A stretch of 64,000 nucleotides of DNA from NCBI RefSeq assembly GCF_007785775.2, contig NZ_VNIK02000001.1, forward strand, positions 186,001 through 250,000. Reading direction: 5' to 3'. The notes beneath the pieces were generated by a model. The model saw only the letters and a program-made list of their open reading frames with translations. It made no database searches and was not told where the DNA came from. The position numbers and the translations under genes are program-made. Below are positions 1-64,000 of this stretch, one piece after another (position 1 is the first letter of the stretch; each line of letters starts with the position of its first letter). This DNA is from Flagellimonas hadalis. GTDB lineage: Bacteria > Bacteroidota > Bacteroidia > Flavobacteriales > Flavobacteriaceae.

Positions 1-126
1 TCCACTATTTTAACACTGGATCGCAGTTCATAGATTTTTTTGGCTTTTGGCAGAATTAAAAATCATGATGAGTTGTCAAACAGTAATTTTAGTATCGCAT
101 TTTATGGATGGATTATTGTGCTTGAA

Positions 127-492
127 ATGGTAAAAAATTATGCCATTACTTTTTTGGGTGTTGTTTTTTGTTTTCTTTTTGCGTGTAGCGCAATTCCCCC
201 GAAGAATACAAAGACCCAAATTCGGGTAATAAACAACAGCAGTTTTTTCTTGAGCCATGTATCATTGTTTTCAATGACCTTTGGAGATTTAAAACCCAAG
301 GATACATCAGGTTACAAAGAACTCAGTTATGACCCATTAAGGCACGATCCCCTTATCTATTGCATCATTGAAGAAACCAATTATGGTAGATACCTGAAAA
401 TCCCGGAGGAAAGTACGAAGTACTACACCTATGTGGTGGACAGTTTGAACAATGGTATAATATATGTCAGCTCTTATGCTGGCGACAAATAA
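127..492 (+). CDS. Small lipoprotein, unknown function
   Basis: No family is recognised. The product from the ATG at 127 (121 aa) begins with a Lys, then a hydrophobic stretch and a lipobox ending FLFAC with Cys at residue 18, so it is predicted to be exported and lipidated by signal peptidase II. This start was chosen over an upstream in-frame ATG at 40 because it puts the signal peptide at the N-terminus. The mature part contains several Tyr-rich stretches (for example KYYTYVV). It lies 45 bp upstream of the CapK-like ligase on the same strand, at the left edge of the polysaccharide locus. A role at the cell surface is inferred from the lipobox only. Confidence 0.6.
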   Translation: MVKNYAITFLGVVFCFLFACSAIPPKNTKTQIRVINNSSFFLSHVSLFSMTFGDLKPKDTSGYKELSYDPLRHDPLIYCIIEETNYGRYLKIPEESTKYYTYVVDSLNNGIIYVSSYAGDK

Positions 493-537
493 TGAACAAT
501 TTTTGACAAACTTCTGAGACTTAAAAGTTTACAGTAT

Positions 538-1914
538 ATGGGAATATTGCACAAACTCCGAAAAAGCGCCTTTTGGTTCGTTGACACTTTGAATGGAGGG
601 AAAATCAGAAAACATTTTGATGAGATCAAATGGGTCTTGGAAAATCCGGAATCTGATATGAGCAAGAAAATCAAGTCACAAAACTTATACAATGTCTTGG
701 AACACTCTGCAACCACGGTACCGTATTATTCCAATATTTCCCACGACTCGTTGAGCCTTCATGATTTTCCAATTATAGACAAGCAAACGGTGAGGGATAA
801 TTTTGAACTCTTTAGGAGTCAAACCTATACCAATGCATATGCCCATGAAGTTACTACCAGCGGATCTACCGGAAAGCCGTTCAAGATTTTGCATGACAAG
901 AACAAAAGGAAAAGAAATACGGCCGACACCTGTTTTTTTGCCGAAAAAGCTGGATATGAGTTGGGAAGTCGGCTTTTCTATTTAAGACTGTGGGACAAAC
1001 AGTACCAAAAGAAGAAGATGTTGGCCAAGATCCAGAATATTGCCGCTTACTCTGTGGATGATCTTACCGAAGAAAATTTGGCCATGATGGTGTCGGAGAT
1101 GGAAAATTATGGTTCCAGTGTGAACATCATTGCTTATTCCTCTGCCCTGGACACGGTTTGTAAATATATCGAAGAACATTTGGGCAGACCCCTCAACTGT
1201 AAGGTTGATTCCATCATATCCATTGCGGAGGGACTAAGTCCGGACTTAAAGGGAAGAACGCGGAAATATTTAGGTGAAGACCCTGTTTCGAGATATTCCA
1301 ATAGTGAAAATGGCATATTTGCCCAACAAAAGACCAATAGTGATACGGGAAACTTTGAGATCAATTGGGCAAGTTATCATATAGAACTTTTGGATTTTAA
1401 TGAAGATAAACCGGTAAAGCTTGGAGACAAAGGACGAATAGTCATCACAGATTTTTTCAACTACAGTATGCCTTTGATCAGGTATGATACGGGCGATGTT
1501 GGTGTCATGGAAAAGGATTCTGTTACCGGAAGTTTGGTATTCACTAAAATTGAAGGTAGAAAAATGGATATGTTCACCAATACCAAGGGTGAATATGTTT
1601 CGTCCCATATCATACATCATATTCTACAATACTCCGGCATTGACCAATTTCAATTTATTGAAGACGAGAAAGGGGAGTACACCATTAAGTTGAAGGTGAC
1701 ACCCTCTTATGATCACAAGGATGAAAAAAATATTCTTGAACAGTACAAAGGATATTTTGGACAAAATGCAATAGTCAATGTTGAATATGTGGACAATATA
1801 TCCCTATTGCCCTCTGGCAAGCGAAAATTGGTCATCAACAACTACAAGCCCAGTGAAAACAAGCTCAATGAGAAACCGAATGTGCCATCAAAATGCAGTG
1901 ATGCCTTGATTTAA
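538..1914 (+). CDS. PaaK/CapK-like adenylate-forming ligase
   Basis: A 458-aa member of the phenylacetate-CoA ligase / coenzyme F390 synthetase-like family, often called CapK when found in capsule loci. The phosphate-binding loop TTSGSTGKPFK lies near residues 108-118, and a RYDTGD motif typical of the ANL superfamily appears near residue 318. Family members adenylate a carboxylate and pass it to an acceptor. The substrate in polysaccharide loci is generally unknown; an acyl or amino-acid decoration of the polymer is an inference. The ATG at 538 gives a normal family length. It has no close same-strand partner downstream, and a convergent glycosyltransferase ends 23 bp away. Confidence 0.8.
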   Translation: MGILHKLRKSAFWFVDTLNGGKIRKHFDEIKWVLENPESDMSKKIKSQNLYNVLEHSATTVPYYSNISHDSLSLHDFPIIDKQTVRDNFELFRSQTYTNAYAHEVTTSGSTGKPFKILHDKNKRKRNTADTCFFAEKAGYELGSRLFYLRLWDKQYQKKKMLAKIQNIAAYSVDDLTEENLAMMVSEMENYGSSVNIIAYSSALDTVCKYIEEHLGRPLNCKVDSIISIAEGLSPDLKGRTRKYLGEDPVSRYSNSENGIFAQQKTNSDTGNFEINWASYHIELLDFNEDKPVKLGDKGRIVITDFFNYSMPLIRYDTGDVGVMEKDSVTGSLVFTKIEGRKMDMFTNTKGEYVSSHIIHHILQYSGIDQFQFIEDEKGEYTIKLKVTPSYDHKDEKNILEQYKGYFGQNAIVNVEYVDNISLLPSGKRKLVINNYKPSENKLNEKPNVPSKCSDALI

Positions 1915-1937
1915 TGGTTTTCTCCCAGAAGAGGTTC

Positions 1938-3071
1938 TCATTTGAGTTCTTCAGAAAGAAGTGAAATCAATTTGGCATTGATGATCTTAACATCGAATTT
2001 TTGCTCGGCCAATTCTCGGCTTTTGGAACCCTTGATCTCAATTTGCTTGGGGTTTTCCAAGAAAAACCGCATGGCTTCCACCAGTGAGTCCAAATCCTGT
2101 GGGGCAACCAATATCCCATTTTCTCCTTTCACCACAGTTTCCCTACAACCGGGAGAATCAGTGGTGATTATGGGCATTCCTACAGAAAGTGCCTCCAATA
2201 TGGAACGGGGCACGCCTTCCCGATAAAATGTGGGCAATACAAAAATATCTGAGTTGAAAAGGAACTCGGCAACATTCTTTTGCCGTCCATGATATACAAT
2301 GGTGCCTTGTTCATTGAGTTTGTGCAATTGTTCCAAATGAATCGCGGAAGGTGACTGATCCGGTTTTCCTATGACGTGGAATTCCGCATTTGGAAATTCC
2401 TTTTTAAGCAAACTTGCCGCCTCGATGAACAAGTGGATACCTTTTTCCCTGATCAACCTGGCCACAAGTATGAAGATTATTTTATCCGTTGTTTTATTGT
2501 TGACGCGGGTAGGGTATGAGTTAAGGTTTACTCCGGAACCACTGACAAAATCAACTTTGTTGTCTTCTTTGATAATGTTTCTTTCTAGAAAGAGTTTATG
2601 GTCATCCCTGTTTTGAAAAATGACCAGCTTGTTCTTTCTGATGGAAACTTTGTAAAGCAATTCGGTTATTTTTTGCAATGTCCTTGCTTTTTTGGATGTG
2701 CCAGTAAAAGTAAAGCCCAAACCGGTAATCAATGAAACAGCAGGTATTTTGGACATATTGGCTGCAATGGACCCATATATTACAGGTTTTATGGTGTAAG
2801 GAAAAACCAGGTCAATGTCATGGGCTTTGATTATTTTTTTCAGTTCGAGAATGGATTTAAGATCGTTGAATGGGTTCATGCCAGTCCTTTGTAATTGGTA
2901 TTCCAGTGGAATGGCTCCCATTTCTGTCAATTTGCTGTGGATTTCCTGGCTCATGTCTGGTGCCGCCCCATACACCATAAAACCGTTCTTCAGTAAATCG
3001 GCAATAAAATCTCCCCTAAAATGTATCAAGGAGTTGGCATATGAGCATATGATCAGAATTTTTTTTGGCAT
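1938..3071 (-). CDS. Family 4 glycosyltransferase
   Basis: A 377-aa GT4 (GT-B fold) glycosyltransferase. The N-terminal domain begins MPKKILIICSYANSLI, as in CapM/PglA-type transferases. The C-terminal domain carries the EGVPRSILEALSVGMPIITT segment that contains the conserved E-x7-E nucleotide-sugar-binding motif. The start at 3071 is preferred over an in-frame ATG 10 codons upstream because the Rossmann strand then begins at residue 4. It probably adds one sugar to an undecaprenyl-linked intermediate at the cytoplasmic face of the inner membrane. Donor and acceptor cannot be read from the sequence. It lies downstream of the lyase on the same strand. Confidence 0.85.
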   Translation of the reverse strand: MPKKILIICSYANSLIHFRGDFIADLLKNGFMVYGAAPDMSQEIHSKLTEMGAIPLEYQLQRTGMNPFNDLKSILELKKIIKAHDIDLVFPYTIKPVIYGSIAANMSKIPAVSLITGLGFTFTGTSKKARTLQKITELLYKVSIRKNKLVIFQNRDDHKLFLERNIIKEDNKVDFVSGSGVNLNSYPTRVNNKTTDKIIFILVARLIREKGIHLFIEAASLLKKEFPNAEFHVIGKPDQSPSAIHLEQLHKLNEQGTIVYHGRQKNVAEFLFNSDIFVLPTFYREGVPRSILEALSVGMPIITTDSPGCRETVVKGENGILVAPQDLDSLVEAMRFFLENPKQIEIKGSKSRELAEQKFDVKIINAKLISLLSEELK

Positions 3072-3199
3072 AAACGAAAGCAGATTTAAGTTAAAAACCA
3101 TCCATTTCCAAGATGCGAGCTGGAATTGGATGGTTAAAAATAAACGTTAGTAATGGACAGAATAGTGCCTTACACTAATAATAAATTTACTCTATTTGC

Positions 3200-4819
3200 T
3201 TATTGATTCAAAAATTCTTCGATGTTTGTGTAGCCGTCTTTATCGAAATCTCCATTGTAATCTTGTGACAAGTCTCCAAATTCACGTATTTCCCAAGCAT
3301 CAGCCATGCCATCATTGTCAGTGTCATAGGAATCAGGTCTTATTATGGAAGGAATTGATGGCAATTGCCAATCATTTATGTTCCCTGTCCTTTTCATGGT
3401 GTTGCTCTTTATATCATTTATTCCATCTTCATCAAGAGGGTCCATATAATATTTAATTCTTCCTTCATCATCCATATAGTGACAAGCACCAACATTTCCT
3501 TGATTTATCAGGCTTTCAAAAGCGTCGTAAGCAGATAGGCCCGTATCTGAATTGGGAATGCCGTTATGTGGTGATGCTACCAACAAATCCCTGTCAATTG
3601 GTGTGTCATTGCCCACACCTCCTAACCTGTAGGTCCAAATGGGTGCATTACTGTCTTTGCCCACCTCGGAACCATTCAGTACAAAACCATTTTTATTTTC
3701 ATAGACATTTCCTTGGGTATAAAGTCTTAGTTCTGTATATGGGGACCCTTTTGAATTGTATTTCCCATCCGACCTTTGAAATTCATTGGTTTCTGTAGTT
3801 CCTGATGGTAATCTGTAATAATTGTCACTCCAGTTAATGTATGCATTGTCTGACCATTGGATGACACCAAATTTAGTCCCAGTGGTTTGTATAACGTTAT
3901 TTTTTACTTCTACATAACCTCCTGTCCCTCCTATGTTTGGAGTTCTATTTGAGCCTCTCATAAAAACATTGAGAATACATGATATGTAATCTCTTTTATT
4001 GAAATTAGCAGGGTTTTGCATTGACATCTGCATGTATGTATGGGAATTGGACACAATACTTCTTTGAACAGTATGCCCCATTTGGCTGACATCTTGATTT
4101 GTTCCTACAAGTATGGCTTTGTCGCCACCCCAAGAAGCTGTAACATGGTCTAAGATAATATTGTTACCTCCATTAACCTTGAAGCCATATGTGCTCTGGT
4201 CATCAGATATCTCGCCCGATGAATCATAGGAACCCGTAGACCCATTTCTGGAACGGATATATCTCATTATAATGTTGTTCACACCATTGAACTGAATATT
4301 ATCCCCATGGATAGTGATACCACCTCTAGGTGCAGATTGGCCAAAGACTGTTATATCATCTCTTGAAATTGTTAGGTCGGAACCAGAAATGTCAATATTT
4401 CCAGATACATTGAATACTATATATCTCGGGCCAATATTTTGTGATAAGGCAGCCCTTATACCCCCACTATATGTGTTTGAAGACGAGTCATATACCAAAG
4501 GAGCTCTACTGTCCAAAGTGTTTACCATGACCAATACCCCACCACGACCGCCAGTTGCATTGGATCCACCTCCATATGCCCCAGGAAAAGCTTTTAGGGT
4601 ATTGTCATCTAAATCTGGATTTGTGGTTCCAGAATCATCGTCATCTGAACCATCATTATCTGGATTATCGGTACCACCATCGATATCATCATCAGTATTG
4701 TCGGCAATGTCATCATTAATAATATCAGTAAACAAGTCATTGTCTTTGGCACAAGACGAATTGAGAATGATAAAAAGTGAGAAAAAGATTATCCGGACCA
4801 AGGGCAAAACATTTTTCAT
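3200..4819 (-). CDS. Pectate lyase-like (PL1) surface lipoprotein
   Basis: A 539-aa lipoprotein with a parallel beta-helix domain of polysaccharide lyase family 1. The signal peptide ends in NSSC (Cys at about residue 22), which fixes the start at 4819 rather than 28 codons upstream. A very acidic Asp/Asn linker follows. The catalytic domain opens with FPGAYGGGSNATGGRGG; it has LDHVTASW, resembling the IDH signature of pectate lyases, and NRTPNIGG, resembling the RxPxxR region. The C-terminus has two Asp-rich calcium loops, DTDNDGMAD and DFDKDGYTN. PL1 enzymes cleave alpha-1,4-galacturonate by beta-elimination. Its place in a locus that makes UDP-galacturonate suggests action on the cell's own polymer (inference). 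Confidence 0.8.
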   Translation of the reverse strand: MKNVLPLVRIIFFSLFIILNSSCAKDNDLFTDIINDDIADNTDDDIDGGTDNPDNDGSDDDDSGTTNPDLDDNTLKAFPGAYGGGSNATGGRGGVLVMVNTLDSRAPLVYDSSSNTYSGGIRAALSQNIGPRYIVFNVSGNIDISGSDLTISRDDITVFGQSAPRGGITIHGDNIQFNGVNNIIMRYIRSRNGSTGSYDSSGEISDDQSTYGFKVNGGNNIILDHVTASWGGDKAILVGTNQDVSQMGHTVQRSIVSNSHTYMQMSMQNPANFNKRDYISCILNVFMRGSNRTPNIGGTGGYVEVKNNVIQTTGTKFGVIQWSDNAYINWSDNYYRLPSGTTETNEFQRSDGKYNSKGSPYTELRLYTQGNVYENKNGFVLNGSEVGKDSNAPIWTYRLGGVGNDTPIDRDLLVASPHNGIPNSDTGLSAYDAFESLINQGNVGACHYMDDEGRIKYYMDPLDEDGINDIKSNTMKRTGNINDWQLPSIPSIIRPDSYDTDNDGMADAWEIREFGDLSQDYNGDFDKDGYTNIEEFLNQ

Positions 4820-5344
4820 GGGGTATCTGATTTGGAAGCTAAAATTATTCAATAAATGTTTGTACTCGTTTAAAAGCAATTTTTTTTCGATGAAATGCAT
4901 CAATTTAATTAGTTGAAAAGTTAAATTTTGTATCTGCGTCTAGATTTATAACGGCTAATTACGCACTTGGTCGATAAAATGGATTACTTGGACGATTTTT
5001 TTAACATAAAAGGGATGATAAATCGATGAAATACCATTTTCTTTAACATCCATACCATCCTGTCTGTCTGTCTGTTGAGAAAAAGTCGATTGTTTTTAGG
5101 CCTCCTTTTTAAAGTCGGATAAGGGGTATTGTTATTGGGCATGGCATTCAGCGTACACTTTACCTTTAGAATAAAACTTAGACCAATAAGTTTTACCGTT
5201 GTACGATTTTTTTTTGATAATGCCACTGTTATGATGTTCTTTGCACAAGTCTTTAAAAATGGTTTTATAGGGTTCAATACACCACCCATGAATAGTTTTG
5301 AAAGATTATATATTATTATAACACTCAACCATGAACTTTAAAAG
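4820..5344. other. Divergent intergenic region, no gene seen
   Basis: This 525-bp AT-rich stretch separates the divergent lyase and nucleotide-sugar dehydrogenase genes. Open frames in it translate to Lys/Asn/Phe-rich strings without a recognisable motif, so none is called. It contains a short (CTGT)4 microsatellite at 5060-5075 and a candidate -7 element at 5293-5300. It presumably holds promoters for both flanking genes. Confidence 0.6.
5293..5300 (+). promoter_or_regulatory. Candidate Bacteroidota -7 box for tviB-like gene
   Basis: TAGTTTTG matches the Bacteroidota -7 consensus TAnnTTTG. Transcription would start near 5306, giving a leader of about 39 nt before the ATG at 5345. The -33 region is poor (GTTC 17 nt upstream), so the call is tentative. 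Confidence 0.35.
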
Positions 5345-6622
5345 ATGAAGGAACATAAAATTGCCATTATAGGTCTTGGCTATGTAGGACTGCCATTAGC
5401 TCGCTTGTTTGCCACCAAGTACAGTGTGGTCGGGTTTGATATCAACCAGAGTAGGGTCATCGAGCTCAAAAAAGGTAACGACAGTACTTTGGAAGTATCT
5501 GATGAACTTTTACAGGAGGTTTTGGTGGACAAGCCTGGAAGCAAAGGTCTATTCTGTTCAGCCAATGTCAACGATATCGCAGATTGCAACTATTTTATTA
5601 TAACTGTTCCTACCCCCGTGGACAATACTAAGCGTCCAGTTTTAAAACCCCTACATATGGCAAGTGAAACTGTGGGGGCGTTACTCAAAAAAGGAGATGT
5701 CGTGGTTTACGAGTCTACGGTATATCCGGGAGCTACTGAAGAAGAGTGTGTTCCAAGGCTTGAATTAAAAAGTGGTTTGATATTTAACAAGGATTTTTAT
5801 GTTGGGTATTCGCCTGAACGAATCAATCCTGGAGACAAGGAGCATACCGTAGAAAAAATATTGAAGGTCACCTCCGGTTCTACTCCGGAAATAGGGAAGG
5901 AAGTTGACGAATTGTATTCGTCTGTTATTTCGGCAGGCACGTATTTGGCCCCCACGATTAAAGTAGCAGAGGCAGCAAAGGTCATTGAAAACTCCCAAAG
6001 GGATATTAATATAGCATTCGTGAACGAATTGGCTAAAATATTCAACCTCATGGGTATAGATACCAATGAGGTTTTGATGGCCGCGGGCACTAAATGGAAT
6101 TTTTTACCATTCAAACCAGGGTTGGTCGGTGGGCATTGTATTGGAGTTGACCCCTATTACTTGGCCCAAAAGGCACAGGAATATGGATATCACCCTGAAA
6201 TTATCCTAGCGGGAAGAAGGTTAAATGATGGAATGGGCAGTTATGTTGCTAGTGAAGTGGTAAAACTCATGATCCAGAAAGATATAAAGGTCAAAGGAGC
6301 ATCTATTCTTGTTCTTGGTGTTACTTTCAAGGAAAATTGCCCAGATGTAAGAAACACAAAGGCAGTGGATGTCATAGAGGAATTGGAAAGTTATGGAGCA
6401 AATGTGACCATTTATGACCCATGGGCCGATCCAGAAGAGGTTATACATGAATATGGCCTTAAAATTGTGGATGAAGAACCTACCCAAAAGTACGATTCTG
6501 TAGTGTTGGTCGTCGCTCATAAAGAATTCCAAGATATTGACATATCCTATAAATTGAAGCCCAATGGTGTTGTATATGACGTTAAGGGAATATTGAAACA
6601 TCAGGTGGACGGTAGATTATAA
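5345..6622 (+). CDS. tviB: UDP-N-acetyl hexosamine 6-dehydrogenase, TviB/WbpO family
   Basis: A 425-aa nucleotide-sugar dehydrogenase that closely resembles TviB of Salmonella Vi capsule synthesis throughout. The N-terminal NAD-binding motif is GLGYVG (residues 10-15). The catalytic Cys is C265 in [11 protein letters not shown], and the [11 protein letters not shown] segment is also conserved. TviB/WbpO enzymes oxidise UDP-GlcNAc or UDP-GalNAc to the uronic acid using two NAD+. Together with the TviC/WbpP-like epimerase at 15930-16931 it should supply UDP-GalNAcA. The exact substrate preference is inferred from family resemblance. The following acetyltransferase starts 11 bp downstream, so the two are probably co-transcribed. 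Confidence 0.88.
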
Positions 6623-6633
6623 AGATACCATAG

Positions 6634-7215
6634 ATGATATCATCCAAAGCAGAATATAAAGCATATTTACTGGCCGACAAGAAAGCGCTCAACATTGGTA
6701 ATGGAAAGCTCATGTGGGCAAAACAGCTGATTGCTCCTGATTATATTTGGAAATTTCAGAAAGGACTCCGTAAATTGGAATATTACAAAAACTGCAGAAA
6801 GGATATACTCGGAAAGGTTTATTATGCCCTTATCAAGTTGCGACATAGAAAGTTGGCCCTTAAATTAGGATTTTCAATACCCGAGAATGTTTTTGGGCCA
6901 GGGCTATCAATAGCCCATTACGGGACTATAGTGGTTAATTCCAGGGCAAGAGTAGGCAAAAATTGTAGGATACATGTCTGCACCAATATTGGAGCGTCAG
7001 GAGGAAGCCTTGAAGCACCAATAATCGGTGATAATGTCTATATAGCACCTGGAGTGAAAATTTTTGGAAACATACAAATAGGGAACAATATTGCTATTGC
7101 CGCCAATTCGTCTGTGGGGAAAACGTTTATTGAGGAAAATATATTGATAGCAGGTTCCCCTGCAAAGAGGATAAAAGAGGTAGAGATAAAAAAATTAATC
7201 CCCCACGCTAATTAG
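6634..7215 (+). CDS. CysE-like hexapeptide O-acyltransferase
   Basis: A 193-aa left-handed beta-helix acyltransferase of the serine O-acetyltransferase-like group. Hexapeptide repeats begin around residue 90 (VFGPGLSIAHYGTIVVN), with the His of AHYG as likely catalytic base, and end with IAGSPAKRI. The N-terminal third is basic and helical. In polysaccharide loci such proteins usually acetylate a sugar rather than serine. It follows the TviB-like gene by 11 bp and overlaps the end of the convergent polymerase gene by 8 bp. The acyl acceptor is unknown. Confidence 0.78.
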   Translation: MISSKAEYKAYLLADKKALNIGNGKLMWAKQLIAPDYIWKFQKGLRKLEYYKNCRKDILGKVYYALIKLRHRKLALKLGFSIPENVFGPGLSIAHYGTIVVNSRARVGKNCRIHVCTNIGASGGSLEAPIIGDNVYIAPGVKIFGNIQIGNNIAIAANSSVGKTFIEENILIAGSPAKRIKEVEIKKLIPHAN

Positions 7216-8500
7216 AGCTTAATTTTTCTTTTCTCGCCCGCTCTTTTATTTCATTGGCATAGCCTATAAGGATCAAAACCATTAGATAAGGGTAATCTGC
7301 ATATAGTATGAAATTGTTGTGGAAACTTGTATGAACCAAATATCCAAATAGCGACAATAAGAAGAGTATTTTATAGTCCCTAGGAAGTTTTAGCGTGCGT
7401 TTAAGAAGAAAGTATACAAAAGCCCCAAAAAGAATATATCCAAAAAAGGTGTATTGGAACCCAACATTGATCAATCCGTTATGTGAGGTCAGATGGAGAA
7501 TGGATGAATCTCCTGAAACTTCGAACATGGCCTGTCTAGTCTTGTCATAGTCTGTTTTTGTTACACCAAATGGGTTTTCAACAACTGCCAGTATTCCTGT
7601 GGCCCAAAGCATAGGTCTGTTATCGGACCCTCCACCAGTTCCATCCGCACTGGTAACCCTGGAGTCTATTGAGGTTATTGAGCTTGAAACTAAAGCCAAA
7701 ATCAAGATTGAAAACAGTGAGGCTACGAATAAATTGAATTTATACCGCGCATTTTTATTCTGAATGATGAGAAAATACCCTGCCGATATTATGAACAAGC
7801 CCAATATCAGTGATCGGGTTTGTGAAAGGAAGGCAGTTACGATCAATAAGCCCAATACCACCAAGTAAAATTTTTTCCTGGTTTTCATGAACAGGTATAG
7901 GTTTAAGATAAAACTACTTATTGCGAAATAAGAAAAGGTGATTGCAAATGCAAAAGGACCTGATAACCTAAACCTGTTGGCCAGCCCATGTTCGATATAT
8001 GTCTCTTCGTTGCTTAAATCTGCTTCACCCATTTGTGAATCGTTAGAGGTTAGTAGGATTTCCTTGAAATCTTGGACCTGGCCGGCAATCGGAGAAAGAG
8101 GATGGTGCAGTAAGGAAAATATAAGTATGGCCAAGTGGACCCATGATATTACTCTCAAATATTTAGTGCCTTCTTTGATTATAATCACAAAAAGAAAGGA
8201 AAAAATAATGAAAGTGAACCCTTTGAAAAGATCACGGACAATATCCAGCGACTCAATCTCTCCAAGGGCCAAAAACCTTAGGTTCATCAAAAACTTAAGG
8301 ATGATGAAAACCATTAGAAACTGACAGAACTTTTTAAAGAATGAATTTGTTCTTAATTCATTGAGAAAGCTTTTGAAAAAGAGAATGAATATCATTATTT
8401 CCAAAAGGCGGTCTACACTTAAGAAGCCTATCCTTTTGGAAACAAAAACATTGTCCACAGCAATAAGAAAAGCAATCAAGTAGTATATCCAAGTCTTCAT
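7208..8500 (-). CDS. Wzy-like O-antigen/EPS polymerase
   Basis: A 430-aa protein almost entirely composed of hydrophobic segments, about ten predicted membrane spans, with a large polar loop around residues 140-175 and another around residues 275-330 (SITSIDSRVTSADGTGGGSDN). This topology and the SQTRSLILG segment fit the O-antigen ligase/polymerase (Wzy_C/WaaL) family. Such proteins are poorly conserved, so the assignment rests on topology and context. It would polymerise repeat units on the periplasmic side of the inner membrane. It overlaps the flippase gene by 4 bp (ATGA), implying translational coupling. Confidence 0.75.
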   Translation of the reverse strand: MKTWIYYLIAFLIAVDNVFVSKRIGFLSVDRLLEIMIFILFFKSFLNELRTNSFFKKFCQFLMVFIILKFLMNLRFLALGEIESLDIVRDLFKGFTFIIFSFLFVIIIKEGTKYLRVISWVHLAILIFSLLHHPLSPIAGQVQDFKEILLTSNDSQMGEADLSNEETYIEHGLANRFRLSGPFAFAITFSYFAISSFILNLYLFMKTRKKFYLVVLGLLIVTAFLSQTRSLILGLFIISAGYFLIIQNKNARYKFNLFVASLFSILILALVSSSITSIDSRVTSADGTGGGSDNRPMLWATGILAVVENPFGVTKTDYDKTRQAMFEVSGDSSILHLTSHNGLINVGFQYTFFGYILFGAFVYFLLKRTLKLPRDYKILFLLSLFGYLVHTSFHNNFILYADYPYLMVLILIGYANEIKERARKEKLSSN

Positions 8501-10032
8501 TTCTTTGTACTTAATTTGCTGATAATACTTTCAATTTTTCTTTGAGCCTTGTATAGCATTTTGGCTGCTGGTTTTGGAAGATTGGAAACCACTTGATTAT
8601 ACAAAACTTTATTGCTCTCTGTGAGTACCATACTTTGTTTTCTGAACAAAATGAATAGAAAAATGGGCAAGAGAACCATACTGATCAGTAATAGTGTCCA
8701 AATAGGTAGATCAAAATAGTATGAAACAGCCCAACAGAACACCAATATAGGAATGTTGAATACAAGGAGGTCCTTGAAAAGAGCCAGATTTAACTTTCTG
8801 AACATTTTTAATAGCCTACTCAAATATACATATACAACCATGAAAAAGAGAATGGAAGAGGAGAGTACACCTATTGCCAGCCCTGGCAGTCCATAAAGTT
8901 TAACGCCCACAACGCTGAAAATAGCAGTACTTAGAAAAAAGATGACTTCATAGACCACACCTTTATACACAAGTCCAAGTGACTTTAAAAAGGATCGGTT
9001 TATGCGATAGCCAAATCTGAATGGAAGGCTCAAAATCAAGATTTGCAGTATAAGAATGGCGTCTTCCCATCCTGGCCCCAATACGATTTTGATTATGAGC
9101 TCAGCATTTAGTGCAATGACTACACTCATGGGCATCAAAAAAAGGAGGCAAAGTGAGATACTGAAAAAGTAAAAGTCCCTAAGCTTGGCCTCATCACTTT
9201 TTCTTTTGGCAAGAATTGGAAACATGACCGAATCATAAACACCTCCAAAAATACCCGCAGGAATGGCGTACAACTGGTAGGCCTTTGAATAAATACCCAA
9301 AGCTTGCGCCCCTATGAACTTGCTGACCACTAAATTATCTATCGTATCCGAGAAATAACCCAAGGTTGTATTGAATGTAAAACCACTGCCAAAGAAAAGA
9401 AGTTCGTTCACTTCACTTTTAACCCACTTGAAAGTGAATTTTGGAAAATGGTATATGCTGGCATAGACACATGAAACCACTAGCATGGCCAATTGGCCAT
9501 ACAACAGGGCCCAATATCCATAATCAAAAAAGGCAAAGATGATGGATACCAATGCATATCCGAAAACAAAAGAGCTTAATGTTATTTTCTCTGCCACATC
9601 GAATCTTAAGTCTCTGTTCAACAATGCCACGCTAACACTGTTCAAAGATTTCAAGGGAAACATAAAAGCAAAAAAATGAAGGCCATCTATAATCTCTTCC
9701 ATGTTAAAGAAGATGGCCAAATAAGGAGTGACAAAATAAAACGATACAGCCAAGATTAATCCAAAAAAAAGCGACAGGTTATAACCTGTACGAATCTGTC
9801 GGTCCGATACATTGTTCATCTGTATCAATGCACCCCCTATGCCCATTTTGGAAAAAAGATCGGTAAAGCCAACCAAAATCATGATAAAGGCCACATAACC
9901 AAAGTCGACCGGCGAAATTAACCTTGCAAGAACCGCTAGCATTATAAATTGGGCGAGTATCTTCAAAAGGGAACCTGAAGTTCTCCATACTGCTCCTTTT
10001 ATACCCTCTTTGGTCAGGGATTTTTTGCTCAT
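8497..10032 (-). CDS. Wzx-type polysaccharide flippase (PST family)
   Basis: A 511-aa integral membrane protein of the MOP/PST flippase superfamily, WzxC-like, with about 12-14 hydrophobic segments. The N-terminus GIKGAVWRTSGSLLKILAQF and the segment PVDFGYVAFIMILVGFTDLF are typical of the family. It would flip undecaprenyl-PP-linked repeat units across the inner membrane for the Wzy-like polymerase, whose gene overlaps its stop by 4 bp. A basic C-terminal tail after the last span (KAQRKIESIISKLSTKK) is predicted cytoplasmic. The ATG at 10032 directly precedes the family N-terminus. Confidence 0.87.
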   Translation of the reverse strand: MSKKSLTKEGIKGAVWRTSGSLLKILAQFIMLAVLARLISPVDFGYVAFIMILVGFTDLFSKMGIGGALIQMNNVSDRQIRTGYNLSLFFGLILAVSFYFVTPYLAIFFNMEEIIDGLHFFAFMFPLKSLNSVSVALLNRDLRFDVAEKITLSSFVFGYALVSIIFAFFDYGYWALLYGQLAMLVVSCVYASIYHFPKFTFKWVKSEVNELLFFGSGFTFNTTLGYFSDTIDNLVVSKFIGAQALGIYSKAYQLYAIPAGIFGGVYDSVMFPILAKRKSDEAKLRDFYFFSISLCLLFLMPMSVVIALNAELIIKIVLGPGWEDAILILQILILSLPFRFGYRINRSFLKSLGLVYKGVVYEVIFFLSTAIFSVVGVKLYGLPGLAIGVLSSSILFFMVVYVYLSRLLKMFRKLNLALFKDLLVFNIPILVFCWAVSYYFDLPIWTLLLISMVLLPIFLFILFRKQSMVLTESNKVLYNQVVSNLPKPAAKMLYKAQRKIESIISKLSTKK

Positions 10033-10076
10033 ATCGCGATGTTGAAACTATTAATACTTTTTTGGTCTTTGAGACG

Positions 10077-10153
10077 TTTTGGTCTATGAAAACCTTATAT
10101 TTCGTGCAAGTTAATCATAGCTTTTGTTAGCTTGCTTCAAAAATAGACCAAAA
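10077..10153. repeat. 11-bp inverted repeat between divergent genes
   Basis: TTTTGGTCTAT at 10077-10087 is matched exactly by its reverse complement ATAGACCAAAA at 10143-10153, which runs into the ATG of the acyltransferase gene. A third, shorter TTTTTTGGTCT copy lies at 10059-10068. The arms are 55 bp apart. This could be an operator for the divergent pair or could fold in the leader; both are inferences. Confidence 0.4.
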
Positions 10154-10689
10154 TGAAAAAGATTTTCCACTATCTTAAAACGACAATAAAAAAGATTAAG
10201 TATTCCGGGTCTGATTATGCAAGAAGCCTAGGGGTTGAAGTAGGCAAGGATTGTAGAGTGCTCACCACAAACTTTGGTTCTGAGCCATGGCTAATCAAAA
10301 TTGGGAACAAGGTCACCATTACATCTGGAGTAAAGTTGCTCACGCATGATGGTGCTGCTTGGTTGGTAGAAGATGGTAAAGGGAGAAGGGAGCATTTTGC
10401 CAGGGTGAACATAGGCAACAATGTTTTTATTGGTATAAACTCTATTGTGATGCCAGGGGTGACCATTGAGGACAATGTGATAGTGGCTGCAGGAAGCGTA
10501 GTGACCAAATCGGTACCCAGTGGCTATATTGTAGGCGGAAACCCTGCAAAAATTATTGGAAAATTTGAAGACTACAAACAAAAAGCTTTGGATACCTTCG
10601 TGTCCCGAAATGATATGGACTTTAGTCTAGATTTTAAGGAAAGGATTAACCAAGTTATAGATCCAGAAGTCAAAAAATATCTCCAATAA
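10153..10689 (+). CDS. Maltose/galactoside O-acetyltransferase-like acyltransferase
   Basis: A 178-aa hexapeptide-repeat acyltransferase of the WbbJ/maltose-acetyltransferase type. The left-handed beta-helix spans roughly residues 40-140, with KLLTHDGA providing the likely catalytic His, and NNVFIGINSIVMPGVTIEDN followed by IVGGNPAKIIG closing the helix. It probably acetylates a sugar of the polymer or its precursor in the cytoplasm. It is the first of three same-strand genes, with a TTG-started glycosyltransferase 14 bp downstream. Confidence 0.82.
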   Translation: MKKIFHYLKTTIKKIKYSGSDYARSLGVEVGKDCRVLTTNFGSEPWLIKIGNKVTITSGVKLLTHDGAAWLVEDGKGRREHFARVNIGNNVFIGINSIVMPGVTIEDNVIVAAGSVVTKSVPSGYIVGGNPAKIIGKFEDYKQKALDTFVSRNDMDFSLDFKERINQVIDPEVKKYLQ

Positions 10690-10703
10690 TTCAATCTTTT
10701 ATT

Positions 10704-11774
10704 TTGAAAAAAATTTGTTTTGTTCTGCCTTCACTCAGGGCCGGGGGAGCTGAGAGGGTCATTAGCTTTTTGGCGTCCAATTTGGATAAGTCTGAATTTA
10801 AGGCCTCATTGATCATTATTGGAAACAAGGTCGATGCAGCATATGATATCAAAGATGTCCCTGTATTTTTTTTGAACAAAGATAGGGTCTTGAAAGGTTC
10901 ATGGCCACTAATCAGAATATTGGTAAAGGCCAAACCTGACATAGTAATGTCCTCAATAGGCCATTTAAATACACTTTTGGGCTGCTTTTCGATATTCTTC
11001 CCAAAAACTAAATTTATAGGTAGGGAGGCTAGTGTTATAAGTGTCTTTAATTCTTTTTCAACAAGAAGGAATCTTTTCAGTAGGGAACCCTTGTATCGTT
11101 TTGCGTATAAACAAATGGATATGATAGTTTGCCAGTCCAGGGATATGTACGAAGATTTTAAGAGCACTTATAAGTTGTCGGACAGTCAAATGACAGTCAT
11201 AGCCAATCCGGCCCCAGAGAACATGCAACTTTCCGATAGGGACATGGCTTCTTCCGAAATTAAAAAACTGATTACCATTGGTAGACTTAGCCCAGAAAAA
11301 GGCCATATGAGGTTATTGGTCAGTTTGTCAAAAGTGGATTTTCCATTTGAATATACCATTATAGGAAGTGGTGTGGAAGAAAACAAAATAAAAGACAAGG
11401 CAGAACGATTGGGACTATCACCTTACATTAAATACATTCCGTTCACCAAAATGATCAATGAGCAACTTATTGCGCATGATGTATTTCTGCAAGGTTCTTA
11501 TGTTGAAGGGTTTCCAAATGCAGTGATGGAGAGTTGTGTTTCCGGTATCCCTGTTATTGCCTATAATGTGCCAGGAGGGACAAAAGAAATTTTGGAAGAG
11601 GGAATCAATGGTTACATGGTTGAAAGCGACGAGGAGTTTGTGGAAAAACTGAATACTATGGTAGGGATGGATTGGAACCCCACCATGATCAGAGAAAGTG
11701 TTTATAAAAAGTTTAGGTCTTCCATTATTATTGGAAAGTATGAGGCTATGTTCAGAAAAATGTTAACAGAATAA
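10704..11774 (+). CDS. Family 4 glycosyltransferase, TTG start
   Basis: A 356-aa GT4 enzyme resembling PglJ/PglH-type transferases. The N-terminal glycine-rich loop is SLRAGGAERV (residues 10-19), and the nucleotide-sugar-binding region is YVEGFPNAVMESCVSGIPVIA near residue 270. The start is a TTG at 10704, 14 bp after the preceding gene; no ATG lies before the Rossmann motif, so TTG is required. It ends 1 bp before the next glycosyltransferase, forming a tight pair. It should extend the lipid-linked oligosaccharide at the cytoplasmic membrane; sugar specificity is unknown. Confidence 0.85.
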   Translation: MKKICFVLPSLRAGGAERVISFLASNLDKSEFKASLIIIGNKVDAAYDIKDVPVFFLNKDRVLKGSWPLIRILVKAKPDIVMSSIGHLNTLLGCFSIFFPKTKFIGREASVISVFNSFSTRRNLFSREPLYRFAYKQMDMIVCQSRDMYEDFKSTYKLSDSQMTVIANPAPENMQLSDRDMASSEIKKLITIGRLSPEKGHMRLLVSLSKVDFPFEYTIIGSGVEENKIKDKAERLGLSPYIKYIPFTKMINEQLIAHDVFLQGSYVEGFPNAVMESCVSGIPVIAYNVPGGTKEILEEGINGYMVESDEEFVEKLNTMVGMDWNPTMIRESVYKKFRSSIIIGKYEAMFRKMLTE

Positions 11775-11775
11775 G

Positions 11776-12843
11776 ATGAAGGAAATAACAATAGTACACC
11801 TGATCACAGGTTTGGGTGGAGGTGGTGCGGAACAAATGGTACTGAAGTTGGGTGTTGAAGCCAAGAAACATAATGCAAAGACCTTGGTTATTCCCATAAG
11901 TGACATCAACACCATTGAATCAAAGTTTAAGGATGCCAAACTGGAATACCACTTTTTAAGCATATCATCTTTTTCAAAAATAAGAAAAGGGCTTATAAGA
12001 CTTAAGGATATTTTGAAAGAAGAGAAAAATCCGGTATTACATTGCCATATGTTCCATGCACTTGTAATCGGAATTTTGTTCAAATTGTTCTTCAGGAGCG
12101 TCCCTATTGTATTCACACTTCACAATACAAACGTCAACCATGCCTATAGGGCATATATATTGGGTGTTTCCAAAGGTTTACGTAAGGCGGATATATTGTT
12201 TTCCAAAAGTGGTACACAGTGGTTTTTAAAGAACTCAATAATTATTCCCAATGGGCTGGACATTTCAAACTTTGAAGTTGCTGCAAATGTGAGAAGTGCC
12301 GATTTGACCAACAAACCTTTTCATTTTTTGTTCTTGGGTAGCCTTACCGAGCAGAAAAATCCATTTATATTGCCAAAACTGGCTAATTTTTTAAGGTCTA
12401 AGGGGCTGGAAAACTTTAAAATAGATGTTTTAGGGGATGGTCCTATGCGAGAGCAACTTCAGGAAAAGATAAAAACGGAGGGGCAATCTGATAAAATCAT
12501 TTTACATGGGTTTTCCAATAAGGTTGTTGAATATTTGAAATCTTCTCATTGTTTGATCATGCCATCCCATTGGGAAGGTATGCCTGTTGTGATATTGGAG
12601 GCCGGGGCTGCCAGACTTCCCATTGTTTGTACTCCAGTGGGTTCCATTCCTGACATCGTTTCGGAAGAGAATGGATATGTGGTCGAAATGGAACAGTTTC
12701 CTGAAGCCATGGCGAGTGTAATGGAAGATTATGTTCATGCGCTAGAGAAGAGTGATGCATTCTATGAGCATGTTGTTGGAAATTATTCCATCCAAGAAGT
12801 CTTTAATCGACATCTTGAATTGTATAGGTCAGTATCCAAATAG
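11776..12843 (+). CDS. Family 4 glycosyltransferase
   Basis: A 355-aa GT4 enzyme with the loop GLGGGGAEQMV near residues 13-23 and the C-terminal donor-site region HWEGMPVVILEAGAARLPIV near residue 265. Its start is separated by a single base from the preceding glycosyltransferase, so the two are almost certainly co-translated and may add consecutive sugars (inference). The next gene is convergent, ending 12 bp away. Confidence 0.86.
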   Translation: MKEITIVHLITGLGGGGAEQMVLKLGVEAKKHNAKTLVIPISDINTIESKFKDAKLEYHFLSISSFSKIRKGLIRLKDILKEEKNPVLHCHMFHALVIGILFKLFFRSVPIVFTLHNTNVNHAYRAYILGVSKGLRKADILFSKSGTQWFLKNSIIIPNGLDISNFEVAANVRSADLTNKPFHFLFLGSLTEQKNPFILPKLANFLRSKGLENFKIDVLGDGPMREQLQEKIKTEGQSDKIILHGFSNKVVEYLKSSHCLIMPSHWEGMPVVILEAGAARLPIVCTPVGSIPDIVSEENGYVVEMEQFPEAMASVMEDYVHALEKSDAFYEHVVGNYSIQEVFNRHLELYRSVSK

Positions 12844-12855
12844 GAAGCGGAGACA

Positions 12856-14520
12856 CTATTTTCTCCTTTTTACCAGAGCATCAATAACGGTTAGTTTACC
12901 GGTTTGGTTGATGGTATGTGTTGAAACCAGATCTTTTTCCCAATTTGGATAAATGGATTGCAGATTGATTTCCTGATAATCCTCCTTGGTAAGTACTTTT
13001 ATCATCTGAAGCTGCATACCATGGCCATAATGCTTTGCGCAATTTTGTGACGGTCTTATCAAATGCCCGTTATATTCAAAAATCTTACCGGCAGGTCTAG
13101 AAGAACTTACATCAGAAACAATGGGGTTCTTGGGGTGGGGAGTCCAATTATTGGTCACGAGATTGTCCGCGTAAAACAAAAATAATTCATTGGAAGTGGA
13201 TGAACCTTCGTTTTCTTTGATGTTGCAAAAAAGCCAGTAGGTATTTTCATGGGATATTATTGTGGTATCCACCGCTTGTACATCCTTCATTAACACCTTT
13301 TCCAAGCTCCATTTTAAAGGGAGCTGATCACATTTATACAATTCAATCTGTTTGTTCTCTGCTGTTTCAGGAATCATATAAAGGTTGCCATTGTCCTCTA
13401 TTAAAAAAGGATAGGACAAATGGTAATCCTTTTCCAAAACAATTTTTGGTTCAGAATAATTGCCTTTTTCATCCAATTCCAAAACGGAAATATTGCCCAA
13501 CCCATTTTTGTAGATCAATTCCTCAAAAAAAACATAATATTTTCCGTCCTTTTCAAAAATGAAGGGGTCTGCCCAGAAACGGTCCTTAGGGGGAACAATT
13601 CTTTTAAATCTGAAAAAAGATTTTGACAGTTGCTCCTTCTTTTCGAAGCTGTACATCAAGATCCATTGGTTGAAAAAGAAAATCCTTTTTACCCACCCTT
13701 TGAAAACACCGGTATAGATTTTAAGTAGCGCCTTAAGAGCTTCGCCATTTGTCGGAGCAACGAACAAACGGTTGTAATATATCTGCGGTTTGGCATTGTC
13801 CCGTAGCACTTCATCCATGAATACCGTACCACCTTTTTTGTGGAGCTCCGCCAGTTTTCTGGTAATTAATGAAGTGGCACTCCAATAATAGTTGTTTTTG
13901 TTACGGTTGATACTAACGGAGTCGGTAGAGGCTCGGGTTTTTGCCAAAGTAAGGCCACCATCAAGATCCTCTGTAAGTATTTGAAGAACAGCTCCGGTAT
14001 TGTGCCATCCTTCATAAACTTCCCAAACGCCAGGAGGGCCACCTCTATTTATATCGTTATCACCATGATGGTAGGACCAAACACCGAATTTAGAGCTTTT
14101 AAGGATTTCTCCTCTCAATATCCTAAAACCGAATCGGATGAAGACATCGATATTGTGTTCACGAATTTTAGAGATGTCTTCTGCACCTATAATATCACTG
14201 AACTTGGTCTCCTTTGGGGAAACTACTATTTCTGGGCACTCAATTAATTCTTTTAGGTCTTTTGCCTGAAAGGCATTTGGACGCGGTTTAAAGAGTTTGT
14301 TTTCCAGTTTGCCGTGCAGAAAGTAAAGAAGACTGTTCCTGACCTTCCACAAGGTTTTTAGTTTACCATCTTTGTTGGTCCCGGCCATACTTTTCTTTCG
14401 AACGATAAGGGCAACTTCAGAATGATCGGATGCCAAGATGTTCTGGACCATTCTGTATTCCCAAAGTGGTATTCTGTAATCGTTTATAAGTATCCCGATC
14501 TTCAGTTTGTTTGCAGCCAT
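12856..14520 (-). CDS. Formyltransferase-like domain fused to beta-propeller domain
   Basis: A 554-aa two-domain protein. Residues 1 to about 200 have the formyl-transferase N-terminal fold: the core from FGVWSYHHGDND to GGPPGVWE aligns without gaps to Fmt encoded at 55250-56215 in this same window. His151 and Asp187 match the Fmt His and Asp, but the catalytic Asn is replaced by Ser149. Residues about 285-545 look like a five-bladed propeller of the GH43-like type (RFWADPFIFEKDGKYYVFFEE, then YPFLIEDNGNLYMIPE), as in the N-terminal domain of glucosamine inositolphosphorylceramide transferases. It follows ugd by 38 bp. N-formylation of the 4-amino-sugar made by the PglF/PglE-like pair is a plausible but unproved role. 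Confidence 0.72.
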   Translation of the reverse strand: MAANKLKIGILINDYRIPLWEYRMVQNILASDHSEVALIVRKKSMAGTNKDGKLKTLWKVRNSLLYFLHGKLENKLFKPRPNAFQAKDLKELIECPEIVVSPKETKFSDIIGAEDISKIREHNIDVFIRFGFRILRGEILKSSKFGVWSYHHGDNDINRGGPPGVWEVYEGWHNTGAVLQILTEDLDGGLTLAKTRASTDSVSINRNKNNYYWSATSLITRKLAELHKKGGTVFMDEVLRDNAKPQIYYNRLFVAPTNGEALKALLKIYTGVFKGWVKRIFFFNQWILMYSFEKKEQLSKSFFRFKRIVPPKDRFWADPFIFEKDGKYYVFFEELIYKNGLGNISVLELDEKGNYSEPKIVLEKDYHLSYPFLIEDNGNLYMIPETAENKQIELYKCDQLPLKWSLEKVLMKDVQAVDTTIISHENTYWLFCNIKENEGSSTSNELFLFYADNLVTNNWTPHPKNPIVSDVSSSRPAGKIFEYNGHLIRPSQNCAKHYGHGMQLQMIKVLTKEDYQEINLQSIYPNWEKDLVSTHTINQTGKLTVIDALVKRRK

Positions 14521-14558
14521 CTATTTCTATGGATATAGAATTTGTTCCCTTGCAAGGA

Positions 14559-15893
14559 TCAATATCTGGTTTTGCCTATTTGATAATATTCAAAACCCAT
14601 TTCTGACAAGATTTCATCATTGTATTGGTTTCTTCCGTCAAAAATTACAGGTTCCAGCAATTGTTTTTTTATTTCGTGGAAATCTGGGGAACGGAATTCT
14701 TTCCATTCGGTAAGAAGGATCATGGCATTTGCCTCTGAAATGGCTTCGTATTTGGAGGAATAATAAGTTACATTTGGCGTGTCTTTCAAGTAAAAATGTT
14801 TGGCTTCCTCTATTGCCTTTGGGTCATACGCTTTTATGATGGCACCTCTTTTGACCAATTCGTTTATGATGTAAATGGACGGAGCTTCCCGCATGTCATC
14901 GGTTTCGGGTTTGAAGGAGAGACCCCAAACGGCAAATACTTTACCGTTCAGGTCGGCTCCATATTTGGCGATTATCTTATGGGCCACTACCAGTTTTTGT
15001 CTATCGTTCACATCTTCAACAGCTTCAATAAGTTGGGGCTGGTATCCATATTGCATGGCCGTTTTTTTCAAGGCTTTTACGTCTTTTGGAAAACAAGAGC
15101 CCCCATATCCGCTCCCGGGATAAATAAAGCTATATCCGATTCTGCTGTCGGATCCAATCCCAATTCTTACTTTGTTCACATCGGCTCCAACTAGTTCACA
15201 AATGTTGGCAACCTCGTTCATAAACGAAATCTTAGTGGCCAACATGGCATTTGCCACGTACTTTGTCATCTCGGCAGACCTGACATCCATGGTAATCAGG
15301 CGGTCCATGCTGCTCCTAAAGAATGGTGCATACAATGAGCGCATTTTTTTTGTCGCTTCCGGATTGTCCGATCCAATTACAACCCTATCGGGTTTCATGA
15401 AATCATTGATGGCATCCCCTTCTTTTAAGAACTCGGGGTTAGAAACTACGGTAAAAGGCATGGATGCGCCACGTTTCTGAAGTTCATTGGCAATGGTCTC
15501 ATGGACTTTATCCGCTGTTCCCACAGGTACAGTGGATTTATCCACAACTATCAACGGGGCGGTCATGTGGGAACCTATTTGTTTGGCAACCTGAAGCACA
15601 TACTGTAGATCGGCTGAACCGTCTTCCCCCATTGGGGTTCCAACTGCAATAAAGGCAATGTCACAATTGTCAAGGTGACTTTGCAAAGAAGTGCTGAAAT
15701 GGAGTGTTTTTCCGGCAACATTACGTTTCACCATGGCTTCTAGACCAGGCTCATAAATTGGGATAATGCCATTTTTCAGACCATCTATTTTTTTTTGGTC
15801 AATATCTATACATGTTACGTTGTTTCCCATTTCGGCGAAGCAGGTCCCGCTAACAAGGCCCACATATCCGGTTCCGATGATAGTCAGATTCAT
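14559..15893 (-). CDS. ugd: UDP-glucose 6-dehydrogenase
   Basis: A 444-aa dehydrogenase that converts UDP-glucose to UDP-glucuronate with two NAD+. The N-terminal Rossmann motif is GTGYVGLVSG (residues 7-16). The catalytic Cys is C267 in GYGGSCFPKD, with the preceding SFIYPG being typical of the Ugd/TuaD group. It is distinct in sequence from the TviB-like dehydrogenase upstream in the locus. It lies in a minus-strand run with the UDP-GlcNAc 4-epimerase, the UDP-glucuronate epimerase and the formyltransferase fusion; with the UDP-glucuronate epimerase it should supply UDP-galacturonate. Confidence 0.92.
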   Translation of the reverse strand: MNLTIIGTGYVGLVSGTCFAEMGNNVTCIDIDQKKIDGLKNGIIPIYEPGLEAMVKRNVAGKTLHFSTSLQSHLDNCDIAFIAVGTPMGEDGSADLQYVLQVAKQIGSHMTAPLIVVDKSTVPVGTADKVHETIANELQKRGASMPFTVVSNPEFLKEGDAINDFMKPDRVVIGSDNPEATKKMRSLYAPFFRSSMDRLITMDVRSAEMTKYVANAMLATKISFMNEVANICELVGADVNKVRIGIGSDSRIGYSFIYPGSGYGGSCFPKDVKALKKTAMQYGYQPQLIEAVEDVNDRQKLVVAHKIIAKYGADLNGKVFAVWGLSFKPETDDMREAPSIYIINELVKRGAIIKAYDPKAIEEAKHFYLKDTPNVTYYSSKYEAISEANAMILLTEWKEFRSPDFHEIKKQLLEPVIFDGRNQYNDEILSEMGFEYYQIGKTRY

Positions 15894-15929
15894 ACGTTTG
15901 ATTTATTCTATTGATAGTTGTATTTATTC

Positions 15930-16931
15930 TTAGTTTTTTAGATTTTCCCAATACCAATCCACTGCTTTTTCCAATCCTTTGGAAATATCATATGTTGGGG
16001 CATAACCCAGTCTTTCCTTTGCTCTATGGATGGAGGCCAATGAGTGGGGGACATCTCCAAGTCTATTGGGACCATAATTTGGTTCAATTTCAGCAATTTT
16101 TGAATCATATTTTGATAGGTTCTTTTTGAGAAGCCCAATCAATTGATTAAGATCAGTTCTTTCCCCAAAGGCTACATTGTAAACTGTATTTACGGCATCT
16201 GGATTAGTGGTTGTAATTGCCCTTAAATTCATTTCAATAACATTTTCAATGTAGGTGAAGTCCCTGGAAAAGCTTCCATCACCATTGATTGTTGGTGACT
16301 CATGTTTCATCAACTGCATTACAAATTTAGGTATAACGGCCGCATAAGCACCGTTGGGATCTTGTCTTTTTCCGAATACATTAAAATACCTTAGGCCTAT
16401 TGTTTCGATACCATATGTTTTTGAAAAAACATCGGCATAAAGTTCATTAACATACTTTGTTATGGCATATGGCGAGAGAGGTTTTCCTATATTTTCTTCA
16501 ATCTTGGGCATCTGTTTGGAGTCACCGTATGTTGAACTGCTTGCAGCATATATAAAACGTTTTACGTTGGCATTTTTGCTGGCTACAAGCATGTTCAAAA
16601 ATCCTGACACATTGACCATGTTACTGGTGATAGGGTCTTTGATGGACCTGGGAACAGAACCCAATGCTGCTTGGTGCAAAATGAAATCAACGCCATTGCA
16701 AGCGTTTTCACATGTCTCCAGATCTCTTATGTCCCCTTCTATGAGTGTAAAATTCTTATTGTCCAGAAAGGGCTTTATGTTCTCTTTTTTACCTGTGGAA
16801 AAATTGTCCAAACAGGTTACCCTATTTCCATTTGCAAGTAATGTTTCGCAGAGGTTGGAACCAATGAATCCAGCTCCACCCGTGACTAAAATATGAAGTT
16901 CCTTGTTGAGGACAATATCGTTCAGTGCCAT
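15930..16931 (-). CDS. tviC: UDP-N-acetylglucosamine 4-epimerase, TviC/WbpP family
   Basis: A 333-aa extended short-chain dehydrogenase/reductase. The NAD motif is GGAGFIG (residues 18-24), the catalytic YxxxK is in SPYAITKYVNE, and the family segment AALGSVPRSIKDP and SSSTYGD are shared with TviC and WbpP. These enzymes interconvert UDP-GlcNAc/UDP-GalNAc or their uronic acid forms. With the TviB-like enzyme it forms the Vi-type route to UDP-GalNAcA. It starts 132 bp after the UDP-glucuronate epimerase on the same strand and ends 36 bp before ugd. Confidence 0.88.
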   Translation of the reverse strand: MALNDIVLNKELHILVTGGAGFIGSNLCETLLANGNRVTCLDNFSTGKKENIKPFLDNKNFTLIEGDIRDLETCENACNGVDFILHQAALGSVPRSIKDPITSNMVNVSGFLNMLVASKNANVKRFIYAASSSTYGDSKQMPKIEENIGKPLSPYAITKYVNELYADVFSKTYGIETIGLRYFNVFGKRQDPNGAYAAVIPKFVMQLMKHESPTINGDGSFSRDFTYIENVIEMNLRAITTTNPDAVNTVYNVAFGERTDLNQLIGLLKKNLSKYDSKIAEIEPNYGPNRLGDVPHSLASIHRAKERLGYAPTYDISKGLEKAVDWYWENLKN

Positions 16932-17063
16932 ATACGGTTATGATTTTCTAGTTTTGGTGGGCAAAATTGATAAAAACTTTCCATTGGCTCAGGAAAACTA
17001 TGTTAATGACCCATAAAATCGGTTAAAAGGTATTACTGCCCAAAGATGGAGCCAATCTGATTT

Positions 17064-18092
17064 TTATTGTATTCGATAGTGTTTTTTGTACCAATCCACA
17101 AAGTTGGAAATGCCATTTTCGATAGATGTGTTGGGACTATATCCATAATCCCTTATCAAATCATCCACATTTGCCCATGTTTTTTCGACATCTCCAGGTT
17201 GCATTTCAAGAAACTGTTTTTCTGCAGTTGTGGAGAGTTTATTTTCCAAAGCGGTCACAAAATCTAGAAGTTTTACGGAATTATTGTTACCTATGTTATA
17301 GATGTTATAGTTGCTTCTGGGGGATTCTTGACCTATATATTTGTTTTCGATGATGCGTACAACTCCCTCAACAATATCATCTATATAGGTAAAGTCCCTT
17401 TCCATATTTCCCTTATTGAAAACTTTTATTGGCTTTCCCTCCAAAATGGCCTTTGTGAATAAAAACATTGCCATATCAGGTCTGCCCCAAGGACCATAAA
17501 CTGTAAAAAAACGTAGCCCCGTTGTCTTGAACTTGAACAAATGGCTATAGGTGTGTGCCATCAGCTCGTTACTTTTTTTTGAAGCCGCGTACAGGCTTAT
17601 GGGATGGTCCACATGGTCTGAGGTCTCAAAAGGGACTTTTTTATTGGACCCGTAAACACTTGAACTACTGGCATAAACCAAGTGTTTTATGTTATTGTGG
17701 CGGCAACATTCGAGGACATTCAAAAAGCCAACAATGTTACTATCTATATATGTTTCAGGATTCTCCAAACTATAGCGAACGCCCGCTTGGGCAGCCAAAT
17801 TACAAACAGCATCAAATTTTTCATTGGAAAATAATTGAGGTAGATGATCTCTGTCTTCTAGGTTCATCCGAACAAAGCTGAATTTATCATGGGAGTTACT
17901 CTCAACAATTTGATTGAACTCCTTTGCAGATTCAGTCATGATTCCAAGTTGTTCTAATCTTGAAAACTTTAAGTTTACATCATAATAGTCATTTATGTTA
18001 TCAAGACCAACTACTATATGTTGGTTTTCCAATAACCTTTTACAAACATGGTATCCAATAAATCCAGCGACACCTGTGACAAGAAATTTCAT
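17064..18092 (-). CDS. UDP-glucuronate 4-epimerase
   Basis: A 342-aa extended SDR epimerase. The N-terminus MKFLVTGVAGFIGYHVCKRL, followed by GLDNINDYYD, is the signature of UDP-glucuronate 4-epimerases (LspL/Gla type). The catalytic motif SLYAASKKSNE supplies the YxxxK. It converts UDP-GlcA from Ugd to UDP-GalA in the cytoplasm. It is the first gene of the minus-strand run and faces a 355-bp divergent intergenic region. I saw no clear -7 element for it there. Confidence 0.88.
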   Translation of the reverse strand: MKFLVTGVAGFIGYHVCKRLLENQHIVVGLDNINDYYDVNLKFSRLEQLGIMTESAKEFNQIVESNSHDKFSFVRMNLEDRDHLPQLFSNEKFDAVCNLAAQAGVRYSLENPETYIDSNIVGFLNVLECCRHNNIKHLVYASSSSVYGSNKKVPFETSDHVDHPISLYAASKKSNELMAHTYSHLFKFKTTGLRFFTVYGPWGRPDMAMFLFTKAILEGKPIKVFNKGNMERDFTYIDDIVEGVVRIIENKYIGQESPRSNYNIYNIGNNNSVKLLDFVTALENKLSTTAEKQFLEMQPGDVEKTWANVDDLIRDYGYSPNTSIENGISNFVDWYKKHYRIQ

Positions 18093-18371
18093 ATTGAAGT
18101 TTTAGTGGCTACAAATATTACAAATGTTGACCATATGAAGGCCCAGACACATAAAAAAATAAGTTATGTTGTAGATTGCCCCAATACAAAAGCTTGATGA
18201 GCCTTACTTTCTTTGGCTTATCAAAACCTTTTCTTCATACTGTTTGACCAACAACATTTATTTACTTATTGGTCCATCAAATCACTTTAAGGCATTTAGA
18301 AGTATTCCTTTTGCATATTTACACTTAATCGATTTTTTTTTGCCTTGGGCGAATAGTGGGTCAAAATAACC

Positions 18372-18405
18372 TTTGAGGCCAATTTTACTGTTACTTTTAC
18401 TTTTG
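18372..18405 (+). promoter_or_regulatory. Bacteroidota promoter for aminotransferase-wzc operon
   Basis: TTTG at 18372-18375 and TACTTTTG at 18398-18405 match the -33 and -7 consensus with a 22-nt spacer. Transcription would start near 18411, about 37 nt before the ATG at 18448. The rest of the 355-bp divergent gap (18093-18447) is AT-rich and holds nothing else recognised. The promoter overlaps the extra 5' frame upstream of 18448, which argues against a longer protein. Confidence 0.6.
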
Positions 18406-18447
18406 AGAACTAAAAATCTCGCCTACTTATATCAACCCAAAACTAAA

Positions 18448-19581
18448 ATGGAAACCACTGTCTTGAAAAAAATTTGGTTATCTCCGCCTCACATGGGAAA
18501 CAATGAGGAAGTCTATGTGAAGGAAGCCTTCGATACCAATTGGATCGCTCCCTTGGGGCCCAACGTGCAACGATTTGAACAATCCATAGAAGAATTTGTT
18601 GGTAATGATGTCCATGCGGCATGCCTAAGCTCAGGGACAGCAGCCATACATTTGGGGCTGCAGTTGCTAGGGGTAAGTGCAGGGGATGAGGTGCTTTGCC
18701 AAAGTTTTACTTTTGCAGCATCTGCAAATCCCATTATGTACCTTGGCGCATCTCCCATTTTCATCGATAGTGAGGAAGATACGTGGAACATTTCGCCCAT
18801 ATTGTTGGAACAGGCAATTAAGGATGGATTGGCCAAAGGGAAGAAACCGAAAGCCATAGTGGCGGTCCACTTGTATGGAATGCCCTATAAGGTGGATGAA
18901 GTCCACGCCATAGCCCAGCAATATGATATTCCTGTCGTTGAAGATAGTGCGGAAGCCCTGGGAAGTTCTTACAAGGGTTTCAACTGTGGAAGTCTGGGTG
19001 ACATTGGTATTTTGTCCTTCAACGGGAACAAGATCATTACCACTTCGGGTGGAGGAGCAATGCTGTGCAAGGATAGGGCGCTGAAGGAAAAAGCGGTCTT
19101 TTTGGCCACCCAAGCCAGGGACAATGCACCACATTATCAGCATTCGCATATAGGACACAATTACAGGATGAGCAATGTTCTGGCCGGGATCGGCAGAGGG
19201 CAGATGGAAGTGCTCCAGGACAGAGTGGATGCAAGGAGAAGCAATTTTGAATATTATATAGAACACTTATCGGGCATTCCGGGCATTACGTTTGCCATGG
19301 AACCCAAAGGTAGCTATTCGAATAGATGGCTTACCTGCATTTTGACCCCTTCTTTTGAGGATAGAGAGAGGATCCGAAAGGCTTTGGAGAACGAGAACAT
19401 AGAGTCAAGGCCTCTGTGGAAACCCATGCATGCACAGCCTGTTTTTGAAGATGTCATATCTTACGTCAACGGCGTGAGTGAGGCACTTTTTGAAAAAGGC
19501 CTGTGCTTGCCTAGCGGTTCCAGTTTGATGGAAGAAGATTTGGAAAGGGTTTGCAACATCATAAAAAAAGAGCTTAGATGA
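18448..19581 (+). CDS. DegT/PglE-like sugar aminotransferase
   Basis: A 377-aa PLP-dependent aminotransferase of the DegT/DnrJ/EryC1/StrS family, closest in style to PglE. The PLP lysine is K195 in SFNGNKIITTSGGG, and EDSAEALGSSY precedes it. PglE-type enzymes transfer an amino group from glutamate to UDP-4-keto-6-deoxy-GlcNAc. The product here should be a UDP-4-amino-4,6-dideoxy sugar, fed by the dehydratase encoded directly downstream with a 4-bp overlap. The start at 18448 is preferred to an in-frame ATG at 18373 because the extension is a Leu-run overlapping a good promoter. Confidence 0.87.
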   Translation: METTVLKKIWLSPPHMGNNEEVYVKEAFDTNWIAPLGPNVQRFEQSIEEFVGNDVHAACLSSGTAAIHLGLQLLGVSAGDEVLCQSFTFAASANPIMYLGASPIFIDSEEDTWNISPILLEQAIKDGLAKGKKPKAIVAVHLYGMPYKVDEVHAIAQQYDIPVVEDSAEALGSSYKGFNCGSLGDIGILSFNGNKIITTSGGGAMLCKDRALKEKAVFLATQARDNAPHYQHSHIGHNYRMSNVLAGIGRGQMEVLQDRVDARRSNFEYYIEHLSGIPGITFAMEPKGSYSNRWLTCILTPSFEDRERIRKALENENIESRPLWKPMHAQPVFEDVISYVNGVSEALFEKGLCLPSGSSLMEEDLERVCNIIKKELR

Positions 19582-21518
19582 TCAAAGAATACTTTTTTAG
19601 AAGGGGCAGGCGTTACGCATCCAAATGGACGGTACTTTTCATAGACCTATGTATTGTTTCGGTCTCCTTTATTTTGGCTTATTTTATTAGGTTCAACCTC
19701 AGCTTTAACTTTGATGTACAGAGCCTGTGGGCCCAGCTTCCAGTGGTAGTGTTCCTGTTTTTGTTGGCTTTCCTTATTTCAGGAAGTTACAAAGGAGTGG
19801 TACGGCACACCGGAATCAAAGATGTTTATGCCATATTCAATGCGGTGTGTTTGGCGAGTATCGGGGCTATCGGAACCGTTCTGGCCAACAGATATTTGGA
19901 GGTTGTGGATGGGTTTACCATTCCACTATCCATTATTATTATCAATAGTTTGTTGACCTTCATCACTTTGGCGACATCCCGATATGTGTTCAAAATCTGT
20001 TACGAAAACTTGATGAACAACAATACAGGCCCTACAAAGAACCTTATTATTTATGGTGCCGGTGAATCGGGTATCATTACATATAATACCTTAACGAACC
20101 ATTCCCAAATGGGTGTCAAGGTAATAGGTTTTGTGGACAACAACCTTCAAAAGGTCGGAAAGCAGATCAATGGGGTGAAAGTATTCGACAAGAGTATTCT
20201 CACCAGGGAATTTGTTAAGTTCCACAATATCTCCGAAGTCATATTTTCCATTCAGACCATCAGTCCCAAACAGTTGAGGACCTTGGTCAACGAGATAGTG
20301 GACCTTCCTGTGAAAGTGAAGATTGTTCCACCTGTTGAGGATTGGATCAATGGAGAACTCAAAGTCTCCCAGATCAAAAGGGTACAGATAGAAGACCTTT
20401 TGGATAGGCCTCCCATCGAAATCAAGAACAGCAAGGTCATGAAAGACTTTGATGAGAAGGTAATCATGGTGACAGGCGGTGCTGGTTCCATTGGGAGCGA
20501 ACTGGTAAGGCAGATTTGCAAGTACAATTACCGATCGCTTATTGTGATCGATCAGGCCGAGTCTGCACTTTATGACCTTCAGCAGGAATTGAAACAAGCT
20601 GGTTTCTTCAATTTTTTGCCCATTGTTGGCGACATACGGGACAAGAACAAGATGCGCGTACTGTTTGAGGAACATAGACCGGATAGGATTTTCCATGCCG
20701 CTGCATACAAGCATGTGCCGCTCATGGAGCAAAACCCATACGAGGCGGTCAAGATCAATGTGGCGGGTACAAAGACCATTGTTGACCTTTCCGTGGAATA
20801 CAATGTGGAGAAATTTGTCTTTGTCTCTACGGACAAAGCAGTGAACCCTACCAATATTATGGGGGCCACTAAACGAATTGCCGAAATGTACATCAGTTGC
20901 AGACAGCAAGAAGGAAAAACCAAATTTATCACCACCCGTTTTGGAAACGTATTGGGATCTAATGGGTCTGTGATACCATTATTCAGAAAACAGATCGAGA
21001 AAGGCGGACCTTTGACAGTGACCCACAAGGACATCACCCGTTATTTCATGACCATTCCCGAGGCCTCACAATTGGTACTGGAAGCAGGAGCCATGGGCAA
21101 GGGAGGGGAAATCTTCATATTCGATATGGGTGAATCCGTGAAGATCATGGATTTGGCCAAGAACATGATTCGATTATCAGGATTGCACTACCCAGATGAT
21201 ATCGATATCAAGGTAACAGGGCTCAGGCCAGGTGAGAAACTCTATGAAGAGTTGCTGGCCAATGGAGAAAATACTCTGCCAACATACCATGACAAGATCA
21301 TGATCAGCAAGGTCAGGGAAATAGATTATTCCAAGACCAGGACCATGATCGATGAGCTTTGTATTTCAAACCTGTTCTTCAAGGACAATGTGGTGCAATT
21401 GATGAAAAGTATTGTGCCAGAATACATATCCAACAATTCCGATTTTTGTAAATTGGACAACAAAAAGGATCAAGACCTTGGTCAGAAAAAGCCATCAAAG
21501 GCTGAATATCTCAACTAA
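19578..21518 (+). CDS. Membrane-bound UDP-sugar 4,6-dehydratase, PglF/CapD/WbpM family
   Basis: A 646-aa protein with about four N-terminal membrane spans (residues 15-125), a first Rossmann domain (IIYGAGESG near residue 158) and a second SDR domain (VTGGAGSIGSE near residue 298). STDKAVNPTNIMGATKR shows the family's variant active site, where the usual Tyr is Met. These enzymes convert UDP-GlcNAc to UDP-4-keto-6-deoxy-HexNAc at the inner membrane. It overlaps the aminotransferase gene by 4 bp, and the export gene wza follows after 9 bp. Whether it retains or inverts C5 cannot be told from sequence alone. Confidence 0.9.
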   Translation: MIKEYFFRRGRRYASKWTVLFIDLCIVSVSFILAYFIRFNLSFNFDVQSLWAQLPVVVFLFLLAFLISGSYKGVVRHTGIKDVYAIFNAVCLASIGAIGTVLANRYLEVVDGFTIPLSIIIINSLLTFITLATSRYVFKICYENLMNNNTGPTKNLIIYGAGESGIITYNTLTNHSQMGVKVIGFVDNNLQKVGKQINGVKVFDKSILTREFVKFHNISEVIFSIQTISPKQLRTLVNEIVDLPVKVKIVPPVEDWINGELKVSQIKRVQIEDLLDRPPIEIKNSKVMKDFDEKVIMVTGGAGSIGSELVRQICKYNYRSLIVIDQAESALYDLQQELKQAGFFNFLPIVGDIRDKNKMRVLFEEHRPDRIFHAAAYKHVPLMEQNPYEAVKINVAGTKTIVDLSVEYNVEKFVFVSTDKAVNPTNIMGATKRIAEMYISCRQQEGKTKFITTRFGNVLGSNGSVIPLFRKQIEKGGPLTVTHKDITRYFMTIPEASQLVLEAGAMGKGGEIFIFDMGESVKIMDLAKNMIRLSGLHYPDDIDIKVTGLRPGEKLYEELLANGENTLPTYHDKIMISKVREIDYSKTRTMIDELCISNLFFKDNVVQLMKSIVPEYISNNSDFCKLDNKKDQDLGQKKPSKAEYLN

Positions 21519-21527
21519 ACACTAAAA

Positions 21528-22304
21528 ATGTATACATCAATGTTTCAAAAATTAAAAGTAGCATATTATGTTGCCATAGTATGCCTAGTAGCCTCTTGCT
21601 CATCATCCCAAGGCGTTGTTTATTTTCAGGATGCAGACCAGTTTGAAACCTTGGTGGACGATAATAACTTCACGACCAAATTCAAGGTGGACGACTTGGT
21701 GAGTATCCACATTTCTACCTTGGATCCAGAGGCCAGTGCCCCGTTTAATCTTTTTAGGGGTTCTGAAGAGGGTGGGATCCGCCCTGAACAAGTTAACTAC
21801 CTAGTTGATAAAAACGGAGAAATAGATTTCCCTGTCATCGGCAAAGTAAAGATAGAAGGGCTTTCTCCTAGTGAGACACGTGAACTTCTTAGAGAAAGGT
21901 TGGCAGATTATCTAAAGGACCCTATCATAAACATCAGGATAAGAAACTTTACGGTAACAGTTTTGGGCGCGGTCAATAGACCAGGAACATATCCCATTAA
22001 CGGTGAGCAGATCACCATTATGGAAGCGCTCGGATATGCTGGGGATATAAATATAAAGGGTCGCCGCGATAATATCATGGTCATTAGGGATTTTGACGGG
22101 ACAAAGGTGTATAACCGTATCAACCTCAATCAAAAAGAATCGTTGAAATCTCCGGTATATTATTTGACACAAAATGATGTGGTCTATGTCGAACCCAATA
22201 AATCAGGAAAAACCCAATCCAATCTAGACCAAAGGGCTTCAATCGCAGTTTCGATTGCTTCAATCATCATAACTTCTACAGTGATATTGTTAACGAGGAA
22301 TTAA
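21528..22304 (+). CDS. wza: Wza-type polysaccharide export lipoprotein
   Basis: A 258-aa outer-membrane polysaccharide export (OPX) protein. A signal peptide ends in the lipobox VASC (about residue 24). The Poly_export domain (YLVDKNGEIDFPVIGKVKIEG) is followed by one SLBB domain (VTVLGAVNRPGTYPI), and a hydrophobic helix lies near the C-terminus (ASIAVSIASIIITSTVILLT). It is smaller than E. coli Wza (379 aa), as is usual for Bacteroidota. It would form the outer-membrane exit with the Wzc-like protein encoded 52 bp downstream. An alternative ATG lies at 21540. Confidence 0.88.
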   Translation: MYTSMFQKLKVAYYVAIVCLVASCSSSQGVVYFQDADQFETLVDDNNFTTKFKVDDLVSIHISTLDPEASAPFNLFRGSEEGGIRPEQVNYLVDKNGEIDFPVIGKVKIEGLSPSETRELLRERLADYLKDPIINIRIRNFTVTVLGAVNRPGTYPINGEQITIMEALGYAGDINIKGRRDNIMVIRDFDGTKVYNRINLNQKESLKSPVYYLTQNDVVYVEPNKSGKTQSNLDQRASIAVSIASIIITSTVILLTRN

Positions 22305-22356
22305 TCAACAATAAGAATAGTTTTTAACAACCTACAATAAGTATTCCCCATATAAA

Positions 22357-24714
22357 ATGAACAACTCAGTATCGGAATTGAAGGATATATTGAATTCTTA
22401 TTTGAAGCATTGGAAATGGTTTGCGCTTAGCATTTTACTGACAGGTCTGATAGCGTTCATTTATCTTCGCTATACAGTACCAAAATATAGTGCTTCGGCT
22501 AAGGTGCAAATATTGGAGAATAAGGGTGCTTCGTCGGAATTGAGTGTTTTGCAGGACCTTGACATTTTTTCAGGTGCAAAGACTCAAATTGAAGATGAGG
22601 TTGAACTTCTTAAAGCAAGGGACAATTTCGTTCAGCTTGTAAAAAAGCTGAAATTGAATGTGCGTTATTTTGTAAAGGGGAACATTAGGGATAGTGAACT
22701 TTATGGGACCAGTTATCCCTTTAGCATCAATTTTTTATCTGCAGATTCAATTGTCAACAAATCCAAGCATCATTTCTTCATTGACCTAAATTCTGAAACT
22801 TCTTTTCAATATGGAGAAGAAGAAGAAGCTCCTTTTAAGTCTTACGATTTTGGATCAAAAATAAAAACTAAGATAGGTGATGTCATTTTGATACCTAGTA
22901 CAGAAGACTTAAAAGCCTATAAAAACAAAAGGGTTAAAGTTGTTATCGATCCAATACCAGATGTAGCCTCTGGGTATAGGGATAAGATTGTGGTAAGCCC
23001 TGCAAATAAGCTTTCAAACATTATTAATATTTCCCTTACAGATCCAATACAAAAAAGAGCTATAGATATTGTCAACGAACTCATATTGGTCAATAATGCA
23101 AATGCGGTAGCAGACAAAAAAGCTATTGCAGATCGTACTTCAAAATTTATTGATGATCGAATATCTGAAATTTATACCAATCTTTCCTCTGTCGATGAGA
23201 GTGCCGAGTCTTTCAAGGAAAGTAGGGGAATTGCAGATTTGGGCTCCCAATCCAATGTTAATTTTAACCAAAGTGCTGCAAGTGAGCAACAACTGCAAAG
23301 TGTCAGTATTCAGTTAAACATAGCGAACTCGATGCAAGATTTGATCAATGATCAAGAAGGATTTGATTACATCCCCACAAACGTTGGGTTAAATGATGCT
23401 GGAATAGCAAATGCGGCGCAACGATACAATGAATTGATCGCTCAACGACAACGGTTATTGGAAAGTTCCAATGAGAAAAATCCCGTTATTGTAAAATTGG
23501 ATCAACAGTTGGACGGTTTGAGGAAAGGTATGCAATCCAGTTTGAACAACGTGACCAACAACTTGGACCTGCAGGTAAACAGCCTAAGCAAGCAGTTGTC
23601 CCAAATCAATTCCCGAATATATGCAGCTCCAAGTAATGAAAGGGCTTTGAGGGACATATCAAGACAACAGCAAACTACAGAATCCCTATACTTGTATTTA
23701 TTGCAAAAAAGGGAGGAATCACAGATCACATTTGCTTCAGCAGCGCCTAAATCAAAGATTGTGGACGCAGCTTATGGATCTTCCCTTCCAATATCACCCA
23801 AACCTAAAATTGTATATCTGGCAGCCATAATTTTTGGATTACTCATCCCTTTTTCCATAATTTACGCCAATGACCTTTTGGACAATAAACTGCATAACAA
23901 GCTGGAGCTGGAAAAAATTGCTGGTGATATACCCGTGATAGTTGAAATCCCCAAGCTTGGAAAGAAAGAGTCCAAACTGGTTCAGAAGGACGATCGATCG
24001 GTATTGGCGGAATCTTTGAGAATACTGAGGACCAATCTCAATTATATACAGCGGTCCAAAAAATCAGAAGGGAACAACCTCATATTTGTCACCTCGAGTG
24101 TACCTGGCGAAGGAAAGACATTGGTCTCCTCCAACTTGGCCACTATTTATGCAAATACCGGCCAAAAAGTATTGCTGATAGGAGCGGATATCAGAAATCC
24201 GAAATTATACAATTTCTTTTCTGAAGATAAAAATCAGACAGATTTAAAGCCTAAGCGCAGTACCAAGAATGGACTTACCGAATATTTGATAGACTCTAAT
24301 CTCGAGGTTCGGGATATCATAGTTCCAGCACAGGTGAATGACAATCAAATAGATATCATTTTTTCTGGAAAAATACCACCAAACCCAGCCGAATTATTGA
24401 TGGGGGACAGGGTAGAGGAATTGTTCTCCAAAGTTACTGGGCTATACGACTACGTGATTGTGGATACCGCTCCCTTGATGGTGGTCACCGACACCTTGTT
24501 GATCAGTGAACACGCAAGTCAAATTTTGTATGTGGTCAAAGCAGAGTTTACAGAGACTAAGGTCCTGGAATTCCCCATTAAACTCAAAAACGAAGGCAAG
24601 CTCAAGAACCTTTCCTTCGTGGTCAACGGGGTAAAACAATCCAACCTCGGGTATGGCGGAAAGTATGGCTACGGCTATGGAAAGACCATCAAAAAATGGT
24701 GGAGCTTTTCTTGA
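22357..24714 (+). CDS. wzc: Wzc-type chain-length regulator and tyrosine autokinase
   Basis: A 785-aa inner-membrane polysaccharide co-polymerase fused to a BY-kinase. It has an N-terminal Wzz domain with TM1 near residues 20-37, coiled-coil-rich periplasmic segments, and TM2 near residues 485-505. The cytoplasmic kinase has Walker A SSVPGEGKT, Walker A' LLIGADIRNPK and Walker B VIVDTAPL. The C-terminus GYGGKYGYGYGK is the Tyr cluster that BY-kinases autophosphorylate. It is followed with zero spacing by a convergent gene for a PHP-type tyrosine phosphatase, its expected antagonist. Confidence 0.92.
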   Translation: MNNSVSELKDILNSYLKHWKWFALSILLTGLIAFIYLRYTVPKYSASAKVQILENKGASSELSVLQDLDIFSGAKTQIEDEVELLKARDNFVQLVKKLKLNVRYFVKGNIRDSELYGTSYPFSINFLSADSIVNKSKHHFFIDLNSETSFQYGEEEEAPFKSYDFGSKIKTKIGDVILIPSTEDLKAYKNKRVKVVIDPIPDVASGYRDKIVVSPANKLSNIINISLTDPIQKRAIDIVNELILVNNANAVADKKAIADRTSKFIDDRISEIYTNLSSVDESAESFKESRGIADLGSQSNVNFNQSAASEQQLQSVSIQLNIANSMQDLINDQEGFDYIPTNVGLNDAGIANAAQRYNELIAQRQRLLESSNEKNPVIVKLDQQLDGLRKGMQSSLNNVTNNLDLQVNSLSKQLSQINSRIYAAPSNERALRDISRQQQTTESLYLYLLQKREESQITFASAAPKSKIVDAAYGSSLPISPKPKIVYLAAIIFGLLIPFSIIYANDLLDNKLHNKLELEKIAGDIPVIVEIPKLGKKESKLVQKDDRSVLAESLRILRTNLNYIQRSKKSEGNNLIFVTSSVPGEGKTLVSSNLATIYANTGQKVLLIGADIRNPKLYNFFSEDKNQTDLKPKRSTKNGLTEYLIDSNLEVRDIIVPAQVNDNQIDIIFSGKIPPNPAELLMGDRVEELFSKVTGLYDYVIVDTAPLMVVTDTLLISEHASQILYVVKAEFTETKVLEFPIKLKNEGKLKNLSFVVNGVKQSNLGYGGKYGYGYGKTIKKWWSFS

Positions 24715-25458
24715 TCAATAAAAAGTCTCGATCGTATTTTCGATGACGGGAAGCAAAAGGTTCAAAGTTTTGTTCTGAATCCTGATTTCCTTCAAAAGTT
24801 CCAGTTGTCGCACATTGTGCACATCTGAACCCACAAAATCCACCAAATGGTCCTGTAAAAGTTTCAGGGCCATTTTTTGTACACCGCTTCCGTAAGATTC
24901 GTGTGTAAGTGATAACAGGTTCAGTTGGAACTGGATGCCATTGGCCTTCATTTTTTCATAAGTCCCATATTTTTGGTGAAAGTACATGTACCGCTCCGGA
25001 TGGGCTAGGATGGGAAAATATTTGAACTTGGCCATCTTCTCCACGGCAATGTCAAAATTGAACGAAGGCTGTAGGTACGACATTTCGACCAAAAGAAAGG
25101 AATCCTTCAATGCTATGACCTGCCCGTTTTCCAGGATCGTCTCGAAATTGTCATCGATCATGTGTTCGGCCGAATAAGCTATGGAAGTCCCGGAAAGGTT
25201 ACTCTTTTCCAAGGTGGCCATCAGGGTCTTATAAGCCTCTTTGATGGTCTTCGGCGTGTTGTCATAATGGTTGTGCATGATGTGTGGCGTGCAGATAAAA
25301 TGGGTCACGCCCATTTCACCGAACCCTTTGAGCAGTTCCATGGAGTCATCCACCGTTTTTGCCCCGTCATCAATGCCGGGAAGGATATGGTTGTGCATAT
25401 CCACAAGACCATGTAGATAATCCACCAGATAGGTTTTCTTCTGAAAAAAACTGAACAT
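24715..25458 (-). CDS. CpsB/YwqE-type PHP protein-tyrosine phosphatase
   Basis: A 247-aa PHP-domain phosphatase. Metal ligands are visible in DMHNHILPGIDDGAKT, CTPHIMHNHYDN, AHPERYMYF and GSDVHNV. Proteins of this family dephosphorylate the Tyr cluster of BY-kinases such as Wzc. The gene is tail-to-tail with wzc: the two stop codons form the palindrome TGATCA with no base between. Because it is on the opposite strand, it has its own expression control; a minus-strand terminator-like hairpin lies about 80 bp upstream of its start. Confidence 0.88.
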   Translation of the reverse strand: MFSFFQKKTYLVDYLHGLVDMHNHILPGIDDGAKTVDDSMELLKGFGEMGVTHFICTPHIMHNHYDNTPKTIKEAYKTLMATLEKSNLSGTSIAYSAEHMIDDNFETILENGQVIALKDSFLLVEMSYLQPSFNFDIAVEKMAKFKYFPILAHPERYMYFHQKYGTYEKMKANGIQFQLNLLSLTHESYGSGVQKMALKLLQDHLVDFVGSDVHNVRQLELLKEIRIQNKTLNLLLPVIENTIETFY

Positions 25459-25530
25459 GCCTAAAATTTGGAGTGTAAAGATAAACGATAAGAAGTTATA
25501 TGAACACCCAATGTGGCCAAAGGTACAAAC

Positions 25531-25554
25531 AAAAAACCGACCCTTTAGGGTCGG
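25531..25554 (-). terminator. Hairpin with U-tract reading toward the PHP phosphatase gene
   Basis: CCGACCC-TTTA-GGGTCGG (25537-25554) forms a perfect 7-bp stem. Six A on the plus strand (25531-25536) give a U-tract on the minus-strand transcript, so termination would be leftward. It sits 5' of the phosphatase gene, between it and the divergent kinase gene, so it could be a leader attenuator or insulate against antisense transcription. The role is inferred. Confidence 0.5.
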
Positions 25555-25720
25555 CTTGATGGATTCGCTACTTTGTATGTATTGTATCTAACTAAACTCA
25601 GGGACAAGATAGGATTCTGGGGGATAGGAATGGATTAAGGAAAAGACAAAAAGACTAATGAAAGATTAATACGCTTAACCAAGGCGTAAATAGCTGGTGT
25701 TTTTTTGTTTATTTAGCACC

Positions 25721-26995
25721 ATGCTGACCAAGAGAAATCTGTATGTTTTTGTTTTTGCGGTGTCCGTGGTGGGCCTTTTCGTGGTTCAGTACCAATACTT
25801 GAGGGTTGGTCTGGGACTGGCCAGGGCACAGTTCTCGGAAAAGATGGATGGGGCCAGGGCAAATATCGGCAAGGAACTCTCCGAGTTCAACTCCTTGACC
25901 TACACCATTGGGAACACCATTAGAAAGGACACTTCGGAAGTGAAGATAGGCTTGGACAGCCTCCAGAAGGCATCACGGTTCTATCTCAACGATTACATTT
26001 CCTATCAGTTGGGCGTTTCCGGGATAGATGCTCCGTTCACTTATTCACTCTTTACCAGGGATTCCACGGAATATTTTGGCTCGGCCAAACAACACCTTAG
26101 AGGGGAGGACATGCTTACCTATCCCATTAAAATCGAGGGGTATCTGCCGGAACTTTTGCAGAAAGAAGTTATTTTGGAACTTGGTTTTCAGGACCTGAAC
26201 AAGTATTTCTTGGGGCAATTAAAGGGACTCACCATCCCGAGCCTTATTTTTCTTGTTGCAATCATACTGGTCGTGATCTGGGTATTGAGATCCTTTTATT
26301 GGCAGAGCAGTCTGATCACCACCACTAACGATTTTATCAACAACTTGACCCATGAACTAAAGACCCCCGTGTTTTCCATAGGATTGGCCAGCAAGATTCT
26401 GGAAGAGGATGTCACGGAAGCTAAAAAGCCCGTTGTGGAGCTCATCCGAAGGGAAACAGAACGGTTGAAAGGACATATCGATAAGGTATTGGAACTGTCC
26501 AGCCTGGAATCAGGAAGAAAACTCATGCAGTTCACCGAACTTGATTTTAGGCCAGTATTGCTCAAATTATGTGAGGATTTTGCCCTGCTCGCCAAGCACG
26601 AGAATGTTGATTTTGGTTATCAACTGCAAGAAGGCCCTTTTTCCCTACGTGCCGAAAAGTTCCATTTGGAAAATGTGATCGGGAACCTATTGGAAAATGC
26701 AAAAAAATACTCCGATGACCCTGTGGTGCGATTGGAGGCCTACAAACAAAAAGGAAGGCTGCACATAAGCGTATCGGACAATGGGCAAGGCATTTCGAAG
26801 GAGGACAGGAAGAAAATATTTCAGAAATACTACCGGGTGAAAAACGGTAATGTACATAAAGTGAAGGGACATGGACTGGGCCTTTCCTATGTGCAAAAGA
26901 TAGTGAGGATGCACCGTGGAAAGATCACGGTGGATAGTAAACTGGGAGAAGGCACCACATTTGTCGTTTCCTTAAAATTGACCAACAATGGATAA
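25721..26995 (+). CDS. Two-TM sensor histidine kinase (OmpR-partner type)
   Basis: A 424-aa kinase. TM1 is at residues 6-23 and TM2 near residues 175-195, enclosing a periplasmic sensor domain of about 150 aa; no HAMP domain is obvious. The H box is LTHELKTP, the N box ENVIGNLLENAKKYS, then DNGQGIS and GHGLGLSYV of the ATP-binding domain. The start at 25721 is preferred to one 8 codons upstream because the basic MLTKR then precedes TM1. It overlaps the response regulator gene by 8 bp. The signal is unknown. Confidence 0.9.
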   Translation: MLTKRNLYVFVFAVSVVGLFVVQYQYLRVGLGLARAQFSEKMDGARANIGKELSEFNSLTYTIGNTIRKDTSEVKIGLDSLQKASRFYLNDYISYQLGVSGIDAPFTYSLFTRDSTEYFGSAKQHLRGEDMLTYPIKIEGYLPELLQKEVILELGFQDLNKYFLGQLKGLTIPSLIFLVAIILVVIWVLRSFYWQSSLITTTNDFINNLTHELKTPVFSIGLASKILEEDVTEAKKPVVELIRRETERLKGHIDKVLELSSLESGRKLMQFTELDFRPVLLKLCEDFALLAKHENVDFGYQLQEGPFSLRAEKFHLENVIGNLLENAKKYSDDPVVRLEAYKQKGRLHISVSDNGQGISKEDRKKIFQKYYRVKNGNVHKVKGHGLGLSYVQKIVRMHRGKITVDSKLGEGTTFVVSLKLTNNG

Positions 26996-27689
26996 AAAAT
27001 ACAACCTGATCTTGGTAGAGGACGATGCTTCGCTGGGATATCTACTTTCAGAATATTTGGGAATGAAAGGATTTGTGGTCACCTGGGCAAAAAATGGCCA
27101 GGAAGCACTCCTGAAAACCGAGACCAACGTCTTTGACCTTGCCATTTTGGATGTGATGCTGCCGGACATGGATGGTTTTGAACTTTCCCAAAAGATAAAG
27201 GGCATCAACCCTGAACTACCTTTCATCTTCCTTACCGCCCGATCGCTCAAAATTGATGTGCTAAAGGGATTTTCGCTTGGTGCAGTGGACTATTTAAAGA
27301 AACCCATTGACGAGGAAGAGCTTGTGGTGCGTATCAATGCATTGTTGGCCCGTTTGGTGACGGAGACCGAAGAAGTCCCCCAGCTTTCCCATTATGAGAT
27401 AGGGGACTATACCCTGAACACGGAGAATTTCGAACTTAGGTACAAAGGGGAGATCGTGAAGTTGACCGGCAAGGAATTTGACCTGCTTGCCCTTTTGGCG
27501 ATGAATCAGAATCAACTATGCACCCACAAGGAAATCCTAACCACCATTTGGGACAAGAACGATTACTTCAACAAAAAGAGCCTCAACGTTTTCATATCCC
27601 ATTTGCGGAAACATTTGGGAAGAGATCCCCGATTGAGCATTGTGAATGTCAACCGAAGGGGATTTATGCTTCGTGTGGAAGAAAAATAA
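26988..27689 (+). CDS. OmpR/PhoB-family response regulator
   Basis: A 233-aa regulator with a receiver domain (acidic pocket EDD at 11-13, phospho-acceptor D55 in LAILDVMLP, K in KKPID) and a C-terminal winged-helix DNA-binding domain (KLTGKEFDLLALLAMNQNQL; NVFISHLRKHLGRDP). It is translationally coupled to the preceding histidine kinase by an 8-bp overlap and should be its direct partner. Its target promoters cannot be identified from this window. Confidence 0.92.
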   Translation: MDKKYNLILVEDDASLGYLLSEYLGMKGFVVTWAKNGQEALLKTETNVFDLAILDVMLPDMDGFELSQKIKGINPELPFIFLTARSLKIDVLKGFSLGAVDYLKKPIDEEELVVRINALLARLVTETEEVPQLSHYEIGDYTLNTENFELRYKGEIVKLTGKEFDLLALLAMNQNQLCTHKEILTTIWDKNDYFNKKSLNVFISHLRKHLGRDPRLSIVNVNRRGFMLRVEEK

Positions 27690-27754
27690 ACGAATGAACA
27701 TGGCTTGGTTTTTGTGGCCAATTTGGGTGGCCGAACCAACCTTAGTTTTTTATA

Positions 27755-27988
27755 ATGTTCAATTTTTTTCGAAATAGCTCCAAAAAAACCTCATTGATAC
27801 AATTGGACCATCTCTATATGAATGCCATATCCAAATTGTCCGTCAATGAGAAGATCGCATACTGTCAAAGGCTGATTGAAAGTTCCGAGTACCAATTGGC
27901 ACAGTCGTGCCCCAAAAAGGACGTACCCCACCTGAAGAGTCTTATTACGGCCGCAGATGAGGAAATCCATAAGCTGCGATCCCGATAG
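27755..27988 (+). CDS. Small hypothetical protein
   Basis: A 77-aa protein with no recognised family. It is rich in charged residues, predicted mostly helical, with two Cys (AYCQRL; QSCPKKD) and no signal peptide or membrane span. It lies between the two two-component pairs, 65 bp after the OmpR-type regulator and 63 bp before the GTG-started kinase, on the same strand. Coding-like composition and position support it as a gene; function is unknown. Confidence 0.55.
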   Translation: MFNFFRNSSKKTSLIQLDHLYMNAISKLSVNEKIAYCQRLIESSEYQLAQSCPKKDVPHLKSLITAADEEIHKLRSR

Positions 27989-28051
27989 GTCCTGGCGCCA
28001 CATTCCATTTAATGGATTGGAATTCGTAATTTTCCATCAAAGAGAATACCC

Positions 28052-29146
28052 GTGCATACCGTAGAGCAGAAATTAAAGGAACGCATCAAGGAGTTGACCT
28101 GTCTTTATGAAGTCACCTCACTGATCGTGAACAGTGATTACGAGCAGATTGAAGAAGTCCTTCGGGCCATAGCAGCATGCATGCAAAGGGCATGGCAGTT
28201 CAATGAGGAAACCTATGTGGAGCTAAAAACCCCTTTGACCACCATAAGGACTGAGAAGAAAGCAGAGGAATTCGTATTTCTCCAATCTCCCATAAAAGTG
28301 TTCAATGAAGAACGGGGATATATAAAGGTAGGATACCCATCTCCCAAATATACCCCGGACGACTTTTTGGTAGAGGAAAAACAATTGCTGGACAACATAT
28401 GTCTTGAAGTAGGGAACCTGTTGGAGCGAAAGGAAATCAAAGAAAACCAAGAAGCGATCCGTAGGCAGGTTGAACAGGGCGACCGATTGCGTATTCTTGG
28501 TGAGATAACCGCTGGGATTGCCCACGAACTCAATACCCCATTGGCCAACATATTGGGCTTCACGGAATTGCTGAAAGAACGGGTGGAAGGGGATTCAAAG
28601 GCCGAAAAGGACTTGGATAAGATCATCACCAATACCATTTTTTCACGGGAAGTGGTCAAAAAGCTCATGTTCTTTGCCTGCGAAATGCCCCAGGAGCGAA
28701 CCAGCCTGAACATTGTACCCGTAATCGAAGATGCCATAGACCTGTTGCGCACCACATTGCGACAGAACGATATCAACTGTAAACTCAATACCGACAAAAA
28801 GGAAATTGTCCTGAAAATGGACAAGATCCAACTCACCCAAGTATTGTTCAACCTTATCGTGAACGCTATTTATTTTTCCCCGCCGCAGAGCACTATTTTG
28901 GTCGATGTGAGGGAGAATAACGGAAATGTGGTCCTGAAAATATCCGATGAGGGCAGTGGCATACCCAAGGACAAGGCGGAGACCATTTTTGCCCCTTTCT
29001 TCACCACCAAACCCGTAGGGGAGGGGAGCGGATTGGGACTCAGTGTGGTGCACGGCATTGTGAAGAGCCATCAAGGAACAATCGGGCACGCCCCCAATAA
29101 GCCCAAAGGCACTATCTTTACCATCAAATTTCCCAAAACCGTTTGA
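28052..29146 (+). CDS. Cytoplasmic NtrB-like sensor histidine kinase, GTG start
   Basis: A 364-aa soluble histidine kinase. Residues 1-25 form a helical lead-in (KLKERIKELTCLYEV), then a GAF-like sensory region to about residue 125, a coiled coil (KEIKENQEAIRRQVEQ), the H box AGIAHELNTPLANILGFTE, and an HATPase domain (NLIVNAIYFSPP; DEGSGIP; GEGSGLGLSVV). There is no membrane segment, so it should sense a cytoplasmic cue. The start is a GTG at 28052. The NtrC-like regulator gene begins 5 bp after its stop, so the two form a sigma-54-type pair. Confidence 0.87.
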   Translation: MHTVEQKLKERIKELTCLYEVTSLIVNSDYEQIEEVLRAIAACMQRAWQFNEETYVELKTPLTTIRTEKKAEEFVFLQSPIKVFNEERGYIKVGYPSPKYTPDDFLVEEKQLLDNICLEVGNLLERKEIKENQEAIRRQVEQGDRLRILGEITAGIAHELNTPLANILGFTELLKERVEGDSKAEKDLDKIITNTIFSREVVKKLMFFACEMPQERTSLNIVPVIEDAIDLLRTTLRQNDINCKLNTDKKEIVLKMDKIQLTQVLFNLIVNAIYFSPPQSTILVDVRENNGNVVLKISDEGSGIPKDKAETIFAPFFTTKPVGEGSGLGLSVVHGIVKSHQGTIGHAPNKPKGTIFTIKFPKTV

Positions 29147-29151
29147 CGGCC

Positions 29152-30471
29152 ATGCTCAAAAAGGAGAACATATTGCTGGTGGATGATGATATCCAGATCT
29201 TGGAACTCTTGCACCGACACCTAAATTCCATGCATTACCACACCTATAGCGCGGTTTCGGTAAAGGAGGCCCTCTACATCCTCAAGGACACTGAAATTGA
29301 TTTGCTCATCACCGACATCAATATGCCGGAGATCAACGGGATCCAATTGATCAAATACACGGCCGAGCATTTTCCTGATATGCCCAAGTTGGTCGTCACG
29401 GGCTTTCCTTCGATCGACGATGCCATGGACGTTTTCCGATCTGGGGTAACAGAGTATCTGACCAAACCCTTCACCAAGAACGAATTGGCAGATGCAGTGA
29501 AGAAATCCTTGGAAAATAGGGCAAAGAAGGCATCTGTTAGGAAAAGTGTACCAAAAGGGAGCACTGGTTATGGGGAAATGATCGGGGCTTCCGAAGCGTT
29601 TTCGGAGATTGTTGAGATCATCGAACGGGTAAAGGACAACCACGCCACCATCTTGATCCAAGGGGAAAGTGGAACAGGTAAAGAACTCGTTGCACGATCC
29701 ATTCATTATTCGGGAAGGTTTGCCCGGGCACCTTTCATCCCGGTCAATTGTGGGGCCATTCCCGAAAACCTCCTGGAAGCCGAGCTTTTTGGCTACACCA
29801 AAGGTGCTTTTACCGGGGCCAATGAGACCCGGAAAGGCTTTTTCCAAGCAGCGGACAATGGCACCATTTTTTTGGACGAGATTGGAAATGCATCCTTGGC
29901 CGTTCAAGGAAAATTGTTGCGCGTGCTCCAAGAAAAGGAAGTGACCAAAGTGGGGTCACAGAAACCCGAAAAACTCAATGTAAGGGTCATAGCGGCCACG
30001 AACAGTAATCTGGAAGAGCTTATCCAAAAAAAACTATTTCGGGAAGACCTGTACTATCGGTTGACGGTGGTCTCCATTGTGGTTCCCCCACTCAGGGAGC
30101 GGGTCACGGACATTCACTTACTGGTGGACAGGTTCCTTCAAAAATATGGCGTTGAATATAGGGACCGTTTGGTTCGAATATCACCAGAAGCACTGAAGAT
30201 CTTGGAACGTTATCCCTGGCCGGGCAACATTCGGGAACTGGAGAATGTCGTACAGCGGGCCGTTATCATGTGCGACGGACAAGTAGAGGTCAAGCATTTG
30301 CCGGAACAGGTAAAGTATAAGATCGATTTTTCGGAAGAAACCTTGAGACCTTTGAAAGAGGTCGAAAAGGAACATATCACCAAAGTATTGGCCTCCACAG
30401 GAAACAATAAGACCAAGGCTGCCGAAATTCTTGGCATTGACCGCAAGACCCTTCGGGAAAAACTCAAATAA
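29152..30471 (+). CDS. NtrC-family sigma-54-dependent response regulator
   Basis: A 439-aa enhancer-binding protein. The receiver domain has D55 in LLITDINMPE. The AAA+ domain has Walker A GESGTGKE, the sigma-54 contact loop GAFTGA intact, and Walker B TIFLDEIG. A Fis-type helix-turn-helix ends the protein (TKAAEILGIDRKTLREKLK). The ATG at 29152 is preferred to a TTG at 29143 that overlaps the kinase stop. Two near-identical 17-bp repeats begin 6 bp after its stop codon and precede a sigma-54 promoter, which makes the downstream GreA-like gene its most likely target. Confidence 0.92.
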   Translation: MLKKENILLVDDDIQILELLHRHLNSMHYHTYSAVSVKEALYILKDTEIDLLITDINMPEINGIQLIKYTAEHFPDMPKLVVTGFPSIDDAMDVFRSGVTEYLTKPFTKNELADAVKKSLENRAKKASVRKSVPKGSTGYGEMIGASEAFSEIVEIIERVKDNHATILIQGESGTGKELVARSIHYSGRFARAPFIPVNCGAIPENLLEAELFGYTKGAFTGANETRKGFFQAADNGTIFLDEIGNASLAVQGKLLRVLQEKEVTKVGSQKPEKLNVRVIAATNSNLEELIQKKLFREDLYYRLTVVSIVVPPLRERVTDIHLLVDRFLQKYGVEYRDRLVRISPEALKILERYPWPGNIRELENVVQRAVIMCDGQVEVKHLPEQVKYKIDFSEETLRPLKEVEKEHITKVLASTGNNKTKAAEILGIDRKTLREKLK

Positions 30472-30476
30472 TACAC

Positions 30477-30512
30477 CGGGTAAAAACTCCCCATGCGGGT
30501 AAAAATTCCCCA
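30477..30512 (+). promoter_or_regulatory. Tandem 17-bp repeats, candidate enhancer (UAS)
   Basis: CGGGTAAAAACTCCCCA (30477-30493) and CGGGTAAAAATTCCCCA (30496-30512) match at 16 of 17 positions. Each has dyad symmetry, GGG and CCC separated by 8 nt. They lie about 115-150 bp upstream of the predicted sigma-54 start site, the usual distance for an enhancer-binding protein. Binding by the neighbouring NtrC-like protein is inferred. Confidence 0.55.
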
Positions 30513-30600
30513 GTCCATTTATCACATTTGATTTTTTAATTATTTATAATTAACTGGTTTTCAATTTATTAAAATCAGGTATTCTTTCCTTTCCTTTTTG

Positions 30601-30614
30601 GGCATACGGTTTGC
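30601..30614 (+). promoter_or_regulatory. Sigma-54 (-24/-12) promoter
   Basis: GGCATACGGTTTGC has GGCA at -24 and TTGC at -12 with the invariant GG-N10-GC spacing. Transcription would start near 30626, 12 nt before the ATG at 30638. Matches to the flanking consensus (TGGCAC-N5-TTGC) are good except TGG preceded by G and C-to-T at the sixth position. Confidence 0.65.
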
Positions 30615-30637
30615 CTATCTTTTGCCAAAAACCGACC

Positions 30638-31063
30638 ATGAAAAGGAATGATCTGATGATGGAAAAATCGGATTATGTGGCCATAAAAAAGGTATTGAAC
30701 TTTCACAAGCACTACCAGGACTATGCCCACAAAGAGACCTTGGACGCTCTGAGGGAACAACTGGAAAACACCACGGTATGTAGTGCTTCCGAGCTGCCCA
30801 AAGGCGTGGTACGGCTCAAGTCCAAAGTGACAGTGGCCTCCAAGTCGGGCTGGTGGAACACTTTCCAGGTGATGTTGCACGATGATGGAGACAACAAGGA
30901 AGGACAAATTTCAGTGAAGAGCACCTTGGGAGCCGCACTGATAGGGAGGAGCATAGGCGATGTTGTGCTGGTGGGTATGCCCAATAGCCCTCTGAGCCTC
31001 GAGATCAAGGAAGTGAAATGGGCCATAAATGAAGACGAAGAGCTGGCCATACTCAAGGAATGA
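30638..31063 (+). CDS. GreA/GreB/Rnk-like RNA polymerase-interacting protein
   Basis: A 141-aa protein whose C-terminal half resembles the FKBP-like domain of transcript cleavage factors GreA/GreB and of Rnk (PKGVVRLKSKVTV, then STLGAALIGRSIGDVV). The N-terminal part is short and helical, more like Rnk or a truncated Gre coiled coil than full-length GreA (158 aa), so cleavage activity is uncertain. The start at 30638 is fixed by the sigma-54 promoter: the in-frame start at 30611 would overlap the -12 element. Control by the NtrC-like protein is inferred from position, repeats and promoter. Confidence 0.8.
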   Translation: MKRNDLMMEKSDYVAIKKVLNFHKHYQDYAHKETLDALREQLENTTVCSASELPKGVVRLKSKVTVASKSGWWNTFQVMLHDDGDNKEGQISVKSTLGAALIGRSIGDVVLVGMPNSPLSLEIKEVKWAINEDEELAILKE

Positions 31064-31104
31064 ACATTTAAATTCAATTATATAAACCTTAAATTCTGTT
31101 AGTT

Positions 31105-31449
31105 ATGAAGAAATATCTTTTGTTTTTGGGATTGTTTATAGCAGCCATCAACCTTCAGGCCCAAGATGTGGCCGTGGGGGATACTTTTGAGATAGGAAGA
31201 CCGGATTCACCTCAATATGCCCATCTGGAATTTCCCAGGGCCAATTTTATCATCAAAAGAGGTGGAATTGCCAACTATAAAAGTGTACAGGGGCAAAAAG
31301 TCGTTGTGACTTCCATTAAAGAGAAGAAGGACGGCACCAAGGTCATCAAGATCAAAAGGGCCGATGGAAACCGCTTTTTTGGCAGCCACTGGCAAGTAGC
31401 CGCCAATGTTGAGAAAGCTCTGGAATCCGGAGAGTTGCTCAAAGTATAG
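31105..31449 (+). CDS. Small secreted protein, unknown function
   Basis: A 114-aa protein with a clear Sec signal peptide (MKKYLLFLGLFIAAINLQAQ, cleavage after AQ). The mature part is basic and predicted beta-rich (GQKVVVTSIKEKKDGTKVIKIK), with no Cys and no recognised domain. It lies 41 bp after the GreA-like gene on the same strand and may be transcribed from the same sigma-54 promoter. No second promoter was recognised in the 41-bp gap. Confidence 0.7.
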   Translation: MKKYLLFLGLFIAAINLQAQDVAVGDTFEIGRPDSPQYAHLEFPRANFIIKRGGIANYKSVQGQKVVVTSIKEKKDGTKVIKIKRADGNRFFGSHWQVAANVEKALESGELLKV

Positions 31450-31564
31450 ATGAATTGATGTGATTTACTGTTCCCGGCTCTCCGTTCTCTTTTTGGATTT
31501 GCTCAAAGGGGGCCGGGATATACTAACACCTGTTCGGAAAATGATGATTTAAAAAAATGTCGAT

Positions 31565-32203
31565 TTGTTTGAACCCAAGATCATATCGGGAGGATCCAAA
31601 AAGCGCCGTTCGAAGTTCGCCATGGTGTTGGGAATCTCCTTTTTGTTGATTTTGGTCGCCAACCTGATCGATTACAAGTATCTCTCCAATGTGCGCCACA
31701 ATGTAAATTCCGTATATAACGATCGGGTCGTGGCGCAGGACTACATCTATCAGCTCAACAACCTGTTCCACCAAAAGCAGTTGTCCATGGGCAAAAATGG
31801 GGGCGACCCATACCGGAACGGTCAAAATGATTCCATCGACCGATTGCTGTTCCGTTTCTCCAAGACCGAACTTACCCGAAGCGAGGCTGGCTTTTTTTTC
31901 GACCTTCAAAAGAATTACACCGAACTCACGTCCCTGGAGAAGTTGCTCTCCAATGAACCAAAAGGTCACAAACAGGCTATATGGCAGGACATCAGTCGGG
32001 AACTATATGAAATCCGAACGAATTTGGACGACCTGGAAAACGTGCAGTTCAAGGAAGGGGCACAAATGACCCAAAGTTCCAACCGTTCTCTGGGCATGAA
32101 TGCCTTTTTATCCAAATTGGAGCTCGCCTTTTTGATTGTTAATGGTGTCGTGATCCTTTATATGGTCCTTTTGGGGACCAACCTGATGGGGAAGGTGAAT
32201 TAA
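31565..32203 (+). CDS. Four-helix-bundle sensor-like membrane protein without output domain
   Basis: A 212-aa protein with a basic N-terminus (SKKRRSK), TM1 near residues 20-40, about 145 aa of helical extracytoplasmic sequence resembling the MCP four-helix-bundle sensor (NNLFHQKQLSMGK; LLSNEPKGHKQ), and TM2 near residues 188-207, with only a few residues after it. No kinase, HAMP or methyl-accepting domain follows. The start is a TTG at 31565 directly after an in-frame stop; a later ATG at 31622 would remove the basic segment. It closes the regulatory island. Confidence 0.65.
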   Translation: MFEPKIISGGSKKRRSKFAMVLGISFLLILVANLIDYKYLSNVRHNVNSVYNDRVVAQDYIYQLNNLFHQKQLSMGKNGGDPYRNGQNDSIDRLLFRFSKTELTRSEAGFFFDLQKNYTELTSLEKLLSNEPKGHKQAIWQDISRELYEIRTNLDDLENVQFKEGAQMTQSSNRSLGMNAFLSKLELAFLIVNGVVILYMVLLGTNLMGKVN

Positions 32204-32205
32204 AT

Positions 32206-32688
32206 CTACCTATTGATATCCAGTAGTTTGATCGTAATCCCGATTTGTCCCAAATGGTATAGGTCGTGGTGAACAATCCCTTCTACCAGATATTTCAGTG
32301 TGTGACTTGGTTTGTAAGTGTTGTTCTCCAAGTAGTCATCATCCTTATCCGATAGAAAAGCGATCAACTCCGCTTGGCTCTCCCGCAGATCTGTCTTTAG
32401 TTTTTTCCATCCGATTTTTTTAAGTTCCTCGTTGCTCTTCCAGTTTTCAGGACTATCCACGCTCAGGTTGGATTCCTGCCCTTGGAGCAATTTGATCCCA
32501 TGCATGCGCCACACCCAAATGTGGGAAATCAATTCCGCCACACTGTGGACCCCAGGAATAGGTCTTTCAAAGGCCTGTGTTTCCGAAATGGGTTCAATTT
32601 TGTTCTCCAAGTTGTCATCGTACCAGGTCTTTCCATTTTGGATGTCCCTTAACTGAAAGATGATGTTTTCTACAATTTTTCTACTCAT
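32206..32688 (-). CDS. DinB-like metal-dependent four-helix protein
   Basis: A 160-aa protein of the DinB/YfiT-like superfamily. Three putative metal ligands are visible: His of ELISHIWVW (residue 56) and two His in EGIVHHDLYHLGQIG near the C-terminus. Members are often thiol S-transferases using mycothiol or bacillithiol; the substrate here is unknown. It is convergent with the four-helix-bundle gene (2 bp apart) and lies 14 bp downstream of the hydrolase gene on the same strand. Confidence 0.8.
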   Translation of the reverse strand: MSRKIVENIIFQLRDIQNGKTWYDDNLENKIEPISETQAFERPIPGVHSVAELISHIWVWRMHGIKLLQGQESNLSVDSPENWKSNEELKKIGWKKLKTDLRESQAELIAFLSDKDDDYLENNTYKPSHTLKYLVEGIVHHDLYHLGQIGITIKLLDINR

Positions 32689-32702
32689 CTGAATACCTAT
32701 GT

Positions 32703-33605
32703 TTATTTTTTGTCCAAAAACTTTTCAATCATGGGAACAACAAGTTGATTTTCTTTGAAATCAGGTTGGATTGTGGTGATTTCACCGATATATTCCCCAT
32801 GTCCGCCCGGGATGATGGCCAGTTCCGAATGGGCGATCTGTCGGTGGAGTTCTATGGCGTGTTCAGGGGTGATGATGTCCTTGTCGCCAATAATGATCAG
32901 TGTAGGAGCTTGAATGGCTTCGATCTGCTCGTCAGGAATGTCCTTGAAATGCACCATCCGTTTGGCGTCCCTATCATGCATCAGCTGCAAGTCAGTGGTA
33001 TCGGATGCCACTTCTTTGTATGCAGTTTGGAGCTGTTCGGGCATGTGTTCCAGTTTTGACTGCTGCATAAAACCCCAAAACCATTCGGGAACCCCATTGC
33101 GTTTGACAAGTGCAGAACCCAGTACCATTTTGTGGACCAATTCCGGATGGCGGATGGCGATCTGCAAAGTCGTTGTCCCACCATTGCTGAAACCGAAAAA
33201 GTCGGCTTTGTCCACTTTTAGGTTATGGAGGAGTGTTGCAACATCGTCGGCATCCTGCTCAAAGGACGAGTCCGTACCCCTGTCGTTCGTGCGCCCATGC
33301 GCCTGAAGCTCCATGGCGATCACCTGTCTGTTTTTGGCAAATAAAGGGATAACTTTCCCAAAATTGGAGGGGATAGTGGAACCACCCCCATGGATCAGGA
33401 CAAGGGCTTTTGCCTGCCCACCCGCCTGACCGGCTGGCCGGTAGATCTCATAATACATTTTTAGGCCGTTCACTTCGGAATATCCGCTGGCAAAGTCCAA
33501 TTCTTTTGTTGCTTTGGGTTCCATTTCTTTGGGTTCTGTTTTGGTGTGGTTACATGTGGTCAAAATGAAAAGCAGGGAACCGAGAAGTTGGAAAGGTTGT
33601 TTCAT
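32703..33605 (-). CDS. Alpha/beta-hydrolase lipoprotein
   Basis: A 300-aa alpha/beta hydrolase with a signal peptide ending in a possible lipobox (FILTTC). The oxyanion region is LVLIHGGG, the nucleophile elbow GFSNGGTT (Ser nucleophile), the acid D in LIIIGDKDIITPE and the His in IPGGHGEY. The start at 33605 is chosen to put the signal peptide first. An unusual Gly/Ala/Gln insert (RPAGQAGGQAKA) precedes the HGGG strand and is encoded by a GC-rich inverted repeat at 33429-33442. It is likely anchored in the envelope; the substrate is unknown. Confidence 0.83.
   Translation of the reverse strand: MKQPFQLLGSLLFILTTCNHTKTEPKEMEPKATKELDFASGYSEVNGLKMYYEIYRPAGQAGGQAKALVLIHGGGSTIPSNFGKVIPLFAKNRQVIAMELQAHGRTNDRGTDSSFEQDADDVATLLHNLKVDKADFFGFSNGGTTTLQIAIRHPELVHKMVLGSALVKRNGVPEWFWGFMQQSKLEHMPEQLQTAYKEVASDTTDLQLMHDRDAKRMVHFKDIPDEQIEAIQAPTLIIIGDKDIITPEHAIELHRQIAHSELAIIPGGHGEYIGEITTIQPDFKENQLVVPMIEKFLDKK
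33429..33442. repeat. GC-rich inverted repeat inside hydrolase gene
   Basis: ACCGGC-TG-GCCGGT is a perfect 6-bp inverted repeat within a GC-rich patch (33411-33442) inside the hydrolase frame. It encodes part of the Gly/Ala/Gln insert and looks like a small palindromic (REP-like) element carried in frame. Only this copy was noticed in the window. Confidence 0.4.
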
Positions 33606-33813
33606 TTTTATCGATGGGTTATTATGCTGTTGGTTGTACTGACCGTTCATAGACCGTTCGAAATTGAAAAAGGGTGAATGAATCTTGGCTCTCTACGTAT
33701 AAATTATAAAACCCATTCACACCCACCAATTTACCATAAAATCAATAAAAAACACTAAGTTTAAAAAGGGAAAGCCACACACGCTTCCCGTTCCATAAAA
33801 CCATCATCAACCC

Positions 33814-34575
33814 ATGAAAAAATCCATTCTCCTGATCCTATTATTAGCCTTGAGTTTCACCGTTTCCGCCACCGAGACCAAACTGATGGTCAGGGCCAAG
33901 GCCAAGGACGCCAAGTTTATCGGAAGCTCCATTGGTGGGGCCTACGTCATTGTTAGAAACACTGTGAACAACCAAATACTGGCCGAAGGAATTACCACAG
34001 GCAGTACCGGGAACACCGACCTCATCATGAAGACCCCCATTGACCGTAACACCCAACTCACAGACGATAAGACGGCGGGCTTTTTGGCGGTAGTTGACAT
34101 AGACGAACCCACCTTTGTGCGTGTGGAGGTCATTTCACCCTACAACAAGAAAAATGCGCAGGTACGTGCCAGTACCGAACTGTGGCTCATCCCTGGTAAG
34201 GACATTTTGGGGGATGGCGTTGTGGTGGAAATCCCAGGTTTTGTCATCGATATCCTTACGCCCAACACCCATCAATACATTTCGAAACAATCCATTGGGG
34301 AGGGGTTGGACATTCGTGCCAATATGGTGATGATGTGTGGTTGTCCCATCGAAAAAGGGGGCATTTGGGACTCAACGCCCATGGAAGTGGTGGCCATCCT
34401 GAAAAAGGACGGGACCACTGTGGCAACAATACCCATGGACAACCCCTCGCGAAATATTTTTGAGGGTAGGATGCAGGTCACGGAGAACGGGTATTATGAA
34501 GTGACGGTGTATGCTTATGATTCCAAAACGGGCAACACGGGGGTGGACAAGGTCAATTATGTGGTAACCGATTGA
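33814..34575 (+). CDS. Secreted protein with beta-sandwich-like repeats, unknown function
   Basis: A 253-aa protein with a signal peptide (MKKSILLILLLALSFTVSAT). The mature protein is beta-rich with two segments of similar style that may be Ig- or CNA-like (GAYVIVRNTVNNQILAEGITTG; GYYEVTVYAYDSKTGN). A distinctive MMCGCPI motif with two Cys lies near residue 170. No family is recognised. A lone gene with 208 bp of upstream AT-rich DNA, it is followed after 43 bp by the aminopeptidase gene on the same strand. Confidence 0.7.
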   Translation: MKKSILLILLLALSFTVSATETKLMVRAKAKDAKFIGSSIGGAYVIVRNTVNNQILAEGITTGSTGNTDLIMKTPIDRNTQLTDDKTAGFLAVVDIDEPTFVRVEVISPYNKKNAQVRASTELWLIPGKDILGDGVVVEIPGFVIDILTPNTHQYISKQSIGEGLDIRANMVMMCGCPIEKGGIWDSTPMEVVAILKKDGTTVATIPMDNPSRNIFEGRMQVTENGYYEVTVYAYDSKTGNTGVDKVNYVVTD

Positions 34576-34618
34576 TTGCATATTGCACCAAACCTTTATA
34601 AAACAATTGAACCAACAA

Positions 34619-37177
34619 ATGAAGAAGACCATTTTACCGTTCCTCGGAGTTTCTCTTTTCTTGCTGGCCTGTCAGCAGCCCAAGCACATCGATCTATTGG
34701 ATGTGGGCATACCCCTTGCGATGGCCGAGTATCGCAAGGAACAGGTTACCGATGTGGTCTATGGCCTTTCTTTTGACATTCCAGAAGATAAAACACAGCC
34801 AATTCCCTCAAAACTGAAACTGGATCTGGAAATCCATGACCTTTCCCAGCCACTCTACCTTGATTTTAATGCAGATGCCTCGCTGTTGAAACAGCTTACC
34901 ATTAATGGTAAGCAGCAAGAGATCCACCATGAAAAAGAGCACTTGCTCATCTCAGATGGTCTCCAAAAGGGCAGCAATACTATCGAAATTTTGTTCGATG
35001 CAGGCGAGCAGTCCCTGAACCGAAACGAGGACTACCTTTATACCTTGTTGGTGCCGGAACGGGCGAGTACTTTATTTCCCTGTTTTGACCAGCCCAATAT
35101 TAAGGCGAAATATGTTTTGGACGTGACCGCGCCCAAAGATTGGAAAGTGCTTTGCGGTGCTACTTTGGAAAATAGGACAGAGCAGGCTGGCAAGGTTCAC
35201 TATCAGTTTGCGAAGAGCGACCCCATGAGCACCTATCTTTTTTCGATGGTCGCGGGCAAGTTTGAATCATCCACGGAGAACCCGGGCATCTTCGATATGA
35301 CTTTTCTTTTTAGGGAGAGCGATACGGCCAAGGTCAGGCCCAGTTTGCCCATTGTGTACGACCTGCACCAGCGGTCCATTGATTTTTTACAGGGATACAC
35401 CGAATATGAATTTCCATTCCAAAAATTGGATTTTGCCGCCATTCCTGGTTTTCAATATGGGGGCATGGAGCATGTGGGAGCCATACAGTATCGGGAATCC
35501 TCCCTGTTTCTGGATGCGAGTGCCACCGAACGGCAGCACTTAGGTAGGGCCAAACTCATTGCACACGAAACGGCCCATATGTGGTTTGGCGATCTGGTCA
35601 CCATGGATTGGTTCAACGATGTGTGGATGAAAGAGGTATTTGCCAATTTTATGGCGGACAAGATCATCAACCCGACTTTTCCCGATGTCAACCACCAATT
35701 GCAATTCATGACCGCACATTACCGGGGTGCCTATGCGGAGGATAGGACCCGCGGCACCAATCCCATCCGCCAACAACTGGACAACTTGAAGAATGCGGGC
35801 AGTCTGTATGGAGGTATCATCTATAACAAGGCCCCTATCATGATGCGGCAACTGGAAGCTGCCATTGGTGAGACAGGGTTTCGGGAAGGCATTCGGGAAT
35901 ATATCTCCAGATTTGCCTATGGCAATGCCACATGGAAAGACCTGGTGGAAATCTTGGACAATCAAACGCCCGACGACTTGAAGAAATGGAGCGAGGTGTG
36001 GGTGAACCAATCCGGGAGGCCCATTTTCAATGAGGAGGTTACGTATGAAAATGGAAAAATAAAACAACTAGCCATTTCGCAACGAGCGGAAGATGGCAGT
36101 GACAAACTGTGGCCCCAATCCTTTGAGATCACCCTGGTCTACCCGGACAGTGTGCTTGTGTTTCCGGTTACCATTGCGGACAGTACGGTCATCTTGCCCC
36201 AAGCTGCCGGAAAACCCAGACCAGAGGCCATTCTCTACAATTCCAACGCTTTTGGCTATGGGGTGTTTCCGATAGCGACCTCGGATTTTCCTATTATCAA
36301 AGACTTAGGGGATGAGGTGGCGAGAGGGCATGCCTACCTGAATACGTATGAAAATATCCTTTCGGGCAATATTTCACCCAAGGAAGGATTGGATTTTTTT
36401 GCAAAAGGCATTCAGAATGTACAAAATGAATTGATACATGGTATGCTTTGTGGTCAAATCAATGGTCTTTTCTGGAGCTATCTTACAGCAGAAGAGCGCA
36501 ACAAAGAGCAGCCTTCGTTGGAAAAAATGCTGTGGGAAGAACTGATGAACAGGCAGCATGCACCCAATATCAAGAAAAATCTTTTTGGTCTATGGAAAGG
36601 ATTGGCCTATTCAGATGTGGCCAAAGCAAAGCTTTTTTCCATTTGGAACAAGGCAGTGACCATACCGGACCTTAAATTGAACGAAGATGATTTTACCGAT
36701 ATGGCGATGACCTTGGCACTTTTTGGACAGAAGGACGCCCAAAAGATCATGGATAGGGCAAGGGCCCAATTGTCCAACCCAGACAAGGTAAGACGTTTTG
36801 ACTTTTTGAGGCCTACACTCTCCGCTGATGAATCGGAACGGGATGCCTTTTTTGTGTCTTTGAGTGATGCGAGCAACCGTGAAAAGGAATCGTGGGTACT
36901 TACCGCCTGTGGTTATATCCACCATCCATTGCGACAGGAGTCAGCCATCAAGCATGTGCCTCTGGCCTTGGAACTGCTCGAAGAAATCCAGAAAACAGGA
37001 GATATCTTTTTCCCCAAAGGATGGCTCAGTAACACGGTGGGCCAATACCAATCCCTGGAAGCCTATTCGATGGTGGAACGTTATTTGGCCGAAAATCCAG
37101 ATTTGAATGAATCACTCCAAGGAAAACTGTTACAGGCCACGGACAATCTGTACCGTTTTGTGGAGATGGGAAAATAA
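34619..37177 (+). CDS. M1-family aminopeptidase lipoprotein
   Basis: An 852-aa zinc aminopeptidase. A lipobox FLLAC ends the signal peptide (Cys at residue 18), which fixes the start at 34619 rather than a frame extension 12 codons longer. The exopeptidase motif GGMEH is at residues 281-285 and the zinc site HETAH at 316-320, with the third ligand E339. It removes N-terminal residues from peptides and is predicted to be anchored to the cell envelope. The C-terminal 300 residues are helical, as in ERAP-like M1 enzymes. It is convergent with mnmE. Confidence 0.92.
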   Translation: MKKTILPFLGVSLFLLACQQPKHIDLLDVGIPLAMAEYRKEQVTDVVYGLSFDIPEDKTQPIPSKLKLDLEIHDLSQPLYLDFNADASLLKQLTINGKQQEIHHEKEHLLISDGLQKGSNTIEILFDAGEQSLNRNEDYLYTLLVPERASTLFPCFDQPNIKAKYVLDVTAPKDWKVLCGATLENRTEQAGKVHYQFAKSDPMSTYLFSMVAGKFESSTENPGIFDMTFLFRESDTAKVRPSLPIVYDLHQRSIDFLQGYTEYEFPFQKLDFAAIPGFQYGGMEHVGAIQYRESSLFLDASATERQHLGRAKLIAHETAHMWFGDLVTMDWFNDVWMKEVFANFMADKIINPTFPDVNHQLQFMTAHYRGAYAEDRTRGTNPIRQQLDNLKNAGSLYGGIIYNKAPIMMRQLEAAIGETGFREGIREYISRFAYGNATWKDLVEILDNQTPDDLKKWSEVWVNQSGRPIFNEEVTYENGKIKQLAISQRAEDGSDKLWPQSFEITLVYPDSVLVFPVTIADSTVILPQAAGKPRPEAILYNSNAFGYGVFPIATSDFPIIKDLGDEVARGHAYLNTYENILSGNISPKEGLDFFAKGIQNVQNELIHGMLCGQINGLFWSYLTAEERNKEQPSLEKMLWEELMNRQHAPNIKKNLFGLWKGLAYSDVAKAKLFSIWNKAVTIPDLKLNEDDFTDMAMTLALFGQKDAQKIMDRARAQLSNPDKVRRFDFLRPTLSADESERDAFFVSLSDASNREKESWVLTACGYIHHPLRQESAIKHVPLALELLEEIQKTGDIFFPKGWLSNTVGQYQSLEAYSMVERYLAENPDLNESLQGKLLQATDNLYRFVEMGK

Positions 37178-37186
37178 GCTATGCTT

Positions 37187-38557
37187 TTATTTGCCGATAC
37201 AGAAATTGGAAAATATATTTCCCAATAGATCATCGGTCGTCACACTTCCTGTAATCTCACCTAGGTGAAAGAGCGCTTGGCGGATGTCGATGGACAAAAG
37301 ATCGCTGGAAACATCCATGTCCATACCTTCTTTTACTTTTTGGATTTCTTCCAATGCCTTCAGCAGTGCATCATAGTGCCTGCTATTGGTAATGATGGTG
37401 CTATCGCCACTCAATGCTCCGGAATCCACAAGGTCAAGCAGCTTCTTTTCGAGCTCCTCGATTCCGATTTTATGTTTAGCGGAAAGGAAGAGCACATTGG
37501 GAATCTGCGTTTTCAATAACTGGATCTGTTCCTCGTCCAAGAGGTCCACCTTATTGCAAATGGGTAATAACTGTTTGTTGGGATACCTGTTCTGGATCTG
37601 TTCCAATTCTTTCCTATCAAAATCGAGTCGGTCAAAAAGATAGATGATCAGTCGGGCCTTTTCAATTTTGTCAAAAGTCCGTTCGATCCCAATTTTTTCG
37701 ACCACATCCTGGGTTTCCCTGATTCCTGCGGTATCGATGAACCTAAAATTGATGCCCTTGATGCTGATATGGTCTTCCACGGTATCCCTGGTTGTCCCGG
37801 CGATTTCACTGACGATGGCCCGTTCTTCATTCAGCAGCACATTGAGCAGCGTGGATTTCCCCACGTTTGGCTGCCCGACGATGGCCACGGGGATGCCATT
37901 TTTGATCACATTGCCCAGTGCAAAGGAATCAATCAGTTTTTTAAGGACTTCGCTGATTTTGGTCAACAATTCATTGAACTGTGTTCTATCGGCAAACTCC
38001 ACATCCTCTTGGGAAAAATCGAGTTCCAGTTCGATCAATGAAGCAAAGTTCAAAAGTTCTTGTCGCAACTGATGTATCTCATTGCTGAAACCTCCCCTCA
38101 TTTGCTGCATGGCGATGTCATGGGCCGCTTCACTGTCACTGGCAATAAGGTCGGCAACAGCTTCGGCCTGGCTCAAATCCATCTTGCCATTCAGAAAGGC
38201 ACGCAGGGTAAACTCCCCAGCGGAAGCGGTGCGGCAACCATTTCGCAGCAAGAGTTGGATGATCTGTTGTTGGATGAAGGGAGAACCGTGGCAGGAAATT
38301 TCCACTACGTTTTCGCCCGTGTAGGAATGGGGTCCCTTGAAAATGGACACCAAGGCTTCATCCAACACCTTTTTTCCATCCACGATGTGTCCCAAATGGA
38401 TGGTATGGGTTTTCTGGTCTTTCAGTTTTTTTCCTTTGATGGACTGGAAGATAATGTCCACCAAAGCGATGGCATCGGGTCCCGAGACCCTAATTATCGC
38501 AATGGCTCCCGTTCCCGAAGGAGTTGCCAAGGCCACTATGTTATCTGCGTACGACAT
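37187..38557 (-). CDS. mnmE: tRNA uridine-5-carboxymethylaminomethyl GTPase MnmE
   Basis: A 456-aa GTPase that, with MnmG, modifies the wobble uridine of certain tRNAs. The N-terminal formyl-THF-binding domain starts DNIVALATPSGTGAIAIIRVSG. The inserted G domain has G1 GQPNVGKST, the G3 region DTAG and G4 NKVD, and the protein ends in the conserved CIGK. The ATG at 38557 is preferred to a GTG two codons upstream. It faces a divergent DUF4870 gene and converges with the M1 aminopeptidase, 9 bp away. Confidence 0.95.
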   Translation of the reverse strand: MSYADNIVALATPSGTGAIAIIRVSGPDAIALVDIIFQSIKGKKLKDQKTHTIHLGHIVDGKKVLDEALVSIFKGPHSYTGENVVEISCHGSPFIQQQIIQLLLRNGCRTASAGEFTLRAFLNGKMDLSQAEAVADLIASDSEAAHDIAMQQMRGGFSNEIHQLRQELLNFASLIELELDFSQEDVEFADRTQFNELLTKISEVLKKLIDSFALGNVIKNGIPVAIVGQPNVGKSTLLNVLLNEERAIVSEIAGTTRDTVEDHISIKGINFRFIDTAGIRETQDVVEKIGIERTFDKIEKARLIIYLFDRLDFDRKELEQIQNRYPNKQLLPICNKVDLLDEEQIQLLKTQIPNVLFLSAKHKIGIEELEKKLLDLVDSGALSGDSTIITNSRHYDALLKALEEIQKVKEGMDMDVSSDLLSIDIRQALFHLGEITGSVTTDDLLGNIFSNFCIGK

Positions 38558-38643
38558 GGGCACAAAAGTACGAATAAGTGGAATGCTGTAACATTTTTGG
38601 AAATTTACATACTGATAAGTTGAATCATCAAAACAATCAAAAA

Positions 38644-39003
38644 ATGGAAGTCATCAATCACACCACCGTTAGAAAGGACACCACTTTGTTGTCCGTTGCA
38701 CATCTTACCCAGCTTTTGCACTACGTGACAGGCTTTGGGGGATTCATTGTTCCGCTCATCATTTGGCTGGCATCCAGAAAAAGTGTCGAGGGCATGGACG
38801 AACATGGTAGGGCCATCATTAACCTACAATTGAGCTTATTGCTTTACATCATATTGAGCATTCCGGCCATATTATTGCTGGGGTTGGGCATATTGGGCCT
38901 GATTGCCGTAGGTATTATGGGATTTGTACTTCCCATTGTCAATGCGGTGAAAGCGGCCAATGGGGAATCACCTTCGTATTTTATGACCATAAAATTTCTC
39001 TAA
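38644..39003 (+). CDS. DUF4870 (Tic20-like) membrane protein
   Basis: A 119-aa protein with three predicted membrane helices (about residues 30-46, 70-90, 92-108), matching the DUF4870/Tic20-like family. The segment ASRKSVEGMDEHGRAIINLQLS is typical of the family. The start at 38644 puts a hydrophilic 20-residue tail first. Function in bacteria is unknown. It converges on dnaN, separated by a symmetrical terminator. Confidence 0.82.
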   Translation: MEVINHTTVRKDTTLLSVAHLTQLLHYVTGFGGFIVPLIIWLASRKSVEGMDEHGRAIINLQLSLLLYIILSIPAILLLGLGILGLIAVGIMGFVLPIVNAVKAANGESPSYFMTIKFL

Positions 39004-39007
39004 AAGA

Positions 39008-39035
39008 AAAAGCTGGAAATTGTTTTCCAGCTTTT
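39008..39035. terminator. Bidirectional terminator between DUF4870 gene and dnaN
   Basis: AAAAGCTGGAAA-TTGT-TTTCCAGCTTTT is a perfect 12-bp stem with a 4-nt loop. It has A-rich sequence on the left and T-rich sequence on the right, so it can end transcripts from both convergent genes. Confidence 0.8.
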
Positions 39036-39059
39036 GTCTTTATATAGTATAGTTTTTTA

Positions 39060-40178
39060 TCAACTATTTAGCATCACGGGCATTACCAACATGGTCACAT
39101 GCTCTCCTTCATCCAATCCATCGATCGGGGTAAGGATCCCGGCTCGGTTGGGCAGACTCATCTCCAAAGAAACATCATCCGAGGAGAGGTTGTTGAGCAT
39201 TTCCAACAAGAACCTGGAGTTGAAGCCTATCTGCATATCGTCCCCTTGGTAGGAACAGGAGAGTCTTTCCTCGGCCTTGTTGCTGTAATCCACATCCTCC
39301 GCAGAAATATTGAGCTCTGCTCCGGCAATCTTTAAACGGATTTGGTGCGTGGTCTTATTGGAGAAAATGGAAACCCTACGCACCGAGCTCAAGAACTGGT
39401 TCCTGGAAATGGTGAGCTTGTTTGGGTTTTCCTTTGGAATTACTGCTTCGTAATTGGGGTATTTTCCATCGATCAACCTACAGATGAGTACCGTGTTGTC
39501 AAAAATGAATTTGGCATTGCTGTCGTTGTACTCTATGGTCACTTCGGACTCCGAACCGGCCAAAATTCCCTTCAAAAGGTTCAAAGGCTTTTTGGGCATG
39601 ATGAACTCGGCGACCTGGGAAGCACTCACATCCTGACGTTGGTATTTTACCAATTTGTGTGCATCTGTAGCCACAAACGTAAGGTTCTCGGGAGAAAACT
39701 GGAAAAACACACCGCTCATCACGGGACGAAGGTCATCGTTTCCAGCGGCAAAAATCGTTTTGTTGATGGCCGTCGCCAAAATATCACCCAAAAGGGTAGT
39801 GGAGCTTGGATTGCCTACTTCCACTGCTTTGGGGAACTCGGCACCATCGGCATAGGCCAAGGCATATTTACCGTGGTTGGAGCTGATTTCCACTGTATTG
39901 TTGTCCTCCACCACAAAGGTGAGGGGCTGCTCGGGAAACGTTTTCAAGGTATCCAGCAACAAGCGTGCGGGCACGGCAATGGCACCTTCGGCATCGGAAT
40001 CCACTTCCAGCACAGAGCTTATGGTGGTTTCAAGGTCCGATGCGGAAACGGTCAATTGGTTCTTTTTCAGGTCGAACAAAAAATTGTCGAGGATGGGCAG
40101 GGTATTGCTATTGTTGATAACTCCTCCCAAAACCTGCAATTGTTTCAATAAATATGTACTGGATACGATAAACTTCAT
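39060..40178 (-). CDS. dnaN: DNA polymerase III beta subunit (sliding clamp)
   Basis: A 372-aa protein covering all three clamp domains, starting MKFIVSSTYLLKQLQVLGGVI and ending with the VMPVMLNS version of the family's C-terminal M-P-M-R-type tail. It forms the dimeric ring that tethers the replicase to DNA. The ATG at 40178 is preferred to a TTG one codon upstream. It is a single gene here, away from dnaA and recF, with its own candidate promoter. Confidence 0.96.
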   Translation of the reverse strand: MKFIVSSTYLLKQLQVLGGVINNSNTLPILDNFLFDLKKNQLTVSASDLETTISSVLEVDSDAEGAIAVPARLLLDTLKTFPEQPLTFVVEDNNTVEISSNHGKYALAYADGAEFPKAVEVGNPSSTTLLGDILATAINKTIFAAGNDDLRPVMSGVFFQFSPENLTFVATDAHKLVKYQRQDVSASQVAEFIMPKKPLNLLKGILAGSESEVTIEYNDSNAKFIFDNTVLICRLIDGKYPNYEAVIPKENPNKLTISRNQFLSSVRRVSIFSNKTTHQIRLKIAGAELNISAEDVDYSNKAEERLSCSYQGDDMQIGFNSRFLLEMLNNLSSDDVSLEMSLPNRAGILTPIDGLDEGEHVTMLVMPVMLNS

Positions 40179-40251
40179 CAAAGAAATTCTTTAGTATTGT
40201 TGGCCATCCGGTCGATATTTCCCTGAACAGGCCTTATAAAATAGATAAAAG

Positions 40252-40287
40252 CAAATATATCCCAAAAGGGATTAGTAAAGAAACAAA
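40252..40287 (-). promoter_or_regulatory. Candidate Bacteroidota promoter for dnaN
   Basis: On the minus strand TTTG (40284-40287) and TATATTTG (40252-40259) form a -33/-7 pair with a 24-nt spacer, slightly long. Transcription would start near 40246, giving a leader of about 68 nt. Confidence 0.45.
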
Positions 40288-40297
40288 ATTATTAACA

Positions 40298-41962
40298 TTA
40301 AGCGCTGAATTTCCGCTTTCGGTAAAAGCTGAAGAACACGCCAAAAATCAAGGTCAAAACCACTGGAAATCCAATGTTTATCAACTGCCATTTTGTTTTT
40401 TGGGCCGCAATTTTTTCAACATCAAGCAGGGGAATGGACACTTTTCGGTTCCTAATGTTTATAAGTCCGGTATCGTCCAAGAGGTAGTTGGTGCTGTTCA
40501 CCAGGAATTCCTTGTTGCCATAAAAGCTATTGGTCCATTTGTCATAACCCAGTTCCAAGGGTCTGCCGTTCCGCAATTGGTTTTTGATAAGATCACCGTC
40601 GGAAATCACCAGCATTTGGTTGGCTGGGCCATCATCCAAAGAGTTCCGGAGATCCAAAGGCTTCACCCTGTTCTTGTACATGGAAGAAAAATTACCTTCG
40701 ACCAAAACGGCCAAGGGAAGATTGCCATTGTTGTACAGCTCTTTGTTGGGCGGAGTGTTGAGAATGTCCAAACTGACCTGTCTGGGCACACCGTCTGTTT
40801 TTGAAAGGGGAGAACTTTGCAACAAGACCGTTTTGCTGTAATCATTTTCCAGTAGCTCAATGGTGCTGGCAAACTGGAAGCGAACGGCCTCGATATTGGT
40901 GTTGATGGGATGATCGTTCCTGGAAAAGACCATGGGATAATAATACCAGGGCAATGGGTTGTACTGGGAATCATTGCCTTCGCCTGTTGCCAGAACAATC
41001 TGGGTGAAATATAAATCATTGACCAGAACAGGATCTATCCTAATGCCATAGGAAAAGAAAAGATCCTTCAGGTTCAACTCGCGGGGAAGGGCGAAGGCAC
41101 TGCCACCTCCGGCATAGATGCTGTCCATTTCCATGGCCACCTGATCCATCAACCAAATGGATTTACCGCCCTGCACCATAAATTGGTCCATCACAAATTT
41201 TTCCTCATCCGTAAATGCTTGGGTCGGCTTGGCAATCACCACCAAATCAAAACCTTTAAGTTGGTCCAGCACCTTCTGCGGATTGTTGGCCACGGAATCC
41301 AAAGTGATGGCCCCAATGTTGTAATAATCCCGAATCGTGGTCAGATAATCGGCCATTTCCACGTCCCGGAGTTCCCCGTTGCCCTTGATGACAGCAATAC
41401 TTTTCTTCTCGGTGATGCTCAATTTGGTGAACGCATCGGCGAAGGCATATTCCAACTGCTGTACCGAATTGTTGATAAGGTCTTCCGGTGTTGAGCCCAA
41501 TTTGTTCTTCAACAATGGCACTTTCACGGTCTGATCTTTATAATTGACCATGGCCCAAGGAAAGACCAGTTCGTTGGAGACCTTTCCACTTTCCACTATG
41601 TTCACATTGGCAGGTTGCAAACCAAGACCTTGGAGCTCCGCAATGGTCTGTTGTACCCGCTCCTCATCTTCCAGAGGGTCCACCAAGTTGTATTTGATGT
41701 TCGCATTCTTTGAAGCGAAGGATTCCAGCAATTGGACGGTCTCAGTTTTGAGTCGGGAAAATTCCGGCGGAATATTTCCATCCAAAAGAATATCAATTAT
41801 CACTGGGGAATCGAATTTTTGGGCCACATCCACTGCTGGTTGCGAAAGCGTATAACGTTTGTCCTCCGTAAGATCGAAACGGGCGTAGGCATAACGGGCC
41901 AAAATGTTCAGGACGACCACTGCAACAATGGCCACAAGCGCTGAAAGGAGTAATTTTTTCAT
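40298..41962 (-). CDS. gldG: Gliding motility ABC transporter component GldG
   Basis: A 554-aa protein with an N-terminal membrane anchor (residues 7-24), a large extracytoplasmic domain and a C-terminal membrane helix (LINIGFPVVLTLIFGVFFSFY) before a basic RKRKFSA tail. The region RFDLTEDKRYTLSQPAVD is characteristic of GldG and related ABC_transp_aux proteins. With GldF and the ATPase GldA (not in this window) it forms a transporter found in gliding Bacteroidota, whose exact role in gliding is debated. It overlaps gldF by 4 bp. Confidence 0.93.
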   Translation of the reverse strand: MKKLLLSALVAIVAVVVLNILARYAYARFDLTEDKRYTLSQPAVDVAQKFDSPVIIDILLDGNIPPEFSRLKTETVQLLESFASKNANIKYNLVDPLEDEERVQQTIAELQGLGLQPANVNIVESGKVSNELVFPWAMVNYKDQTVKVPLLKNKLGSTPEDLINNSVQQLEYAFADAFTKLSITEKKSIAVIKGNGELRDVEMADYLTTIRDYYNIGAITLDSVANNPQKVLDQLKGFDLVVIAKPTQAFTDEEKFVMDQFMVQGGKSIWLMDQVAMEMDSIYAGGGSAFALPRELNLKDLFFSYGIRIDPVLVNDLYFTQIVLATGEGNDSQYNPLPWYYYPMVFSRNDHPINTNIEAVRFQFASTIELLENDYSKTVLLQSSPLSKTDGVPRQVSLDILNTPPNKELYNNGNLPLAVLVEGNFSSMYKNRVKPLDLRNSLDDGPANQMLVISDGDLIKNQLRNGRPLELGYDKWTNSFYGNKEFLVNSTNYLLDDTGLINIRNRKVSIPLLDVEKIAAQKTKWQLINIGFPVVLTLIFGVFFSFYRKRKFSA

Positions 41963-42690
41963 CGGGGCAATTGTTTTAAACGTTGAAAGGTGAGGTACAG
42001 GAACAAAGCGGTCAATGATATAAAATAAACCAGGTCACGGGTATCCATCACGCCCCGGGCGATACTGTCAAAATGGGACCTGGCACCAAATCCCTGAACC
42101 ATTTGTTGGGTCTCTCCATTGGCGAACAAGGAGGAAACGGCATCAAATCCATTAAAGATCAAAAAGCAGAGCAGGATGCCCACAATGAACGCAATGATCT
42201 GGTTGTCGGACAGGGTAGAGGCAAAAACGCCGATAGCGGTATAGGCCGCAATCAAAAAAAGCAAGCCAAAATAGGACCCCAACACCACACCCAGATCATA
42301 ATTTCCCTCGATCACCCCAAGGCTGGAAATGGCAAAAACGTAAACCACCGTAGGAACGATGGCGATGATACAGAGGAGGAAGGCTCCCAAGAACTTGCCC
42401 GACACCAATTTTCCGATAGATATGGGTTTGATGAGCAAGAGTTCCAAAGTGCCCATCTTGCGTTCTTCGGAAAAGCTTTTCATGGTGATGGCGGGTACCA
42501 GAAATATAAAGATCCATGGGGCCAAAAGGAAAAAATTGCCCAGATCGGCAAAGCCGTAATCAAAAATATTGTAATCGCCCTTGAACACCCATAGGAATAG
42601 CCCATTGAGCAAAAGGAACGCACCCACGATCAAATAACCGATGGGCGATGTAAAAAAGGACCTGACCTCTCTCTTAAAAATTGCGAACAT
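41959..42690 (-). CDS. gldF: Gliding motility ABC transporter permease GldF
   Basis: A 243-aa ABC-2-type permease with six predicted membrane spans, starting MFAIFKREVRSFFTSPIGYL. The segment MKSFSEERKMGTLELLLIKPIS is typical of ABC-2 permeases. The ATG at 42690 overlaps the stop of the monooxygenase-like gene and its own stop overlaps gldG by 4 bp, so the three are translationally coupled. A TTG one codon upstream was not chosen. Confidence 0.93.
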   Translation of the reverse strand: MFAIFKREVRSFFTSPIGYLIVGAFLLLNGLFLWVFKGDYNIFDYGFADLGNFFLLAPWIFIFLVPAITMKSFSEERKMGTLELLLIKPISIGKLVSGKFLGAFLLCIIAIVPTVVYVFAISSLGVIEGNYDLGVVLGSYFGLLFLIAAYTAIGVFASTLSDNQIIAFIVGILLCFLIFNGFDAVSSLFANGETQQMVQGFGARSHFDSIARGVMDTRDLVYFISLTALFLYLTFQRLKQLPR

Positions 42691-42992
42691 CAAGATGGGT
42701 TTGTTGGTTGGACTTTGTTGACACTCCAGGCCTCGGCCTTTTCCGAGAACAGTTTTTTGGTATGCGACCAGACTTCCTTGAAAAAATCGGAATTTCGATA
42801 GTTTTCCAGATCACCCTCCTTTTCCCACAGGCTATAAGTGAAAAAAATGTTGGGATCATCGATGTCCCGGTACAAATCGACGCTGTTGCAGCCCTCAAAT
42901 GCCAAGATCCTGTTTTTGGATTCATCAAAGATTTGCTCAAAACTAGGAATATTTTCGGGTTTAAAGGTGAGTTTGACGATGCGTATCAACAT
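42690..42992 (-). CDS. ABM-domain (antibiotic biosynthesis monooxygenase-like) protein
   Basis: A 100-aa dimeric alpha+beta barrel protein of the ABM/YgiN-like family: MLIRIVKLTFKPENIPSFEQ, then FEGCNSVDLYRD and FFTYSLWEKEGDLENYR. Family members include quinol monooxygenases and haem-degrading enzymes, but many are uncharacterised. It lies exactly between the SAM hydroxide adenosyltransferase gene, whose stop abuts its start, and gldF, whose ATG overlaps its stop. Its link to either process is unknown. Confidence 0.8.
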   Translation of the reverse strand: MLIRIVKLTFKPENIPSFEQIFDESKNRILAFEGCNSVDLYRDIDDPNIFFTYSLWEKEGDLENYRNSDFFKEVWSHTKKLFSEKAEAWSVNKVQPTNPS

Positions 42993-43823
42993 TTAAAGGA
43001 AATTTACGGTTACGGTGTCCCTGTAATTCAACCCAAGTAGGGAAGAGGCCCCACCCACCGAGTTCAGGTCGCTTTTAAAAATGGCCAGTTCCATATATCC
43101 CGCCGAATTGAAAAGTGCGAGGGCATCGCCCGGACCCTTGCGCTGGCTTCTGTCCAGGTCGTAGTTGATGATGCCGTTGTAGCTATGGTGTACCTCCTTT
43201 ATTTTGGTGGTGCGTGCATTGATCTCAAAGCTCCGCCCATTACGATAGGCTTCAAAAAGGCTCTTTTGGATGTTGGTGACCACATTCCCATAATTGTCGA
43301 TATAGATGACATTTCCGGAAATGGTCCTTCCTTCATTGAGAATCCTTGGCTCAAATTCGCGCAGTTCCCGAAGCTCATCGAACGGTTTACCAACAACTTC
43401 CAGTTTTCCCCCACGGGCAATATGGCAGGCCACTTGGACAAAGACGTTCAGCACGGGAAATGAACCGGGATTGGCATTGGGAAGGCGTATCTCCACTATT
43501 TTTTCAGGGGGTATTTCCGAAGTGATCAACGACATGACCCCATTGTTGGAACTTACAAAATAATGTCCGTCCACCTGCACCACAAGATGCTGGTTTTCAG
43601 GTGAAAGTTCAGAATCCACCCCAACAATGTGCACGGTTCCCTTTGGGAAGGCTGTATAGGCGTTCTTGAGGATATAGGCACATTCCTGGATGTTGAAAGG
43701 GCTTATCGAGTGGGAAATATCAACAATATGGGCATCGGGAAGATTGGTCAGTATGGTCCCTTTTACAGCACCAACAAAGTGATCCTTATGGCCGAAATCT
43801 GTAGTTAAGGTTATGATTGCCAT
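42993..43823 (-). CDS. SAM hydroxide adenosyltransferase (DUF62 family)
   Basis: A 276-aa protein of the fluorinase/chlorinase-related DUF62 family, which hydrolyses S-adenosylmethionine to adenosine and methionine using hydroxide. The N-terminus IITLTTDFGHKDHFVGAVKG carries the Asp-His residues of the SAM pocket, and GNVIYIDNYGNVVTN is the conserved C-terminal domain signature. It heads a four-gene minus-strand run ending in gldG. The physiological role of this family is unclear. Confidence 0.88.
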   Translation of the reverse strand: MAIITLTTDFGHKDHFVGAVKGTILTNLPDAHIVDISHSISPFNIQECAYILKNAYTAFPKGTVHIVGVDSELSPENQHLVVQVDGHYFVSSNNGVMSLITSEIPPEKIVEIRLPNANPGSFPVLNVFVQVACHIARGGKLEVVGKPFDELRELREFEPRILNEGRTISGNVIYIDNYGNVVTNIQKSLFEAYRNGRSFEINARTTKIKEVHHSYNGIINYDLDRSQRKGPGDALALFNSAGYMELAIFKSDLNSVGGASSLLGLNYRDTVTVNFL

Positions 43824-43868
43824 GCAATACTGTTGATATGTTTTTCCGTCCTCAAATTGATTTTTGGT

Positions 43869-43876
43869 TAAGTTTG
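43869..43876 (+). promoter_or_regulatory. Candidate -7 box for phoH
   Basis: TAAGTTTG matches TAnnTTTG. Transcription would start near 43881, about 60 nt before the TTG start at 43943, and within the longer frame that begins at 43817. This favours the shorter protein. No good -33 box was seen. Confidence 0.4.
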
Positions 43877-43942
43877 TGTGTAAAATTAATTAAAAAAGAA
43901 CGAATACGATTCTTCAAAAACAACCATAACACCTCACTTTTT

Positions 43943-44902
43943 TTGAACGAACTTATAATAGAACTTACCGACATCAGCCCACAGGATTTTTTTGGGCAAC
44001 AGAACGAGAACATAGAGCTCCTTAAGAAATATTTCCCCAAACTCAAGATCGTTGCCAGGGGCAACAAGATCAAAGTGTATGGCGATGAGGAACTCTTGGA
44101 GGAGTTTGACAAGCGATTTGATATGCTCACCAGCCAGTTTGCCAAGTACAACAAGTTGGACGAGAACATGATCGAACGCGTACTCACCAGCAATGGGCAG
44201 GAAGAGTATACATCATCCAGCAGCAGCGGCGATGTTTTGGTACATGGTGTCAGCGGCAGATTGATCAAGGCACAGACCGCCAACCAAAGAAGATTGGTGG
44301 ATGCCTGCAAAAAGGATGACATGGTCTTTGCCATCGGTCCCGCGGGTACAGGAAAAACCTATACCGGTGTTGCCTTGGCGGTGAAAGCCTTGAAGGAAAA
44401 ACAGGTCCGACGTATCATTTTGACTCGTCCGGCCGTGGAAGCCGGGGAGAACCTTGGTTTTTTGCCCGGTGACCTCAAGGAAAAGCTAGATCCCTACATG
44501 CAACCATTGTACGATGCGCTCAGGGACATGATCCCAACCGAAAAACTGGCCAAGTACATAGAGGACGGTACCATCCAGATCGCACCCATGGCCTTCATGC
44601 GAGGGCGTACCCTGGACAATGCCTTCGTGATCTTGGACGAGGCACAGAACACCACCCATGCCCAAATGAAGATGTTCCTGACCCGTATGGGCAAGAATGC
44701 CAAGTTCCTGCTGACAGGTGACCCAGGACAGATCGACCTGCCCAGAAGGGTGATCTCTGGACTGAAAGAGGCCCTTTTGATCCTGAAAAACATCGATGGC
44801 ATCAGCATCATCTATTTGGACGAAAAAGACGTTATCCGGCATAAATTGGTCAAAAAGGTCATAGATGCCTACAAAAACATAGAGCACCAAAATCAATTTT
44901 GA
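43943..44902 (+). CDS. phoH: PhoH-family ATPase, TTG start
   Basis: A 319-aa PhoH-like P-loop ATPase, possibly RNA-associated. Walker A GPAGTGKT is at residues 132-139 and the Walker B region is [10 protein letters not shown]. An N-terminal KH-like region ([18 protein letters not shown]) is typical. The TTG at 43943 begins [18 protein letters not shown], the usual N-terminus in this family; a longer frame from 43817 would overlap the divergent gene and a likely promoter. purC follows after 1 bp and is probably co-transcribed. Confidence 0.88.
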
Positions 44903-44903
44903 C

Positions 44904-45863
44904 ATGGGGCAGAACACATTGATGTCCACGGATTTTCATTTTCCGGGACAAAAATCCGTTTATAAAGGGAAGGTAAGGGAAGTCTATACACTACAAAACG
45001 ACCTATTGGTCATGGTGGCCACCGATCGTCTATCGGCATTTGACGTGGTCATGCCCAAGGGCATCCCGTACAAAGGACAGATCTTGAACCAGATTGCCAC
45101 CAAGATGATGAAGGACACGGAAGATATCGTGCCCAATTGGTTGTTGGCCACCCCAGACCCCAATGTGGCTGTGGGCAAGGCTTGCGAACCTTTCAAGGTG
45201 GAAATGGTAATCCGAGGATATCTTTCCGGTCATGCCGCCAGGGAATACAAAGCAGGGAAAAGAATGCTCTGCGGCGTTCCCATGCCCGAAGGTATGAAGG
45301 AAAACGACAAGTTCCCGGAACCCATCATCACCCCGGCCACAAAGGCTGAAAAGGGCGATCACGACGAAGATATTTCCCGGGAAGACATTCTAAAACGTGG
45401 TATTGTTTCCCAAGCCGATTACGAGGTATTGGAAAAATATACCCGCGCCCTCTTCCAACGCGGAACCGAAATTGCCGCAAAGCGGGGGTTGATCCTTGTG
45501 GACACCAAATATGAATTCGGAAAGACCAAGGAAGGGAAGATCGTGCTCATTGATGAGATCCACACCCCGGATTCCTCAAGGTATTTCTACACGGAAGGAT
45601 ATGAGCAGCGGCAGGCCAAGGGCGAACCCCAAAAACAACTTTCCAAGGAATTTGTGAGGCAATGGCTCATCGCCAATAATTTTCAGGGATTGGAGGGACA
45701 GACCGTACCCGAAATGGATGACGCTTATATCGACTCTGTTTCCGAAAGGTATATTGAACTGTATGAGAGCATCACAGGCGATACCTTTGTAAAAGCGGAT
45801 GTCTCCAATATCCATGAACGCATTGGACAGAACATTTTCAATTATTTGAACAATTTTCAGTAA
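44904..45863 (+). CDS. purC: Phosphoribosylaminoimidazole-succinocarboxamide synthase
   Basis: A 319-aa SAICAR synthetase, which joins CAIR and aspartate with ATP in purine synthesis. Signatures include [14 protein letters not shown], the active-site region [15 protein letters not shown] and [15 protein letters not shown]. It is longer than E. coli PurC (237 aa), as in the form shared by Bacteroidota and yeast. The ATG at 44904 is 1 bp after phoH; a second ATG at 44922 ([10 protein letters not shown]) is a possible alternative. Confidence 0.94.
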
Positions 45864-45936
45864 ATACTTTGTATTCTTCTATTTTTTTGATGTTTTTTGT
45901 GTTGATATTATATATTTCCCACATCAACCTTGACAA

Positions 45937-46191
45937 ATGGATAGCCAGCATCGAAAAAAATATTGGAAAGAAAACCTGAAATACCTTACCATCCTAATTT
46001 TCATATGGTTCGTGGTCTCCTACGGCTTCGGAATCCTTTTTGTGGATGAACTCAATACCATCCGCATGGGAGGTTTCAAACTTGGTTTTTGGTTTGCCCA
46101 GCAGGGTTCCATCTACGTTTTCGTCCTTCTCATCTTTGTCTATGTCCGCTTGATGAACAAATTGGACAAAAAATATAAGCTCGACGAATAA
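45937..46191 (+). CDS. DUF4212 small subunit of sodium/solute symporter
   Basis: An 84-aa two-TM protein of the DUF4212 family: RKKYWKENLKYLTILIFIWF, then GFKLGFWFAQQGSIYVFVLL. Such proteins occur immediately upstream of VC_2705-type sodium/solute symporters and are treated as a small subunit. Its stop codon and the symporter ATG share one base (TAATG), implying coupled translation. Confidence 0.9.
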   Translation: MDSQHRKKYWKENLKYLTILIFIWFVVSYGFGILFVDELNTIRMGGFKLGFWFAQQGSIYVFVLLIFVYVRLMNKLDKKYKLDE

Positions 46192-47966
46192 TGGACATAC
46201 AAACTTGGACGTTTCTCATCGTCGGCCTCACTTTCGCATTATATATAGGTATCGCCATTTGGACCCGGGCCAAATCCACCAAGGATTTTTACGTGGCCGG
46301 GGGCGGAGTTTCCCCATTGGCCAACGGATTGGCCACAGGTGCCGATTGGATGTCCGCAGCCTCCTTTTTGGGCATGGCCGGCATCATTGCCTTTTCGGGC
46401 TATGATGGTTCGGTGTACCTGATGGGCTGGACGGGTGGATACGTATTGCTCGCCCTCTTATTGGCTCCTTATCTCCGCAAGTTCGGTAAGTTCACCGTTC
46501 CCGATTTCATTGGGGACCGTTACTACAGCAATGTGGCCCGAACGGTGGCCGTGATCGCTGCGCTTTTTGTTTCCTTCACTTATGTTGCCGGACAGATGCG
46601 GGGCGTTGGGGTGGTTTTTTCCCGTTTTCTGGATGTTGAAGTGAACACCGGGGTCTATATTGGGATGGCCGTGGTGCTTTTCTATGCCTTTTTAGGTGGT
46701 ATGAAAGGAATCACCTATACCCAAGTGGCACAATATTGTGTCCTCATCTTCGCCTTTATGGTCCCGGCGATCTTTATTTCGCTCATGGCAACAGGAAACC
46801 CGATCCCGCAGATCGGTTTTGGTTCCGCAGGAGAAGATGGGGTCTATCTTTTGGATAAATTGGATGGATTGATGACCGATTTGGGCTTCACGGCATACAC
46901 CGATGGGACCAAATCCACCATGGATGTCTTCTTTATCACTGCCGCCCTGATGATGGGTACCGCAGGTTTGCCCCATGTGATCATCCGCTTCTTTACGGTG
47001 CCCAAAGTTCGAGATGCCCGAAAATCGGCAGGTTACGCCCTGTTGTTCATAGCCATTTTATACACCACGGCCCCTGCCATAGCCGTCTTCGCCCGCACCA
47101 ATTTGATGGAGACCGTTCAGGATACGCCTTATGAGGAAATCCCGCCCTGGTTCACCAAATGGGAGAGTACAGGGCTTATTGCATGGACCGACAAAAACGG
47201 GGATGGAAAGATTCAGTACCTACCCGGTTCGGCCATCGATGGGGGTCAGCCCCAATTTGTGGAAAGTAGAGGCAGTTCGGGCCAACGCATGATCTCCAAT
47301 GCGAGCACATCGCCCAATGAACTTTATGTGGACAGGGACATCACTGTTCTGGCCAATCCAGAAATTGCGAATTTGCCCAATTGGGTCATTGCCCTCGTGG
47401 CGGCAGGCGGTCTGGCAGCAGCATTGTCCACCGCAGCAGGTCTTTTGTTGGTGATTTCCACTTCAATTTCCCACGATTTGATCAAAAAGCAGATAGCTCC
47501 CGATATTTCCGACAAGAAAGAATTATGGATAGCCCGTTTTTCGGCCATGTTGGCTGTGATCGTGGCTGGATATTTTGGCATCCATCCTCCCGGATTTGTG
47601 GCCTCCGTAGTGGCCCTTGCTTTTGGGCTGGCAGCTTCTTCCTTTTTCCCGGCCATCGTGATGGGTATTTTCAGCAAACGGATGAACCGGGAAGGAGCCA
47701 TTTCAGGAATGGTGGCAGGCCTCGCCATCACCTGTTACTACATTGCCCGTTTCAAGCTGGGTTGGATAGGAAATCCAGAAACGGCCACAGAAGCCAATTG
47801 GTGGTGGGGCATTTCCCCCGAAGGCTTTGGCACGGTGGGCATGTTGGTCAATTTCCTGATAGCCATACTGGTATCCCGATTTACCCCGGCCCCTCCTGAA
47901 GACGTTCAGGAAATTGTGGAGAACATCCGCATTCCCAGTGGTGCTGGAGAGGCAATCGGACATTAG
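46191..47966 (+). CDS. Sodium/solute symporter (VC_2705/ActP-like, probably acetate)
   Basis: A 591-aa member of the sodium:solute symporter family with about 13 membrane spans. The early segment ATGADWMSAASFLGMAG and the Na+-site-like ALSTAAGLLLVISTSISHDL match the ActP/VC_2705 group. A long loop around residues 320-385 has an EF-hand-like DKNGDGKIQ. The pairing with DUF4212 upstream and acs 61 bp downstream points to uptake of acetate or another short carboxylate, which is an inference. Confidence 0.88.
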   Translation: MDIQTWTFLIVGLTFALYIGIAIWTRAKSTKDFYVAGGGVSPLANGLATGADWMSAASFLGMAGIIAFSGYDGSVYLMGWTGGYVLLALLLAPYLRKFGKFTVPDFIGDRYYSNVARTVAVIAALFVSFTYVAGQMRGVGVVFSRFLDVEVNTGVYIGMAVVLFYAFLGGMKGITYTQVAQYCVLIFAFMVPAIFISLMATGNPIPQIGFGSAGEDGVYLLDKLDGLMTDLGFTAYTDGTKSTMDVFFITAALMMGTAGLPHVIIRFFTVPKVRDARKSAGYALLFIAILYTTAPAIAVFARTNLMETVQDTPYEEIPPWFTKWESTGLIAWTDKNGDGKIQYLPGSAIDGGQPQFVESRGSSGQRMISNASTSPNELYVDRDITVLANPEIANLPNWVIALVAAGGLAAALSTAAGLLLVISTSISHDLIKKQIAPDISDKKELWIARFSAMLAVIVAGYFGIHPPGFVASVVALAFGLAASSFFPAIVMGIFSKRMNREGAISGMVAGLAITCYYIARFKLGWIGNPETATEANWWWGISPEGFGTVGMLVNFLIAILVSRFTPAPPEDVQEIVENIRIPSGAGEAIGH

Positions 47967-48027
47967 GACTGTACTAGGATTGCCCTCTTTTTTCGTATTT
48001 TTAAGCACATAAAATTTAATAAGCAGC

Positions 48028-49935
48028 ATGAGTAATTACCACATCAAACATTTGGAGGAATATTTTCAGGTCTATCGTAAATCTGTCAGAAACCCTGAAA
48101 GTTTTTGGGAAGAAGTAGCCGAGGAACATTTTCATTGGAGAAAGCGGTGGAACTCTGTTTTGGAGTGGGATTTTACAACGCCGGAAATCAAATGGTTTGA
48201 TGGGGCCGAGCTCAATATTACCGAAAATTGCATCGATCGCCATTTACGCATTCGTGGGGACAAGACGGCCATCATTTTTGAACCCAATGACCCCAAAGAG
48301 GCTGCCGAACATATCACCTATACCCAGTTGCACGAGCGTGTGTGCAAGTTTGCGAACGTGCTGAAGGACCAAGGTGTCAAAAAAGGGGATAGGGTCGTGG
48401 TCTATTTGCCCATGATCCCGGAACTGGCCATATCCATATTGGCCTGTGCGCGTATCGGAGCGGTCCATTCCGTGGTTTTTGCCGGATTTTCATCCACCGC
48501 TTTGGCCACTAGGATCAATGATTGTGGGGCCAAGATTGTTTTGACCTCTGATGGTTCCTACAGGGGGAACAAGACCATCGACCTCAAAGGTATTGTGGAC
48601 GATGCCTTGGAACAATGTCCTGGCGTGGACACCGTTTTGGTGAAAAAGCGAACCGGGGAAAAAGTGGAAATGAAAGCGGGACGTGACCAATGGATAGAGC
48701 CCTTGTTGGACAAGGCCTATTCCGACTGTGTTCCTGAAATTGTGGATGCCGAACATCCTTTGTTCATATTATACACCTCTGGTTCAACGGGTCGCCCCAA
48801 AGGGATGGTCCATACTACTGGTGGATATATGGTGTACACAGCCTATACCTTCAAAAATGTGTTCCAGTATAGGGAAGAGGATGTCTATTGGTGTACGGCC
48901 GATATTGGTTGGATAACCGGCCACTCCTATATTGTGTATGGCCCATTGGCCAATGGAGCCACCACGGTCATGTTTGAAGGTGTTCCTTCCTATCCAGACC
49001 ATGGAAGGTTCTGGGAGGTCGTGGAGAAGCATAAGGTGACCCAATTTTATACCGCCCCAACGGCAATAAGGGCCTTGGCCAAAAAGGACTTGGACTTCGT
49101 TACCAAATATGACCTTTCCAGCCTTAAAGTGTTGGGAACTGTGGGAGAACCCATCAATGAGGAAGCATGGCACTGGTACAATGACCACGTAGGGAACAAA
49201 AAGTGCCCCATTGTGGACACCTGGTGGCAAACGGAGACAGGAGGTATCCTGATTTCTCCCATCCCATTTTCGACCCCCACAAAACCTACCTATGCCACCT
49301 TGCCCATGCCAGGTATACAGCCGGCATTGATGGACGAAAATGGCAAGGAAATCAAAGGCAACCAGGTTGATGGCCGACTGTGCATCAAATTCCCGTGGCC
49401 TTCCATTGCGCGTACTATTTGGGGAGACCATAAAAGATATAGGGACACGTACTTTGCTGCTTTCGAGGGCATGTATTTTACAGGTGATGGGGCTTTGAGG
49501 GATGAAGTGGGCTATTACCGTATCACCGGAAGGGTCGATGATGTGATCATTGTTTCCGGGCATAATTTGGGTACCGCACCGATCGAGGATGCCATCAATG
49601 AGCACCCAGCGGTCGCCGAATCGGCCATTGTTGGTTTCCCACACGATATCAAAGGGAATGCGTTATACGGCTTTGTCATCTTGAAGGAGACTGGGGAAGG
49701 ACGGAATCGGGAAAACCTTGAAAAGGAGATCAATCAACTCATTACGGAGCATATTGGTCCTATCGCCAAATTGGACAAGATCCAATTTGTGGAAGGCCTG
49801 CCCAAGACCCGTAGTGGTAAGATCATGAGGCGTATCCTTCGTAAAATAGCATCCAAGGACACCGATAATTTAGGGGACACTTCAACTTTGTTGAACCCAG
49901 AAGTAGTTGAGGGCATTATAAAGGAAAGCAAATGA
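48028..49935 (+). CDS. acs: Acetyl-CoA synthetase
   Basis: A 635-aa AMP-forming acetate-CoA ligase. The phosphate loop YTSGSTGRPKG is at residues 249-259. The region VDTWWQTETGG binds acyl-AMP, and PKTRSGKIMRR near residue 598 holds the catalytic lysine that is acetylated in regulated Acs enzymes. It activates acetate to acetyl-CoA, following the symporter gene on the same strand. It converges with the exonuclease gene, 1 bp away. Confidence 0.95.
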   Translation: MSNYHIKHLEEYFQVYRKSVRNPESFWEEVAEEHFHWRKRWNSVLEWDFTTPEIKWFDGAELNITENCIDRHLRIRGDKTAIIFEPNDPKEAAEHITYTQLHERVCKFANVLKDQGVKKGDRVVVYLPMIPELAISILACARIGAVHSVVFAGFSSTALATRINDCGAKIVLTSDGSYRGNKTIDLKGIVDDALEQCPGVDTVLVKKRTGEKVEMKAGRDQWIEPLLDKAYSDCVPEIVDAEHPLFILYTSGSTGRPKGMVHTTGGYMVYTAYTFKNVFQYREEDVYWCTADIGWITGHSYIVYGPLANGATTVMFEGVPSYPDHGRFWEVVEKHKVTQFYTAPTAIRALAKKDLDFVTKYDLSSLKVLGTVGEPINEEAWHWYNDHVGNKKCPIVDTWWQTETGGILISPIPFSTPTKPTYATLPMPGIQPALMDENGKEIKGNQVDGRLCIKFPWPSIARTIWGDHKRYRDTYFAAFEGMYFTGDGALRDEVGYYRITGRVDDVIIVSGHNLGTAPIEDAINEHPAVAESAIVGFPHDIKGNALYGFVILKETGEGRNRENLEKEINQLITEHIGPIAKLDKIQFVEGLPKTRSGKIMRRILRKIASKDTDNLGDTSTLLNPEVVEGIIKESK

Positions 49936-49936
49936 T

Positions 49937-50617
49937 CTAAAGACCGAATTTTGGAGGGTCTTGTTTTTTAATGAGATCCTTTAAATTTCTTGGGGTCAAT
50001 TTTTCCACAATCCGTAGAAACGCGATTGCGGTGATGAGTGCATCACCGAGAGCCGTGTGTCTGTCCTTTTTTGAAATGCTGAACTTTTCGGCCAGCTCGT
50101 CCAAGGCATATTTTTCTTTTTTCTGGAGCACATTGGAAATGAGGAGGGTCCTTTTGTAGAGCAGTCCTGTGTCCAAGGTTTTGTTTTTTAGTTTGGGAAG
50201 CCCGTTTCTTCTGAGTGCCGCATTCACCATGTTTACGTCAAACATCACATGGTGGCCGACCAACACATGGTTTTTTATGTAGCCGAGAAACAGTTTTAGG
50301 GCTTCCAACTCGGAAATGCGCTCTCGTTTGCCCTTCCTGAGTATACCATGGATTTCCGCACTTTCGGCATCGTAGTGTTCTTGATGGATATAGACTTCAA
50401 AACTGTCCTTCACAGCTATGCTGCCGTTCATCAATTTCACTGCACCGATACACAACATTCGGTCCCTGTCCAAACGGAACCCCGTGGTCTCGGTGTCCCA
50501 GACGACAAAGGTATTCTCCTGTACCTTATCTGGAAGTTTTTGATGGAAACCATCCTCATATTCCCACCAAAATGGAGGAAGTTCCAGTTGTTTTTTTGAG
50601 GAGAACGGCCACATCAC
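49937..50617 (-). CDS. DnaQ-like DEDDh 3'-5' exonuclease
   Basis: A 226-aa exonuclease of the DnaQ/PolC-epsilon superfamily. Exo I is VWDTETTGF, Exo II is VLVGHHVMFDVNM, and Exo III is KDRHTALGDALITA, the His-Asp form (DEDDh). The gene regularly accompanies DUF294/CBS proteins next to acs and symporter genes in diverse bacteria. It overlaps the DUF294 gene by 4 bp. Its substrate and why it sits in an acetate module are not known. Confidence 0.9.
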   Translation of the reverse strand: MMWPFSSKKQLELPPFWWEYEDGFHQKLPDKVQENTFVVWDTETTGFRLDRDRMLCIGAVKLMNGSIAVKDSFEVYIHQEHYDAESAEIHGILRKGKRERISELEALKLFLGYIKNHVLVGHHVMFDVNMVNAALRRNGLPKLKNKTLDTGLLYKRTLLISNVLQKKEKYALDELAEKFSISKKDRHTALGDALITAIAFLRIVEKLTPRNLKDLIKKQDPPKFGL

Positions 50618-52539
50618 CTTAATAGGGTTTTGACTTGGAACCGTATTTCGATCAACGATTGGATTTCTTTGATGGTCTTGAAGGTCCTTTTCAGTTTGAT
50701 CTTTTCCTCTTTGTTCAGTTTGTCCAATGCAATGAACCTGCCCGAATCGTTGTGAAGCAAACCATGTTTGGTCCTAAACTTCAAAAGTGCCTTGCTGGCA
50801 TAGGAGCAGGCGAGATAAACTTCCTTGTTCTGCGGTTCCAGTTCTGCCAGTTTCTCATAACGCTCGGCGGTGTTGTTGATGGATTTCACGGAATGCGAAA
50901 GGATCAGTACCCGGGCAGCATCCACCAAAGGCATGAGTGCACGCAGTTTTAGGTCGAAGAAATCCTTGTGGGCACCATCCTGTTCAACCAAAAAATCCCT
51001 AAAAAAGCCTGATGGGGAGGGATTTTGCAAGGCACCGCTGGCCAAATGGGTAAGGAACTGGGGGAATTTCTTCACATTGTCAAAAATGTGCAACGAAAGC
51101 TGATCGGCCAATGCCTTTTCACCATAGGTGACATTAAAATCAAAAAAGATGGAGGACAGCAGCACTTCATCCGGTCCTGGGTTACCCATCCAATGGGTGG
51201 TCACTTCCTTCCATTCATCCAGACTGTGGCACCACAACGGATTGGAGGCCATCATTTCCGCTGGGCAATATTCAAACCCTATCGTGTTCAGTTCCGTGGA
51301 GATGATACTACCGAGCTTTAGAAAATAGTCGCGAGTGGCCTCAGACTCTTCATCAGGCACATTTTCATAGAGAATGGCATTGTCTTGGTCGGTGTTCAGC
51401 AATTGTTCGCCCCTGCCTTGACTGCCCATGGTGAGCCACGTAAACTTGACAGGCGGTTCCGTTTCCATTTTTTTGATGGAGATGTCGATGACCTGCTTGA
51501 TGGTGGCATCATTGAGTTCAGAGATGATCTTGGACACCAGCCCAATGGGGATGTTCTCGTCCAAATATCCTTGCAACAAGCTCACGATGTTTTGTCGGAT
51601 ACCTCGCAATCGCTTGGAATCCTTGGCCCTTTTGATGGCCCGTAGCAGTACGGCGGGGTTGTTCCCCATGGCTACCATGACGTCGTGTTTTGAAAGTATC
51701 CCGACTGCGGGTGTATCAGTGGTTCCATCCTCGGTGAGCACCAAGTGGCTGATATTGCTCTTCATCATGGCCATTTGTGCCTGCGTCACCGTTAACTCCT
51801 TCGGATAAGTGATGGCAGGAGTCGTCATGATGGATTTTGCATTTCCGGTGATGGGAAACAGCCCGGTCGCCACTTTTTCCCGTAGATCTTTATCGGTTAT
51901 GATGCCCACGGGCAATCCTTCCTTTACCACGAGGATACAACTTACATTGTGCTTGCCCATGGTGTTGGCAATGGTCTTGATCTGGGTGCCCTCGGTACAG
52001 GTGACCAAGTCCGAGGAATATCGCACGGGCTGCAGGTCCAACAATTTGGTTTCCGTTCCACCTCCATCCCCCGAGGCAGTGGTGATTCCGTACAGTTTCC
52101 CCCGATGCTTTTGCGAGTAGGGATTGCGGGTGTTGGAAGCAAAACTCTCTATCAAAAAGTCTCCGACCCGATGGTTTTGCAAAGCAAGCGGTTTAAATTC
52201 CTTGATGGGAATGGCATAGAGGATGGTCTCCTCATGCGCCTTGGCCTCCAGTTTATAGTTTTCGTGGGCCAATAAAGGTCGAAGGCCAAAAATATCGCCC
52301 TCGTCACAGATGTCCAAAATCTGGGTTGAACCTTTTTTGGTAAGTGCCACAGCGCCTTTGTGGACCACATAAAAGCAATCGTGGGGAGCTTCTTTTTCCG
52401 AAAAAATGATGCTATTGTTTTCCTTGTGCACAATGGTTACCTCATAGGAAAGGGTTTCAAGCTGACCGCTTTCCAATGCACTGAACGGAGGATAGTTTTT
52501 TAGGAAATCCGCGACACGTTCGGAAATGGTATTCTTCAT
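50614..52539 (-). CDS. DUF294 nucleotidyltransferase with cNMP and CBS domains
   Basis: A 641-aa cytoplasmic protein. It has an N-terminal cyclic-nucleotide-binding-like domain (residues 15-130), two CBS domains (about 170-290; IVVKEGLPVGIITDKDLRE and VGILSKHDVMVAMG) and a GlnD-like nucleotidyltransferase domain with TMGSQGRGEQLLNTDQDNAI (GS...DxD), then a DUF294 C-terminal helical domain. It probably senses an adenine nucleotide and modifies a partner, perhaps the acetate symporter or Acs (inference from context). It is coupled to the exonuclease by a 4-bp overlap. Confidence 0.88.
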   Translation of the reverse strand: MKNTISERVADFLKNYPPFSALESGQLETLSYEVTIVHKENNSIIFSEKEAPHDCFYVVHKGAVALTKKGSTQILDICDEGDIFGLRPLLAHENYKLEAKAHEETILYAIPIKEFKPLALQNHRVGDFLIESFASNTRNPYSQKHRGKLYGITTASGDGGGTETKLLDLQPVRYSSDLVTCTEGTQIKTIANTMGKHNVSCILVVKEGLPVGIITDKDLREKVATGLFPITGNAKSIMTTPAITYPKELTVTQAQMAMMKSNISHLVLTEDGTTDTPAVGILSKHDVMVAMGNNPAVLLRAIKRAKDSKRLRGIRQNIVSLLQGYLDENIPIGLVSKIISELNDATIKQVIDISIKKMETEPPVKFTWLTMGSQGRGEQLLNTDQDNAILYENVPDEESEATRDYFLKLGSIISTELNTIGFEYCPAEMMASNPLWCHSLDEWKEVTTHWMGNPGPDEVLLSSIFFDFNVTYGEKALADQLSLHIFDNVKKFPQFLTHLASGALQNPSPSGFFRDFLVEQDGAHKDFFDLKLRALMPLVDAARVLILSHSVKSINNTAERYEKLAELEPQNKEVYLACSYASKALLKFRTKHGLLHNDSGRFIALDKLNKEEKIKLKRTFKTIKEIQSLIEIRFQVKTLLR

Positions 52540-52585
52540 GTCACAAATGTATGTCTAAAACCATGAAAGTGAATGGGAGGAAAAG

Positions 52586-52616
52586 AAAAAAGACCATCAA
52601 ATTGATGGTCTTTTTT
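52586..52616 (-). terminator. Terminator after tRNA-Met
   Basis: AAAAAAGACCATC (52586-52598) pairs with GATGGTCTTTTTT (52604-52616), a 13-bp stem with a 5-nt loop directly 3' of the tRNA on the minus strand. The symmetrical A/T runs mean it could work in both directions. Confidence 0.75.
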
Positions 52617-52617
52617 G

Positions 52618-52691
52618 TAGCGAGAGGGAGACTTGAACTCCCGACCTCAGGGTTATGAATCCTGCGCTCTAACCACCTGAGCTACCTCGCC
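52618..52691 (-). tRNA. tRNA-Met (CAT), elongator type
   Basis: A complete 74-nt cloverleaf. It has acceptor GGCGAGG/TCTCGCT with two G-U pairs, D arm GCTC/GAGC, anticodon loop TTCATAA (anticodon CAT), T arm GGGAG-TTCAAGT-CTCCC and discriminator A; CCA is not encoded. G1 can pair with U72, so it is elongator-like rather than initiator. The anticodon stem has an A-C mismatch at the loop end, so tRNA-Ile with a lysidine-modified CAT anticodon cannot be fully excluded by eye. Confidence 0.9.
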
Positions 52692-52711
52692 GTGATTCTG
52701 TTAAGCGGGTG

Positions 52712-52743
52712 CAAATATATAGTTTAATTTTTGCTGAATCAAA
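52712..52743 (-). promoter_or_regulatory. Bacteroidota promoter for tRNA-Met
   Basis: On the minus strand TTTG (52740-52743) and TATATTTG (52712-52719) are separated by 20 nt, an ideal -33/-7 arrangement. Transcription would start near 52706, about 15 nt before the mature tRNA. Confidence 0.65.
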
Positions 52744-52829
52744 ATTCGGGATTAATTTATTAATTGACATTTATTTTTTTATCTTCCCAAACTATATCAA
52801 ATGTTGAAAAGGATAATAAGGACATTATA

Positions 52830-53213
52830 ATGAGCGATAAGGTTAAATTTGAAATTGAATTTGTCATACAAGCATCCCCACAGTTGCTTTACCAATATAT
52901 CTCCACCCCTTCGGGCCTTTCCGAGTGGTATGCCGACAATGTGAATTCCCGTGGCGAAGTGTTCACCTTTATCTGGGATGGGGCAGAGGAGAAGGCCAAA
53001 ATGCTGAAACGGAAAAGTGAGGAATTTGTGAAATTTTCATGGGTGGAGAACGAGGATGGTTCCTTTTTTGAAATGCGGATCATCGTGGATGAGATCACCA
53101 AGGACGTTTCCCTCTTCATCACCGATTTTGCAGAAGACGATGAAGTGGATGAGGCAAAAATGCTCTGGGAAAACCAAATATCCGACCTGAAACAAGTTCT
53201 AGGTTCCAAATAG
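52830..53213 (+). CDS. START-like (AHA1/SRPBCC) domain protein
   Basis: A 127-aa single-domain protein of the START-like/SRPBCC superfamily: EFVIQASPQLLYQYISTPSGLSEWYADNV is the typical start of AHA1-like domains and is common as a short stand-alone protein in Flavobacteria. The ATG at 52830 (MSDKVKFEIEF) is chosen; an upstream frame extension to 52764 has no family similarity. The ligand is unknown. The aminotransferase follows 54 bp downstream. Confidence 0.83.
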   Translation: MSDKVKFEIEFVIQASPQLLYQYISTPSGLSEWYADNVNSRGEVFTFIWDGAEEKAKMLKRKSEEFVKFSWVENEDGSFFEMRIIVDEITKDVSLFITDFAEDDEVDEAKMLWENQISDLKQVLGSK

Positions 53214-53267
53214 ACCATTTCTCCGTGATACCGTATCTTTGGTCCCGATAAAAACGGGATTTTTTTC

Positions 53268-54122
53268 ATGTTCAATTATAACGGTAAGCTTTTTTCTGAC
53301 GAGACCCAGGTGCTCTCCCACACCAATAGGGGACTAAAATATGGCGATGCGCTTTTTGAGACGCTCAGATGTGTCCACGGCACCCTCTTTTTCTGGGAGG
53401 AACACTATTTTAGGCTGATGGCCTCCATGCGTATCCTCAGAATGGAAATCCCCATGGAGTTCACTTTGGAGTTTTTGGAAGCAGAAATAAAGAAAACCAT
53501 TGATGGCAACCAGCAGGATAATGCCCCCGTTAGAGTACGGTTGACCATTTTCAGGAACGGGGAAGGTCTCTATGGTCCCGAAACGAACGACATATCTTAC
53601 CTCATTGAAACCAAAACCTTGGATTCCCCATTCTATCTGGTGAACGAAGGGGAATATGAAGTGGAGCTCTTCAAGGACTATTATGTGAACAAGGATATGT
53701 TGTCCAATTTAAAGACCACGAACAAACTGCTGCATGTGGTGGCCAGTGTCTATGCCAAGGAGAATGGGTATGCCAATTGTCTCTTGGTGAACACCGACAA
53801 GCTGGTGGTGGAAGGTATCAATGGGAACCTCTTTTTGGTGCAGGGCAATGTGGTAAAGACCCCTCCATTGGCGGATGGTTGCCTGGACGGCATCATCAGG
53901 AAAAAAATCATCGAGATTGTTTCAGCGGCCGAAGACATGGAACTGGTGGAAGAATCCATTTCTCCATTCGAACTGCAAAAATCGGACGAGATGTTCTTGA
54001 CCAACAGCATCGTGGGCATTCAACCCATAAGCAAGTATCGAAAAAAAGAATTTGGGAAAAACATCAGCAAGAGCCTAGTAGGCAAACTGAACGCAAGGGC
54101 ACGAATGTCCCAGACTAATTAA
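53268..54122 (+). CDS. Class IV aminotransferase (PabC/IlvE-like)
   Basis: A 284-aa fold-type IV PLP enzyme. Signatures are NRGLKYGDALFETLRC at residues 20-35, DMLSNLKTTNKLLHVVAS with the PLP lysine, and the EGINGNLFLV region. It may be 4-amino-4-deoxychorismate lyase, a branched-chain or a D-amino-acid aminotransferase; these cannot be separated with confidence here. It overlaps the convergent YqgE gene by 8 bp. Confidence 0.85.
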   Translation: MFNYNGKLFSDETQVLSHTNRGLKYGDALFETLRCVHGTLFFWEEHYFRLMASMRILRMEIPMEFTLEFLEAEIKKTIDGNQQDNAPVRVRLTIFRNGEGLYGPETNDISYLIETKTLDSPFYLVNEGEYEVELFKDYYVNKDMLSNLKTTNKLLHVVASVYAKENGYANCLLVNTDKLVVEGINGNLFLVQGNVVKTPPLADGCLDGIIRKKIIEIVSAAEDMELVEESISPFELQKSDEMFLTNSIVGIQPISKYRKKEFGKNISKSLVGKLNARARMSQTN

Positions 54123-54681
54123 GGGATGGATTTTCCGGTGCGTTGGACCAAAGAAGATAATCACCGCCCAGTTCGACCATTTTTTCCTTCCAGAACGCTA
54201 AGGCCGATTTTTCGAGGATACCGCTTTGATATTCGTTTTGCACCACGATCCAGGATTTTGAGGAAAGTTCTTGATCCAGTTGGCTGGATCCCCATCCAGA
54301 ATAGCCCAGAAAGAAACGGATGTCCTGTTCGGTAATGACCTTGTTGTTGATCAGTTCTACTGTCTTTTCAAAATTACCGCCCCAAAAAATACCATCGGAA
54401 ATTTCAACACTATCCTCAATGAGGTGTGGCACTTTATGAATGAAGTAAAGATTGTCCTGTTCCACGGGTCCGCCGTTGAACACTTGGAAGGGAATGGTGA
54501 TGTCAGAAATGAGGTCGCAAATGGTATAGTCCAAGGGTTTGTTGAGGATAAAGCCCACAGAGCCCTCTTTATTGTGCTCAGCCAGCAGTACCACGGACCT
54601 GTTAAAGGATACATCCCCGGTTAGCGAAGGTTCAGCGACTAGCAATTTCCCTTTTTTTGGTTTATGGCCCACCATTTTCAT
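54115..54681 (-). CDS. YqgE/AlgH family protein (UPF0301)
   Basis: A 188-aa protein with the family N-terminus KGKLLVAEPSLTGDVSFNRSVVLL and the signature GSVGFILNKPL, then RFFLGYSGWGSSQL. The family is widespread; AlgH affects alginate in Pseudomonas, but its biochemical role is unknown. The start at 54681 (MKMVGHKPKKGK) is preferred to one 13 codons upstream. Confidence 0.9.
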   Translation of the reverse strand: MKMVGHKPKKGKLLVAEPSLTGDVSFNRSVVLLAEHNKEGSVGFILNKPLDYTICDLISDITIPFQVFNGGPVEQDNLYFIHKVPHLIEDSVEISDGIFWGGNFEKTVELINNKVITEQDIRFFLGYSGWGSSQLDQELSSKSWIVVQNEYQSGILEKSALAFWKEKMVELGGDYLLWSNAPENPSLN

Positions 54682-54749
54682 AGGAGTCAAACTTCTTATT
54701 TGATGTATAATATACAACATTTATGAAAACTGGAAACCCTATGAACTAA

Positions 54750-54777
54750 AAAAGCACTTCATTAATGAAGTGCTTTT
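54750..54777 (-). terminator. Terminator after HU gene
   Basis: AAAAGCACTTCAT (54750-54762) is the exact reverse complement of ATGAAGTGCTTTT (54765-54777), forming a long stem around TTAA, followed by a U-tract on the minus strand (54748-54753). It lies 23 bp after the HU stop. Confidence 0.8.
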
Positions 54778-54799
54778 ATATATTAAAAATAATAATTGA

Positions 54800-55072
54800 T
54801 TAGTTTACTGCACCGCTCAATTCAGCACCTGCTTTGAACTTTACAACGTTCTTGGCAGCAATCTTGATGGTCTTACCAGTCTGAGGGTTTCTACCTTCTC
54901 TGGCACTTCTTTTGGAAACTGACCAAGAACCAAAACCTACCAAGGAAACCCTGTTTCCTTTTTTAAGTGATCCCTCTACATTTCCCAAGAAAGATTCCAA
55001 TGCCTTTTTTGCTGCTGCCTTAGTGATGCCAGCATCAGCTGCCATAGCATCGATTAATTCTGTTTTGTTCAT
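54800..55072 (-). CDS. hup: HU-family DNA-binding protein
   Basis: A 90-aa histone-like protein starting MNKTELIDAMAADAGITKAAAKKAL and containing RVSLVGFGSWSVSKRSAREGRNP with the DNA-binding beta-arm signature. It binds DNA with little sequence preference and compacts the nucleoid. It is monocistronic with its own promoter and terminator. Confidence 0.95.
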   Translation of the reverse strand: MNKTELIDAMAADAGITKAAAKKALESFLGNVEGSLKKGNRVSLVGFGSWSVSKRSAREGRNPQTGKTIKIAAKNVVKFKAGAELSGAVN

Positions 55073-55116
55073 AATGGAATTAAATTAATTGTTGTTAAAA
55101 TAATTTTAATGCTAAA

Positions 55117-55146
55117 CAAATTTATACGGATTTGGCAGTAACACAA
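55117..55146 (-). promoter_or_regulatory. Bacteroidota promoter for HU gene
   Basis: On the minus strand TTG (55144-55146) and TAAATTTG (55117-55124) are separated by 20 nt counting from TTG. Transcription would start near 55110, giving a leader of about 38 nt. Confidence 0.55.
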
Positions 55147-55249
55147 GTAAAACCTAGGGAAATACAGGTTTTTGTTGATAACTTCAAACGTTTGTTGATA
55201 AAGTCGGAAAAAATTGACACTTTTTAGCCAGCCCAATCATAGCAAGGGA

Positions 55250-56215
55250 TTAGCGAAGGTGAGCGCCTTCATCCAGATTCAATCCGTTCAAAACCTCAGT
55301 GACCTTCATCCGGCGCTTTCCGGAAAATTGGAGTTCCATCAGATTTAGATAACCATCCTCAACAGCCACTTTCATGGATTTTTTATCTGCAATCAACTTT
55401 CCAACCATAAGCCCATGTTGTGCGGGTTCCATTTGGGTCGCATAAATTTTGAGGGGTTCTTCCACACCATTATTGATGATAGTGGTCCACGATCCGGGGT
55501 AGGGGCTGAGTCCTCTTATATGGTTATGGATATCTTCTAAAGATGCGTTCCAATCGATTTGGCAGGTTTCCTTATGGATCTTGGGAGCTGGTTTTAGCTC
55601 GCCGCTTTCGCTTTGCTTGCTTACGTTGACAGTTCCGGCCGCAATCTGTTTGCAGGTTTCCACGACCAAATTTCCACCAATTTGCATCAATCGGTCGTGC
55701 AAGCTCCCCGCATTGTCCTCGGGACTGATTTTTTCCTTGGCCTGAAGGATGATGTTCCCGGTATCTATTTTTTCATCGATAAAAAAAGTGGTGACCCCAG
55801 TTTCCGTTTCCCCGTTGATGATGGCCCAGTTGATGGGCGCCGCGCCACGGTATTGGGGCAGGAGCGAGGCATGGAGATTGAACGTGCCGTGTTCCGGCAT
55901 GTGCCAGACCGCTTTGGGCAGCATCCTAAAAGCCACGACCACCTGCAGGTTGGCATTAAGGCCTTTGAGCTCTTCCAAAAAGCCTTCATTTTTTAAATTG
56001 GTGGGCTGCAACACCTTCAATTGGTGCTGTACGGCAAATTCCTTGACAGCGGATTGCTGCACTTTGCGGCCACGTCCAGCGGCCCTGTCCGGTGCAGTGA
56101 CCACGCCGACCACGTTCAGTCCGGCTTCCAAGATGCGTGCAAGGCTGCCCACCGCAAAATCGGGCGTGCCCATGAACACGATGCGTAGGTCCTTATTTTT
56201 TGATACTGTACTCAT
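55250..56215 (-). CDS. fmt: Methionyl-tRNA formyltransferase
   Basis: A 321-aa enzyme that formylates initiator Met-tRNA using 10-formyl-THF. The catalytic triad is intact: Asn113 and His115 in FNLHASLLPQYRG and Asp151 in EKIDTGN. The N-terminus RIVFMGTPDFAVGSL is standard. The ATG at 56215 overlaps the end of recQ by 23 bp. It serves as an in-window reference for the degenerate formyltransferase domain at 12856-14520. Confidence 0.95.
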   Translation of the reverse strand: MSTVSKNKDLRIVFMGTPDFAVGSLARILEAGLNVVGVVTAPDRAAGRGRKVQQSAVKEFAVQHQLKVLQPTNLKNEGFLEELKGLNANLQVVVAFRMLPKAVWHMPEHGTFNLHASLLPQYRGAAPINWAIINGETETGVTTFFIDEKIDTGNIILQAKEKISPEDNAGSLHDRLMQIGGNLVVETCKQIAAGTVNVSKQSESGELKPAPKIHKETCQIDWNASLEDIHNHIRGLSPYPGSWTTIINNGVEEPLKIYATQMEPAQHGLMVGKLIADKKSMKVAVEDGYLNLMELQFSGKRRMKVTEVLNGLNLDEGAHLR

Positions 56216-58088
56216 TTCTTTGGTTTAATTGGACTATCTCGTCCTCAAGTAACCGCTGCAAGGTCTTCAAAAGTGCTTTTTCGTCGGCACCCGTTGCCTT
56301 TTCCAACTGTCTTGAAGAACTGGGCGCAATCTGTAACAAGGCCAATACCCGCTCTCCGAGGTTCGGTAACGATCCTTTCTTTTCCTTTCTGGTGCAAATA
56401 TCGCAAGTGCCACACTTTTCCTTGACGCTTTCGCCAAAATATTTCAACATGTAACTGCTGCGGCATTCCTCTCTGTTGTCTATATACCCCAACATGGCCA
56501 TCATATTGCTTTGCTTTACCCTGTTGAAATCCCTGATCTTTTTCGCAAATGGATTGATGGTATGATCGTCCTCCCTCGGGACCAAAAAGGTGATTTCGAG
56601 ATCGCTGGTCGTGTTTTTATAGTCCACCATGCCATCTTCCGCAAGCTGATGCAGTATTTTTTTGAGGCCGGCTTCGCTCTCATTGGTTTTTTTGGAAAGC
56701 AGGTACAGGTCAATCTTGGTGTCGTGTTCCGTGATTCCGCCATAAGTACGTAAAATGGTCTGGACCACAGGGGCCGTAGTGCGGTTTTTTCCCAAATAAT
56801 CAAAAATGGCCGATTTTGGGGCAATGAACCTCAGTATGTTCTTTTCGTTGAAATTGTCTGAGAGCGAAAGCACCGAGTTTTGGTCCAGGATGCGGAATGC
56901 ATGGAGGGTCATATTGGGATTAAATCCATATCGATGGCAAAACTCATTGAACTTGAATGCCAAGGGTTCTGGGACCAATTCCCCGTAGGAAATCTGGAAA
57001 AGGTTGTTCAGTTTGGAATATACTTTTTTCACAAAATCCACATCGGGCAAGGACGATAAAAACTGCTCTTTGGCCCGCTCCTTGTCCTCATTGGAGGTGA
57101 GAATGATGGCTGTTGATGGCTTGCCATCCCTGCCGGCCCTTCCGGCTTCCTGAAAATAGCTTTCCAGACTGTCCGGCACTTGATAATGGATAACCAAGCG
57201 TACATCTGGCTTGTCCACGCCCATACCAAAGGCATTTGTGGCCACCATCACCCGGATTTCACCACTTAACCAAAGGTTAAGTTTCTGTTCCTTTTCGGAC
57301 TTGGTGATACCGCCATGGAAAAAAGCGGAGGTGAACCCTTGTTTGATCAAGAAGTTGGAGAGGGACACACACATTTTCCGTGATCGGACATAGACAATGG
57401 AGCTGCCCGGTATCTTGCCCATATATTTGTTGAGCTGGTACAGTTTGTCCTCGGTGTGTTTTACTTTGAATGCAATGTTGGACCGGGAAAAAGAATCCTT
57501 GAAAACGGTTGCATTGTCCATTCCAAGGTTTTCCAAAATGTCTTCCACTACCTGGGGTGTTGCCGTTGCCGTCAAGGCCATCATGGGAATGCCGGGGGCC
57601 AATTCCCTGAGAATGGCACAGCCCAAATAGGCGGGCCTGAAGTCGTTTCCCCATTGCGAGATGCAGTGGGCCTCGTCGATGGCGATGAGGTTTACGTTCA
57701 TCCCTTGGATACGTTCCTGCACGATGCTCTGCTGCAACCGTTCGGGGGACAGGTACAGGAATTTATAGTTGCCAAAAAGACAATTGTCCAGAAGGTCGTT
57801 GAGTTCATCAAATGGGATGCCCCCCGTCAGTGCAATGGCTTTTATGCCTCTTTTTTTCAATTGGGCCACCTGGTCCTGGATGAGGGCCACCAAAGGTGAC
57901 ACCACAATGCAGATACCTTCCTGGGCCAATGTGGGTACTTGGTAACAGATGGATTTTCCTCCACCAGTGGGCATTAGGGCCAAGACGTCCCTTCCAGAAA
58001 GCACGGTATCGATAATGGCTTTCTGGGATCCCCGAAAACCATCATGGCCCCAGAACTCTTTCAGAATGGCAGTGGTCTCCTTTTGCAC
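56193..58088 (-). CDS. recQ: RecQ-family ATP-dependent DNA helicase
   Basis: A 631-aa superfamily 2 helicase. Motif I is PTGGGKS, the Q region precedes it (WGHDGFRGSQ), motif II is IDEAHCISQWGNDFR, motif VI is QEAGRAGRDG, and a zinc-binding RecQ-C region has CRSSYMLKYFGE and CGTCDIC. There is no clear HRDC domain; the C-terminal 70 residues look like a short winged helix. It probably unwinds recombination or replication intermediates. It starts at the stop base of the P-loop ATPase gene and overlaps fmt. Confidence 0.92.
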   Translation of the reverse strand: MQKETTAILKEFWGHDGFRGSQKAIIDTVLSGRDVLALMPTGGGKSICYQVPTLAQEGICIVVSPLVALIQDQVAQLKKRGIKAIALTGGIPFDELNDLLDNCLFGNYKFLYLSPERLQQSIVQERIQGMNVNLIAIDEAHCISQWGNDFRPAYLGCAILRELAPGIPMMALTATATPQVVEDILENLGMDNATVFKDSFSRSNIAFKVKHTEDKLYQLNKYMGKIPGSSIVYVRSRKMCVSLSNFLIKQGFTSAFFHGGITKSEKEQKLNLWLSGEIRVMVATNAFGMGVDKPDVRLVIHYQVPDSLESYFQEAGRAGRDGKPSTAIILTSNEDKERAKEQFLSSLPDVDFVKKVYSKLNNLFQISYGELVPEPLAFKFNEFCHRYGFNPNMTLHAFRILDQNSVLSLSDNFNEKNILRFIAPKSAIFDYLGKNRTTAPVVQTILRTYGGITEHDTKIDLYLLSKKTNESEAGLKKILHQLAEDGMVDYKNTTSDLEITFLVPREDDHTINPFAKKIRDFNRVKQSNMMAMLGYIDNREECRSSYMLKYFGESVKEKCGTCDICTRKEKKGSLPNLGERVLALLQIAPSSSRQLEKATGADEKALLKTLQRLLEDEIVQLNQRNEYSIKK

Positions 58089-58651
58089 TACATTTTTTTT
58101 AGGGTTTCCAGAATAAAGGAAATACGTTCGGGGACAACATCTTTGGGCACTTCGACGGGTTCATAACCATACTGGGAATAGGTGTTCATCAGCGCATGAT
58201 GGATTTTTTCCGCCTCTTCATAGGTTTCCAGTCGCTCATTGTCCGACACATAGATTTCTTCCCATGGCGGTACAATGAAGACAGAGTCGTATCTATGGTC
58301 CTCACAGTATTTCGCGAATTCCTTATCATAGGCCTGTCCGAAGAAATCCATATAGGCAAGTACATCGGGGATGCCCCGATCAAAGAAACTGATGGGCACG
58401 TTGGTCTTTAGTGATTCCAGGTAATGAGCCGTCCTACCTTCCAACAGATCCTTGTTGAATTGATGGGCATCATCAACAAAGACCAGCGGATTGGATATGA
58501 AGACTTCGGAAAGGCCTTCTCCCTTTGCTTTGGAGGTCATGTCCCTTATGATTTCATGGAAGCAATGGAACCCCTTGTTCTCCAAGCCTTTGATGATGGA
58601 AGTTTTTCCCGTTCCGGGAGCTCCTGTAATGACAACTTTGTTCTTGCCCAA
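58088..58651 (-). CDS. NadR/Ttd14-like P-loop ATPase, probable TTG start
   Basis: A 187-aa ATPase of the AAA_28 type, with Walker A ITGAPGTGKTS near the N-terminus, SFFDRGIPDVLAYMDFFGQ and a C-terminal helix. The frame is open to an ATG at 58756, but that start would add a Phe-rich segment without similarity and overlap the divergent DUF493 gene; the TTG at 58651 (LGKNKVVITG) matches the family's N-terminus. Its substrate is unknown; related domains phosphorylate small molecules. recQ begins at its stop codon. Confidence 0.8.
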   Translation of the reverse strand: MGKNKVVITGAPGTGKTSIIKGLENKGFHCFHEIIRDMTSKAKGEGLSEVFISNPLVFVDDAHQFNKDLLEGRTAHYLESLKTNVPISFFDRGIPDVLAYMDFFGQAYDKEFAKYCEDHRYDSVFIVPPWEEIYVSDNERLETYEEAEKIHHALMNTYSQYGYEPVEVPKDVVPERISFILETLKKM

Positions 58652-58718
58652 ATGCAGTATTTTATTCTTTACAAAGTAATGAAATCGCCCGAAGGAAAAA
58701 AAATTGTCGGTTAAGCCA

Positions 58719-58726
58719 TATATTTG
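58719..58726 (+). promoter_or_regulatory. Candidate -7 box for DUF493 gene
   Basis: TATATTTG matches TAnnTTTG, 13 nt before the ATG at 58740, so the leader would be only about 7 nt. No -33 box at normal spacing was found; tentative. Confidence 0.35.
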
Positions 58727-58739
58727 TAAAAAATACAAG

Positions 58740-59027
58740 ATGGAGAAGGAGAACACGGATGAGTTTTATGCACGGCTCAAGGAGCAATTGCTGGAGAATA
58801 CCAGTTGGCCCTCCAACTACCTGTACAAGTTCATTGTACCCACGGACGAAGAACGCATCGCGCAGATCCAAGATATTTTTGACAATACGGGTGCGGTCAT
58901 TGAGTCCAAAAAGTCAAAAAACGGCAACTATACCAGTCTTTCCATTACTGTGAACTTGAAAGACCCTGACGAGGTCATCAAAAAATACAAGGAAGTGGCC
59001 GTCGTTGAGGGCGTTATTTCCCTGTAA
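58740..59027 (+). CDS. DUF493 (YbeD-like) family protein
   Basis: A 95-aa protein with the DUF493 pattern: WPSNYLYKFIVPTDEERIAQI, then SKNGNYTSLSITVNLKDPDEVI. The fold resembles ACT-like regulatory domains; the biochemical role is not established. The ATG at 58740 fits the family start. It begins a plus-strand run with DUF4290 and murA, though 86 bp separate it from the next gene. Confidence 0.87.
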   Translation: MEKENTDEFYARLKEQLLENTSWPSNYLYKFIVPTDEERIAQIQDIFDNTGAVIESKKSKNGNYTSLSITVNLKDPDEVIKKYKEVAVVEGVISL

Positions 59028-59113
59028 GCATAAAGATTGCCATAATTTTACTATTTTGCGGACGTTATCGGATAGATACTTCGCCATAACATAACTTCAT
59101 TAAATCCTTTGAT

Positions 59114-59767
59114 TTGAACCTAGTAGAAAATTTAGAATACAACACCGAACGCCCAAAGCTTTTTATTCCGGAATACGGCCGCCATTTTCAGAAAATGGTG
59201 GACCATGCCGTTTCCATAGCGGACAGGGACGAACGCAATAAAGAGGCCAAGGCCATCATCAGCGTAATGGGCAATTTGCAGCCCCATTTGAGGGACGTAC
59301 CCGACTTTCAGCATAAGTTGTGGGACCAATTGTTCATCATGTCCGATTTTAAATTGGATGTGGACTCCCCATTTCCCATTACTTCCAAGGAAGTTTTGCA
59401 ACAGCGTCCAGAGCCATTGGAGTACCCACAGAACCATCCCAAATACCGTTTTTATGGCAACAACATCAAACGAATGATCGATGTGGCCGTAAAATGGGAA
59501 AAAGGTGACATGCGTTCCGGTCTGGAATATGCCATTGCCAACCACATGAAGAAGTGTTACCTGAACTGGAACAAGGACACTGTTGAGGATTCTGCCATCT
59601 TCGTACATTTGAAAGAAATGAGCGATGGACAGATAGATTTGGCCAGAGACGGGGAGAACTTGACCGAGAGCGGACAGTTCCTCAAAAATCGCCCTGCCAA
59701 GTCCAATAGGAACAACAACGGTGGAGCAAAAAAGAATCAGCAGCGTAGCCGAAAGAAAAGATACTAA
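59114..59767 (+). CDS. DUF4290 protein, TTG start
   Basis: A 217-aa protein of the Bacteroidota-specific DUF4290 family: LEYNTERPKLFIPEYGRHFQKMV, then KYRFYGNNIKRMIDVAVKWEKG. It is helical and cytoplasmic, and ends with a low-complexity Asn/Lys/Arg-rich tail. The start is a TTG at 59114, with no ATG near the family N-terminus. murA follows 14 bp later, a common arrangement in Flavobacteria, suggesting a link to cell-wall synthesis (inference). Function is unknown. Confidence 0.88.
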   Translation: MNLVENLEYNTERPKLFIPEYGRHFQKMVDHAVSIADRDERNKEAKAIISVMGNLQPHLRDVPDFQHKLWDQLFIMSDFKLDVDSPFPITSKEVLQQRPEPLEYPQNHPKYRFYGNNIKRMIDVAVKWEKGDMRSGLEYAIANHMKKCYLNWNKDTVEDSAIFVHLKEMSDGQIDLARDGENLTESGQFLKNRPAKSNRNNNGGAKKNQQRSRKKRY

Positions 59768-59781
59768 ACTCTAGACGGTCC

Positions 59782-61089
59782 ATGGGTACATTTCGAATTG
59801 AGGGTGGCCACCAATTACAAGGTGAAATTACGCCCCAAGGTGCAAAGAACGAAGCATTGCAGATTCTTTGTGCCGTATTGCTTTCCGAAGAAAAAATTAC
59901 CATCAACAACATACCAGACATTGTAGATGTCAACAAATTGATAGCCCTTTTGGAAGATTTGGGTGTCAAGATCCAAAAGAAGGGGAAGGGTTCCTATACC
60001 TTCATGGCGGACGATATCAATTTGGAATACCTGCAATCCACCCAGTTCAAGGAAGATGGAAGGGCCCTCAGGGGTTCCATCATGCTGGTCGGGCCGCTGT
60101 TGGCCAGGTTTGGCAAAGGATATATTCCCAAACCGGGAGGTGACAAGATCGGAAGACGGAGATTGGATACCCATTTCGAAGGCTTTATCAAACTGGGTGC
60201 GAAGTTTCGATATAACAAGGAAGAATCATTTTATGGGGTAGAAGCCGAAAAGCTCACAGGAACCCACATGTTGTTGGATGAAGCCTCGGTAACGGGCACG
60301 GCCAACATTGTGATGGCCGCTGTGATGGCCGAGGGCACCACCACCATCTATAATGCAGCTTGCGAGCCCTATTTGCAGCAATTGTGCAAAATGCTGAACC
60401 GCATGGGCGCCAAGATTTCAGGGATCGGTTCCAACTTATTGACCATTGAGGGCGTGAAGGTTTTGGGCGGTACCGAGCATACCATGTTGCCCGATATGAT
60501 CGAAATCGGTAGTTGGATAGGACTGGCGGCCATGACCCGTAGCGAGCTTACCATCAAAAATGTGAGTTGGGACGATTTGGGCCAGATTCCGGCCGTGTTC
60601 AGAAAATTAGGTATTACCATCGAGCGTAAGAACGACGATATCTACATTCCAAAGCATGAAAAGGGCTATCAGATCCAGAATTTTATAGACGGTTCCATCT
60701 TGACCATTGCCGATGCGCCATGGCCAGGATTTACCCCGGACCTGTTGAGCATCATCCTCGTAGTGGCCACCCAGGCTAAAGGGGAAGTGCTCATCCACCA
60801 AAAGATGTTCGAGAGCCGACTGTTCTTTGTGGACAAACTCATAGACATGGGGGCCAAGATCATCCTGTGCGATCCGCATCGTGCCACGGTCATCGGACAC
60901 GATTTTAAATCGACCTTAAAGGCCACTACCATGACCTCTCCCGATATCAGGGCAGGGATTTCCTTGTTGATAGCGGCCCTTTCGGCCAAGGGAACATCCA
61001 CTATCCATAATATTGAGCAAATCGATCGTGGGTATGAGAATATCGACGAGCGGTTAAGGGCCATTGGTGCCCATATTGTGAGGGTCTAG
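59782..61089 (+). CDS. murA: UDP-GlcNAc 1-carboxyvinyltransferase, Cys-to-Asp active site
   Basis: A 435-aa enzyme that adds enolpyruvate to UDP-GlcNAc, the first committed step of peptidoglycan synthesis. The N-terminus GGHQLQGEITPQGAKNEAL has the conserved Lys-Asn pair. The loop reads PKPGGDKIGRRRLDTH, placing Asp121 where fosfomycin-sensitive enzymes have Cys (C115 in E. coli). Asp at this position is known to preserve activity and prevent fosfomycin alkylation. It is the last gene of its run. Confidence 0.94.
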   Translation: MGTFRIEGGHQLQGEITPQGAKNEALQILCAVLLSEEKITINNIPDIVDVNKLIALLEDLGVKIQKKGKGSYTFMADDINLEYLQSTQFKEDGRALRGSIMLVGPLLARFGKGYIPKPGGDKIGRRRLDTHFEGFIKLGAKFRYNKEESFYGVEAEKLTGTHMLLDEASVTGTANIVMAAVMAEGTTTIYNAACEPYLQQLCKMLNRMGAKISGIGSNLLTIEGVKVLGGTEHTMLPDMIEIGSWIGLAAMTRSELTIKNVSWDDLGQIPAVFRKLGITIERKNDDIYIPKHEKGYQIQNFIDGSILTIADAPWPGFTPDLLSIILVVATQAKGEVLIHQKMFESRLFFVDKLIDMGAKIILCDPHRATVIGHDFKSTLKATTMTSPDIRAGISLLIAALSAKGTSTIHNIEQIDRGYENIDERLRAIGAHIVRV

Positions 61090-61138
61090 TGTAGGCCAAA
61101 ATCCTATCAATCTTTCCTTGATATTGACAATTGGGGGA

Positions 61139-63145
61139 TTAGGCAGAGGCTTTGTCCTTGTCGCTTGTTTGTTGGTCTTTAGGAATGATAATGGTTACCC
61201 GGGTTCCGGTTTCTTTGCCATTGTTGAGGTTCTCTATTTTGATCAACTCTTGATCGGAGAATTTCTTTAGCGCACTGATTCTCTTTTCTGTGATGGACAT
61301 TCCTCTGGAGATTTTTTTCTCCTTTCCTTCATCGGTCCTCGGATTGAACCCTACACCATTATCCTCTATGGTGCATTCTACAAGGTCATTCCTGTCCATG
61401 AACGTGATTTTGAGGTTTTTTTGCCCCTCCTTTGGCATGAGTCCATGGACTATGGCGTTTTCAATGTAAGGTTGTACCAGCAACATGGGGATCTCATTCT
61501 GGTATAGATCCAAAGTTTCATCAACATGAAAACTGTAAGTGAAGGAGTGGTCAAACCGAAGTGCCTCGAGCTCCACATAGATTTTCAGCAGCTCTATCTC
61601 ATCTTTTAATACCAAATTCACATTTACGGAACTTTCCAATACCTGACGGAGCAATTTTGAAAACTTTGACAAGTATTTGAGGGCATTTTCCTTGTCATTC
61701 GAGTTGACCAGATGCTTGATGGAGTTCAACGAATTGAAGATGAAATGGGGATTCATTTGAGCGCGGAGCATTCGTTTTTCCAGTTCAACGTTCATGGATT
61801 CGATGACCTCGTTCTGATGGGAAATCAACTTGTTCTTGTCCAATAGGGCCTCATTGGATTTTTTCTTTCCCAAGAACAAAAAGTAGAGCAAGCTCGCTGA
61901 AAGGAGCGACAACGCGGCAATGATTGTTGTATATACCAGCCTTTTGCTGTTCTGTGAGACTTTGGTGTTGAGCAGGGCCATTTGTAGCTCCCCTTCCTTG
62001 ATTTCCTTGTCCTTTTGATACACGTCATGCTGTATTTGAAGGTTTTGGATTTCCTTGATCTTGGTTTCGTTTAGGAGACTGTCGCCATAGGCCATGGTCT
62101 GCTTCAAGTGATAAATGGCCTCATTGGGTCGCCCTATGGCTTCATGTATCTTGTAGGCCATTTCATGCCCATCACGTTTTAGTAAATAACTGCTCAAGCT
62201 GTCCAGCGTAAGCAAGCTTTTGGTGGAATAGTCGAGAGCCTCGTTGAATTTTTTTTGTCGGAACATAAGATCGGCAAGTCTGTACTGGGCTGTGGCAATC
62301 TCTTGCTTGATGGAAAGTTGTTCAGCCAAATTCAAGGCCTTTTGGTAATAGTCATTGGCAAGACTCCACTTTTTTAGTTGTGTGTAGCAATTTCCTATGT
62401 TTGAATACTGTGCACAAAGTTCAATATTGGTATTTTGCTTTTCGTAATAAGCGCTTGTCTTTAAAAATTTATCCAAGGCAGCTTCGTAATCCTTGTTTTC
62501 AAAATCGATTTCGGCCAAATTGGACAAAACCACATTCTTCAACCATGCACGTTCACTTTCATTACCTTTGAAAACATTCAAGGCCATTTCATAGCTTTCG
62601 GTGGCTTTTTCATGATTTCCCATCAAACTATACAATACTCCTAAATTGAGATAAGGAGAAGAGATATCTTGATCTAGATTCAAAGAATCTATCAACTTGA
62701 TTCGCTTGAGGTAATAGTTTTGGCTTTTGGGATAATTCCCAATTCGTTTATAGACAATGCCCATGGAATTGTAGATAAAGTTGATTCTTTCATGGTCTCC
62801 ATGTTTGGTGGCCAAAACCAGGCACTTGTTCAAATAGTCCAATGATTCTGCATAACTCCCTGTCATGCCATGAGTGAGTCCTAGGGAATAGAGTCCTTTG
62901 ATTTCACCTTCTAAATAACCAATTTCCTTTGCCTCTTCAACACTTTCAGAAAGAAAGTGTATGGCTTTGTCCTTGTCGAAGGCCCTTAAAAGAATCCCTT
63001 TTTTTCTTATAAGATTGACTTTTACGGTGTCACTTGCCGAATTCAATAATTCTTGAAGACTGTCTATTTCCTTGGATTGTCCGAGACAAAAAAAGGTACA
63101 GCATAGCAATGCTGGAATGCAAAGAATGGATTGGAACGGTCTCAT
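61139..63145 (-). CDS. TPR-containing LytS-like sensor histidine kinase
   Basis: A 668-aa protein with a signal peptide (ending CLGQ), about seven TPR repeats (residues 40-370), a helical linker, one TM (about 410-430; LVYTTIIAALSLLSASLLYF), a coiled coil and a His_kinase domain with MNPHFIFNSLNSIKHLV, plus an HATPase region (NAIVHGLMPKEG; EDNGVGFNP). This architecture is common in Bacteroidota, usually with a LytTR regulator encoded next to it. None is seen here. It is predicted to bind a periplasmic ligand or protein through its TPRs. Confidence 0.9.
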   Translation of the reverse strand: MRPFQSILCIPALLCCTFFCLGQSKEIDSLQELLNSASDTVKVNLIRKKGILLRAFDKDKAIHFLSESVEEAKEIGYLEGEIKGLYSLGLTHGMTGSYAESLDYLNKCLVLATKHGDHERINFIYNSMGIVYKRIGNYPKSQNYYLKRIKLIDSLNLDQDISSPYLNLGVLYSLMGNHEKATESYEMALNVFKGNESERAWLKNVVLSNLAEIDFENKDYEAALDKFLKTSAYYEKQNTNIELCAQYSNIGNCYTQLKKWSLANDYYQKALNLAEQLSIKQEIATAQYRLADLMFRQKKFNEALDYSTKSLLTLDSLSSYLLKRDGHEMAYKIHEAIGRPNEAIYHLKQTMAYGDSLLNETKIKEIQNLQIQHDVYQKDKEIKEGELQMALLNTKVSQNSKRLVYTTIIAALSLLSASLLYFLFLGKKKSNEALLDKNKLISHQNEVIESMNVELEKRMLRAQMNPHFIFNSLNSIKHLVNSNDKENALKYLSKFSKLLRQVLESSVNVNLVLKDEIELLKIYVELEALRFDHSFTYSFHVDETLDLYQNEIPMLLVQPYIENAIVHGLMPKEGQKNLKITFMDRNDLVECTIEDNGVGFNPRTDEGKEKKISRGMSITEKRISALKKFSDQELIKIENLNNGKETGTRVTIIIPKDQQTSDKDKASA

Positions 63146-63285
63146 TGGTTTGGTGGATGATAAACCAATTTATTCTTTTTATCGATTACTTTGTACTTTT
63201 GTGATTCTTTTTAGCCACAAAATCAACTATTTATAAGAATTGAATAGCAAGTAGTGTATTATTTTTCTTCAATAGTAATTTCAAA

Positions 63286-64000
63286 TCAATTTTTCTCCAC
63301 CAATCTTCCATCTGGGTAAAGCGCAAAGCGCCCCCTGTCCTTATCATGGACGTGGTCTGCATAAGGCCAAGGCCATCCTCCAAATTGGGTAAGGCGGTAC
63401 TCTTCCATGGCCTGTTGGATCTCTTCATCGGTGTTCATCACAAACGGCCCATACTTGGCAACCGGCTCTTCTATGGGCTTTCCTTGCAATAGTATAAAAT
63501 GCGCCTTTTTATCTCCAATTTTGATGGATACGTCCTGTGCAGGGTCCAATACAATCCCAAAATTTGGATTGATCTTCCGTTCCCCGAAATAAATTTCCGA
63601 ACCTTCATAAAAATATAGGGAGCGGGTCAGCCCAGAAGTGGCTTCGGGCAAGGTATATTCCGAACCACCATCCACATGGATGTTCCAGATGGCCACATGG
63701 TTGTCCGGATCGGCTGCCCACGAATCCGGGGCAGGTGCAGGGGCCACGGTACCCTTATAAGTTCCAGCGATTACCTTTATTTGTGCATGTTCCTCCTGGA
63801 CAACTGGAATATCCTCATGCCACAACATCTTAAAATGGGGCTCCACGAATTTGCTGGATCGGGGCAGGTTCAACCAAATCTGGAACAGCTCCAAGGGATT
63901 GTCCCCATCTTCATTTAGCAAGGGGAACATTTCGGAATGCTGTACACCTCTTCCGGCGGTCATCCATTGCACATCGCCCTCACCAAATCTACCTGCGGCA
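63286..64000 (-). CDS. Pirin-family protein, 5' end beyond window
   Basis: The C-terminal 237 residues of a pirin. The frame is open to the window edge and begins AAGRFGEGDVQWMTAGRGVQHSE, the central part of the pirin N-terminal cupin (GDVQWMTAG.G..HSE) that holds metal-binding His and Glu. The C-terminal pirin domain follows (VAPAPAPDSWAADP; PEATSGLTRSLYFYEG). The start lies right of 64000. Pirins are iron cupins, some with quercetinase activity. The next gene on this strand, 140 bp away, is the TPR kinase. Confidence 0.88.
   Translation of the reverse strand, partial: AAGRFGEGDVQWMTAGRGVQHSEMFPLLNEDGDNPLELFQIWLNLPRSSKFVEPHFKMLWHEDIPVVQEEHAQIKVIAGTYKGTVAPAPAPDSWAADPDNHVAIWNIHVDGGSEYTLPEATSGLTRSLYFYEGSEIYFGERKINPNFGIVLDPAQDVSIKIGDKKAHFILLQGKPIEEPVAKYGPFVMNTDEEIQQAMEEYRLTQFGGWPWPYADHVHDKDRGRFALYPDGRLVEKN

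Follow-up and report, generated by a model that had tools for sequence, protein, structure and literature searches.

A formyltransferase-fold domain with serine at the catalytic asparagine position, fused to a GINT1_N propeller, in a polysaccharide gene cluster of Flagellimonas hadalis

The window, that is, the whole stretch of 64,000 nucleotides of Flagellimonas hadalis DNA that was analysed, contains a gene of 554 codons within a capsule- or exopolysaccharide-type cluster, which includes Wzx-type, Wzy_C-type, Wza and Wzc genes as well as CpsB/CapC, DegT and GT4 genes. The focal gene, its two domains, its neighbours and the canonical Fmt gene used as a yardstick are located as follows (positions are those of the window):

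12856..14520, minus strand: focal coding sequence, 554 aa, with a Ser-x-His formyltransferase-like domain and a GINT1_N propeller
13750..14520, minus strand: N-terminal formyltransferase-fold domain, approximately residues 1-257 (AlphaFold2 model, fold match and profile)
12859..13677, minus strand: C-terminal five-bladed propeller, approximately residues 282-554 (PF24793 GINT1_N, fold match and conserved polar set)
14559..15893, minus strand: UDP-glucose 6-dehydrogenase-type gene, co-oriented and 38 bp upstream of the focal gene
15930..16931, minus strand: NDP-sugar epimerase, TviC-like by its best NCBIfam match (below cut-off), same apparent operon
17064..18092, minus strand: NDP-sugar epimerase/dehydratase-family SDR, probable first gene of the operon
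11776..12843, plus strand: GT4-type glycosyltransferase, convergent neighbour of the focal gene
55250..56215, minus strand: canonical Fmt of the same genome, Asn-x-His (PF00551, E 1e-37)

The focal gene is the last of four co-oriented genes, following those for the SDR, the TviC-like epimerase and the UDP-glucose dehydrogenase. A UDP-glucose 6-dehydrogenase-type neighbour also adjoins the family gene of Flagellimonas pelagia (L040), which is the closest locus among the best 80 of 496 stretches (91% identity over the N-terminal query). The focal ORF has a single match within its own genome (E <= 0.001), and the gene is accessory: of 35 other genomes searched within the genus, four carry it. Elsewhere in the polysaccharide cluster, an ORF of 567 aa (3200-4903, minus strand) matches no Pfam family at cut-off (best E 0.26).

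Structure prediction gave the N-terminal domain a formyltransferase fold, as the first-pass annotation had proposed. The full-length AlphaFold2 model, for which 71 homologues served as input, reached a pLDDT of 95.3 and a pTM of 0.92, and residues 1-260 modelled alone reached 94.1 and 0.90. The best structural match of the N-terminal model was E. coli Fmt, with 199 residues aligned at an rmsd of 3.0 Å (Z 16.6). The structural matches listed, 50 in number, comprised Fmt, the FDH hydrolase domain, ArnA, GART/PurN, WbkC, HypX, a formyl-THF deformylase and FdtF, with folate complexes (2bln of ArnA, 4qpd, 5vyu of WbkC with N10-formyl-THF, and 6j1f) among them; Foldseek gave a best E of 8.8e-10. Homology was also found at the level of profiles, since a profile of 57 homologous domains matched Fmt (E 1.4e-6), ArnA (E about 9e-5) and WbkC (E 0.006) in the PDB. 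An earlier seven-row profile had matches in 290 of 395 Bacteroidota genomes (E <= 1e-6), and among the matches listed with alignments were five family members and seven Fmt-like proteins. Pfam Formyl_trans_N (PF00551) scored the single focal protein under its cut-off (E 0.19), so that annotation based on cut-offs would overlook the domain, and Pfam Formyl_trans_C had no match in the focal protein up to E 1.

According to PMC4388273, known 10-formyl-THF enzymes use a His and an Asp, and an Asn, or an Ile in the case of FDH, lies close to the formyl group; an HxSLLPxxxG loop, which FDH keeps, is the motif of 10-formyl-THF formyltransferases. Tested against this set, the focal protein has the His and the Asp and lacks both the Asn and the HxSLLPxxxG loop, and for that reason we do not class it among the canonical sugar N-formyltransferases. 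Its motif reads GVWSYHHGDNDINRGGPPGVWE at residues 146-167 and LTEDLDGG at residues 182-189. Over the active site it aligns without gaps to the Fmt of the window, which places Ser149 opposite the Asn of FNLHASLLP, and the usual loop is replaced by HHGDNxxxRG in the focal family. The codons concerned, all on the minus strand, are:

14074..14076, minus strand: Ser149, catalytic Asn position (71/71 rows; gap-free against the window Fmt)
14068..14070, minus strand: His151, catalytic His position (70/71 rows; 7/7 standalone relatives)
14065..14067, minus strand: His152 (71/71 fused rows; H, R, F or P among standalone relatives)
14059..14061, minus strand: Asp154, in the loop that replaces SLLP (71/71 fused rows; D or N in standalone relatives)
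13960..13962, minus strand: Asp187, catalytic Asp position (70/71 rows; 7/7 standalone relatives)

A scan of one genome per species across 84,980 species yielded 496 confirmed stretches, and the analysis went on with the 80 best loci. These fused family loci come from many phyla, and both domains are present in 79 of the 80, the remaining one (L096) being cut by a contig end. Among the 71 full-length fused rows drawn from these best 80 of 496, Ser149, His152, Asp154 and Arg159 are each present in 71/71, His151 and Asp187 each in 70/71, and Glu167 is near-absolutely conserved too. The sole exception at Asp187 is a Gly in L105. One row, L065 (6728-8392), has Arg for His151 (SYRHGD) while keeping the Ser and the Asp, and is either a true variant or an assembly error. 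One search pattern included the Ser, and the fair test is therefore provided by the 46 loci that matched the other pattern, all of which carry it (46/46 within the best 80 of 496, a selection that favours likeness to the query). In a family-enriched sample of 145 formyltransferase-fold ORFs from the loci, 94 were Ser-His-Asp, 48 Asn-His-Asp and three partial. The first-pass annotation had read from the sequence a gap-free alignment with the window Fmt, a Ser in place of the Asn, retention of His151 and Asp187 and an unusual HHGDND loop (found at residues 151-156), and these readings stand; the conservation check that it proposed for S149, H151 and D187 found the Ser149 region invariant across homologues. 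The Ser is no peculiarity of this one protein: it is fixed throughout a large subfamily that occurs in bacteria and archaea and in fused and standalone proteins.

In a tree of 86 rows computed without the motif columns, a single branch parts the Ser from the Asn sequences (support 96/90, recovered in 94% of bootstrap trees); the tree used only 80 columns and its inner forks are weak, a single origin of the fused form having only 60/37. Standalone proteins with Ser-x-His...Asp were found on haloarchaeal plasmids and in the Bacteroidota genome G178 (L150, 258 aa). Ser149, His151 and Asp187 occur in 7/7 of the standalone relatives that were aligned, whereas the second His and Asp154 vary, which identifies Ser149-His151-Asp187 as the core set and HHGD as typical of the fused form. 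Judged from their sequences, these proteins form a separate Ser-x-His subfamily within the formyltransferase superfamily, one that is frequently joined to a glycan-type propeller and encoded in polysaccharide clusters. The superfamily itself is already known; what is new is this variant, the Ser-x-His branch with its altered loop and its fusion. The annotated two-domain records examined are named hypothetical protein and most standalone records formyltransferase family protein, and we recognised no description of the fused family in the open-licence literature. Seven pattern stretches on viral contigs yielded no relative. The one hit in a phage record, a short human-faecal sequence labelled Bacteriophage sp. 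(MT836586.1, 8652-9359), is to the propeller only, at 30% identity, and the record terminates 255 bases past that match; it may be a piece of bacterial DNA under a wrong label.

The C-terminal half of the focal protein matches GINT1_N (PF24793) with 171.1 bits against a cut-off of 27 (Pfam, E 4e-50), in agreement with its initial description as a propeller related to the N-terminal domain of GlcN-inositolphosphorylceramide transferases. The same description had called it GH43-like, which holds for the fold, given Z scores of 19 to 21.5 to GH130, GH62 and GH43 structures, but not for family membership. Assignment to GH43 was rejected, PF04616 scoring 22.1 bits against a cut-off of 32.2, and the fold is all that the two have in common. 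Eight polar residues, namely D318, E333, S369, E385, D418, R475, Q492 and H535, show no variation across the 71 fused rows, and D318, E333, E385 and D418 are the invariant acidic residues among them; the catalytic triad of GH43 enzymes is Asp/Asp/Glu. A slightly larger polar set (D318, E333, H367, S369, E385, D418, R475, Q492, Y498 and H535) is identical in P0001 and in 29 further propellers, which lie outside the 80-locus set and are mostly propeller-only, and this sequence conservation suggests that the propeller is probably functional in its own right and not simply a spacer.

Many homologues align to the propeller alone. Among 12 homologues of two-domain length, the Ser-x-His motif is lost in two (L007 and L036), and a third (L006) keeps it and has no Asp187; the propeller persists in all three and may be the main function in lineages of this kind. 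The protein of L036 (11689-13290, on a plasmid of Rhizobium sp. CCGE532) is a GINT1_N protein with a decayed formyltransferase-like N-terminal part, encoded directly after NRPS/PKS-type genes and alongside PPTase and DegT aminotransferase genes. Propeller-only GINT1_N-type proteins, annotated as hypothetical, were also seen in plasmid records of Acinetobacter baumannii and Enterobacter (L037, 7893-8783; L038, 7986-8924), with glycosyltransferase genes near them.

The surroundings of the family are those of glycan assembly. Among the immediate neighbours scanned (108 of 151), 19 match Glycos_transf_1 (GT4-type) and five match Asn_synthase. In L150 the gene of the Ser-x-His protein stands between those of a polysaccharide deacetylase and an AsnB-like protein, with overlapping or abutting ORFs; in L180 the deacetylase and formyltransferase frames overlap by four bases, and in L179 a deacetylase and AsnB lie nearby. 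Eight standalone loci (L150, L179-L184 and L226) have a gene table or were scanned with Pfam. A deacetylase is present in three of them, the incomplete gene tables of the other five list none within 7 kb, and AsnB is present in two of the eight; L225, another standalone locus, carries no annotation. A deacetylase gene adjoins the fused family gene in L060, L109 and L111, with overlapping frames in the latter two, which are 96% identical and hence count as one case. ORFs of more than 1000 aa adjoin the family gene in L050, L051, L076, L099 and L100, the first three of which are near-copies.

As controls we used 40 Wzc-centred polysaccharide loci, all from the class of the window and several sharing a genome, taken down a ranked list in which some partial or contig-end matches were skipped. 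A polysaccharide deacetylase was found in the flanks of 8/80 focal and 0/40 control loci (p 0.051); after merging of near-copies, of which there are four groups among the 80 focal loci, the focal count became 7/74 at 90% identity (p 0.094) and 7/70 at 70% (p 0.047). These counts may be inflated, since the training proteins for the deacetylase and AsnB models came from the vicinity of family members or propellers; in the other direction, the focal loci are shorter than the controls (mean 11.8 against 15.8 kb), which lowers the counts. Over the whole set, AsnB (16/80 against 5/40, p 0.45), DegT aminotransferase (10/80 against 5/40, p 1.0), UGDH and GT4 showed no difference between focal and control loci. 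Within Bacteroidota, AsnB was found in 10/28 against 5/40 loci (p 0.036, uncorrected), GT4 in 20/28 against 16/40 (p 0.014) and DegT in 9/28 against 5/40 (p 0.069); the difference in GT4, and nearly so in DegT, indicates that the control is loosely matched. AsnB-like neighbours, a strong-looking functional link where the genes abut as in L150, are therefore only suggestive given their presence in 5/40 controls. We rejected assignment as a nucleotide-4-amino-sugar formyltransferase, for which the DegT and CapD-type dehydratase genes of the window had spoken: DegT is no commoner than in the controls, so across the set as a whole nothing ties the family to the supply of NDP-4-amino sugars. The deacetylase neighbours fit a step in which a sugar is deacetylated and then formylated, and their enrichment is borderline.

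We propose, at a probability of roughly 0.5, that the protein is a two-module glycan enzyme in which a formyltransferase of the Ser-x-His subfamily and a GH43/GH130-like propeller together serve to N-formylate an amine of a surface glycan. The N-terminal domain is predicted to bind 10-formyl-THF in the usual Rossmann-fold cleft, where Asp187 and His151 would play the same roles as in Fmt and ArnA, and the hydroxyl of Ser149 would replace the Asn in holding the formyl carbonyl, perhaps with His152 or Asp154. The attacking group would be a primary amine, carried by a sugar of the surface polysaccharide or of its precursor; it would become N-formylated, having been freed at some loci by the neighbouring polysaccharide deacetylase, and the propeller would bind or process the glycan. 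Of the options listed in the first-pass annotation, the evidence most favours an N-formyltransferase acting on a sugar or glycan. The invariant Ser, His and Asp are hard to reconcile with a protein that only binds sugar, and another kind of acyl or one-carbon transfer is possible.

That last option is doubtful but deserves weight: the same fold could hydrolyse a formyl-sugar or a formyl donor, or pass a one-carbon or acyl group on to a hydroxyl or thiol instead of an amine, with the loss of the Asn marking a change of acceptor. The hydrolase domain of FDH has Ile104 at the Asn position and its reaction is hydrolysis (PMC4388273), a precedent by which loss of the Asn may mean a different acceptor; the domain is described as passing the formyl group to a phosphopantetheine arm. 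HypX has a rebuilt active-site set, and PMC6802093 proposes a modified His/Asp/Asp set for formyl transfer to CoA, its authors adding that direct results are not yet available. The SLLP loop is itself rebuilt as HHGDN in the focal family, and the degenerate Rhizobium relative lies beside NRPS/PKS and PPTase genes. That relative, however, is itself without the Ser-x-His motif, and the glycan-assembly context, with adjacent deacetylases that could yield free amines in several loci, argues for an amine acceptor on a sugar.

It is improbable that the N-terminal domain is catalytically dead and acts as a sugar- or nucleotide-binding module for the propeller or a glycosyltransferase. The canonical Asn and SLLP are missing, and a few homologues have a degraded N-terminal domain beside an intact propeller, as such a role would allow; yet Ser149, His151, Asp154, Arg159 and Asp187 are near-invariant in many phyla, which argues for a working active site, His152 and Glu167 are conserved to a similar degree, and separate standalone proteins retain the Ser, His and Asp. 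Also quite improbable is a reading in which the main catalysis lies with the propeller, as a hydrolase, phosphorylase or transferase of GH43/GH130-like kind that acts on the glycan, and the formyltransferase domain adds an accessory decoration step. The polar residues from D318 to H535, invariant in the fused rows and kept in the 29 further propellers, and the fold likeness to GH130, GH62 and GH43 speak for it, but the full-length profile retrieved formyltransferases only and no glycosidases up to E 0.1, a search with the single focal protein returned one glycosidase only, at E 0.59, and the Pfam GH43 score is under its cut-off.

If the N-formylation of a surface glycan is the right reading, the family would offer a route for N-formyl or related groups into surface polysaccharides, and the textbook Asn of folate-dependent formyl transfer would be replaceable by Ser in a stable lineage, one with 496 confirmed stretches in one-per-species genomes. 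Bacterial GINT1_N propellers, for which we found no role in the open-licence literature, would gain a concrete candidate partner activity. More tentatively, the Ser-x-His branch might formylate surface glycans, or make another one-carbon transfer to them, directly rather than at the level of nucleotide sugars, acting after a deacetylase and with the propeller engaging the polymer; it would then be an unrecognised polysaccharide-editing module of bacteria and haloarchaea, which is possible but speculative.

Compared with known systems, the focal protein is most like Fmt, ArnA, WbkC and FdtF in fold (Z 12.9 to 16.6) and in the positions of His151 and Asp187, and it shares with Fmt the gap-free active-site alignment and an Arg-Gly after the loop; it differs from all four in having Ser for Asn and HHGDN for HxSLLP, in lacking the Formyl_trans_C match and in being fused to a propeller. 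The FDH hydrolase domain resembles it in fold (Z 15.3 to 15.8) and in having a residue other than Asn at the Asn position, and HypX resembles it in fold (Z 12.9 to 13.6). FDH, however, retains the HxSLLPxxxG loop that the focal protein has lost, and the acceptors of FDH and HypX are water or thiols and their partner domains are other ones. Standalone haloarchaeal proteins annotated as formyltransferase family protein share the Ser-x-His...Asp set and a YRG loop with the focal protein, but are variable at the second His and Asp154 and are mostly 276-290 aa long (one is annotated at 176 aa), with no propeller in the annotated coding sequences and no function assigned in the records examined. Among haloarchaea, HrrPV6_1050 of Halorubrum sp. 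PV6 has been put forward as a possible N-formyltransferase for 5-N-formyl-legionaminic acid (PMC6137143). Plant proteins with GINT1_N carry a GT64 domain. Glucosamine inositolphosphorylceramide transferase 1 of plants shares its N-terminal GINT1_N domain (PF24793) with the focal propeller, whose partner is instead a formyltransferase-like domain.
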